A stretch of 41,292 nt of DNA from Calothrix sp. HK-06 (GTDB lineage: Bacteria; Cyanobacteriota; Cyanobacteriia; Cyanobacteriales; Nostocaceae). A program made the translations under genes and the position numbers. The number at the start of each line of letters is the position of its first letter. The stretch's first letter is position 1. This document shows, piece by piece, positions 1 through 41,292 of the stretch. Location: NCBI RefSeq assembly GCF_001904745.1, contig NZ_MRCD01000067.1, positions 10,048-51,339 of the forward strand. The letters run 5' to 3'. The notes beneath the pieces are model-generated. The model was given only the letters and a program-made list of their open reading frames with translations, was not told the origin of the DNA and did no database searches.

Positions 1-222
1 CAGCTAAATGCCTGAGAATAGTAGTTAAGTCGGTAGTGGCAAAAGTGTTGAACTAGTTTAAATCCTAGCGATGCGACAACATCCTTGGCGCCCGCACCTG
101 TAGCTCGATACTATTATATTCGCGGTAGCTAAAAGTGTCGAAGGTAAGTGACATCTCTTGACAGGAATCCGCATTTACACTGTTGGGGAAGTTTAATCCA
201 TAAAATTATACTTTCTGATTAA

Positions 223-510
223 TCACGCAATTGGATTCTTCCCGTACTTTTCAAACAAATCATTTAACGCTTCTGCCATAAGAGCTTGAACTGTTGTTTC
301 TTCATCTATAGAAAGTTGCTTTAATTGCTTACAAGCAGCAGGGTCAAAATGTACGGTTATGGCTTTCTTGCCGCGTCGAGAAGGAGGTATTTTTTCATTA
401 ACATCATTATCTGAATTTTCAATCGATTCTGTTTTTTTACTGGCTTGGCTCCTGTTAGGTTTTTTAAAAGCATCGTTCAAAGCAGCGGCTAGGTTAGGTT
501 TTTTAGGCAT
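223..510 (-). CDS. Ribbon-helix-helix plasmid/antitoxin-like DNA-binding protein
   Basis: A 95-residue protein starting MPKKPNLAAALNDAF. It has a basic, Ser/Asn-rich N-terminal half and a C-terminal RHH fold: a beta strand (KKAITVHFD, about residues 48-56) followed by two helices ending in NDLFEKYGK. This matches the RHH family that accompanies ParA-type ATPases or acts as antitoxin on cyanobacterial plasmids. The frame is open upstream to 585, but I chose the start at 510. The longer N-terminus would be encoded by a tandem 8-bp repeat that looks like an operator, and MPKKPNL is the usual start of this family. No ATPase or toxin gene lies beside it. It probably binds DNA and represses its own promoter (inference). 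Confidence 0.7.
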   Translation of the reverse strand: MPKKPNLAAALNDAFKKPNRSQASKKTESIENSDNDVNEKIPPSRRGKKAITVHFDPAACKQLKQLSIDEETTVQALMAEALNDLFEKYGKNPIA

Positions 511-532
511 AGTAGGGGTGGTAGTACTGATT

Positions 533-556
533 GCATGATGGTATGATGGCATGATG
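533..556. promoter_or_regulatory. Three tandem 8-bp repeats, candidate RHH operator
   Basis: GCATGATG, GTATGATG and GCATGATG lie head to tail 23 bp upstream of the chosen start of the RHH gene. RHH repressors often bind short direct repeats in their own promoters, so autoregulation is a reasonable inference. Confidence 0.45.
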
Positions 557-730
557 GCAACTATTTTAACTGTTTCAAAACCCATTTATAAAGGCTTTAA
601 ATTTCATCAGCTGCTTTACTACCTGGTTCGTACTCTTGAACACTTAACCCAGCAGTAACAGCATGAACAAACGCCATTCTCTGAGTTATTTGAAAAGGAC
701 AGATTTCAATATCGTGTTGAGATATTGGAG

Positions 731-848
731 GTTAAGCCGAGATACAAGCAATTTCCGGCTAGATGGTCTGAAAAGCCTTATCCTGTAAGGGTTTAATAAA
801 TTGCTACATTAGGGTTAAAAAAGTTGTGTTTGGTAACGAGAAATTAAG
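731..848. repeat. Dispersed repeat, solo copy of an insertion-sequence end
   Basis: This stretch is alignable with 6961-7082. Both run GTTAAGCCGAGATA, an ATTTCCGG/ATTTTCGG block, CTTATCC/GCTATCCC, AATTTGCTAC or AAATTGCTAC, and GGTAACGA(G)AAAT. At 6961-7082 the repeat adjoins an IS5-type transposase remnant, so this copy is probably a leftover IS end. A third partial copy lies at about 6905-6962. The rest of the gap 586-1240 holds only a 52-codon frame (893-1051). Confidence 0.45.
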
Positions 849-892
849 GTGTTTGAGGTCATCTTGCAGCTTTTTACACATATCCTGGCTCA

Positions 893-1051
893 ATGCCAAG
901 TAGATTTAGGGAGCGTTACAGAGAGATTGAGAATGATTTGTTTTTGAGGCGCCAGCAAGCGCGTGAAGCAGAATCTTATGTACTTAAAATGTACTATTGT
1001 GCTGCACCTTATGCCTGGAGTGAGGGGCGTTCTCCCCTTCTCCAAGCCTAG
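893..1051 (+). CDS. Possible 52-residue ORF or gene fragment
   Basis: The frame opens MPSRFRERYREIEND and is rich in Arg and Glu for the first 30 residues, as a real helix would be. It ends in a less protein-like tail. I do not recognise the family. It lies just past an IS-end repeat and may be the leftover start of an interrupted gene. It has no clear ribosome binding site. Confidence 0.25.
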   Translation: MPSRFRERYREIENDLFLRRQQAREAESYVLKMYYCAAPYAWSEGRSPLLQA

Positions 1052-1240
1052 GCTCTCATGTCCAAATCCAGTACGGCTATGGTGTGAAGGGTAGGGATAA
1101 TCAAGAGTTTTTGACTTATATCAGCCAGTTATGACTTAAATCTTAAAATTTTAAGGTTTGACAAAATAAAAAATTCTTTTTTTGATGTAAAATCTTAACT
1201 TGAGAACGATTTAATAACTTAATAACCAACAAAATAAGAA

Positions 1241-1840
1241 ATGCAAAAGTCAGTTGTTCGTGAAGTTTTGGTAGCGGGAATTGCTTTTTGTTGTGGTGCC
1301 GTAGCAACAAGTATCTTATCTATTTCTCTACCACAAGCTGTGGCACAAAGAGCGTCTAGAGAAACACTAGTAGCTCAATCTGTAGTTGATGATAAAATGG
1401 AACTGAAATTTGAATCACGCGGCTGCCAGAGGATAAAAGCCACACAAGTGAGTTGTGATATTTTAGTTACCAATATAGGTAAGGAACGCCAAACTCTGAG
1501 ATTTGCAGTTAGCCCTAATTATGACCCAATTAGAACAAATGCTATCGATGCTTCTGGTACTGTGTACACCGCCCAAACAATACAATCTGGCTCAGGTCTT
1601 ACTGGAGGTTCTAAAGGAGGAGAGTATTTTAATATCAGTTTAGCTACTGGTATCCCCACAAAAATAACATCTACCTTTGAAATACCACAAGAAATTACTA
1701 ATTTAGGTGCTTTGGATGTAGGTTATTTGAATAACGGTGGAGGCTATACAAAAACGGCTATTCCCAATATTGGCACAATAGCATCCAATTCAGCATCTAC
1801 AAAAAATCCATGTCCACCCTGCCCCACTCGTAACCGCTAA
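1241..1840 (+). CDS. Secreted hypothetical protein with a cyanobacterial beta-sandwich-like domain
   Basis: The 199-residue product starts with a signal peptide: a hydrophobic core at about residues 10-33 and a probable cleavage after AVA (about 33-35). The mature part has a Cys pair in GCQRIK and VSCDIL (about 62 and 72), then alternating hydrophobic strands (ILVTNIG, LRFAV). This pattern, 'C-x8/9-C-x-I-x-V-T-N', occurs in many small exported cyanobacterial proteins of unknown function. The C-terminus carries a CPPC motif in NPCPPCPT that could be redox-active or an anchor. The gene is monocistronic, with an AT-rich leader upstream and a clear terminator downstream. Function is unknown. Confidence 0.75.
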   Translation: MQKSVVREVLVAGIAFCCGAVATSILSISLPQAVAQRASRETLVAQSVVDDKMELKFESRGCQRIKATQVSCDILVTNIGKERQTLRFAVSPNYDPIRTNAIDASGTVYTAQTIQSGSGLTGGSKGGEYFNISLATGIPTKITSTFEIPQEITNLGALDVGYLNNGGGYTKTAIPNIGTIASNSASTKNPCPPCPTRNR

Positions 1841-1900
1841 GGTCATGAATTTATCAGGAGTCTTACAGGTTTGTAAATAGTCTTATTCAGTAAATGACTA

Positions 1901-1937
1901 AACCTCTAAAAAGTTCAAGTTAGAGGTTTTTTTATTT
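1901..1937 (+). terminator. Rho-independent terminator
   Basis: AACCTCTAA and TTAGAGGTT form a 9-bp stem with a 10-nt loop, followed directly by a T-rich tract. It sits 60 bp after the secreted-protein gene. The stretch from here to 2243 holds no convincing gene. Confidence 0.8.
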
Positions 1938-2243
1938 TAATAATATATACACTATATTAGAACGTTAAGTAATTTTAGAAGCTATAAAAAACCCTCAAGC
2001 CAAAGGAGGGTGAGGGATTACGAGAAATTGACTTCTGTCATTGTGCGTTATTTATCTTACCTTAAAGTTTGATATCAAATTCAAATAACCGAGACTCGTG
2101 CGCGCTGCGAGTTTGATATTGGTACAGGGGTTTGGGGCAATTGCCGTGTCTTGTTTCGCAATTGGCACCGAACCTGTAGCCTTGTACTGTTGTAGTTGCG
2201 GGTAAAAGAAACGTCTAGGGAGTGTAAGCAACCTTGACAATAT

Positions 2244-2411
2244 TTACTTGAAACCCAGTTGCTGTTCAAGGTCATCAATATTTTTGATTTGACTCCAATC
2301 AATATCAGAATTTAAAAGCAACTTGGCAGCGGTTGATAGTAAGTGTTGTGGGTAAACTCGCTCGTTCGCTGGAACTGGCTCAGTATTGTTTGCTCGAACA
2401 ATCCGAGCCAT
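2244..2411 (-). CDS. Small 55-residue hypothetical protein
   Basis: This short frame starts MARIVRANNTEPVPANE and ends DIDWSQIKNIDDLEQQLGFK, followed by TAA. The balanced composition, the amphipathic C-terminal helix and the complete start-to-stop frame suggest a real small gene. It is divergent from the PspA-like gene, with 62 bp between the two starts, so they may share a promoter region. The family is not recognised. It could be the conserved tail of a larger ancestral protein. Confidence 0.45.
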   Translation of the reverse strand: MARIVRANNTEPVPANERVYPQHLLSTAAKLLLNSDIDWSQIKNIDDLEQQLGFK

Positions 2412-2473
2412 CTATGGTATTTTTGACATATTTACTGACTTAAATATTGTTGCTGGAAGCAACAATCTTAGCC

Positions 2474-3148
2474 ATGCTTTACGAAAAAGAGCAATTGTTA
2501 CTAGATAAGCAGAAAGAATTAATCGAATTCCGACAGTTAGTTACTCAGACTATTGCCAGCCAAAAACGTATTGAGCAACAGTACTACGAGGCTCAAAAGG
2601 AAGCGAAAGAATGGCAGGATGATGTCGATAAAGCACAGCAAGAAGGGGATATAATGTTAGTTAGTCAAGCACTAAATCGGCAAGAATATTATGCCAAAGC
2701 TGCCCTTCATTTGAAAGCTTATCTTGACGAACAAACTGTCCAGGTAGAAACCCAAAAGCAACAGCTAATAAAGTTTGAAAGCGAAATTATTAAACTTAAA
2801 ATCGAAGTGGAAATCGAAGAAGAAATACGCACCATACAAAAGCTAAGAAAAAAATCTAAAAGTTCTCAAGTAGGCAAAGAGGAATTCCGCCAGATAGTTG
2901 CAGAGGCTATTGCTAGTCAAAAACGCATTGAGGAAAAGTATAACGAAGCTCAAGAAGATGCGAAGAAATGGCAACAAAATGCCCAACTTTCTCTTCAGAA
3001 GGGTGATGAAGCATTGGCTCGTCAAGCTTTACACAGAGAAAAGTTTTATGAAGAGTCTGTTATTAAATTGAAATCTAATTTAGACGAAATAACTTCTCTA
3101 GCAGAGTTGTTAAAACAGGTTTTGATGGAAAGAGAAAGCAATCTCTAA
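2474..3148 (+). CDS. PspA/IM30-like coiled-coil protein with a duplicated motif
   Basis: About 224 residues, almost wholly alpha-helical and charged. Two copies of one roughly 65-residue unit are present. Each begins IASQKRIEQ/E, continues Y-x-EAQ-x-(E/D)A-x-x-W, then QQEGD or LQKGD, then QAL-x-R, and ends LK(A/S)-x-LDE. That unit matches the part of PspA/IM30 (Vipp1) proteins that reads 'EAxxWxxxAxxALxxGxExLARxAL'. PspA proteins bind membranes and form ESCRT-III-like polymers under envelope stress. This one carries the unit twice and lacks the usual N-terminal amphipathic helix and full hairpin. I chose the ATG at 2474; an in-frame TTG at 2447 is possible. A role at the membrane is an inference. 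Confidence 0.6.
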   Translation: MLYEKEQLLLDKQKELIEFRQLVTQTIASQKRIEQQYYEAQKEAKEWQDDVDKAQQEGDIMLVSQALNRQEYYAKAALHLKAYLDEQTVQVETQKQQLIKFESEIIKLKIEVEIEEEIRTIQKLRKKSKSSQVGKEEFRQIVAEAIASQKRIEEKYNEAQEDAKKWQQNAQLSLQKGDEALARQALHREKFYEESVIKLKSNLDEITSLAELLKQVLMERESNL

Positions 3149-3257
3149 ACATGGCTTGACTGTGCCAAAAGAAAAATTTTGTACGCACTCGTAAATATTC
3201 AAAACCATAAAAGTCATGTGGTGCAAGCGTTTTAGACATTTTTTTAGCATTTAGTGA

Positions 3258-3473
3258 CTAAAAGTAGTAAAAAACATCCTTCCAGGGCTTTGGTTTGAAA
3301 AGCTTGCCTGATAATACTTTTAGCAATTCGTCTAATTTCGAGCGCGTACAAAAAATCTTTTTTGGTGCGATGATCCCTTCTACAGTTTCTTTGAGATTGG
3401 CTAATTCCTGTTCGTATAGATAATCGTCTGTACCATTGTCTGTACCGGGTGCAGAATCCAAAACGCATCGCAA
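3258..3473 (-). CDS. Possible C-terminal gene fragment
   Basis: The frame ends protein-like (RSKLDELLKVLSGKLFKPKP then WKDVFYYF), with an amphipathic helix before it. The upstream part (DSAPGTDNGTDD) looks less natural, and no good start site is visible. I read it as the tail of a lost gene and do not recognise the family. Confidence 0.3.
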   Translation of the reverse strand: MRCVLDSAPGTDNGTDDYLYEQELANLKETVEGIIAPKKIFCTRSKLDELLKVLSGKLFKPKPWKDVFYYF

Positions 3474-3626
3474 ACCTTCAATTACTAGCGCTCGAAGAGC
3501 GTGGTTTCGTTTTTTTCATCCGTAGGAGCGTGACTTCCTCCCTTACGCTTGTATTCGTATACTTTTATGGTAGGTTGCCTAAAAAACTTTTATCATACTA
3601 TAAAGAAATTTTTTGCGAGAGGTCTA

Positions 3627-5577
3627 ATGAGCATTGATAATACTCGCACTCGGAATATCTTGCTTTTATCTGCAAATCCTAAAGGTACTAGCCAATTGCG
3701 TCTAGCGTCTGAAATGCGCGATATTAAGGAAGGGTTGAGATTGTCAAAGAATCGTGACCTATTTTCAATTAATGCAGCAGAAGCTGTACGCCCCAGAGAT
3801 ATACGTAGAGCAATTTTGACATATAAACCACATATTATTCACTTTTCTGGGCATGGTTCTCAAGAAGAAGGTTTGTTATTTGAAGATGAGGCGGGTGCAG
3901 TCAATTTTGTTGATGGGTCAGCTTTAGCTGGTTTATTTGAACTATTTGCTTCGCAAGTTGAGTGTGTTGTTCTCAATGCTTACTATTCAAAATATCAAGC
4001 TGCGGAAATTGCCCGACATATTAATTATGTAGTGGGGATGAGTCAGGAAATTCAAGATAAAGCGGCAATTGAATTTGCTGTGGGCTTTTATGATGGACTA
4101 GGCGCCGGGGAAGGTTATGATTTTGCTTATAAATTAGGTTGCAATGCCATCCAGATGGCTGGAATAAAACAGCATTTAATTCCAGAGCTAATTCCTTTTC
4201 ATAATTTATGTGATAATTTAAATGATAATTTCAAGTTGCAATTATCATCAGCAGTATCTAAAAAATATCTTTCCGAAGTATCCCAAAAAATATATATTGA
4301 AAGACCTCCAATTGAGCAAAAATGCTATCAATAGATTTTACAACCAGGCGCCTTAATTCGTCTCAAAGCACCGCAGAGAATGGGGAAGACATGGCTTTTG
4401 GAGAATTTGCTGTCATATGCTAGAGAGAAGGGTTATCAGACAGTAAAACTAGATTTGCTGCAAGCTGAAGATTCGATTATGGATAAGTTGAAAACCTTCT
4501 TGCAGTGGGTATGCGTTGATGTTTCTGATAGCTTAGACATCGAACCCTAAATTAATGAAACTTGGCAAGATATATATGGAGTGAATAAAAATTGTACTCG
4601 TTACTTTCAAAAGTATTTCTTATCGAGCGAAACTCCTTTAGTCTTTGCTATAGATAATTTTGAGCGATTATTTGCATATTCAGATATTTTCTCTCAATTT
4701 TGCTTACTGTTGCGGGGTTGGTATGAAAATGCCAAAGGAGGAGACAGAGTAGCTAATATTTGGAAGAAACTGCGGTTAGTGGTGGTTCATTCGACTGAAG
4801 TTTATCCTACTTTGGATAGCAATCACTCACCCTTTAATGTTGGGATACCAATTGAATTACCTGAATTTAATCAGCAACAGGTAAAATCTTTGGCAACTAA
4901 ATATGGGTTAGATAACCGGAGGACAACCATTTTTGACACAGAAATTGTGTTATTTTATGGTGGAAGAATCACAAAAAGATAATCATCGTTCTGTTGAGCA
5001 GGTAGTGAGAGTCAGGATAATTGAAAATTGGGAATTGCAAGATGAACCGGAGCATTTACGCACCATTTGCAGACGAATTTTAAGAGATGAGGAGCGCGCG
5101 GCATATTTATTAGAATTGTATCAGCAAATTCGCGGCTCGGCAGAGGTATTAAATAATGATAGTATAGAACAAAGCGAGCTATTATTATCAGGTTTAGTTA
5201 GCAAGCAACAGGATAAATTAAAAGTTTCTAATCAAATTTATCAGGAGGTTTTTAATCAAAATTGGGTTGAAGGCGAATTAAAGAAATTGCGCCCCTATTC
5301 AGAAACTTTTAAAGCTTGGGTTGCTTCTGGGTTTGCTGATGAGTCGCGACTTTTGCGGGGAAATGCGCTCTTTGATGCGGAGGAATGGGCAAAGGATAAG
5401 AATTTAAGTTATCAAGACAAACAGTTTTTAGCTGCTAGTAGAGAGAAAGAAATTCAAGAAGAAATTGCTGCCAGGGAAAAAGAAGCACAGTTAGAGAGGG
5501 AGAGAAAGGATAGAGAAGCGACTGAAGAAAGAAACCTATTATTAACTTGGACTTTGGACAAAATAGTACGTTCGTGA
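3627..5577 (+). pseudogene. CHAT protease - AAA-like STAND ATPase, decayed
   Basis: The frame from 3627 (SD-like GAGAGG just before the ATG) encodes a CHAT caspase-like domain with the catalytic His in HFSGHGS. The expected catalytic Cys in VVLNACYS is Tyr here (VVLNAYYS). The frame then hits a TAG at 4332. The same frame continues with the AAA-like (AAA_35) signature ILQPGALIRLKAPQRMGKTW (Walker A), then a TAA at 4548. It runs on through an FAIDNFERLF Walker-B-like stretch to 4982. A frameshift near 4940-4980 leads into the distal ATPase region (NWELQDEPEHL, GLVSKQQDKLKVSNQIY, NQNWVE) and a Glu/Arg coiled coil ending at 5577. Intact relatives usually go on into WD40 or other sensor repeats, absent here. 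The gene once coded a stress- or invasion-sensing protease and is now dead. Confidence 0.8.
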
Positions 5578-6458
5578 ACTAAAACAGATGCAGCTTTCTT
5601 ATCCCAGTTAGGCTAGAACGTGGTCGGGTAGGTTAGGGGTAGCGATACCCCTACCATAACACAGACCCCAGTTCTAAGGTTTGTCATTGATTATACTATG
5701 GCGAGAGTGACAAAAGAGGGTTATGCTTCCAATTGACTTTGGCAAAGTTATACTTTCATTTTTTCAGCACGTAATTACGTTATTTTTTTGGAATTTTGTG
5801 TTCAATTTAATCTATAAATTTTAAACTGTATTAATGCTATCCATTGTGATATAAACATTTCAGACTGTTTACTTAACTTAACCATTAAGGCTTGCTTATG
5901 GTGTCATTTTTGGGTTTCGGCAATATTATCATTTCAGGCGCCAAATTTTGAAGACGGCGTTATTAACCTTTGAATAGGTCTTTCAGTCCTTTTTGTAACT
6001 TAAAGGATAAAGTGGCCGTTCTGAAAGCATAAAATGATCACACGACAAAACCCAAGCTAGAAGTATGTTTTCGGGTGTTTATACGTTAATAATGTGAGAA
6101 CGTACAGAACCGTCCACAACGATAAAATAAGGATTATAGCTTTGTTGGGGCGGCCACTTTATGCTTTAAAAGCGGCCATCTTATCCTTTAAACTACACTT
6201 TTCGTGGCAATATTATGGTTCCTGTTTTGGCAATATTATCGTCACACCGACATTGACTTGTTTGCAGTTTGAAGCATTTATGTTTGCAGTTTGTTACAAG
6301 TAGCAGGCGCCAACCTTACTAAACGCTTACCTACAAAAAAAATTAAGGATGCTACAGATAAATATTCATTATATTTATCTAAAGATACAATCCTTTTACA
6401 TTTGAATAATTATAGTACTTTTTATCCCGGTCTAATAAAAATGAAGGACTGTCAAATA
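5578..6458. other. Gene-free stretch with hairpins and repeats
   Basis: I see no credible gene here. A hairpin AGGGGTA-GCGA-TACCCCT lies at 5635-5652, without a T tract. The 11-mer GGCAATATTAT occurs at 5920, 6207 and 6230 in one orientation. A paired-repeat structure sits between them (separate entry). GTTTGCAGTTTG is repeated at 6261 and 6283. The 69-codon frame at 6094-6303 overlaps these repeats and is probably not coding. Confidence 0.5.
6003..6190. repeat. MITE-like structure with two 17-bp units at each end
   Basis: The left side has AAAGGATAAAGTGGCCG (6003-6019) and a related AAAGCATAAAATGATC (6025-6040). The right side has CGGCCACTTTATGCTTT (6152-6168) and CGGCCATCTTATCCTTT (6174-6190), which are the same unit in inverted orientation. 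Two like-oriented units facing two inverted ones resembles paired transposase binding sites at transposon ends. The 110 bp between them are non-coding. Confidence 0.4.
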
Positions 6459-6863
6459 ATGACTAGCAACAAAACATTATCAGTTTTGCTTTTTGTCTCT
6501 ATGACATTTACGAGTTTGAGCTTTTTAGGGAAAGAAGCTTTAGCTGGAGATTTTGGTCGTACCTGCGGTGAGTTAAATATGAGTTCTACCGGTAATGGAA
6601 TTATTTTGAGTGCAAGTTGCAGAGATCGTGGCGGTCAATGGCGTCCCTCTCTTTTGAATTTAAGTAATGGTATAGGAAATGCAGACGGAAGGTTAGTACC
6701 AAAAAGTGGAGCTTTTGAAAAGAGTTGCAGAATTTTAGGTTTGTCCGGAACTACCTTACAGGCGCAATGTCAACAATCCGTGGGGGGGCTGCTTACACCG
6801 ACAGATATAAATTTAAATGATTTCATTTCTAATGAAGATGGAAGGCTGAAGTTTGATTTTTAA
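6459..6863 (+). CDS. Secreted cyanovirin-N homology (CVNH) lectin
   Basis: About 134 residues. A signal peptide (MTSNKTLSVLLFVSMTFTSL, cleavage probably after ALA near residue 29) precedes two tandem CVNH half-domains. Half one has FGRTCGELNM, ILSASCRDRGGQWRPSLLNL and NADGRL. Half two has EKSCRILGLSGTTLQAQCQQ, LTPTDINL and NEDGRLKF. Each half keeps the Cys pair and the 'D-G-x-L' end typical of cyanovirin-N, a domain that binds high-mannose or related glycans. The ATG at 6459 was chosen because it starts the signal peptide; AAGGAC lies about 12 nt upstream. The frame is open further upstream but that part is not protein-like. The gene stands alone. Export and sugar binding follow from the family; the natural ligand is unknown. 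Confidence 0.8.
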   Translation: MTSNKTLSVLLFVSMTFTSLSFLGKEALAGDFGRTCGELNMSSTGNGIILSASCRDRGGQWRPSLLNLSNGIGNADGRLVPKSGAFEKSCRILGLSGTTLQAQCQQSVGGLLTPTDINLNDFISNEDGRLKFDF

Positions 6864-6960
6864 CTAACTCGCACAAGAAAAACTTATGAATTAGCAAATG
6901 GGCATTGAGCCGAGATACGAGTAATTTCCGGCAAGATGGACTGAAAACGCTTATCCTATA

Positions 6961-7082
6961 TGAGGTTAAGCCGAGATAGCTGTATTTTCGGAAATAGAGG
7001 CTCTTAACGGCTATCCCACTAGTCGTTTGATAATTTGCTACTTTGTTGTACTTAAAGCTGTTATGGGTAACGAAAAATCAAG
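6961..7082. repeat. IS5-type element end (copy of the repeat at 731)
   Basis: This stretch matches 731-848 and lies directly beyond the 3' end of a transposase remnant on the minus strand, as an IS end should. A partial third copy (GAGCCGAGATACGAGTAATT) sits just before it at 6908. I could not identify a matching inverted repeat on the other side with certainty. Confidence 0.45.
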
Positions 7083-7420
7083 GGATACCCACCATCCATC
7101 CAAATCGTGTGTAGCCGTTTAACTTTGCCCTTCATGCCATGAACTTTGTTAAGAACTTGCTTCGCTCCTTGTTGTGTACCAAGAGCCAAGTACCATCTTG
7201 ACGCCATCTTCGGAAATAACCGTAAACTGTAGACCAAGCTGGAAAATCTCCGGGCAGTGCTCGCCATGTACACCCTTGGCATAGTACGTACATAATTGCG
7301 TTAACGACAGTATAAATTACCACGGTACGTGGGCACCCACCAGTTAAAGCTTGCTGGAAAGAGTCCTGCTATTAACTCCCACTGTTCCCACGTCAAGTTG
7401 CTAGGAAAGGCTATAGTCAT
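7061..7420 (-). pseudogene. IS5-family transposase remnant, internally deleted
   Basis: On the minus strand the remnant starts at 7420 with MTIAFPSNLTWEQWELIAGL. After a frameshift it continues VVNAIMYVLCQGCTWRALPG, then DFPAWSTVYGYFRRW. These are the N-terminal signatures of IS5-family (IS1031-like) transposases. After about 95 residues it jumps to a short piece of the DDE domain (LHTIWMDGGYP) and stops. The middle of the catalytic domain is gone and three reading frames are used, so it is inactive. Confidence 0.75.
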
Positions 7421-7566
7421 TTGCCTACAAGGTGCTGTTTTCTTCAAATTTCAGCATAAGCTTTGTGGGCTTTCTTACAACAGACCCCCACTTTTAAAAC
7501 ATCCTCTTAATAACGGCATCATCTTCAACGCTACCATGTTGATTTTGTAGTGCTAGTTTCAGTAAA

Positions 7567-8158
7567 TTAACTACAATATCCGCGTGGGAGTCGGTGACAC
7601 AGAATATTAATGTTTTCTCTGGTTGTAACGGGTCGATTTTGCGCCAACTCTGCGGCTGTAGGTGTCGTCTCTAATTCACTACGTAGCGTTGCTAATTCTT
7701 CTAATAAAGCTTGATTTTCCTGCTTGGGGTTAAGTGGTGGAACGAAGGCGCCGGGATGAAACTCAGCATCTTTGGTAACAATGCGGTAATACCAAATACC
7801 CAACGAGCGCGCATGTTTTAAATTACTTAATGCTACACGTTGATTACCACCAAATGCATGGTTTGCATCATTGCCCGCGCGTCGTAACTCATCAAACAAA
7901 TCGTAAACTTTCGGCTTTAATACATTCTTATCCCGCTTTTTCTCCGCATCAAGTCTATTTGACGTTTACCCTCAGTATCATACATCCGAACCCTTGCAGC
8001 TATTACCTGTAAGAGATATTCACCATACTGCCGCAGCTTCAATAAACATGTGTTTGGGTCATCCGCGAAGTATCTTTCAGCCAAGGCGCAAGGAGCCGCG
8101 CTAGCTGTTGGTCATGCTGCGCGATAAATCCAAAATTAGGCGAGGTCGGCTGGGGCAT
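7567..8158 (-). pseudogene. Type I restriction R subunit (HsdR) N-terminal remnant
   Basis: From an ATG at 8158 the minus strand reads PQPTSPNFGFIAQHDQQLA. After frameshifts come FADDPNTCLLKLRQYGEYL and then a long open frame LFDELRRAGNDANHAFGGN, NLKHARSLGIWYYRIV, FHPGAFVPP. These pieces match the DUF4145-type N-terminal domain of HsdR and related DEAD-helicase restriction proteins. The helicase and nuclease domains are missing, and no hsdM or hsdS is nearby. At least two frameshifts make this a dead fragment of a restriction-modification locus. Confidence 0.75.
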
Positions 8159-8675
8159 TCGGTAAAATTGTGATACATATAGTCTGTATATTTTATGGCA
8201 AATTACTTAAGATTTGACCATGAGAATAATTACAATTGTGAGCCTAAATGCTTATACAGACTAATCTTGATAGTTTTGTAGCAAGTTAATTTATTGGGCA
8301 CCAGTTGTAATTAGTTTAACCGCACTACTAGTAGTTTATTTGTAAAATTGAAGCGTCTACTCGCGCCCTAGAAGCGCGATAAATAAGAACATTGGTGCCT
8401 AGCTTACAAAAAACTGGCTCTATGTTTTGAACTGGCGTGGCGCCTTCTGTACTGCCCCTAGTTAAGAGGGAACTATAGTTGCGCTCTCTGAATAAAAACC
8501 TTGATATACAATAGTTTTCGCCCTTTCCCACTCAAAGCTGCATAAACCAAAATTCTCACCTGTAATTAAAAATATGAGCGGTTGAGAGGCTGAAACCCAA
8601 CTCCCAAGTACTCTTCACCGCTTTCAACACAAAAATTTTAAACACTCAAGAACATTATTTAAAAGGTATCAAATC
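8159..8675. other. Gene-free stretch before the amine oxidase
   Basis: I see no credible gene. The stretch is AT-rich near 8160-8340. Good spacing and an AAAGG just before 8676 suggest that the last 100-200 bp carry the amine oxidase promoter. No strong -35/-10 pair could be singled out. Confidence 0.4.
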
Positions 8676-10202
8676 ATGGACACCAAATTTATGCTGCAAA
8701 TGGCTCAATTCGCAAACTTAGAACAAGGCAAAAAAATTACAATATTAGGAGCAGGAATCGCTGGACTAGTTGCAGCTTATGAATTAGAGCGCATGGGACA
8801 CGAAGTTGATATTATGGAAGCAAGCCCACGTATCGGTGGAAGAGTTTGGACACATCGCTTTGGTAACGAACCAGAGGCGCCTTACGCAGAGTTAGGAGCA
8901 ATGCGTATTCCCAGTTCTCACCAGCATACATTACATTATGTTAAAGAAATGGGCTTAAACGATAAACTATGTAAATTCATGACAGTATTTGAAGAAGAAA
9001 ACGCTTTTATGAACATGGAAGGAAACCTCTTCCGCATGAAAGATGCCGCTAACTTCTTTAGCACTCGCTACCCAGAAATTTTTACCTCCAGCTACAGCGA
9101 ACAAACAAAGCTTTTCGCAGCATGGTTAAAAACCATTGTCAACACCATCTCCCCCGGAAGCTTACGTGAAAGTTTGGACACAGACCTGCGCTCTCACTTA
9201 ATGGACGAATTGGAACGCCTAGACTTAACGCCATATTTTAATGCCAACGGTGAAACCATCGACCTACAAAAATTCGTACAAGAAAATCCCGGTTTCCGCG
9301 CGCGCTGCAGCAAAGCATTAGATATGTTCCTTGGCGACATCGTAACAGAAACAAGCCACGACTTACTACAAATTAAAGGTGGAACACAATTATTAATTGA
9401 CCGTTTAGTAGAATCAATTAAGGCGCCAATCAAATGTAACCAGCCAGTAGTCGCAATCCGCGTCAAATCGAACTATACAGAAATTGACTATTTAGAAAAC
9501 GGACAAAAACAAACCCGTCGTTGCGACTATGTACTTTGCACAATTCCCTTCTCTGTAATGAGAAAAATGGAATTAGAAGGATTTGACACTCGAAAAATCG
9601 ACTCTATCAATAACACAGTATACTGCCCCGCAACAAAAGTAGCCTTCCACACCAAAGAAAATTTCTGGGCATCACAAGGAATCAAAGGTGGAGCATCATT
9701 CAGCGGCGCCGGTGTTCGTCAAACCTACTACCCCAGTGTCAAATTTAACCCCTCACACGGTAGCGTTATGTTAGCAAGCTACACAATTGGTGATGACGCA
9801 GACCGTTTAGGTAACATGAGCGAGCAACAACGCCACAGCTATGTAAAAGAAGTAGTCAGTAACGTACACCCCGAACTCCAACAAACAGGAATGATAGTTC
9901 AAAGCGCATCAATCGCTTGGGGTAACTACGAATGGAGTGCAGGCGGTTGTACAGTACATTGGGACGAAGAAAATTATACAGCTAGCTACTTAGAAGCAGC
10001 TAGACCTCAAAACACCTTATTCTTTGCTGGAGAACATTGCTCAAAATACCCCGCTTGGTTGCAAGGTTCCATCGAGTCCGCTTTAGAAGCCATCTACGAT
10101 ATCGTATCTCATAAAACCGCTTCCATTCCTGCAACAACTTACTCTTTCACCTCTAAACAAAACACCAAAACTCAAAACCGCGCGCTTGCATTAGCAGCTT
10201 AA
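8676..10202 (+). CDS. Flavin-containing amine oxidase / L-amino-acid oxidase
   Basis: The 508-residue protein has the FAD dinucleotide-binding motif ITILGAGIAGLVAAYELERM at about residues 20-40 and the following IGGRVWTHRF. The C-terminal FAD motif is NTLFFAGEHCSKYPAWLQGS with ESALEA after it. This is the layout of the monoamine oxidase / L-amino-acid oxidase family, which deaminates amines or amino acids with production of H2O2 and ammonia. Length is normal. AAAGG lies 8-9 nt before the ATG. There is no signal peptide, so it is probably cytoplasmic. A strong hairpin terminator follows and no neighbour is close enough for an operon. Three GGCGCC sites lie within it, so its base use matches long residence in this host. 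The substrate cannot be told from sequence alone. Confidence 0.85.
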   Translation: MDTKFMLQMAQFANLEQGKKITILGAGIAGLVAAYELERMGHEVDIMEASPRIGGRVWTHRFGNEPEAPYAELGAMRIPSSHQHTLHYVKEMGLNDKLCKFMTVFEEENAFMNMEGNLFRMKDAANFFSTRYPEIFTSSYSEQTKLFAAWLKTIVNTISPGSLRESLDTDLRSHLMDELERLDLTPYFNANGETIDLQKFVQENPGFRARCSKALDMFLGDIVTETSHDLLQIKGGTQLLIDRLVESIKAPIKCNQPVVAIRVKSNYTEIDYLENGQKQTRRCDYVLCTIPFSVMRKMELEGFDTRKIDSINNTVYCPATKVAFHTKENFWASQGIKGGASFSGAGVRQTYYPSVKFNPSHGSVMLASYTIGDDADRLGNMSEQQRHSYVKEVVSNVHPELQQTGMIVQSASIAWGNYEWSAGGCTVHWDEENYTASYLEAARPQNTLFFAGEHCSKYPAWLQGSIESALEAIYDIVSHKTASIPATTYSFTSKQNTKTQNRALALAA

Positions 10203-10306
10203 ATAAAACGGCAACCGAAGTGAAAGTAACCAAAGCCTTTAAGCCATCTTATTTGAAATTAATAACTATACATATTATTTAAGACATTTTTCTGATTTAT
10301 TAACTC

Positions 10307-10345
10307 ATACGGTATCCAAGGTGTCCTGGATACCGTATTTATTTG
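10307..10345 (+). terminator. Strong hairpin terminator
   Basis: ATACGGTATCCA pairs perfectly with TGGATACCGTAT across an 8-nt loop, followed by TTATTTGTTTG. It lies about 105 bp after the amine oxidase stop. Between here and 10604 I see only a 31-codon open tail (about 10446-10540, ending GLYHPVPQ), perhaps a leftover of another gene. Confidence 0.75.
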
Positions 10346-10604
10346 TTTGTAAAACTGTAGCAGTGCGCTCTTATACAAACGTATTACATTTCCAGATTGA
10401 TATTTATAAGCTCTAATATATAGATATTGCACTTGTACCACCAAAGAATTTATCAGCTATACCAAGAGCCGCGACCCTCGCCCAGTCGGCTGGCAATGGA
10501 ACGAAAAAGACGGACTGTATCATCCAGTACCACAATAAAATCGTGCAGTTAAAACATCCTCATTAACTAATATTGAATCGCGCCTACCATGTAACCACCA
10601 TCAA

Positions 10605-11108
10605 ATGAGTCTCAACACCCAAAAAGAAGATTTTAGTTATGCTTATATATACGCTGTTGCTAGTAGTATGGGTTACTCACTCCAAGCAGCGACACGTAGA
10701 TTAGACGACAGCGGCATCGACGCTACAATTACTGTACCAGGTAAAATTAACTCCAAATGCCTACCAAGGTTTGACGTACAAATCAAATCTACATCAAGAA
10801 ACATCCTTAAGGATGAATCTATAAAATTCCGACTCACCGCTAAAAACTATGACGAACTTCGAGAGAACGACCCCTTCGTACCACAACTATTAATAGTCGT
10901 CCTCATACCAGAAGATGTCAACAACTGGTTATCTCAAACCGAAGAATCTCTATGTCTCAAACGTTGTGCTTACTGGCTATCACTTCGGGGACGACCACCA
11001 CTTGATGAACAATCAACCATCACTATAGAAATTCCGCGTCAAAATATATTTAGTCCCAACGCACTTAAAACCATAATGGAACGCATAGCTGCCGGAGAGA
11101 ATTTATGA
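10605..11108 (+). CDS. DUF4365-type predicted nuclease, first gene of module 1
   Basis: The 167-residue protein has a PD-(D/E)xK-like pattern: Glu8 in the first helix, Asp39 in DDSGIDATI, and Asp57-x-Gln59-x-Lys61 in RFDVQIKST. The stretch LLIVVLIPEDVNNWL follows, then CAYWLSLRG. These are hallmarks of DUF4365, a family with a predicted restriction-nuclease fold and no settled role. The stop overlaps the next start as ATGA, so translation of the pair is probably coupled. A paralogous pair with the same overlap lies at 29509-30536. Integrase remains follow it on the same strand. Nuclease activity is an inference from the fold. Confidence 0.75.
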   Translation: MSLNTQKEDFSYAYIYAVASSMGYSLQAATRRLDDSGIDATITVPGKINSKCLPRFDVQIKSTSRNILKDESIKFRLTAKNYDELRENDPFVPQLLIVVLIPEDVNNWLSQTEESLCLKRCAYWLSLRGRPPLDEQSTITIEIPRQNIFSPNALKTIMERIAAGENL

Positions 11109-11638
11109 CAGCAGTTGAACCACACATAGAAAAATTTCAACACCTCGACCCCCAACAAGTAGAAACCTACTTAGTTGCACACGGTTGGCAGCAGCAACAA
11201 AAACATGGAGACAAAGCATCCATCTGGACATTAGACGGGTTTGAAATTTTACTACCTCTCAAACCAGAAATTATTGACTTCAAACGCAGGATGGCAGAAG
11301 TAGTAGAAACTCTCGCCCTATCAGAAAACCGTTCACAAACAGAAATATACGGCGCCTTAATTACAGAGGCGCCTAACACCACCATTCAAGCAGTCGTCAC
11401 CCACATCGCCACCCCCAACGCCGATTTTTTAAGTGGAGAAATAACACTCCTAGGTATAGTTGTAAACAAACTACGTCCCATCCATACCGAACTAGCAGAT
11501 CGCGACTATATACTTGCCCTCAAAGCGTACCAAGAACGCCTTCCCATATACTGCACAGGCGACTTAATCAAAGAAAACGGCACATTCATTCTTAAAAACC
11601 CCCATCACTTGAGCTTAGATGAACAAGGAGTAATATAG
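11105..11638 (+). CDS. Conserved partner protein of DUF4365, module 1
   Basis: 177 residues, unrecognised as a named family but clearly homologous to 30000-30536. Shared blocks are YEILLPL/FEILLPL, a conserved 'SENR/VENR' helix, HIATP-NADFLSGEITLL / QIATP-RSDKLSGEVTLL, and the near-identical LAxxDYILAxKAYQERLPI followed by CTGDL. There is no signal peptide or membrane segment. It starts inside the stop codon of the nuclease-like gene. Conservation as a pair suggests a complex or a toxin-antidote arrangement (inference). Confidence 0.7.
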   Translation: MTAVEPHIEKFQHLDPQQVETYLVAHGWQQQQKHGDKASIWTLDGFEILLPLKPEIIDFKRRMAEVVETLALSENRSQTEIYGALITEAPNTTIQAVVTHIATPNADFLSGEITLLGIVVNKLRPIHTELADRDYILALKAYQERLPIYCTGDLIKENGTFILKNPHHLSLDEQGVI

Positions 11639-11653
11639 GCGCCAAGCGCGGAT

Positions 11654-11839
11654 GTGACCGGTTTCTTTAAACTTATTGAGAATGGTGCAAGATGTGAGGT
11701 AGGTAGGGTGACGGTTCCCGGTGATGAAAGAAGAAAACCAAGGGAAGATTATCCCGGTTTATATTGGCACAACTTCAAATGGCAACCCGACCCGGCGCCT
11801 GATGATAGAAACCGGGGATACTATACTATGAAGTTTTGA
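11654..11839 (+). CDS. Possible short ORF, unrecognised
   Basis: A 61-codon frame (GTG start) with a protein-like core VPGDERRKPREDYPGLYWHN and DDRNRGYYT. It ends immediately before the integrase fragment begins in another frame. It may be the C-terminus of a lost gene joined here by recombination. No ribosome binding site is evident. Confidence 0.3.
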   Translation: MTGFFKLIENGARCEVGRVTVPGDERRKPREDYPGLYWHNFKWQPDPAPDDRNRGYYTMKF

Positions 11840-12202
11840 GGTAAGGGTGGAAAGTACCGGGAAATTGGGTTAGACCATGAAACTTCTAAGCTTTTTAAAA
11901 AGTATGGGGGTACAGCTAGTGATAAGGCGCCTGTATTTCCAAACATGTCAAGAGACCCAGCGAAAAAAGGGTTGCCATTGAGTGACCGCGCGATTAAGCG
12001 GATGATTCAAGATATATCTGAAGTTGCGAAAGTTAAATTTTCGTGCCACTGGTTAAGACATTCCCACGCATCCAGAGCAGTCGAACATAAAAATGTTTTT
12101 GAAGTGCAAAACCAATTGGGGCATAGCAAAACAGATACTACGAAAGCTTATGTGAGAGCCAAGAAGGATGCGGGAACGGGTACAGTGTTACCAAGATTTT
12201 GA
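11840..12202 (+). pseudogene. Tyrosine recombinase, C-terminal catalytic half only
   Basis: The open stretch begins GKGGKYREIGLDHETSKLF without a start codon. It then has CHWLRHSHASRAVE (HxLR box) and VQNQLGHSKTDTTKAYVRA (box-II His and the nucleophilic Tyr). The N-terminal DNA-binding domain and the box-I Arg are missing, so it cannot act alone. It resembles the integrases common on cyanobacterial plasmids. A complementary N-terminal half lies at 22867. Confidence 0.75.
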
Positions 12203-12681
12203 CCAGACTCACGACATTTTAAAAACCTCTCCCCCACCCCCTCTCCTCGCAGGATACTGCTGGCGATTCGGGGGTGGCGCCCTGCCAAGCGTTCATGCGT
12301 TTTAGGGCGTGCGATGTTTTTCTCTACGCGCTCAAGCGACGGTGTGGCGGAGCCACACCGAGCGCCAAACGGCGCCGAAACAATTTTGATGCAAAAAACT
12401 AGCGACGTTGCCTACGCATAATTAAGCATCAAGGTTTTTCGCGATAAACTAAAATAAAATTTCACACTAGTAACAATTAAAGTTTTGCTACATAAATACT
12501 TAAATTGCTAGTGGCATAATTATGAGCGTTATATTCATTTTTTCAATACGTATAAACAAAACAAATTGAGTGCTTAAAAATCTACGTAAAACACTTATAC
12601 TCGTCCAAGCGGTTTGTTGCAATTTCGCTGTTCTTACCGTAGAAAATAAAAGTGTTGGCGCCGTTCCACTGTTCGACAACC
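12203..12681. other. Non-coding stretch with a common cyanobacterial hairpin
   Basis: GGTGTGGC-GGA-GCCACACC (12341-12359) is a perfect hairpin of a kind dispersed in Nostocales genomes. A C-rich CCCCCACCCCC tract lies at about 12229. Two GGCGCC sites fall near 12276 and 12372. No credible gene is seen. Confidence 0.5.
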
Positions 12682-14309
12682 TCAACGTCCCTCATGAATT
12701 TCTCGTGTTTGACGCAGTAGGGAACGCACTATTTGTAATAAAGCCTCGTCTTTATTTTTTGCTCCCGAAACCCACACTGGTTCACCGTCTGGATAAAAAC
12801 AAGGGTCAAAGTGAAAGTTACTTTGAGAAATTACCTCTACTGCTTTCTTGACCTTGGGACGCAGCAAATAGTCAACAGAACGTTCAACATGATACAAAGA
12901 ACTCTTACCCACCCAACTAGTACCACTGAGTAATAAAGCATGGGCGCCTTGAGTGCCTTCATCCGCAAATACCTCAGAGAAATGCTTTAAAAGCCAGCGT
13001 CCTTGTCCCAGTGCTTGGAAGTACCACAGTGTTAATTGATTCTCCTGCCGTTCAAGCTTGAATCCGCAAACTAAACCAGATGCAAGCCCAGGTATTAACC
13101 CATAAAAATCACGGGGAATACGGTTAAAGAAAACAACTTCCGAAGCACCGTCTACTTGCTGCTCCAATGCGTATGCTGTTTTGATTGCTTGTTGGAAAAA
13201 TGACACAAATAGAACTAGTTTCAGGAATAGCGCAAACCGACAACAAAATTCCCGTTTGTCTTTAATTTTCTTTAACCAGCCTTTTTTAGTCAGTTCGTTT
13301 TCTATCTTAGTAATTGTTTCCTGCTGTTCTTGGTAGTTTTCATGATTAAGTCGCATTGCATACTCAGCAAGCCAAGAATTTTTCCAGGCGCCTTGGAGGA
13401 ATGTCGCCAACTCTTGATAGACGGGGTTTTTGTCGAGAATAAAGGTGGGTGACTCAACATCTATACCCTCAGCCGTAGCAATATCTAATACAAATTCCCT
13501 TGCAAGAGAAGAACACGTAAAGAAATTTTCCGCCAACCATTCGCTTTCTGATGGTGATAATTGCAACTGCGTACATATATTGTCAACAAGGGCATCGGCG
13601 TTTTGCAGCGCATGATTAAATTGACCAAAAATTAGCTGCCGTAGGTCGTTGCGAGAATTGCGGAATTTAGTCGTTCGCGTCCAGGTGACTACTTGGTCGA
13701 GGAACCCGTTGCTTCCTTTCTCAATTAGTTTGATTGCGGGGAGAAATGTTGAGTCGAGGTTAGATTGTAAGAAATCGCATTCGTCGAAGAACACAACGCT
13801 ACAGGTGCGGTACATCAGTTCGTAATAAGTAATTGACTGCGGACTGACATGGGGTAGGGAACGAGTATGAATTGTCGCGGCAACTGTAGTTAATATGACA
13901 TCAGCAGTACTTAGTTCATTAACATCTCGATGTCTGGGACATTTACCAATTAAAGGGCAAACTTTTACACCGTTATGATTTGAGTCCTCATTATCTGTAA
14001 CCTCTCGCAAATCAAAGCAGGGAGGAGTGGAGGGATTTGAGGGTTGAAAGTATTGGCTAAGGGGACAAGCTGTGGATAGATGAGTAAAACCATCCATTCC
14101 CCCATCGACACTATGCCAGTTTTTAAGGTGATTTTCGCGACTTCTTTGACCAATAACTACTGATACTCGTAAGTTGACTTTTTTGAGTAGACTTGCCATT
14201 CGCAGACAGGTTGCTACCTCGTTAAATACAATACCAACGTGGTGTCCTTTATGGGCAACTGCGACGGTGAGAATTTCTATTAAGGTAGATTTACCTGCCC
14301 ATAAAATCT
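12682..14309 (-). pseudogene. DinG/XPD-like Fe-S helicase fragment, truncated at both ends
   Basis: The open frame reads in from a broken Walker A (ILWAGKSTLIEILTVAVAHK, near 14300) and includes 505 residues from an internal ATG at 14199. Four Cys at about 45, 61, 81 and 87 of that part (STACPL, PPCFDL, VCPLIGKCPRH) lie between Walker A and a DECD box (VVFFDECDFLQ, about 139-142). That is the place of the Fe-S cluster in XPD/DinG helicases. ALLLSGTSW follows at about 425, a typical distal motif. The N-terminus before Walker A and the C-terminal helicase motifs are missing. DinG-type helicases occur with pPIWI-RE defence genes, and the LLSGTSW motif hints at that group, but no partner gene is here. 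Confidence 0.6.
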
Positions 14310-14405
14310 GAAGAATATTTTGAAAAAACTCAAGTAATAGTCGATAAGTTACTTGACAAAGGAGAACTGACGGAGGCAGAAGAAGACTATTTATTCGTAT
14401 TAGGA

Positions 14406-14690
14406 ATGTTAATACATGAATACGAAGAAAAAAAAGATTTTGCTACGCACATGAAAGTTTCAGACATTTATGGAGTAGAACTTCTCAAAGTTTTGATTGA
14501 AGAAACCAATCTAAAACAAAAAGATTTAGTCCCTATTTTCAAAACTGAATCAATTGTTTCCGATGTACTTAAAGGCAAGCGTAAATTAACAGTCGAACAT
14601 ATTCAAAAGCTTGGTGAGTTTTTCAAAGTTTCACCTTCTGTATTCTTTCCAGCTAATCCATCATCAAAAGACTTTTTGGAAGTAGCTTAA
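14406..14690 (+). pseudogene. HigA-like XRE antitoxin, 5' end lost
   Basis: A helix-turn-helix stands at LLKVLIEETNLKQKDLVPIF, followed by VSDVLKGKRKLTVEHIQKLG and FFKVSPSVFF. This is the pattern of HigA-type antitoxins. The protein-like frame continues upstream of the first ATG (14406) to about 14306 with PIKSEEYFEK, VIVDKLLDKGELTEAEEDYL and FVLGML. These are conserved N-terminal residues of the family, but there is no start codon before an in-frame TAG. The native start was lost where this gene meets the helicase fragment. An N-terminally shortened product could still be made from 14406. No HigB toxin is adjacent. Confidence 0.65.
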
Positions 14691-15085
14691 ATTTAATGAT
14701 GTCAATTCAACTTAAAGAACAAATAACCAGAGCAAGAGTTGCGCTTCAAAGGTCACTCTTATTTGAAGCGCTCCAGGAGAGCTATGGGAGTTGATGGTAT
14801 TCGCCAATTTGTTAAAGATGTTGATGGAGACTGGTTAAATAATTGGACTGATACAGCACAGTCAGAAAATATACCAATTAATTGCATTAGCCTACAAATA
14901 CTTTTTCTTGAAACCTTTTTATATTTTTCAGTCCTCACCTTATGCCGTATTTCATTACCATTATTATATAAAGACTCAATTACTTTCATTGAAGTGTAAC
15001 CATTAAGTTTGCGCGGAGCGCGTATATGGGTGAACAGCGAAATATTTGTAAAATGGGACACATTGTAAGTACAAAGGGCATAACT
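14691..15085. other. Short decayed frames between the antitoxin and a small gene
   Basis: A 33-codon frame (MMSIQLKEQITRARVALQRS) begins at 14697, and a second frame with RQFVKDVDGDWLNNWTDTAQ runs at about 14790-14860. Together they look like one frameshifted small gene of unknown family. Nothing else is recognisable. Confidence 0.3.
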
Positions 15086-15370
15086 ATGACGAACACCAAA
15101 CCAACTCGTACCGCACGTAGAGGGCGAATATTTCCCGAAATTCAATGGACAGAAGAAGAAAAAGCCAAGCGACGAGCCGAAGATAAAGAATTCCACCAAC
15201 GTTGTAAAGCAATCTTTGACCGCGTTCTTCCTGAACATATAGAAACGCACTACGGCTGGTACATGGTCGTTGAACCTAATAGTGGCGACTATTTTATCGA
15301 CTACTCAGAAGACGTAGTAATGCAAAAAGCGCGCACTCTGGTTCACTATATAGATAGCAGGCGCCCTTAA
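15086..15370 (+). CDS. Conserved cyanobacterial hypothetical protein, 94 aa
   Basis: The protein starts MTNTKPTRTARRGRIFPEI and has a charged helix (WTEEEKAKRRAEDKEF). It ends with a motif known from many small cyanobacterial proteins: THYGWYMVVEPNSGDYFIDY followed by KARTL. Function is unknown; family members are often near toxin-antitoxin or mobile genes. I chose the ATG at 15086 because family proteins start near the basic TR-x-x-RRG stretch; an upstream in-frame start at 15026 adds only poor sequence. The next gene is psbA, which has its own promoter. Confidence 0.6.
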   Translation: MTNTKPTRTARRGRIFPEIQWTEEEKAKRRAEDKEFHQRCKAIFDRVLPEHIETHYGWYMVVEPNSGDYFIDYSEDVVMQKARTLVHYIDSRRP

Positions 15371-15384
15371 ACACAAACGTGATT

Positions 15385-15411
15385 GTAGAAACGTTACATG
15401 TAACGTCTCTA
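15385..15411. repeat. Palindromic repeat with ACGTTACATGTAACGT core
   Basis: A near-perfect palindrome (AGAAACGTTACATGTAACGT, then CTCT) of a type dispersed in intergenic regions of filamentous cyanobacteria. It lies between the small hypothetical gene and psbA and may act as a weak terminator or RNA-processing site. Confidence 0.5.
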
Positions 15412-15485
15412 TACGTGCCGTAATATATACGAAGATTGATAAGTAAAGCTAATTGCTCTAGTAAGAATTACTCACCTAATTCGTA

Positions 15486-16655
<1,170 letters not shown>

Positions 16656-16688
16656 TAACTTTGACAACTAAATAATTAATCAACGCGA

Positions 16689-16716
16689 AAGCGTCCCTCC
16701 AACAGGGGCGCTTTTT
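16689..16716 (+). terminator. psbA terminator
   Basis: AAGCGTCCCT pairs with AGGGGCGCTT (one G-T pair) over a 5-nt loop and is followed by TTT. It lies about 34 bp after the psbA stop. The remaining gap to 17005 is AT-rich and shows no gene. Confidence 0.8.
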
Positions 16717-17005
16717 GCTATGGATTCAATAAACAGAACTCGCGTGCTGGGGTTAACCTTTCAACTCATGAAGTATTTTAGTATTAACAGAGTTTTATTT
16801 TATACTATTTATGTTCGATTTGGGTAGCGATTTGAGATGAACTACCGGAAAAGTATCTAGAGTATTTGAAATTACAGGCTGTAGCCTGTTTTATTGTAAT
16901 ATTCAGGGTATGAGATGGATTTCTGTAGTTATCTTTGCTTAGTATACAGTCTCCGTTTTAACACAATCAAGACTGATTAGGAGCGTTATCAAGGAGGGCA
17001 GATAG

Positions 17006-17818
17006 ATGGATATAGAAAAATTGATACCCCTTGCCACACTTACTGGCTTGGTTGGCATTTTTGGTTATATTACTAAATCGTTTACAGATTTGAATCAGAG
17101 AATGAAAGATACATACGAGAAATTGGAAAAACTAATAGAAAGGGAAAAGACTCATGAAATGGAAAATCTAAAAGCTAAACAGCAATTAGATATTAAAGAA
17201 TGGGAGCTAAAAATGCGAGACAAAGAGAATGAACTATCAGATTTAAAAAGAGAATACGAATTTAGAAAACAAATTACATCAGAAGAGACTATGGAAACTG
17301 TGAAAAATGCTAAAAATGCATTACAACAGGCTCTTGAACAACTTAAGCAGCAACTTGAAGAGAAAGCAGCAGAAAATGAAAATATTCGTTTTGAACTAGA
17401 GCAAGCCACTAGAAAATTTGAGTTGCAATTTCAGAATGGAATTAACAACTTAGAACAGGAGTTAGAAGAACATAAAAACAGATTAGAGAATTGTAAATTA
17501 GCTGCTAAATGGCTGGCGAGAAGCCAGGAAGATTTTGTGAAAGAAGCAAGTGACAGAGTTTTGGATAATAATCATTTACAAGATGTTAAGCAGTTTGTAC
17601 AGGATATTAAAAACTACATTGACTGGATATGTTATAGTCTCCCGAATGGTGGTCCTCTGCCAATGAATAAATTAGGTATAACTACCGTTTTGCCCGTATC
17701 TGCATATGTAGATATTTTTGAGTTGATTAAAAATAAGAGTTGTCAAGAGTTAAATGAGAAAGTAGCCGAGGAACTAAAACTGTACCTCGACCATCTGATT
17801 AAAGAATTAGTACGCTAA
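17006..17818 (+). CDS. Membrane-anchored coiled-coil protein
   Basis: 270 residues. An N-terminal hydrophobic helix (LIPLATLTGLVGIFGYIT, about 6-23) is followed by a long coiled coil rich in Lys, Glu and Gln (about 28-165). A C-terminal globular domain comes last (KLAAKWLARSQEDFVKEA, DWICYSLPNG, LPVSAYVDIF, VAEELKLYLDHLIKELV). The start has an excellent AAGGAGG ribosome binding site about 9 nt upstream. The C-terminal domain looks conserved-protein-like, but I cannot name it. The layout suggests a membrane-tethered sensor or scaffold. It has no GGCGCC site. Confidence 0.7.
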   Translation: MDIEKLIPLATLTGLVGIFGYITKSFTDLNQRMKDTYEKLEKLIEREKTHEMENLKAKQQLDIKEWELKMRDKENELSDLKREYEFRKQITSEETMETVKNAKNALQQALEQLKQQLEEKAAENENIRFELEQATRKFELQFQNGINNLEQELEEHKNRLENCKLAAKWLARSQEDFVKEASDRVLDNNHLQDVKQFVQDIKNYIDWICYSLPNGGPLPMNKLGITTVLPVSAYVDIFELIKNKSCQELNEKVAEELKLYLDHLIKELVR

Positions 17819-17882
17819 TCTACTCGAAAGTAGAAACAGTAAAACTAGCTATTATCTCTCATGTTCAAGCAAATGTGTGTTT

Positions 17883-18068
17883 CTAACAAGGTGGTTCTGG
17901 TTGTTTACCAAGCGCTTGAATGGCTGCCCAAATATCAGACATAGCATCATCTACAGATAATGCTGCCGATGAAAGTCCCTGACTTTGTAGCGTTGTTTTT
18001 AATGATTTTAAGTTGCAATATTCCTTCTCTAAAGACTTGGCTAGGTTGTCATTAGGAAATCCAGTCAT
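17883..18068 (-). CDS. Small 61-residue hypothetical protein
   Basis: The frame starts MTGFPNDNLAKSLEKEY and continues CNLKSLKTTLQSQGLSSAAL, ending KQPEPPC. A good GGGAGA ribosome binding site lies about 8 nt before the ATG on the minus strand. It is convergent with the coiled-coil gene, 64 bp away. The composition is helical and soluble. No family is recognised. Confidence 0.5.
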   Translation of the reverse strand: MTGFPNDNLAKSLEKEYCNLKSLKTTLQSQGLSSAALSVDDAMSDIWAAIQALGKQPEPPC

Positions 18069-18393
18069 AAGTATCTCCCTATACTAATGTATTTCGTAAA
18101 TACACTGAATTGTTTCGCACAATCAAGGGAAAGTTCAGGATAAAATTGCAAAAAAATCCAAAAAAGTAGTGAATTATTTTTACTCTGCCGAGGATTTTTT
18201 CTTGAAACTAGAGTTGAAGATTAGCACATATACTTACAACGCTCCCTCTCCTCCGGATATCAGGGTTAAAACCCGTTTCTATATGGAATCGCAGAATCAA
18301 AGTTTGAATTATGCGTTTACCTTAAGGTTATGGATGCTTAAGTTCGCACCGCAACCAAAGCATATTTAAGCTAATGGATTAAATCACATCTTT

Positions 18394-18478
18394 CAGTTCC
18401 GTCTTATACATAATCAACCAAGTTTTATCAGCTTTATTATTTTCTCCAAACAAAAATAATAAAATCCTGGTGCCCTTC
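18394..18478. repeat. Dispersed ~80-bp repeat, copy 1
   Basis: This stretch matches 22499-22578. Shared blocks in order are GTTCCGTCTTATA, AACCAA, TCAGCTT, TTATTTTCT, AAAATAAT and CCTGG(T/C)GCCCT. Copy 1 can form a hairpin from TTTATTATTTT and AAAATAATAAA. It is non-coding in both places. It may be a MITE or a small structured RNA. Confidence 0.45.
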
Positions 18479-18786
18479 AATAATGCTCGGATAAGCAGGG
18501 AGGCAGGGATGCTCGGATACGCAGGGGGAGAAGAACCCAACCCAAAAGCAACCCCTGCTCATATTGCTGCCCATGCCTGCCTCAACAGATAATTTTCGCG
18601 TGCCGAGCAGTATTGCCACTCCCGGTACTGAAATTATTAACCTTAATTAATATTTATGTATTAATTTTTACACTTTGCAATTTGCTATTATAAGTTTATT
18701 TTTTATCTAAAAATATAAATAACAGAGTCAATATTTAAGCAAAAAAATATTAGTAAACCTTGAGATTACGCTCTTTAAAAATGATT

Positions 18787-19278
18787 GGTACTACCTCATA
18801 ACTACAAAGGTACAGTGACGGTACAGAAGTGGTACTAAAAAACCTGTTTGTACCCTTTTTTATCCTGCTTTGTACCTGTTTTTTAGGTACTGAGTGCCAA
18901 AATAGTACCAACGGGGACGGAAAAATAGTACCAATTTTGAGCGTGGTACAGATAAAATTTCAAAAAATATTTTTTTTTAAGGCACATAATATGGATCCAT
19001 AGAAAAAAAATTTTTTGCGTTGCTCTTGGTACTGTACCAGGGTACTAAAATTAGTATTGGCGACTGCCTGAAATTCAAATTACTGTTTCAATGCACTGTT
19101 CTAAAGCTGTTTTCGGTACAAAAATTGTCGTTTTTTAGGTACAAAAACCGCTTATTGCTCGGTACGGGCACGGTACGGGAAGGAGTTTAAGTTAGTTTGA
19201 TTTCTGGTTTCCGAGATATTATTAAGCTATTAATTATAAGTAAGTTTGAGCTAGTACCAAAATTTTATGGTGCGGTAC
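18787..19278. repeat. GGTAC iteron field, candidate replication origin or centromere
   Basis: GGTAC occurs 19 times in 492 bp. Forward copies begin at 18787, 18809, 18820, 18831, 18886, 18945, 19028, 19041, 19115, 19138, 19161, 19172 and 19274. Reverse copies are at 18850, 18872, 18905, 18928, 19034 and 19254. Many extend to TTGGTACTA or GGTACAAAAA. Several gaps are 11, 22 or 23 bp, that is, one or two helical turns. A very A/T-rich block with runs of 8-9 A or T (18957-19018) lies in the middle. There is no gene from 18370 to 19701. Phased iterons around an AT-rich block are typical of plasmid origins or partition sites bound by a cooperative initiator. No Rep gene is recognised in the window. 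Confidence 0.6.
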
Positions 19279-19701
19279 GGCTTACTAACTGCATATAGTA
19301 AGCCTACAAGTTTTAATAAGCAATAAAAAGCGCTCCTCGTTCGACCGAGTGAGCGGAGTTACGAATTGCGGCAAGCGTTCTTGTCACCGTATCCAATGCC
19401 TTGGTGATGCGGCGCCTCTCCAACCGGAGGATAATATTGTTTCTTGAATTATAGTTTTTAAGTACTATATGTGAGAGTGTTTAAGCAAACTGCACTTTTG
19501 TCAAGAATGACCACGCACGCAAAACATATATGACTAGAATCGAAGGGGAGAATACACATTTACGCCATTACAGAAGCGCGTCTCATCGAAAAACCGCTCT
19601 GCTACTTCAAAACAGCAGATATGCTTAAAAACTTAGTTCGATTACTATTGCACTACTTGAAGTATAAGAAATACCTGTCTAAACGCTAATTCATCCTGCA
19701 T
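19279..19701. other. Non-coding stretch downstream of the kinase
   Basis: A hairpin (CGCTCCTCG paired with CGAGTGAGCG, one bulge) lies at about 19330-19357, and one GGCGCC site at 19411. No gene is seen. Confidence 0.4.
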
Positions 19702-21531
19702 TTATGCAATGCCAAACAGGCTATTAGCACGCTGTCCTAATCGCTTGACTAAAGTAATGAATTCAGTCGTAGGTACATTTGTTTCGCAAAAAGCATCGAA
19801 GCTATCTAATTCCCTTGTCTCTTGAAACTCAGTGGAAGACACTGAGGAGTAACCAAGGATTTGAGTATTCGGAGCAATATTTTTAATGTGAGCCGCAGTA
19901 CTCAAATCGCCCATCTTGGACATATGTAGATCAAGAACGACTATATCTGGGCGGTGGCGTTCAACCATTTCTATAGCTTCTTGACTATTACTGGCTACAC
20001 CTACGACTTGAAAATTTTTCTGACAAGAAAGAACCATTTGTAGGGTTATACGAGTCAGTTCATGGTCATCAACTACTAAAACTGTAATAGTGTTACTTGT
20101 CGGGAGCAATTGTTCTTTGTTGCTAGCTTGATACACTGGCAACTCTACTGTGAAAGTTGCTCCTTGTCCTTCACCCGGACTTTCCGCATTGACTGTTCCG
20201 CCATGCAGTTCCACTAGGTGACGCACGAGCATCAGTCCTACTCCTAGTCCACCAGAGCTACGTTCAGCGCTACCATCAGCTTGACGAAATCTATTAAATA
20301 CATAAGGCAGAAAATCAGGAGTAATACCAATCCCTGTATCGCGAACTTCAATTTTTACAGTTGGTGTAGAAGTTATTTGATTATTATCTGTATTGGGAGA
20401 CAGCTTAACTTGAATACTGCCGTTAGCAGGTGTAAATTTGAGAGCATTACTTAGTAAATTACCAACAATTTGCTGTAATCGATTGATATCACCTGTAACT
20501 ATATAGGAAGAAGAATTAGAAATATCTGAGTACGCTTCTTTTACTAATACTTCTGGAAAAGGCTCTATTATACATTCAAGGTGTAGCTTTTTCGTTTCAG
20601 CTTCTACACGTACCGCATTTACCGTTTGCAGTACCAAAGACTCTAAGTTGACTGGAGTCAAGTTGAGACATAGCTTACCTCGCATTATTCGCGATACGTC
20701 TAAAATGTCATTTATTAACTGGGTTTGCAAAAGCGCATTGCGTTCAACAATTTCTAACCCTCGCGCAACACTTTTCTCATCGAATTTTTGACGCTGAAGC
20801 AGTTTTGCCCATCCGAGTATAGAATTTAAAGGTGTGCGAAGTTCGTGCGCTAATATTGCAAAAAACTCATCTTTGATACGGTTTGCTCTCTCTGCTTCAG
20901 CCCTGATGCGGTTTGCCCTCTCTGCCTCATCCTGTACTGCTTGCTCAACTTGCTTTATGCGCTCATGGGCAAAGGCTCGTTCTAGAACATTCTGCACAGT
21001 AACGCGAGTGCGGAGGTAGTATGCGGGCGACTTTATAACGTAATCGTCCAGCCCCGCTTTCAAAGCTTCCGCAACAATTTCCTCGTTGTCGCTAGTAATC
21101 AACATGATTGCCGGACGCTCAGGATAAATATCCTTAATGGTACGCAAAACAGAAAGCGCGTTACTCCAGGGTAGCTGATCGTCTATTACTACTAAGTCAA
21201 AATTATCTATTGAGAGAGCCTGGAGCAAGGCTTCTTGTTCTGTAATTTCTTCTATTTCAATGCTAGGAAAATCGCGCCGCAGTTCTTGGAACACGTCATA
21301 GCGTCCTTGGCGGTTGTCATCAATCAGAAGGATACGTATTATACTGTGTGTGAGAATTTCAGAAGAGATAGTTGGCTCAAAATCTACATGCTGCATATCC
21401 TGAACGGGAATACCTAATATTTCATTAAGTAACCCTGCTTTGAACAGAGCCTCTATACGTTTTAACCCGTCTTGGGAAGAAGCTTCTAAGAATAGCTTCA
21501 CGCTACCTTCCTCAATTTTGTTGAGCGTCAA
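19702..21531 (-). CDS. Hybrid histidine kinase (REC-HisKA-HATPase-REC)
   Basis: Numbering runs from the TTG at 21531 (609 residues). A short conserved domain starts before this point, at about 21625 (WILVLSATIDEIDRPRAEAI), and ends near residue 45. Next come a receiver domain (ILLIDDNRQ; Asp117 in VVIDD), a coiled-coil linker (190-220), HisKA (FFAILAHELRTPLNSILGW, His229), the HATPase (NLLSNALKFTP, RDTGIGI, GGLGVGLMLV) and a second receiver (TVLVVDDHEL; Asp534). The second receiver is unusual: DLHMSKMGDLS instead of DLHMPxMDG, and the usual late Lys is absent. The true start is unclear, because the coding signal runs without a stop back to a slippery A run shared with the CHAT frame. Confidence 0.85.
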   Translation of the reverse strand: MTLNKIEEGSVKLFLEASSQDGLKRIEALFKAGLLNEILGIPVQDMQHVDFEPTISSEILTHSIIRILLIDDNRQGRYDVFQELRRDFPSIEIEEITEQEALLQALSIDNFDLVVIDDQLPWSNALSVLRTIKDIYPERPAIMLITSDNEEIVAEALKAGLDDYVIKSPAYYLRTRVTVQNVLERAFAHERIKQVEQAVQDEAERANRIRAEAERANRIKDEFFAILAHELRTPLNSILGWAKLLQRQKFDEKSVARGLEIVERNALLQTQLINDILDVSRIMRGKLCLNLTPVNLESLVLQTVNAVRVEAETKKLHLECIIEPFPEVLVKEAYSDISNSSSYIVTGDINRLQQIVGNLLSNALKFTPANGSIQVKLSPNTDNNQITSTPTVKIEVRDTGIGITPDFLPYVFNRFRQADGSAERSSGGLGVGLMLVRHLVELHGGTVNAESPGEGQGATFTVELPVYQASNKEQLLPTSNTITVLVVDDHELTRITLQMVLSCQKNFQVVGVASNSQEAIEMVERHRPDIVVLDLHMSKMGDLSTAAHIKNIAPNTQILGYSSVSSTEFQETRELDSFDAFCETNVPTTEFITLVKRLGQRANSLFGIA

Positions 21532-21650
21532 GGATAAATCTCCCGAAAGTTGTCGTAAATGCTTAACAATAGCTTCTGCTCGTGGTCTATCAATCTCATC
21601 AATAGTAGCGCTTAATACAAGTATCCATTTATCCTTACAAGACTTTTCCT

Positions 21651-22228
21651 TCAGGTCTTTTTTTTTACATGAAGAACAGGAACTAAATGCTCAGGTATGC
21701 TTTGCAATTGAATTTCCGCGCGACCAAACTTATAAGCCATATCAACCGAGCGATTTGCCCCTAGTGCCTTGTAAAAACCAACAGCGAAAGTGATTGCAGC
21801 CTGATCACCAATTGCTTGGTTCATGCCTATTACGAATTGGATATGTTTAGCAATGGCCTCCGCTTGAGCTTCTGAATAACAAGCGTTCAGCACCACACAG
21901 TTGACTTGATCGGCAAACAATTCAAATATTGCAGCTAGAGCTAATGGCTCAACTGTTTGAGCTTGACCCAATTGATTTTCAAAGTAAAGAGTGCCAGTAC
22001 TTGTGCCATGCCCAGAAAAATGTATAATTTGTGGCTCAACATCAAATATTGCCTGAGTGATATCAGCGACACGCACCGCTAGCCGTGGTTTTAACACGAA
22101 CTTTCCCTATGTTTAGCGAGTTGCAGCCTCTCTTCAACGTCTCGACACTCTTGCTGCAAACGTAGACGAGAAGTATCACTAGGGTCAGATGTTAGAAACA
22201 GGATTGTAATGGGATTATCGCTGCTCAT
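21651..22228 (-). pseudogene. CHAT-domain protease with intact catalytic dyad, frame-disrupted
   Basis: The N-terminal piece from the ATG at 22228 reads MSSDNPITILFLTSDPSDTS, then RLRLQQECRDVEERLQLAKH. It then shifts frame near 22100 into LKPRLAVRVADITQAIF (in-frame GTG at 22097). The catalytic His (IIHFSGHGTSTG) and Cys (CVVLNACYSEAQA) are both present, unlike the CHAT copy at 3627. The frame ends VLHVKKKT and TGA right at a run of nine A residues. The histidine-kinase frame lies one base away. With one repair near 22100 and a -1 shift at the A run, a single CHAT-kinase protein of about 830 residues would result. Confidence 0.7.
21657..21663 (-). promoter_or_regulatory. A_AAA_AAG slippery heptamer between CHAT and kinase frames
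   Basis: In the zero frame the codons are GTA AAA AAA AAG ACC TGA. The heptamer A_AAA_AAG is the one used in dnaX frameshifting. A -1 slip continues GAC CTG AAG GAA directly into the kinase frame. I saw no clear internal Shine-Dalgarno or stable downstream hairpin. RNA polymerase slippage on nine A residues is an alternative. Confidence 0.4.
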
Positions 22229-22866
22229 TCAGAATTGTTACAAAAGCCTAAGTGTTTATTAGTATAACCTTATCCAATGAAGCCCAACATCGAATACCGT
22301 TGGCGAAATATTACTTAAAATTAAAACTGTGAGTTTACGGTTTAACTGATGCACAAAAAGTATCACTCTCATGTTCTAGGTGCAGTTGAGGTTGAGCAAG
22401 TTTACACCAGTAAAATATTCAACCAAGACGGCGCCGCACGCAATCCACATGTCCCACAATAAACCATGATGAACGAACGGTCGTTGGTGCATCTTGTAAA
22501 GTTCCGTCTTATAAAATCGAACCAACTTTGTTCAGCTTCTTTATTTTCTAAAAAAATAATACAAAACCCTGGCGCCCTCTGATATTGAGAGAGTTATTGA
22601 AAAGTTCTTGAAGAGTTATTGAGAGCTTCTGAAACGCTTACTACTAAAGCGTTTACATTATGTAGGGTGGTACTGTGAATACCATCCCCCAGTACTATAG
22701 ATATCACCTCTGTTGCGGCGCCTCTTCAATGAAACTCGTGATATTTTTTCTGGGAAATTGGTTCATTTGTACTAATATATCAGTTTTGCGTAGCTAAACG
22801 GATGTCAGTGTGTGGATGGTTGGGCGTTAATGAAAAGATGCATTGTCGTGAACACAAAACATCTCT
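22229..22866. other. Non-coding stretch with copy 2 of the ~80-bp repeat
   Basis: Positions 22499-22578 are the second copy of the repeat at 18394. Just after it GAGTTATTGA is repeated at about 22590 and 22614. Three GGCGCC sites lie at about 22431, 22571 and 22717. No gene is seen. Confidence 0.45.
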
Positions 22867-23343
22867 ATGAGTGGTGGGAAGTCCCAGGAAATCGTTACGC
22901 CTCTGTCGGGTCAGCTGCGTTCGATAGCTGGTGAGTTGCGACATGGAAGTGATTTTTTAACTGAGTTGCAGCAGAAGGCGGGGACGACGCAGCGGGGGTA
23001 TGCGGGGAATATTAAGTTGTTTTTTGAGTATTTCTTAAATCGGGCGCCTACACAAGATGATGTTGAGGAGTTTTGGGGTTTGGATGAGGAGTCTGCTAAT
23101 ACGTTGATTTTGAAGTTTAGGAATCATTTGGTTGAGTCCGGGAGAAAGTCGGCAACGGTAAATCGGTATCTTGCGGCGATTAAGTTTTTGATTAAAGCGG
23201 GGAGAAATTTGAAGCGGTGCAATTTTCGGTTTGATAGTGACCGCATTGAGTCGATGCGGGTGACTAAGTACAGGGATACTTCTGGGGTGAGGGTGGATGA
23301 ATATAACCCACATTCCGCACCCCTAACTGTCACAAGTTCTTAA
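22867..23343 (+). pseudogene. Tyrosine recombinase, N-terminal half only
   Basis: The first ~148 residues form a SAM-like core-binding domain: LTELQQKAGTTQRGYAGNI, then NTLILKFRNHLVESGRKSAT and VNRYLAAIKFLIKAGR. They end at the typical RDTSGVRVDE, just before the catalytic domain would start. The last residues come from an IS1634-type terminal repeat inserted at 23307. If the IS and one target copy are removed, the frame still stops two codons later, so the catalytic half was lost before the IS arrived. Confidence 0.75.
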
Positions 23344-24242
23344 GTACTAAAGCAATGATTGTAAAATAGTATTTAGGAACTATGATGTGGATCGATACTC
23401 ATCAATATTTTAAAGCTTAATAAAAATAAATCCTATTTATATATAAGTAGCAAGAATGGGCGCCTCAGTCGTAGCCGTGCATGTGTTATACCTGAAACGC
23501 CTAAAAATAAGTTGCGGCAACAATTGAAAATAAATTATCGGTTACATAAAGTGTGAAAATTTTAATAGATGTCGTAACTTGTGTTTTATCGTCATGTCTA
23601 ATTCTAGAGATGTTGAAATTCAAAGCATAGACCATTTGGGTATAATTGCGGGGACTATAGATTCAATGGGCTTGGTAGAAATAATTAATGAAATAGTTGG
23701 ACAAGAGTCAGGAGAAAAAGTTAGCCCAGGACACGTAGTTAAGGCAATGATATTAAATGGGTTGGGTTTTGTAAGCAGTCCTTTATATATGTTTCCAGAG
23801 TTTTTTAAAGGTAAACCTTGCGAGCATCTAATAGGAGAAGGAGTAAAGGCAGAATATTTAAATGATGATAAATTAGGTAGAGTAATGGACAAATTATTTA
23901 TTAAAGGGTTAACGGAGATATTTTTCGCCATTAGTATTAGTGTGATGAAAAAATTTAATATTAGCTTTTTTTATAGAGGCTATTAATTAAGATTAATAGT
24001 CATAAATTTTGGTAGTTTATAATTGATAAATAATAAGTTAAATCAGATATTTATTCAATAATCATAAGTTCTTATCTATCAATCTAATCTCAATATTTAT
24101 TGATATTTATTGAGAATAGAAATTTTATCCAAGATAGGTAAATAATACGGCTATACAGACAATAAAAGTATTATTTTACTCTTGTTATAGAGAAAATAAT
24201 CAGTAAAAACACTTTTGTGACAGCTGGGGTGCGGAATGTGGG
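23307..24242 (+). mobile_element. IS1634-family deletion derivative (936 bp)
   Basis: The left end CCCACATTCCGCACCCC and the inverted right end (GGGGTGCGGAATGTGGG) match exactly over 17 bp. The match continues imperfectly through CTGTCACA (about 27 bp in all). ATATAA is present directly outside both ends (23301-23306 and 24243-24248), a 6-bp target duplication. The inside holds only the start of a transposase and an AT-rich filler. Confidence 0.85.
23594..23986 (+). pseudogene. IS1634 transposase N-terminal fragment (DUF4277)
   Basis: The 130-codon frame has DVEIQSIDHLGIIAGTIDSM, KVSPGHVVKAMILNGLGFVS and LYMFPEFFKGKPCEHLIGEG. These are the DUF4277 N-terminus of IS1634-family transposases, whose full length is about 500-550 residues. 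The DDE catalytic domain is missing, so movement would need a transposase in trans. Confidence 0.85.
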
Positions 24243-24274
24243 ATATAAGTAAAGCTCAAATACCCATTAAATTT

Positions 24275-26032
24275 ATGAAAGTTGAGGAAGCTCTTGATCT
24301 GGCGAATGAATTAGTTTTTGCTAAAACAGGGGATTACCTAAATAAAGCCCAAGAAGCTGTATTTTCAGGATCTTGGAAAGGCAAGACTTATCAGGAAATA
24401 GCAACCGATTACGGTCTTAGTAGTGCCTATCTAAATCAAGAAGTAGGTCCTGAGCTATGGAGGCTTCTCTCTGAAGCTTGTGGTCAGAAGGTTAGCAAGA
24501 AAAATTTACATTTGGTGCTAGAAAAGCAGGGCACTACTCGCATTGGAAATCGTGTTTACCCTACCGATGCCGATACTTTACAGGCTGTAATCCGACCTTT
24601 ACTGGAAGAACCTCAGTCTTCCTTAGAGGTAGCTGATCCAGTTAATTTTGATAACTTGAACTCCATTATTGATAGGATTGCATCTGGTTCACATACCGAT
24701 AACGATATTGCGACTCTACGCCAAATACTAAACTCAGGTACCCGCCAGACTTCATTGCAATTGGGTAAGTATAATGTCAATATTGGGCAAGGAAGTGACA
24801 TTCACATTGGAGAGCGCGTTTATAATAGCTTCAGTGATGAAGCAGTACAAGCAATACTATCAACCATCCAGTCTAACCACAAACTATCAACTGTTCGCAA
24901 CCAATTTCAGTCACTTATCCAAGATAAAACTGAAGGCTTTGTTGGGCGTGAGTATATTTTTCATGCTATCGAAACCTTCATAAACGAAAACTCTAAAGGC
25001 TATTTCTTAATCACAGGTGACCCTGGAATGGGCAAAAGCACACTTTTGGCGAAGTATGTACAGGAGACCGGGTGTGTAGCTCATTTCAATGTACAACTGC
25101 AAGGTCAAAATAGAACAGACCAATTTCTAGAAAGTGTTTGTAAGCAACTAGTTGAGCGTTACCAACTGCCTTATGACCCTCTACCGTCTAATGCAACAAG
25201 AGATGGGGAATTTTTAGGACAACTGTTGGATGAGGTAGCCCAAAAACGTAATGATAAGCCTGTTGTTATTGCTGTTGATGCATTAGATGAGGTTGACTCT
25301 GTTAGTTATAGAGACGCGGCGAATATATTGTACTTACCACCCCATTTGCCAGATGGCGTATACTTCCTTCTGACAAGACGACGTGGCGTGGAGATACCTT
25401 TGAGTGTATTTGTACCTATACAGCTTTTGAGTCTACTCGACTATAATACGGAAACTCAAAAGGATTTCCGTATGTACATTCAAATGCGGATTAATAGGAG
25501 TGAAAAGTTAAGGCAACGAATTAATGAGCGTGAGGAAACAATTGCTCAGTTTACAGAAAGAATTGTGAATAAAAGCGAAAATAATTTTATGTACTTGCGC
25601 CATGTCTTGCAAGATATTGAACAAGGGCTGTATAGAGACTTAAGTTTTGAAAGCTTCCCGCAAGGTCTGCAAGGTTATTACGAGTTTCACTGGCGGCGCA
25701 TGGGTATGACAGCGAACCCATTGCCGAATGCTAAAATCAAAATTGTGTACATATTGGGAGAAGTTCGTCAGCCTGTCTCACGTCAAAAAATTTGTGATTT
25801 TTCTGGAGAAGATGCTGTAACAGTTCAAACCGTATTAAATGAATGGCAAGAGTTTTTATACGAGTTGTTAAAAGATGGACAAAGAGTCTACAGTGTCTAC
25901 CATTCTAGTTTTAGAGATTTTCTGCACCGAAAAGACGTTTTGGAGAAGACTGCTTTAACTATTCCAGGAATCCATGAGCTTATTGCTAAAGACCAGTTAA
26001 ATAAGTGGAGAAATCGTTGCCATCGTGAGTAA
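24275..26032 (+). CDS. HTH-VMAP/STAND NTPase, N-terminal part of a split WD40 gene
   Basis: The first ~80 residues (MKVEEALDLANELVFAKTGD, QEIATDYGLSSAYLNQEVGP) match the winged-helix domain found at the start of vWA-MoxR-associated and related conflict proteins. A linker with NVNIGQGSDIHIGERVYNSF follows. The NTPase then begins GFVGREYIF, with Walker A ITGDPGMGKSTLL (about 245-257) and Walker B VVIAVDALDEVD (about 328-339). The frame stops at 26032 in the helical region. The sequence continues in another frame from 26025 with matching family features. I chose the ATG at 24275; the upstream GTG falls inside the IS end. The IS, 32 bp before this start, has replaced the native promoter. Such proteins sense invasion or stress and recruit effectors. 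Confidence 0.75.
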   Translation: MKVEEALDLANELVFAKTGDYLNKAQEAVFSGSWKGKTYQEIATDYGLSSAYLNQEVGPELWRLLSEACGQKVSKKNLHLVLEKQGTTRIGNRVYPTDADTLQAVIRPLLEEPQSSLEVADPVNFDNLNSIIDRIASGSHTDNDIATLRQILNSGTRQTSLQLGKYNVNIGQGSDIHIGERVYNSFSDEAVQAILSTIQSNHKLSTVRNQFQSLIQDKTEGFVGREYIFHAIETFINENSKGYFLITGDPGMGKSTLLAKYVQETGCVAHFNVQLQGQNRTDQFLESVCKQLVERYQLPYDPLPSNATRDGEFLGQLLDEVAQKRNDKPVVIAVDALDEVDSVSYRDAANILYLPPHLPDGVYFLLTRRRGVEIPLSVFVPIQLLSLLDYNTETQKDFRMYIQMRINRSEKLRQRINEREETIAQFTERIVNKSENNFMYLRHVLQDIEQGLYRDLSFESFPQGLQGYYEFHWRRMGMTANPLPNAKIKIVYILGEVRQPVSRQKICDFSGEDAVTVQTVLNEWQEFLYELLKDGQRVYSVYHSSFRDFLHRKDVLEKTALTIPGIHELIAKDQLNKWRNRCHRE

Positions 26033-26825
26033 ATTTGAGAGTTTATCAGCTGAGGACATCGGATATATTTTAAACTTGCCTTACCACTTGGTTCAAGCAG
26101 GCATGAATGATGAGTTAATTGAACTGTTAACTGATTTTGAGTTTCTTGAGCATAAGGTTTTAACTTTAGGACCACAGTTACTAATTGAAGACTATAATTT
26201 AGCTCTACAGCCTAATGTTCAGATTTCTGAAAGAGCAAAAAAATGTTTTAAAGCTATTAAGGGAGCCATTAGGCTATCAGCACACATTTTGGAGTTAGAC
26301 AGAACACAACTAGCTCCGCAGTTATTAGGTCGCTTGTTGTCTTGTGAGGCACCAGAAATTAAAATACTTTTAGAACAGGCTGTATCGTGGAAAGGTCTTC
26401 CTTGGTTACGACCTTTAACAACAACTTTGACACCACCTGGAGGTCTATTACTTAGGACTTTAACTGCTCATACTGCTGAAGTTAATGCAGTAGCAATAAC
26501 CCTGGATGGGCAGCATATTGTTTCTGGATCAATGGACAAAACTCTCAAGGTCTGGGATTTGGATGGAAGAGAATTGCGGACGCTGAAAGGACACCAAGGA
26601 GCAGTCACGGCAGCTACAGTGTTCCCGGATGGGCAGTATATTATCTCTTCCTCGTTGGACAAAACTCTTAAGATTTGGGATTTGGCAAGTGGGGTAGTAA
26701 TTACTAGCTTTCGAGGAGATGGATGGCTTTATTCATGTGCCACTAATCATCTGGGGACGATTGTTATTGTGGGTGAAAAGTCAGGTAAGACACATTTTCT
26801 ACATTTTGAAAGCGGAGATATTTAA
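26025..26825 (+). CDS. C-terminal part of the STAND NTPase with a shortened WD40 array
   Basis: The frame (GTG start overlapping the previous stop by 8 bp) begins with LSAEDIGYILNLPYHLVQAG, a helical block normally found inside NTPase-WD40 proteins. After AVSWKGLPWLRPL come two full WD40 repeats: LTAHTAEVNAVAITLDGQHI with SGSMDKTLKVWDL, and LKGHQGAVTAATVFPDGQYI with SSSLDKTLKIWDL. The typical terminal half-repeat (FRGDGWLYSCA to GEKSGKTHFLHFE) closes the protein. Relatives usually have many more repeats, so the array has probably contracted. Either a frameshift split one gene, or the overlap is translationally coupled. I favour the frameshift. Confidence 0.7.
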   Translation: MSKFESLSAEDIGYILNLPYHLVQAGMNDELIELLTDFEFLEHKVLTLGPQLLIEDYNLALQPNVQISERAKKCFKAIKGAIRLSAHILELDRTQLAPQLLGRLLSCEAPEIKILLEQAVSWKGLPWLRPLTTTLTPPGGLLLRTLTAHTAEVNAVAITLDGQHIVSGSMDKTLKVWDLDGRELRTLKGHQGAVTAATVFPDGQYIISSSLDKTLKIWDLASGVVITSFRGDGWLYSCATNHLGTIVIVGEKSGKTHFLHFESGDI

Positions 26826-27021
26826 CAGTAGTATTCTTCTATTATGCTGGTCTTGATCTTCATTACAAGGCTGTAGTTGACTGTGCAATGACTCCTAAAT
26901 TAAGTTAAAAATTGGTAACTTCAAGTGCTGTGAAGAGTAAAGGCTTTACCATGCAATATGCTTGCTAACGTCATCAAAACTCGCGCACCAAGGCCTAGGC
27001 GCCCTCTCTAAAAAAACGGGT

Positions 27022-27074
27022 CAATTGTCTCATGACCAATTATCGTTATGTATAACGGGGCAAGTAAACAAAAC
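27022..27074. repeat. Duplicate of the parA leader, with CGTTATGTATAACG
   Basis: This stretch is 48/53 identical to 27609-27661 just before parA. Both copies contain CGTTATGTATAACG (here 27044-27057), whose arms CGTTAT and ATAACG are the inner halves of the 20-bp palindrome in reversed order. What follows here is not parA but a short non-coding stretch. Confidence 0.6.
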
Positions 27075-27160
27075 CCACCTCCTCGCCATGAGTACGCAGT
27101 TTTTTACCTCCGCGATAAAAAGGCGCCTGCAGCCAAAACTCTCTTCGGGAGACTGCGTTC

Positions 27161-27180
27161 TTCCAATAACGTTATTGGAA
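27161..27180. promoter_or_regulatory. 20-bp palindrome, candidate parS site 1
   Basis: TTCCAATAACGTTATTGGAA is a perfect palindrome. It occurs four times in the window, all within 10 kb around parAB. This copy lies 37 bp downstream of the antitoxin-like gene. Confidence 0.65.
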
Positions 27181-27216
27181 AAAGGCACATCCTATCTTCA
27201 TATGCAAACAATCACT

Positions 27217-27447
27217 TTATGGCTCTAGCAACCGTATTACTTGAGCAAGAGCTTCTTCTCCCGGAATGGGTTGCACAGAACCAGAGCGAATTTCCGAACG
27301 TCGTTTAAGAGCTTCAGTCATCCAAGCTGCTTGGATTGTTGGTTCGGTATCAAATTCTAAGCTTTCTACTAGTTTTTCGGCTAATAACGCTCTAGATGCG
27401 CTAGGTAGTGCCAGGAGTTCTTCTGTCAGTTGCTCAATTGATTTCAT
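27217..27447 (-). CDS. Addiction-module antitoxin-like protein, orphan
   Basis: 76 residues: MKSIEQLTEELLALPSASRA, ALLAEKLVESLE, then IQAAWMTEALKRRSEIRSGS and PIPGEEAL. This is the pattern of the short antitoxin family (Unstab_antitox/TIGR02574) that pairs with RelE/ParE toxins. The toxin normally follows immediately, but the next 390 bp (down to 26826) hold no RelE-like frame. It lies inside the partition locus, between the two copies of the parA leader and divergent from parA. It could be a remnant, or could protect against a toxin coded elsewhere. Confidence 0.75.
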   Translation of the reverse strand: MKSIEQLTEELLALPSASRALLAEKLVESLEFDTEPTIQAAWMTEALKRRSEIRSGSVQPIPGEEALAQVIRLLEP

Positions 27448-27608
27448 GAAACCTCACAGAGCTTTTTGTTATATTGTACAGGATAGCAGTTTCTACTTGA
27501 ATGTTGTATACAAGGGCAGGCAGGGATGCCTGCTTCACAAGAAGCTTACTTGATTGATTAATGTTAGAAATAAAACACAGGCGCCTCCTCTCTCCAAAAA
27601 AACGGCGC

Positions 27609-27661
27609 CAATTGTCCCCTAACCAGTTATCGTTATGTATAACGGGGCAGGTAAACAAAAC
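27609..27661 (+). promoter_or_regulatory. parA leader with operator-like palindrome
   Basis: CGTTATGTATAACG (27631-27644) lies 24 bp before the parA start. A ParA- or ParB-binding autoregulatory operator would be expected in this place. It is duplicated at 27022-27074. Confidence 0.5.
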
Positions 27662-27667
27662 TCACTT

Positions 27668-28423
27668 ATGAGCCGAATCATCGCAGTCTTTAACCAGGCG
27701 GGAGGTGTTGCCAAAACCACGCTTACTCAGAACCTGGGCTACCAACTAGGGCAACTGGGACATCGTGTCCTACTTATTGACATAGACCCCCAAGCCAGTT
27801 TAACTATATTTATGGGCTTGGTTCCGAGAGATTTAGAGCAAACTGTCCACAATGCTATTGTGGAGGAACAACCCCTGCCTATTGTTGAGAAAATTCATGG
27901 TATGGATTTAGTCCCTGCTAATATTTCTCTCAGTACGGCGGAAATGCAATTAGTTAGTGCAGTAATGCGGGATTTCCGCCTGAAAGAGGCTATTGAATTA
28001 GTCGAAGAAGGTTATGATTTTATATTGATAGATTGCCCTCCCAGTTTGGGACTGCTTTCTTACCTCTCGCTTGTAGCTGCCACTCATGTTCTTGTGCCTC
28101 TAGAAACCCATTTCAAAGCTTTTGAGGGGACAGGTGAACTGTTAAAAACGGTGGCTACTGTTCGTAACAAACCCAACCGTAAATTGCAAATAGCCGGATT
28201 TGTGCCGACAAAATATGACGCGCGCAATTCCCAGGACACTCGTACTTTAGCAGCCATCACCGAACAACTAGCAGGCGCCGGGACTATCTTTCCCCCTATT
28301 CCTCGCTCTACTGCTTTTGTTGATGCATCAGAAGAGCGAATGCCCCTTGCGGTGTATGAACCAAAGCATCCCTCTGTTGAAATTTTGAAAAAAATAGCCT
28401 CCTTCTTAGAGTCATTACAATGA
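27668..28423 (+). CDS. parA: ParA-type partition ATPase
   Basis: 251 residues. The deviant Walker A motif is at 9-18 (NQAGGVAKTT), with the signature Lys-Thr-Thr. Walker A' (VLLIDIDPQASLT) and Walker B (YDFILIDCPPSLGLLSYLSL) follow. The protein lacks an N-terminal HTH, so it is the short (type Ib/chromosomal-like) form. The QAGGVAKTT variant is common on cyanobacterial plasmids. I chose the ATG at 27668 because the Walker motif then lies close to the N-terminus. The stop overlaps the parB start as ATGA. ParA forms ATP-dependent gradients on the nucleoid that move ParB-parS complexes, and so segregates the replicon. Confidence 0.92.
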   Translation: MSRIIAVFNQAGGVAKTTLTQNLGYQLGQLGHRVLLIDIDPQASLTIFMGLVPRDLEQTVHNAIVEEQPLPIVEKIHGMDLVPANISLSTAEMQLVSAVMRDFRLKEAIELVEEGYDFILIDCPPSLGLLSYLSLVAATHVLVPLETHFKAFEGTGELLKTVATVRNKPNRKLQIAGFVPTKYDARNSQDTRTLAAITEQLAGAGTIFPPIPRSTAFVDASEERMPLAVYEPKHPSVEILKKIASFLESLQ

Positions 28424-29454
28424 GACGCACTAAAACCAGCCAACCCCTTAAAAGCAAAATTGAAGTACCTTGGGACACTACAGGCGCCCTGAATTCCGAG
28501 CCTCAAGTGTCTATCCCTTTAGACAAGATTTCTCTGCCACCGACACAACCGCGCCGTTATTTTGATTCTGAGGCATTAAGGCAGTTAACTGAGTCTATAA
28601 AACAGCATGGCATTTTGCAACCGTTATTGGTACGCCTTGTTGGGAAAGGTAAACACGAATTAGTAGCAGGTGAGCGACGCTACCGTGCTGCATTAGAAAT
28701 AGGATTAAAAGAAGTTCCTGTTGTTATTAGAGAGTTAGACGATAACGCTGCTTATCAACTGGCATTGATAGAAAACTTACTGCGAGAAGACCTTAACCCA
28801 GTTGAGGAAACCGAAGGCATCCTGCAACTGCTGGCTCTTAAACTTGGTCGAAATATTGAAGCAATTCCGCCATTACTACGGCGCCTGCAACACGAGCGCA
28901 AAGCTGCGGCTAAAGCTTCCAATAACGTTATTGGAAAAAAACAGTTAGATTCAGAGGATGCTGATAATTTAGATGAGAATAATGATGTTAAGTCAAATGT
29001 TGTAGAGTCTGAGTCAGATGATAAATATTCTAATCCAGACCTAAAGATTGTTGAAGAAGTGTTTGATGGCTTGGGGTTAATGACTTGGGAATCGTTTGCT
29101 AATAACCGCTTGCCGTTGTTAAACCTTCCAGAAGATATTCTTGATGCATTACGAAAAGGCGCCGTTGAGTATACTAAAGCGAAAGCCATTGCCCAGATTC
29201 AGGATAATTCGGAGCGCGCGGCTTTTTTAGAACAAGCTATTGCCCAAAACTGGTCTTTAAGCGAAATTAAGCAATATATTAGTGAGAATAAAACCCCAAA
29301 TACCGAAAAAACTGAGCCGAACAATTACAAAGAGCGCTTTACTGCTGCGACTACCAAGTTAAAAAAGTCGCCTATTTGGTCAGACCCATCTAAGCGCAAA
29401 CAGGTGGAAAAATTGCTCTTACAATTGGAGACGCTGGTAAATGCGGGGATATAG
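28420..29454 (+). CDS. parB: ParB-type centromere-binding protein / CTPase
   Basis: 344 residues. The ParB N-terminal domain has PTQPRRYFD (41-49) and the CTP-binding motif AGERRYRAALEIG (83-95). ALIENLLREDLNPVEETEGI follows. A variable Asp/Asn-rich stretch lies at about 170-200. A DNA-binding region comes next (MTWESFANNRLPLLNLPEDI, then ALRKGAVEYTKAKAIA), with a basic C-terminus. One copy of the 20-bp palindrome lies inside the gene at 28917-28936 (coding SNNVIGK), so the protein may spread from its own gene. It is cotranscribed with parA. Three GGCGCC sites are in the gene. Confidence 0.9.
   Translation: MRRTKTSQPLKSKIEVPWDTTGALNSEPQVSIPLDKISLPPTQPRRYFDSEALRQLTESIKQHGILQPLLVRLVGKGKHELVAGERRYRAALEIGLKEVPVVIRELDDNAAYQLALIENLLREDLNPVEETEGILQLLALKLGRNIEAIPPLLRRLQHERKAAAKASNNVIGKKQLDSEDADNLDENNDVKSNVVESESDDKYSNPDLKIVEEVFDGLGLMTWESFANNRLPLLNLPEDILDALRKGAVEYTKAKAIAQIQDNSERAAFLEQAIAQNWSLSEIKQYISENKTPNTEKTEPNNYKERFTAATTKLKKSPIWSDPSKRKQVEKLLLQLETLVNAGI
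28917..28936. promoter_or_regulatory. Candidate parS site 2, inside parB
   Basis: A perfect TTCCAATAACGTTATTGGAA within the coding sequence, in the linker between the N-terminal and DNA-binding regions. An exact palindrome kept at a coding position suggests selection on DNA. Confidence 0.65.
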
Positions 29455-29508
29455 GGTGGCGCCTGCTATTTATCTTAAGGAAAGATAACTTGTAATTTCT
29501 GATAAGAA

Positions 29509-30003
29509 ATGGATATCAACCAACAAAAAGAACAATTTAGCATCACCTATATCAGAGCCATTGCCGCCGTTGCAGGTTATTCTTTATATAGGCCAGAGGT
29601 TGATAACGACAGCGTAGATTTAGGCATGGTTAGTACAGGTGGTACAGGTAAAATCGTTGCCCCTAGACTAGAACTACAACTAAAATCTACAGCCAGAAAT
29701 CTCAGCAATGAGAACTATATTAATTATCCCCTCAAGCTCAAAAATTATAATGATTTAAAAATAAACGCCCTTGTCCCTCGGATTTTAGTAATTGTTTTGA
29801 TTCCAGAAAAAATAACCGACTGGATAAAACAAACAGAGGACGAACTGTGTCTGAGATATTGTGCTTACTGGGTATCCTTACGCGGAATGGCAGACACCGA
29901 AAATACAACTAATGTTACTATTGAAATACCCCGTAGTAACCAGTTTACCCCCTTATCACTCCAAGCCATGATTGAACGCATTAGTTCGGGAGGACTGCCA
30001 TGA
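29509..30003 (+). CDS. DUF4365-type predicted nuclease, module 2
   Basis: 164 residues, homologous to 10605-11108. The likely active-site residues are Glu8, Asp37 (DNDSVDLGM), Glu55-x-Gln57-x-Lys59 (RLELQLKST). Shared later blocks are LVIVLIPEKITDWI and CAYWVSLRG. It lies 54 bp after parB on the same strand and could be cotranscribed with parAB. The stop overlaps the next start as ATGA. Identity to module 1 looks moderate, so the two copies are not a recent duplication. Confidence 0.75.
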   Translation: MDINQQKEQFSITYIRAIAAVAGYSLYRPEVDNDSVDLGMVSTGGTGKIVAPRLELQLKSTARNLSNENYINYPLKLKNYNDLKINALVPRILVIVLIPEKITDWIKQTEDELCLRYCAYWVSLRGMADTENTTNVTIEIPRSNQFTPLSLQAMIERISSGGLP

Positions 30004-30536
30004 AAGTTACCACCAAAGATAGTCAAATACTCAAATCTGTTAGCCCTGATGTCTTGCAGGCACACTTACAAGCAACAGGTTGGCACGAAACCGGACGTAT
30101 CTATAATGATGCTGGGGCAATTTGGCGCCTTAAAAAAGATGCCGCGACTGAATATGAAATTTTGCTACCTCTCCAACATGATTTAGGTGATTATGCCGAA
30201 AGAATCAACGACATATTAAAAACATTATCAGTAGTAGAAAATCGTGACTCCTTTGATATATTAAGCGAATTTATTACCAATTATCCCAACTTCACCGTGC
30301 AAGGTGTGGTTATGCAAATCGCTACTCCTAGAAGCGATAAACTGAGTGGAGAAGTTACTTTGCTATGTTCAGTGTTTGATAAATTACAAGAAATTAAAAC
30401 GAACCTCGCAGACCATGATTACATCTTAGCTATTAAAGCCTATCAGGAACGTTTACCAATTCGCTGCACAGGTGATTTGGTTAAAGAAGATAATCATTTT
30501 ATCCTGAAAAATACGCGCGTGTTTGCAAATCAATAA
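30000..30536 (+). CDS. Conserved partner protein of DUF4365, module 2
   Basis: 178 residues, homologous to 11105-11638. Shared blocks are YEILLPLQ, a VENRDS helix, QIATPRSDKLSGEVTLL and LADHDYILAIKAYQERLPI, then CTGDLVKEDNHFILKN. It is soluble, with no known domain. The start overlaps the nuclease-like stop, as in module 1. The C-terminal third is the best conserved part and is the likely contact or active region (inference). Confidence 0.7.
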   Translation: MKVTTKDSQILKSVSPDVLQAHLQATGWHETGRIYNDAGAIWRLKKDAATEYEILLPLQHDLGDYAERINDILKTLSVVENRDSFDILSEFITNYPNFTVQGVVMQIATPRSDKLSGEVTLLCSVFDKLQEIKTNLADHDYILAIKAYQERLPIRCTGDLVKEDNHFILKNTRVFANQ

Positions 30537-30570
30537 CATTTAAGAGCCACATAAAGGTTTAAATATAAAA

Positions 30571-31100
30571 CTCGATGGTTTATCAGCTGATGCTGACCTA
30601 GAACTGGCGCAGGATAGTAATAACGATGGGCTTATTGACTCTGATGAAATTATTAGCACTTCTGAGTTGGAAGGCTCTGATGCAGCGGTCAAGACCACAT
30701 CTTTGGTGAAGCAGGTAACGACACTCTCAATGGTGGCGATGGCGATGATAAATTATTCGGTGGTGATGGTAATGATTCGCTATTTGGCGGTCAAGGTAAC
30801 GACCAACTTGTTGGCGATGCCGGAGACGATATTCTACTAGGTGGTAGTGGGGATAATATCCTGACTGGTGGACTTGGTAAGGATATATTTGTCTTATCAA
30901 ATGAAGGTAAAAACACTATCACCGACTTCCAACATGGTTTGGATTTAATTGGTTTGAGTGGTGGATTAACGTTCGGGTCGCTATCAATTACTGCTCAAAA
31001 TGGTGGCACGGTTATCAGTACTATTAACAATCAACCGCTAGCATTTTTAGCTTCGGTTAACTCTAATTTGATTACCGCGTCTGATTTTGCTCTGGTTTAA
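30571..31100 (+). pseudogene. RTX/haemolysin-type Ca-binding protein, C-terminal remnant
   Basis: The start reads LDGLSADADLELAQDSNNDG, then frameshifts near 30690 into HIFGEAGNDTLNGGDGDD. RTX nonapeptides of the GGxGxDxLx type follow: GGDGNDSLF, GGQGNDQLV, GDAGDDILL, GGSGDNILT. The usual end is GGLGKDIFVLS ... ITDFQHGLDLIGLSGGL to a TAA. There is no start region. Such proteins are exported by type I secretion. This is a dead tail of a much larger gene. Confidence 0.8.
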
Positions 31101-31110
31101 CATGTACTAA

Positions 31111-31152
31111 TTGTGTGTAAAAACGCGATAATATAAGTGTTTTTACACACAA
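31111..31152. terminator. Strong hairpin, probable bidirectional terminator
   Basis: TTGTGTGTAAAAAC and GTTTTTACACACAA form a perfect 14-bp stem with A/T-rich flanks. It lies between the RTX remnant and the convergent protease gene. Confidence 0.65.
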
Positions 31153-31195
31153 ATTATGTTGATTTTGATGTGTAGCAGGCAACCCGCTACATAGA

Positions 31196-31215
31196 TTCCA
31201 ATAACGTTATTGGAA
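31196..31215. promoter_or_regulatory. Candidate parS site 3
   Basis: A perfect TTCCAATAACGTTATTGGAA, 12 bp past the 3' end of the protease gene. It is intergenic. Confidence 0.65.
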
Positions 31216-31227
31216 AAGACTAAAACC

Positions 31228-32250
31228 TTAATATATTCCTACGCTGTTAAAAGCTGCGGCAATCGCTCCCAACTTTTTTTGCTTAATAATGGTAGAATCT
31301 TTACGAAATAGAGTTTTTGCAATATTCTCAATAGCTAAACGGCTATGAATAAAACCAGATTGTTTACCGAGCCGTTTTAAAGCTTGATAGAACAATACTG
31401 CTACAGTACTTACATCGAATAGATATTCGTTTGTTTCGTTATCCTGAGAAATTAGTAATTTGTAAGCAGCGTAGCTATGGATGCTACAGTTATGATGAAC
31501 TCCACCATTATCTTGCTCGTATGTCAAGTGGAGAAAATTGTCCATGTGTTTTGGATGATCTATCTGCTGGGTCTGACCATCAATGATGAATATAGAATTA
31601 CACCTACTAGGCTGCTGCAAATCCCTGAAGGCGCAACCTTGTTCGCCAAAACCATTTCCTATCTCCCAGTTCCAACTTCCAACATCAGGGTTGTGAAAGT
31701 TTGAAATCAAAATAGCAAAAATATCAGCGTAGGATTCGTCAAGCGCTCCTGATTCATATATATAATCAAAGTCAGCAGTCCAACTTGTTAAGCCGTGAGT
31801 AAATTCATGAGCAACTATATCTTGTGAAACGGCAAAACAAAGGAGTGTATTATTAACTTGAGATTGTCCAAAAAATGCCTGTTGAAGTTTTGGAGACCAC
31901 CAAGCTTCTTTATCCTGCTTCTGATTTGAATCATCTTCAACACACTGAATACTAGAAATGTAGTACGCTATGGTTTCATCTGATAGACTATACTTTAATA
32001 CGTTTTGGAAAAATATAGCCACATCACGAGTATTGGCATATGCACTAATGCTTTGGGTATTCTGGAATGGATGCTTAAATATCTTTCTGCCAGGTAAAGC
32101 TTCTGTTCTATAGCTACGAATGTAATGGGTACATGCTTTGAGTACTGTATCCTCAAAGTATAAAGTTGGCTCTGAATTAGTGACCTCTTCAAAAACGAGG
32201 GTACGCTCCTGACCAAAATAATCTTGAATTGTTTCCTCTCTCTGCGCCAA
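31228..32250 (-). CDS. Thermolysin-like (M4) metalloprotease, catalytic part
   Basis: 340 residues. The zinc site is VAHEFTHGLT (His148, Glu149, His152), with the third ligand Glu172 in SGALDESYADIF. The catalytic His252 is in YEQDNGGVHHNCSIHSYAAY. These are the complete M4 active-site elements. The N-terminal sequence ALERRYKELA, just upstream of the first Met in another frame, belongs to this protein, as does the propeptide at 32276. A one-base frameshift near 32277 therefore separates them. There is no signal peptide in either part, as in other cyanobacterial M4 proteins. If the frameshift is real, the catalytic part would be made without its propeptide and may not fold. Confidence 0.8.
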   Translation of the reverse strand: MAQREETIQDYFGQERTLVFEEVTNSEPTLYFEDTVLKACTHYIRSYRTEALPGRKIFKHPFQNTQSISAYANTRDVAIFFQNVLKYSLSDETIAYYISSIQCVEDDSNQKQDKEAWWSPKLQQAFFGQSQVNNTLLCFAVSQDIVAHEFTHGLTSWTADFDYIYESGALDESYADIFAILISNFHNPDVGSWNWEIGNGFGEQGCAFRDLQQPSRCNSIFIIDGQTQQIDHPKHMDNFLHLTYEQDNGGVHHNCSIHSYAAYKLLISQDNETNEYLFDVSTVAVLFYQALKRLGKQSGFIHSRLAIENIAKTLFRKDSTIIKQKKLGAIAAAFNSVGIY

Positions 32251-32275
32251 CTCTTTGTACCTTCGTTCTAAAGCT

Positions 32276-33031
32276 TTACCTAATAGTTTTCACACGAGGT
32301 AATTTGGACACTAAGTCCCCTGTGTGAGCATCAATTACATAGTCTACCATTTCTTGTATTGATTCACACATTTTATCATCGTTACTTTTACCAATTTGAG
32401 TTTCGACTAAGTACACCAGGCGCCATTGTCCATCTTGTTGATGCTTATGCTCTTTATCTTGAGAACGTATAGAGTCAAAGTAATAGTAAAGAGTGGATTT
32501 TAAAATCGAATTTTTTAAGTCACGTTTGGTCAAATTTTGAATTATGTCTTTAAGTTCATTCGACTGAATTGTAGGATTCTTATCAATACCAGTGGGAATA
32601 CCAATGGCTGAGTTGATTGCAAGTAGTTCGTTCTCCTCATCTATTTCTACACTTACCTGGGCGCCGTATACAGGAATATCTTTGTATTTCTGATGGAATT
32701 TGATTGTGTGTGTATTAGCTAGCTTCCAAGTTTCAATACCTACACTTTCCAACTCGGTCTCGCTAGTTAACGAAGAATGAGATTGAACAAAACTTCGTTT
32801 CGACTCAGCTTCCCATTTCAATATAGTTATTAATAACCGATGTGCTACTTCCCTAAGCTTATTTACCAAATCATCCGTGATTCCAGCTTTTCCAGATTCT
32901 TTAACTTTTGCTAACTTTCTTGCTATCTCAGCTTCTTTGGCTATTTTGGATGCGTTTGCCTCTCTCAATGCCTTAGTAAGCTGATCATCTTTAATGGCGC
33001 CGTCTTCGGAATGAAAAGTCAAAATACTCAT
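32276..33031 (-). CDS. Propeptide (FTP-like) part of the split M4 protease
   Basis: About 251 residues, beginning MSILTFHSEDGAIKDDQLTK at an ATG with GGAGG 8 nt upstream. A charged helix follows. Then comes an FTP/PepSY-like propeptide domain (THTIKFHQKYKDIPVYGAQV, SVEIDEENELLAINSAIG) and the strand pattern QWRLVYLVETQ ... YVIDAHTGDLVSKLPRV. This domain normally covers the active site of M4 proteases until removed. The frame stops at AGG TAA; a +1 shift there restores the frame into the catalytic part. Confidence 0.7.
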   Translation of the reverse strand: MSILTFHSEDGAIKDDQLTKALREANASKIAKEAEIARKLAKVKESGKAGITDDLVNKLREVAHRLLITILKWEAESKRSFVQSHSSLTSETELESVGIETWKLANTHTIKFHQKYKDIPVYGAQVSVEIDEENELLAINSAIGIPTGIDKNPTIQSNELKDIIQNLTKRDLKNSILKSTLYYYFDSIRSQDKEHKHQQDGQWRLVYLVETQIGKSNDDKMCESIQEMVDYVIDAHTGDLVSKLPRVKTIR

Positions 33032-33160
33032 ACCATTCCTCCAGGTAAAGCTAGGATTCTGGTGATTTGATAAAGGATTATCCACTTATAAGTTCAACTA
33101 TGGTTTAACTTTGCTTAACGAAAGTCGTTAACTACTACGATTAGCGGCATGTAAAAATAA

Positions 33161-33547
33161 TTTGTACAAACTTGATGCTTTCACATCAAAGTTACTTATT
33201 TTTGATATTTAATATACAATTTGTACAAGTAGTATACACAATCTTGTATACGTATATCAATACTATACATATACATTACTACAAAATGTATGTCAATCTC
33301 TATACAAATTGTACAGTGTGATTACTGAAAAAGTAATCTATTAGATAGCTAAATTCTATTGCCGCAAAGCTGTCAAGCTTGATAAAACAGGCAATTTGAA
33401 GCAAATAGGTATTGTGCGAACTAATGTATTTTATTTGCCGAGACTCCTTATGTAGCTTGCTATTAACCTAATAACTGCTACTAAGCGTGTACATGTTGTA
33501 CAATTATAATTACCTTTAGATATAATAAATGTACATTTTGCACAAAA
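33161..33547. promoter_or_regulatory. Five TTTGTACAAA-like palindromes in a divergent promoter region
   Basis: TTTGTACAAA (33161), TTTGTACAAG (33220), ATTGTACAGT (33308), GTTGTACAAT (33495) and TTTTGCACAAAA (33536) lie between the protease and the 1077-residue gene. This gap is about 560 bp, very AT-rich and gene-free. The sites look like operators for one dimeric regulator; the last is 47 bp before the large gene. Confidence 0.45.
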
Positions 33548-33593
33548 AAACATCTGGTTAGAAACAGAGTTATACAGAACTAAGGTTTAAGGT

Positions 33594-36500
33594 ATGCGGA
33601 AGCAGAATAATCACTCTGAAAGTGACGAAAGCTCACCCAACTCTAGCTCATCTGAAAGTAAAGATTCTTTAAGTTATGAGAATCGTCGTTATGGCGATTC
33701 ATACAGAGCTAGTACCGTGTATAAATATTTGCTCGACCATTTTACCGATTTAGGGGTAAATGAAAAGGAAAATATTATTAAACCCAACGAGAGTAGTATT
33801 GCTAATCAATGGGGTCAAAAAAATAATCGAATTTTTATTAGACGTGTTTTACGTTCAGTACTGACTGAATACTATAGTGAAAAAGAAAGAATCTCTGTAG
33901 TTCCAGGTTTGACTCTTGGAAAGCTAGTAGAAATTTTAGAAGGAATTCAAGCATACCGAACTGCAAAAAGATTGGAAATACAAGATTCAGAAATATCCCT
34001 AACTTTAACTAGAGCAGAGAAATTAAGGGTATTTCGTCTCTATTATCAGTTAACTTTGGAAGAGAAAAAAATATTAAACCTCCCCGTACATTCAGGAGAA
34101 GCGATTCTACATGAGTTTTTATTAACTGTTACAGACCCCAATACAGGTTTAAAACCTGAAGATAGTTTACTGTTTTACAAAAAAATAACAGATATTTTTT
34201 ATAATTCATTTAATCAAACAAATTTTCACAGCAGATTAAATATATCTGTTTCAGTCACGGATATAATTCAGAAGAATATTGAGGTGATACTAGAAAAACT
34301 TTATCAAGGAATAAATGAAGATTTAAAAGTACAAAAAATCAAAGAGCTTGTCAGAAAAATTTGTAATGAAATCAGTAGAATCGAATTGCAATCTGGTTTC
34401 AGACAATATAAATCTCTGTTAAAAAATGAAATTATTACTGATGCAGAAAAGCAGAATAATAGCCTATTACCTCCTAAATTTATAGAGCATTTAACTCGCT
34501 GTATTGTAGAAAATGAAGCACTAAGTGACGATTTTCCTATTCATTTAAAACATTTGGAAATTGAGAAAATACATCCATTACCTCTGTATTTGAAAACAGA
34601 AGAGCAGAAGTTTGGTTTGCTCAATCCGCTCTTGTTAGAAGATGACGAAGATGTGGAAGATGTTGTTGGTTTAAAAAATCAATTTGCGTACAAAATAAGA
34701 GTACATTTTTATATAAAAATCCCTGACAATTACCAAGCTTGGATTGCAGGAGAATATCATCAAGTTAGTTTTTTTAATGAAAATGAAAATAAATTAGAAT
34801 TTTTTGAAGAAATTTCTGGTATTGGCAGTCCTATCCATAATATTATTGCGGCAATCAATAGAGTATTATTGTGGGATATTCCTAGTTTAAGTAACTATTT
34901 ACCGTTAGCTCGTGACATTTTAAATAATAACGAATTTTTTGGTAGCTCCAGTCTCGTTTGGTCTTATTGCTTGGTTAACCTCTGTAAGAAATCTGATATT
35001 GAAAAAGCAATTCAAGAAAATAAACTTTATGATGAAATAATTTCTAATAATGAAGCAATTTACGGTGAGTACTGCGGGTTTGATAGTGTGGAAACAGCTG
35101 CGAAAGCTGCACTACAAGCCAGGTTAAGAGCAATTAAGCAAACTGGAATCAAGCCAGAAATTTATTTTACTGAGCTATGCCATCGCGTTGAAGAAGTAAA
35201 TGCGCTACGACAAGCAGAAAATTATTTAACTTTTTATCCGTTTTCTTTGAAAGCAATGGAAGGTTATTTAAATAAAACAATTTTCTATAATCGTTATCGT
35301 GTCGTAGACAACAATTTAAATTTTGTAGAATTAAATGATGGTAAGGCATGGAGTATAGTTGCTTATTATGCTCATTTAACTATAACTGAATCTTATCTTC
35401 AAGAAGGTCTTTACCGTATTGCTAAAAAATATTTAGATGTTTTAGAACCTCACATTATAGAAGCCAAAAAAGGCAAGAATAAATGTTTTCGCGATTTTAT
35501 ATTTGTCATGTATGAGCTTTGCCAGTTTAGGTATCATTACTTGACAGATTTAGAAGATATAGAAAGTCGTGAATCGCATTCAGACCGCGCTATAGCTATT
35601 CGCACAGCTACAGATAGTTTAAATAATGCTGAAGAATATCTAAAAAATATCTTGAGAAAATACTACATTGTTGATGCATGTGGTCAAAGTAATTTCCATC
35701 CATTCTTCTATCTTTTATCAAGGGTATATGCACACCGGGCGAAACTTTACATCTTCACATCTTCTTATACTGACCACCCTGGTAATAGATGGGATGCTTT
35801 AATACAACCAATTCATTTGTTAGAGAAAGCACGAATTTATGCAGCTAGAGATGCAAATCCGGCACTTTCTGCTTATTGGTCTGCCTATCAAAGTTGGTGC
35901 TATTTAATAGTGGCATATTTAGGAGACTACAACCAACCAACTAAAGGATTTAGCAGAGAAGAGTGTATAGATTGGTCTAAGCGACTGATAGACCATGCCT
36001 TAATTTGCTACAAAAAAATTGGTAAAATATGCTACCAACAAATTAAAGATAATGGAGGCAGAATAACTGAGTTGAAAAAGGAAGAGGATGGTAAATATTA
36101 TGAGCATTATGGGGATACGCGGATACAGGGTGTCCCTCTTATTAAAGAATTAAGTAAGGGAAGTGATGAATCTGAACAGATATACGATTCTGACAATAAT
36201 GTTATAAATTTTGATTTTTCTATTTTTATTGATATTTTTACAGAACATAAATCAGTATATTTATTTGGCACACATTCAAGTATTTTACTTTTTGCGATGG
36301 GGATGCTAAGGCTTTGTGATGATGAAAAAAAAGAAAGTGAAAAATTAATACAAATTAAAGAAGCTATTAGAATGTTTACGTATTGTTCTGCTATCGCTGA
36401 AGATGGAAATAAAGGTAAGAAAGATAATAATAATGAAAAACTTTATTTAGAAAGGATTTTTAACAAAGGAGATTCTCTAATTAGGGGTCTATATCCACAT

Positions 36501-36827
36501 CGTTTAACACAATTTGCGGATTTGGGAAAAATTTGGGCAGCTACATGTAAATCAATTCTACTTCTCTATAATTCGACATTTGATTGGCAAGATATCGACG
36601 AGTTACTAGAGAACTTACCAACTAGCTCTAGCAAATCAGTGTTAGATGATAATTGTGGGCAAAAGCGTTATAACGGACACTTAGAGAGTCATTGCGACCG
36701 CCTTATTCAGTATTTTGAGCAACTTAAATGTAAACGACTGAATCTGACTAACTTAACTGAGATTCGTAACAAGATTGTAAGGGATGTTTTCAAGATTATG
36801 CGCGGTGAGAGTGATGTAAAACCATAG
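33594..36827 (+). CDS. Large unrecognised protein, 1077 aa, mostly helical
   Basis: I do not recognise a family. The first ~30 residues are Ser/Asn/Glu-rich and probably disordered. The segment at about 35-110 has a folded look (YRASTVYKYLLDHF, ANQWGQKNNRIFIRRVLRSV), as in a small helical DNA- or protein-binding domain. A Glu/Asp-rich loop (LLLEDDEDVEDV) lies near 350. The middle and C-terminal parts have repeated helical pairs with TPR-like spacing (QAENYLTFYPFSLKAMEGYL, ESYLQEGLYRIAKKYLDVLE, SLNNAEEYLKNILRKYY). No Walker, HExxH or nuclease motif is visible, and there is no signal peptide. AAGG lies about 8 nt before the ATG. Not one GGCGCC is found in its 3.2 kb, and A/T content is high, so it may be recently acquired. 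It lies between candidate parS sites 3 and 4. Confidence 0.8.
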   Translation: MRKQNNHSESDESSPNSSSSESKDSLSYENRRYGDSYRASTVYKYLLDHFTDLGVNEKENIIKPNESSIANQWGQKNNRIFIRRVLRSVLTEYYSEKERISVVPGLTLGKLVEILEGIQAYRTAKRLEIQDSEISLTLTRAEKLRVFRLYYQLTLEEKKILNLPVHSGEAILHEFLLTVTDPNTGLKPEDSLLFYKKITDIFYNSFNQTNFHSRLNISVSVTDIIQKNIEVILEKLYQGINEDLKVQKIKELVRKICNEISRIELQSGFRQYKSLLKNEIITDAEKQNNSLLPPKFIEHLTRCIVENEALSDDFPIHLKHLEIEKIHPLPLYLKTEEQKFGLLNPLLLEDDEDVEDVVGLKNQFAYKIRVHFYIKIPDNYQAWIAGEYHQVSFFNENENKLEFFEEISGIGSPIHNIIAAINRVLLWDIPSLSNYLPLARDILNNNEFFGSSSLVWSYCLVNLCKKSDIEKAIQENKLYDEIISNNEAIYGEYCGFDSVETAAKAALQARLRAIKQTGIKPEIYFTELCHRVEEVNALRQAENYLTFYPFSLKAMEGYLNKTIFYNRYRVVDNNLNFVELNDGKAWSIVAYYAHLTITESYLQEGLYRIAKKYLDVLEPHIIEAKKGKNKCFRDFIFVMYELCQFRYHYLTDLEDIESRESHSDRAIAIRTATDSLNNAEEYLKNILRKYYIVDACGQSNFHPFFYLLSRVYAHRAKLYIFTSSYTDHPGNRWDALIQPIHLLEKARIYAARDANPALSAYWSAYQSWCYLIVAYLGDYNQPTKGFSREECIDWSKRLIDHALICYKKIGKICYQQIKDNGGRITELKKEEDGKYYEHYGDTRIQGVPLIKELSKGSDESEQIYDSDNNVINFDFSIFIDIFTEHKSVYLFGTHSSILLFAMGMLRLCDDEKKESEKLIQIKEAIRMFTYCSAIAEDGNKGKKDNNNEKLYLERIFNKGDSLIRGLYPHRLTQFADLGKIWAATCKSILLLYNSTFDWQDIDELLENLPTSSSKSVLDDNCGQKRYNGHLESHCDRLIQYFEQLKCKRLNLTNLTEIRNKIVRDVFKIMRGESDVKP

Positions 36828-36879
36828 TAGGATAGGAAGGCGCCTCTCCTACGTGTGAAGTATTAAGTTTTATAACGTC

Positions 36880-36899
36880 TTCCAATAACGTTATTGGAA
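36880..36899. promoter_or_regulatory. Candidate parS site 4
   Basis: A perfect TTCCAATAACGTTATTGGAA, 53 bp after the 1077-residue gene. It is intergenic and the last copy in the window. Confidence 0.65.
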
Positions 36900-36942
36900 A
36901 TCGAAGCGCTCTCTGAAAACGTGGTACGTATTGCAAGACTTT

Positions 36943-37647
36943 TTAGACGCAAGCGAGAGATGGTACTGGATGAGGTATATTTAGTTTTTCCATATTGGCA
37001 TTACCAAGATTGGAAATAATTCCAGCTTCTAGTAGACGATATTCAATGTGCTTGAAGATTTCTTTATCTACAATGCAGCGAATTGCACCTAGTTCGTCAA
37101 CTTCATTATATTCGAGGTTTCCTTCTGCTACAGGGAAACCACTGCATTGCTTTCCAAAGAAGGGACAATTGCGACAGGTTGCTGCAATGCGTTGAAGAGC
37201 ATTTTCTATGACTTTTTGATGCAATTTCCCTGCTACTATCTCAGACATTGCGGTAGTAAATATATTCCCGTGGCTGAGTTCGATATTATAAGCATCTGCG
37301 TGACTGTAAATATCTCCGGTGGTATTAACTAGGTAAACTGATTCCCACTGACTTTTATCGTAAAAATATGTTGTATCGTTGTCAAAATTTTGAATAACTC
37401 GCTGAATATAGTTGGTAATTGGCATTACGTTTACCAATTGTTCATCCTCTAACCATAAATCAACCAGCGTGCGAAAAGCTTCCAAGGTATCACTAGCTGT
37501 AATTTCAAACCCTTGATGCTGCCCTAAGAAGGCGCCTTTGAATAATGGTAAAAGTCGAAATGGAAGATTTAAGGTTCTGTAGAAATTATAAATATCTTTT
37601 AAATAGGGTAAATTTAACTTTGTCAAAACAGTGATGCAACCAGTCAA
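36943..37647 (-). pseudogene. Radical SAM/SPASM peptide maturase, N-terminally truncated
   Basis: The frame keeps the second half of the radical SAM barrel (GCITVLTKLNLPYLKDIYNF, LPFRLLPLFKGAF). It also keeps a C-terminal cluster-binding region with Cys in CRNCPFFGKQCSG and AIRCIVDKEIF, ending in PHPVPSLACV. The N-terminal CxxxCxxC motif needed for the SAM cluster is missing. The frame opens with TTG only, close to a hairpin. The layout resembles maturases of ribosomal peptides of the cyclophane-forming type (FxsB- or GrrM/OscB-like). No precursor peptide gene is seen. It is probably inactive. Confidence 0.65.
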
Positions 37648-37655
37648 TTTTTGAA

Positions 37656-37700
37656 TGAGTGTAATGTTGTTTTCGAGGTTTCAATCCCTTCTTACACTCA
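37656..37700. repeat. Inverted repeat TGAGTGTAA / TTACACTCA
   Basis: Two 9-bp arms with a 27-nt loop mark the point where the radical SAM gene is cut off. The structure may be a recombination scar or an element end. Confidence 0.35.
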
Positions 37701-37932
37701 CTATGTTTGTCCCGAAGTGTTTATGCAGTGTTTGCTATTTTTTTTGAGAAAGTTGTATTCGCTGCTATTCGGGCGCCATTAGGTAAAATAATTGCTCTTG
37801 GAAAGCGATTATGTAGTGTAATCTTTATGGGGTATTATGTTGGTAGTACTGGGGTTCTGAAGTTTCTACTGCTATTGAGTTTGCTATTAAAATTCTTGAA
37901 TTCAACAAAGACAGGCTGCTTGATTTGAGGAA

Positions 37933-38709
37933 ATGATTACCTTGAGTACACATAAAACACTATTTTTAGCTTGGCAAGACTCTAACAGTCGCTCCTGGTT
38001 TCCCATTGGTCGGCTGACTTTTGACGGTGCGAGCTACAAGTTTGTATATACACAAGGTGTGAAAGCTGCTCAAATGTGCGATTTTGTACCTTTGTCATCC
38101 TTTCCATACTTAGACAAAGTATATACATCAACCCAGTTATTCCCGGTGTTCTCTAATCGGTTAATGCCTCGTTCCCGTCCTGAGTACTCAAGTTTTATCC
38201 AATGGCTAAATATTCCAGAACATGAAGATTCATTGATGGCAATGCTAGCCCGTAGTGGTGGGCAACGAGAAACAGATACTCTTGCTGTATTTCCCTGTCC
38301 TGAGCCTGACTCCGAAGGACGGTATCATCTTCACTTTTTCTCGCATGGGTTACGACACCTGCCACAACCTGCTATTGAAAGGATTAATCGCGCACTCCCT
38401 GGTGAGAAGTTGTGGTTAGCTCACGAACTTCAAAACCCACACGATTCGATGGCGTTAACTCTCAATACAGAAGACCACTATATCGTCGGGTATTGTCCGC
38501 GATACTTACGTTCTGAGGTTTTTGAGCTTATAAAGCGCAATCCAAGTTTAGTTGACTTGCGTGTAGAGCGTGTCAACCAACCGCCTACACCACTCCAGTT
38601 TCGGCTACTGTGTAACATAACAACTCAGTGTAAAGACGATTTTCGCCCCTTTTCTAGTCAAGAATATCAGCCTCTTATTGAGTCCAGTGTTGCAACGGCG
38701 CCTCGTTAG
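37933..38709 (+). CDS. HIRAN-domain protein
   Basis: 258 residues. The N-terminal half (LAWQDSNSRSWFPIGRLTFD, VYTSTQLFPVFSNRLMPRSR, PEYSSFIQWLNIP) resembles a domain found with HIRAN proteins. The C-terminal half is a HIRAN domain (FFSHGLRHLPQPAIERI, LPGEKLWLAHELQNPHDSMA, YIVGYCPRYLRSEV). HIRAN domains bind single-stranded or damaged DNA ends, for example in HLTF/Rad5. The ATG overlaps, as ATGA, the stop of a 29-codon tail (about 37847-37936, ending LEFNKDRLLDLRK). An upstream partner gene was probably lost or frameshifted. Confidence 0.7.
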   Translation: MITLSTHKTLFLAWQDSNSRSWFPIGRLTFDGASYKFVYTQGVKAAQMCDFVPLSSFPYLDKVYTSTQLFPVFSNRLMPRSRPEYSSFIQWLNIPEHEDSLMAMLARSGGQRETDTLAVFPCPEPDSEGRYHLHFFSHGLRHLPQPAIERINRALPGEKLWLAHELQNPHDSMALTLNTEDHYIVGYCPRYLRSEVFELIKRNPSLVDLRVERVNQPPTPLQFRLLCNITTQCKDDFRPFSSQEYQPLIESSVATAPR

Positions 38710-38790
38710 AAGCGGTGCAGTAAGCGTAGTAATTGCTCATGCGCCCTTTTTGTTTAGAGAGGGCGCCTGCTTCTGCCAGCACGCAGTTAA

Positions 38791-39657
38791 TCAAGTTTCA
38801 ATCAAACCGTATGCTTTTTCAAGCGTGTGCAATACTTCCTGTTGTACATCAGTAAGCCAAGCTTCCGAGCGTTTTCCTAATCCTACAAGCTGCCAATCAA
38901 TAGACGAATCGTGATTTGGTAGTTGGTACAGGCGCCGTAATCTTTTCAACAGTTTGCCCATAAATTCGCAATCCGAGTCAGTATATGAGAGCGATTTGAG
39001 GTGTTCTATTTTCACTATATACTTGTTATCCCACGTTTCGATAGTGCAGCTAAAGTCTCCAACATGCGTAACAATACACCAACATCCGCTTTTACCACGC
39101 AAGTCGGGATTATCTTTGGGTAAGATTAGGCACACTTCACCAACACGGTAGGGATTGGGTAATTTAGTTCGCGAGCGAATTTTATCCACAATATCTTTCA
39201 CAACTCTAGCTGATGGTACTTTACCATCTGTAGCCTTAACTGCTTGAGTCCAAGCAAGACGTTGTTCGTCCGGGTCGAGGGGAACGAGCGGTCGGACTTG
39301 TCCCTCTGCCGTTGGTAAAATGTCTACAAATTGTAGACATGGCTGAAGATTATCTACAATTGTCGCTGCATTAATCAATTGGTAGTAGCGTGAGCGGTGG
39401 TATGCAAATCTGTCCTTGCAATACTCGTCAAACGAAGCGTGTGTACTACGGTAAAGTCGTTTATCCCTAAGCTCTTTTAATGCTAGTCCCGCCTGGTAAA
39501 ATGCCCTTTCTACAAGGCGTTCGAGTCGCTCGCGCTCGCGCTGTTCGTCATAGGTAAGCTCATTAACTTGAACGGTAGAAATTGCACACTCAACATTATC
39601 TTCGTTCTGTGTTGAGTCCGTGTTAGTAACAACCTCGGCGATAGCAGCCCTGTTCAT
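38791..39657 (-). CDS. Plasmid-type hypothetical protein with an N-terminal helical domain
   Basis: About 288 residues from MNRAAIAEVV; the frame is open to 39708 but the extra residues are not convincing. The part ERLERLVERAFYQAGLALKE, ... THASFDEYCKDRFAYHRSRYY looks like the helix-turn-helix-like domain of cyanobacterial plasmid proteins that handle replication or partition. The middle (PNPYRVGEVCLIL, GCWCIVTHVGDFSCTIETWD) looks like a small beta-barrel, and the C-terminus is helical. It is divergent from the RHH gene at 39798, with 140 bp of shared promoter region. Function is unknown. Confidence 0.6.
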   Translation of the reverse strand: MNRAAIAEVVTNTDSTQNEDNVECAISTVQVNELTYDEQRERERLERLVERAFYQAGLALKELRDKRLYRSTHASFDEYCKDRFAYHRSRYYQLINAATIVDNLQPCLQFVDILPTAEGQVRPLVPLDPDEQRLAWTQAVKATDGKVPSARVVKDIVDKIRSRTKLPNPYRVGEVCLILPKDNPDLRGKSGCWCIVTHVGDFSCTIETWDNKYIVKIEHLKSLSYTDSDCEFMGKLLKRLRRLYQLPNHDSSIDWQLVGLGKRSEAWLTDVQQEVLHTLEKAYGLIET

Positions 39658-39797
39658 ACTTTTCAGTGCCAGAAGAAGTATATTTATTATAACAGCGATG
39701 TACACCACTGTTGATGCTGATTAAATATAAGTTTTTCTGTTCAATCTTAGACGCGGTATAATGAACGTAGTTGTAGTTACACGAGCCAGTTCCACAG

Positions 39798-40019
39798 ATG
39801 GCAAACCCGCGCGGCAATCCTGATTTTGGGGTGAAATATCGTTTTGATTATGGAAGGAATGAACCGCTTACCGAACAGGTGAAGGCGGTGGTTAGCCCGT
39901 GTGTAAAAGAAGAACTCTTAAAACTTGCCTCTGCGCGCAATTGTACAGTGCCAGATTTGATACGCGAGGCACTTAATGCATATTTGGCTAACCAAAATAT
40001 AGAAAATCTAAGTGCGTAA
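39798..40019 (+). CDS. Ribbon-helix-helix (CopG-like) protein, 73 aa
   Basis: The start MANPRGNPDFGVKYRFDYGR is followed by VKAVVSPCVKEELLKLASAR and NCTVPDLIREALNAYLANQ. This gives a strand and two helices, the RHH fold of small regulators on cyanobacterial plasmids. It is divergent from the 38791 gene. It may repress both (inference). A gene-free gap of 187 bp with two GGCGCC sites follows. Confidence 0.75.
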   Translation: MANPRGNPDFGVKYRFDYGRNEPLTEQVKAVVSPCVKEELLKLASARNCTVPDLIREALNAYLANQNIENLSA

Positions 40020-40206
40020 AGTTGGCGCCATATTATTGTTATTCGCCGAGGCGCCGCACAGCGGAGTTCTCAAAAATCTTTACAGAAGGTCTTCGTTACA
40101 TCAAAAAGCTCAAAAGTATTTATAATAAAGAGATAATCCCTGTGTATAGACTGGATTCACAGACAAAACTTTCACTCGTTACATAAACAAGAAGGAGGAT
40201 AAGACA

Positions 40207-41202
40207 ATGACAGAGACACTTACCATGTCTTGCCTCTATGATAAACTCTCCCGACTTGGCTTCACCCCTGACTATGTGAGAGATAATGGTTTACCGAGTT
40301 GGTGGGATAATAACCTCAACGATAAACATGAAGCTGTATTAGAAGGCGCCGGTTATATTGCTGACAATCTTAACCTTGACTTAAAATCTTTATTAGCGGT
40401 AGAAGAAGAAATCAAAGTTAATCCTTCTCCTTCTACTAAATTTAAGCGTCGTAGCAGTCAGAACAATGAACAACCTCATGTTAGCCAAGCTTTATGTAGT
40501 CGGTTAGCTGAGTTAATTGCCTATGGCACAGAGGTTAATTTTACACCGCTACCTACTGATGTTAAGGCAATAAGAGTAGAAATTTTAACAAACCATACAA
40601 CTATCAATTTAACTTCCTTGCTTGATTATTGTTGGAGTAAGGGAATAGTTGTTGCTTATTTCAATCGTTTTCCTGTTCATGTACAGAAATTTGCAGGGTT
40701 TATTCAGTTGCAATCTTCTCGTCCTGTAATTATTCTTAGTTCAATATATAAGTACTCTGCTGAATTCGCTTTTGACTTAGCACATGAATTAGGTCATTTA
40801 GCGCTGGGACACTTAGAGCAAAAAGCTGTTTTAATTGATGAGAAAATTGAATCTGATAGTAATGGCGATGATGAAGAAAACGAAGCGAATCGTTTCGCTA
40901 CTCAGTTATTATTAGGGGATTGCGATAATTGCTTAGAAGATAAACGATTTTGGAGTCATCATCATTTAATTAAACACGCTACTATCAAAGCTAAAGAAAA
41001 TCCCACTGTTGAAATTGATTCGATTATACTTAATAACGCTTGGCATAATAAGAATTGGGGTTTTGCTTGCAAAGCTCTAGAGAAGTTAGGTTGTGCAGTT
41101 GATGGTCAACAGATTATTAATGAATATTTGGCTGATAAATTAGACTGGGACAAGTTTAATGATGAAAGTTATGAGTATCTAGAGAAAGCTTTAGGAGTTT
41201 GA
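40207..41202 (+). CDS. ImmA/IrrE-family zinc metallopeptidase
   Basis: 331 residues. The zinc site is LAHELGHLALGHLEQ (about 192-206; HELGH), and the distal Glu is in EENEANRFATQLLL. An N-terminal helical part (LYDKLSRLGFTPDYV ... DNGLPSWWDNNL) resembles that of XRE-ImmA fusion proteins, but no clear HTH remains. ImmA/IrrE peptidases cleave repressors or antitoxins, for example in ICEBs1 and the Deinococcus DNA-damage response. A strong AAGGAGG lies about 8 nt before the ATG. One GGCGCC lies in the gene. A likely partner repressor would be the RHH protein just upstream (inference). The last 90 bp of the window show no gene. Confidence 0.85.
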   Translation: MTETLTMSCLYDKLSRLGFTPDYVRDNGLPSWWDNNLNDKHEAVLEGAGYIADNLNLDLKSLLAVEEEIKVNPSPSTKFKRRSSQNNEQPHVSQALCSRLAELIAYGTEVNFTPLPTDVKAIRVEILTNHTTINLTSLLDYCWSKGIVVAYFNRFPVHVQKFAGFIQLQSSRPVIILSSIYKYSAEFAFDLAHELGHLALGHLEQKAVLIDEKIESDSNGDDEENEANRFATQLLLGDCDNCLEDKRFWSHHHLIKHATIKAKENPTVEIDSIILNNAWHNKNWGFACKALEKLGCAVDGQQIINEYLADKLDWDKFNDESYEYLEKALGV

Positions 41203-41292
41203 TTTTGTCAGGGGCATTTTACTGTTTGGATAATGATATATAGCGTTTCTTAGTCTAGTGAGGTACAGTAGCAGCAATGGGTAAACCAATTA

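Follow-up and report, generated by a model that had tools for sequence, protein, structure and literature searches.

A dispersed family of helically spaced GGTAC fields in Calothrix, candidate iteron-type origins on plasmids and chromosomes

Which protein reads a dense field of GGTAC motifs in gene-free DNA is the question raised by a stretch of 41,292 nucleotides (G000:C208:10048-51339, in the following "the window") from a Calothrix genome of 9.99 Mb. A replication initiator, a centromere protein and a regulator polymerising on DNA had been proposed in the sequence-only reading. The recount gives exactly the 19 GGTAC/GTACC motifs claimed there within 492 bp (18787-19278), and the gene-free setting is confirmed, ORFs of at least 100 aa being absent throughout 17819-19701: the field lies within a 1.9-kb gap, and both flanking ORFs are directed inward at it. 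When all 5-mers of the window are compared, strands merged, the most extreme cluster of 492 bp is GGTAC at 18787 (Poisson 5e-23), followed by AAAAA (8e-18) and by GTACA at 33163 (2e-9). Around the latter, at 33149-33640, the 5-mers GTACA, ATACA, GTATA and ATGTA are in local excess, possibly because of a tandem repeat. The background had been put too low, at one GGTAC per 2-3 kb: 46 copies are found in the about 40.8 kb of the window outside the field, roughly 1 per 0.9 kb. The total of 65 copies in the window exceeds that of shuffled sequences (mean 42.6, largest 61).

The spacings originally quoted (18809-18820-18831 and 19115-19138-19161-19172) are correct, and the helical phasing claimed on their basis is found in the left array, where one phase modulo 11 is common to five of the six plus sites; the four minus sites have phases 7, 7, 7 and 8. 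Compared to randomised positions, this phasing has p=0.0024 at period 11; taking the best among five periods gives p=0.008. The A/T block described in the middle of the field (18950-19020) is indeed 80% A+T, against 61% window-wide. At roughly 570 bp, the element is larger than the field itself; its parts, and two nearby gene loci, are reported here:

18725-19300, plus strand: whole element common to other loci, from BLAST extents and from aligning 24 field loci out of 29
about 18637-19335, plus strand: longer form of the element, present in some copies
18787-18949, no strand assigned: left array, 10 GGTAC/GTACC sites ordered >>>><<><<>, with an 11-bp phase shared by 5 of 6 plus sites and 3 of 4 minus sites
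18950-19020, no strand assigned: A/T block, 80% A+T, candidate unwinding region
19028-19045, no strand assigned: central triad GGTAC-GTACC-GGTAC, with gaps of 6 and 7 bp
19115-19176, plus strand: right array, iteron-like direct copies spaced 23, 23 and 11 bp
19183-19245, plus strand: A/T-rich block, conserved and free of GGTAC, around GTTAGTT and ATATTATTAA (alignment A1, 20 loci)
19254-19278, no strand assigned: terminal GTACC/GGTAC pair; its 82 and 20 bp spacing is preserved in many copies
22867-23343, plus strand: tyrosine recombinase gene, remnant of the 5' part, 93% identical over 148 aa to a field-adjacent gene in G004:C83
27635-29454, plus strand: parA and parB, near the field

The A/T block at 18950-19020 is missing from one group of chromosomal copies. 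The block at 19183-19245, with 75% A+T, could possibly be a second unwinding element or a recombination core. A structured RNA was rejected: the right module scores -3.4 kcal/mol with a covariation term of 0, and no Rfam match is present in the window.

Other genes of the window deserve a mention of their own. On this plasmid-like contig a photosynthetic reaction centre protein gene (psbA-like) is found at 15573-16655, and a psbA-like gene with the same start is carried by plasmid G005:C1; the 270-aa protein encoded at 17006-17818 has a Phycobilisome family match at its C-terminus. A hybrid histidine kinase whose N-terminus holds a TRADD-like domain is encoded at 19702-21531, accompanied by CHAT fragments at 21651-22097 and 3549-4334 and by an EAD10 protein at 24236-26032. 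The truncated gene at 12682-14199 matches a portion of plasmid p3's pPIWI_RE_Z partner protein (1062 aa) at 80% identity and, judging from this similarity, is probably the relic of a pPIWI_RE island.

The field is not unique. Homologous fields are found by BLAST in six other places of G000, eight when weaker profile matches are included. Among 60 genomes, field BLAST gave matches in 12, G000 included: those in G002-G006, which belong to the same genus, are strong, those in the other six short and weak; the best 8 candidates per genome were scored, so that copy numbers are a lower bound. A profile of the right part, used with stricter filters that may miss copies, matched 6 of the family's 217 genomes, each of them Calothrix-like; the other 211, including the congeneric G001, gave no profile match reaching E 0.001. 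In BLAST searches, the field was found in 72,556 plasmids solely on p3 of Calothrix PCC 7716, and in none of 50,697 phages. A scan for the pattern gave at least 117 loci in genome contigs (80 of them among the matches listed) and 87 in viral contigs, mostly attributable to chance: at least 7 GGTAC within 500 bp occur in 4 of these 204 loci, corresponding to three known Calothrix contigs and one viral contig.

The set retained for comparison includes 29 fields, after L023, L024, L035, L045 and L047 had been dropped for having too few sites, being duplicates or lying outside. Across this set the sites recur in the same order and at the same spacing, with gaps and losses, although many pairs are just 65-80% alike. 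The recurring spacing is 22, 11, 11, 19, 22, 14, 19, 23 and 17 in the left array, up to the A/T block, and then 6, 7 / 23, 23, 22 or 11 / 82, 20. Two insertions of one repeat, about 125 bp long, lie at or within a single field (L048 7348-7474 and 7898-8028); among the matches listed, this repeat has more than 30 copies in G006 and some 20 in G000.

Field copies are thus carried by both plasmids and chromosomes of Calothrix-like genomes. The sequence-only reading had counted equal clusters at unrelated loci against itself, and such clusters do exist in G000; as they are homologous copies of one element, they indicate a dispersed family rather than a plasmid-specific site. An origin or a centromere confined to this replicon is ruled out by the homologous fields at chromosomal loci.

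The bases of the GGTAC sites change more slowly than neighbouring bases of the same class. Between plasmid-type pairs, 3.8% of the G/C within GGTAC are changed vs 17.7% of the others, and 0.8% vs 9.4% for A/T; between chromosomal orthologs, the corresponding figures are 12.5% vs 38.8% and 7.1% vs 20.4%. In a closer chromosomal set the difference is significant for G/C (13.5% vs 29.4%, p=0.005) and not for A/T (9.6% vs 16.1%, p=0.31). Overall, GGTAC bases are slower in six comparisons out of six, by 1.7 to 12 times, significantly so in five; the compared pairs have members in common, and the alignment may be biased towards pairing GGTAC with GGTAC. Since the slower change is also seen between chromosomal orthologs, the sites, those of chromosomal copies included, are probably still read by a protein.

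Base composition around the fields was analyzed as the difference in GC skew between right and left flank; windows of ±20 kb were chosen first, other sizes being added afterwards. At 20 kb the difference is positive for 17 of the 18 field loci vs 14 of the 20 controls, the latter being blocks sampled at roughly regular positions from just two genomes, G002 and G003. After grouping by orthology, 10 independent loci average 0.052 vs 0.015 in 18 control groups (p=0.004), both numbers being small; two homologous controls were merged for this comparison, and control c130, from G003, homologous to a field locus and devoid of a field, was excluded (-0.049). The same loci and groups differ in AT skew with p=0.04. 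Leaving aside the two loci on contigs unassigned to the chromosome, G000:C13 and G000:C211 (C211, like G004:C14, holds a partial field), eight loci average 0.057 (p=0.006). The mean switch peaks at offset zero, and each flank contributes to it: -0.023 on the left and +0.039 on the right, in field orientation. When all 18 loci are compared with the 20 controls, orthologs being counted, third codon positions show the switch in plus genes (p=0.02) as well as in minus genes (p=0.00004), and so does noncoding DNA (p=0.001); no difference is seen in gene strand (p=0.16). The skew minimum lies within 4 kb of the field in 10 of 18 loci vs 3 of 20 controls, and in 5 of 10 independent loci. At ±10 kb, the contrast between the 10 loci and 48 intergenic gaps is weak (p=0.04), and a difference of 0.106 is also reached by one control block.

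Plasmids feature the same tendency. In p3, the minimum of the detrended cumulative skew, at 49,118, falls inside the field (48,933-49,490), which would occur by chance in about 0.6% of cases (557 of 93,644 bases), and the largest ±15 kb switch among 94 positions is at 49,000. In plasmid G005:C1, of which 38 of 102 kb were examined, the skew minimum is 0.6 kb from the field. At ±5 kb, ten fields from plasmid-type contigs or accessory regions, a set without controls in which L026 and L027 represent a single copy that was duplicated, are all positive (0.04-0.33); at L029 the difference is zero at 7 kb. On the window's own contig the switch is small (0.045 at 5 kb, 0.086 at 10 kb), and the cumulative minimum is not at the field. 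p3 also carries a second candidate replicon, with a second GC-skew trough nearby: a RepO-like gene followed by dnaB (L196 18419-21125); the Pfam scan of p3 covered at most 30 of its about 80 proteins. RepO and dnaB are replication genes of phage style on a cyanobacterial plasmid.

Sites from which the field is missing give a mixed picture. Two orthologous loci of the field-less genome G001 are control-like (0.009 and 0.027). At argG, in five genomes without the field (G005 having a remnant), the differences are 0.056, 0.069, -0.002, 0.064 and 0.052, the skew being kept in four of five; we take this for a lag after recent loss, though something else may cause the skew.

Many chromosomal copies lie between core genes, in varying orientation, at places that are orthologous in several genomes; glyS, argG and ung, confirmed by Pfam, are among the flanking genes. 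On the chromosome of PCC 7716, fields lie near 3.587, 5.657 and 10.490 Mb. Some genomes have the field at argG and ung; in others it is absent there or survives as remnants. In G003, a plasmid-like island, partly collinear with plasmid G005:C1 and containing ParAB of the window type (88.5% at the DNA level), is located between glyS and the field, and in the tree the glyS fields cluster with that of the window (support 0.97). From the glyS island and this grouping, it appears that chromosomal copies can derive from integrated plasmids. That two G002 fields 20.7 kb apart might delimit a single integrated plasmid was considered and discarded, as they are only 68% alike. No initiator gene in common was found among ORFs of at least 100 aa around the field loci.

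The standard origin was examined by counting perfect DnaA boxes (TTWTCCACA) behind dnaA, a gene retained in all seven genomes of the genus. No perfect box is found in the 1.5 kb behind it, which reaches into dnaN, in G000, G002, G004 and G005, nor in the 277 bp examined in G006; six are present both in G001, which is field-less, and in G003, which has fields. Five field-less genomes outside the genus, hand-picked from those of the profile search, have 8 (G015), 6 (G060), 6 (G009), 5 (G021) and, with dnaA at a contig end, 0 boxes (G062). Boxes are therefore missing in five of six field-bearing vs one of six field-less genomes (n=12). The disappearance of boxes behind dnaA in most field-bearing genomes suggests that plasmid-type origins, located at the fields, replaced oriC there. 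DnaA identity to G002 (98% in the box-less group, 91% in G003, 84% in G001) fits a putative series from oriC only, through oriC plus fields, to fields only.

The fields themselves do not look like DnaA-dependent origins, a reading rejected for the absence of box clusters: in the 29 fields with 200-bp flanks none is present, and one field has a single DnaA-like box. Three perfect DnaA boxes are found at L036 9999-10055, 1.3 kb from the 10.49-Mb field of G002; as an origin signal they were dismissed, the boxes being part of a 17-bp tandem repeat that is missing in the G003 ortholog.

We consider it likely that the field is an iteron-type origin spread by plasmids, several chromosomal copies of which are still under selection. 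A protein, probably supplied in trans, would bind the GGTAC sites, at helical spacing flanking A/T-rich segments, and replication would start at the field and proceed bidirectionally. The element would have spread with plasmids, some of which, once integrated, left selected copies in the chromosome; the chromosomes of these Calothrix would thus carry several plasmid-type origins. Among the features expected of an iteron origin, the fields display short sites at helical spacing, an adjacent A/T-rich region and a minus-to-plus skew switch; a cognate initiator gene beside the sites was not found. Speaking against this reading, besides the missing initiator gene, are the skew kept at argG loci without the field, the small switch on the window's own contig, the second candidate replicon of p3, the lack of boxes in field-less G062 and the retention of dnaA. 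Origin activity, the initiator acting in trans and the take-over of oriC are each what we infer from these data. Of the proteins proposed in the sequence-only reading, the initiator gains from the iteron-like syntax, the slow change of GGTAC and the skew switch, whereas the centromere protein loses ground, because plasmid p4 has no field. Promoter or regulator fields were rejected, the orientation of the flanking genes being inconsistent.

The centromere deserves a closer look, as a ParB-like or ParR-like protein could coat 11-bp phased sites and segregate both plasmid and chromosome. The phasing speaks for it, and parB is found about 1-10 kb from several plasmid fields. Yet p4 (AP025022), which has the closest ParB of the plasmid collection (83%), carries no field and no GGTAC cluster in the first 20 kb around parAB, and by BLAST no plasmid of the collection except p3 has a field. 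The window's own parA/parB are thus not tied to the field, and the field is rejected as their centromere; p4 is also the kind of relative without the cluster that the sequence-only reading had listed against itself. A centromere alone would not predict the skew switch, and we consider this explanation decidedly unlikely. The switch is likewise left unexplained by a non-autonomous mobile element, with GGTAC as transposase sites and chromosomal copies in decay. Copies are indeed dispersed, the tree shows multiplication within one group of chromosomal loci, and several genomes have lost or shortened copies; GGTAC, however, is conserved in place between chromosomal orthologs, and we find a mobile element barely plausible. 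Field-less sites resemble deletions, not clean empty sites.

More has to be said about a tyrosine recombinase site, serving plasmid resolution or integration, in which the GGTAC field would be the accessory part, the conserved A/T-rich block the crossover core and the chromosomal copies scars of integration. Nine distinct plasmid-type fields are available (window, L018, L025, L026=L027, L028, L029, L037, L039, L049): five have a full-length tyrosine recombinase gene at 105-290 bp, in every case to the right of the field, these genes belonging to divergent subfamilies; two have recombinase remnants within 4 kb. Similarity, moreover, stops at or inside the conserved A/T-rich block in L017, L021 and L036. 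On the other side, no recombinase is found in the stretch examined of L039, nor within 7 kb of L026/L027; no clustered recombinase gene lies beside chromosomal copies; and around a recombinase of 92% identity in G005:C11, 17 kb are free of any field. A recombinase site alone predicts no skew switch, and we regard it as an unlikely account of the family.

The iteron-type origin, in contrast, accommodates the switch, and it leads to a wider proposal, which is tentative though quite possible: in one Calothrix lineage, GGTAC origins would have colonised the chromosome and replaced DnaA/oriC, a natural integrative suppression throughout a species group, giving rise to a multi-origin bacterial chromosome, of which G003, having both systems, would be an intermediate. 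If true, this would show a path by which a bacterial chromosome exchanges its single standard origin for several that derive from plasmids.

Short sites about 11 or 22 bp apart, on one helix face and with an A/T-rich neighbour, characterize the iteron origins RK2 oriV, P1 oriR and F ori2, and Vibrio ori2/RctB; iteron origins usually adjoin a rep gene. The Calothrix field resembles RK2, P1, F and Vibrio ori2 in its helically spaced short sites beside A/T-rich DNA. It differs from iteron origins in its unit, GGTAC, whose two orientations are mixed in a set order, in that no adjoining rep gene was found and in being present in several copies per chromosome. Among the literature titles listed on cyanobacterial repeats, iterons, DnaA and origins, Calothrix PCC 7716 plasmids, CyRepA and integrative suppression, none names this element, the search for GGTAC repeats being a weak word match. 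Among cyanobacterial plasmid replication proteins, CyRepA and CyRepX have been described, with CyRepA homologs also on many chromosomes, according to the portions of PMC10079941 and PMC10899382 considered here; the word "iteron" is absent from the main texts of both papers. In the neighbourhoods of the fields, no protein of CyRepA/CyRepX type was recognised.

How polyploid chromosomes of some cyanobacteria replicate without DnaA from several origins is an open question. According to the excerpted text of PMC7198777, in Synechocystis 6803 and Nostoc 7120, dnaA is dispensable and DnaA-independent replication occurs from several places, by a mechanism called unknown. The retention of dnaA in Calothrix parallels these two species as described in that excerpt. 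The same portion of PMC7198777 names no family of origin sequences, whereas in Calothrix, another lineage, a defined sequence marks candidate origins: with a recognisable candidate, countable copies and culturable strains, the multi-origin question becomes directly testable. The excerpt also reports that, in Synechococcus elongatus, a deletion of dnaA segregated after a plasmid had integrated and its origin had taken over (PMC7198777). That rescue, as far as described there, concerns laboratory mutants; in Calothrix the same arrangement, with several copies, would be the natural state of a species group.
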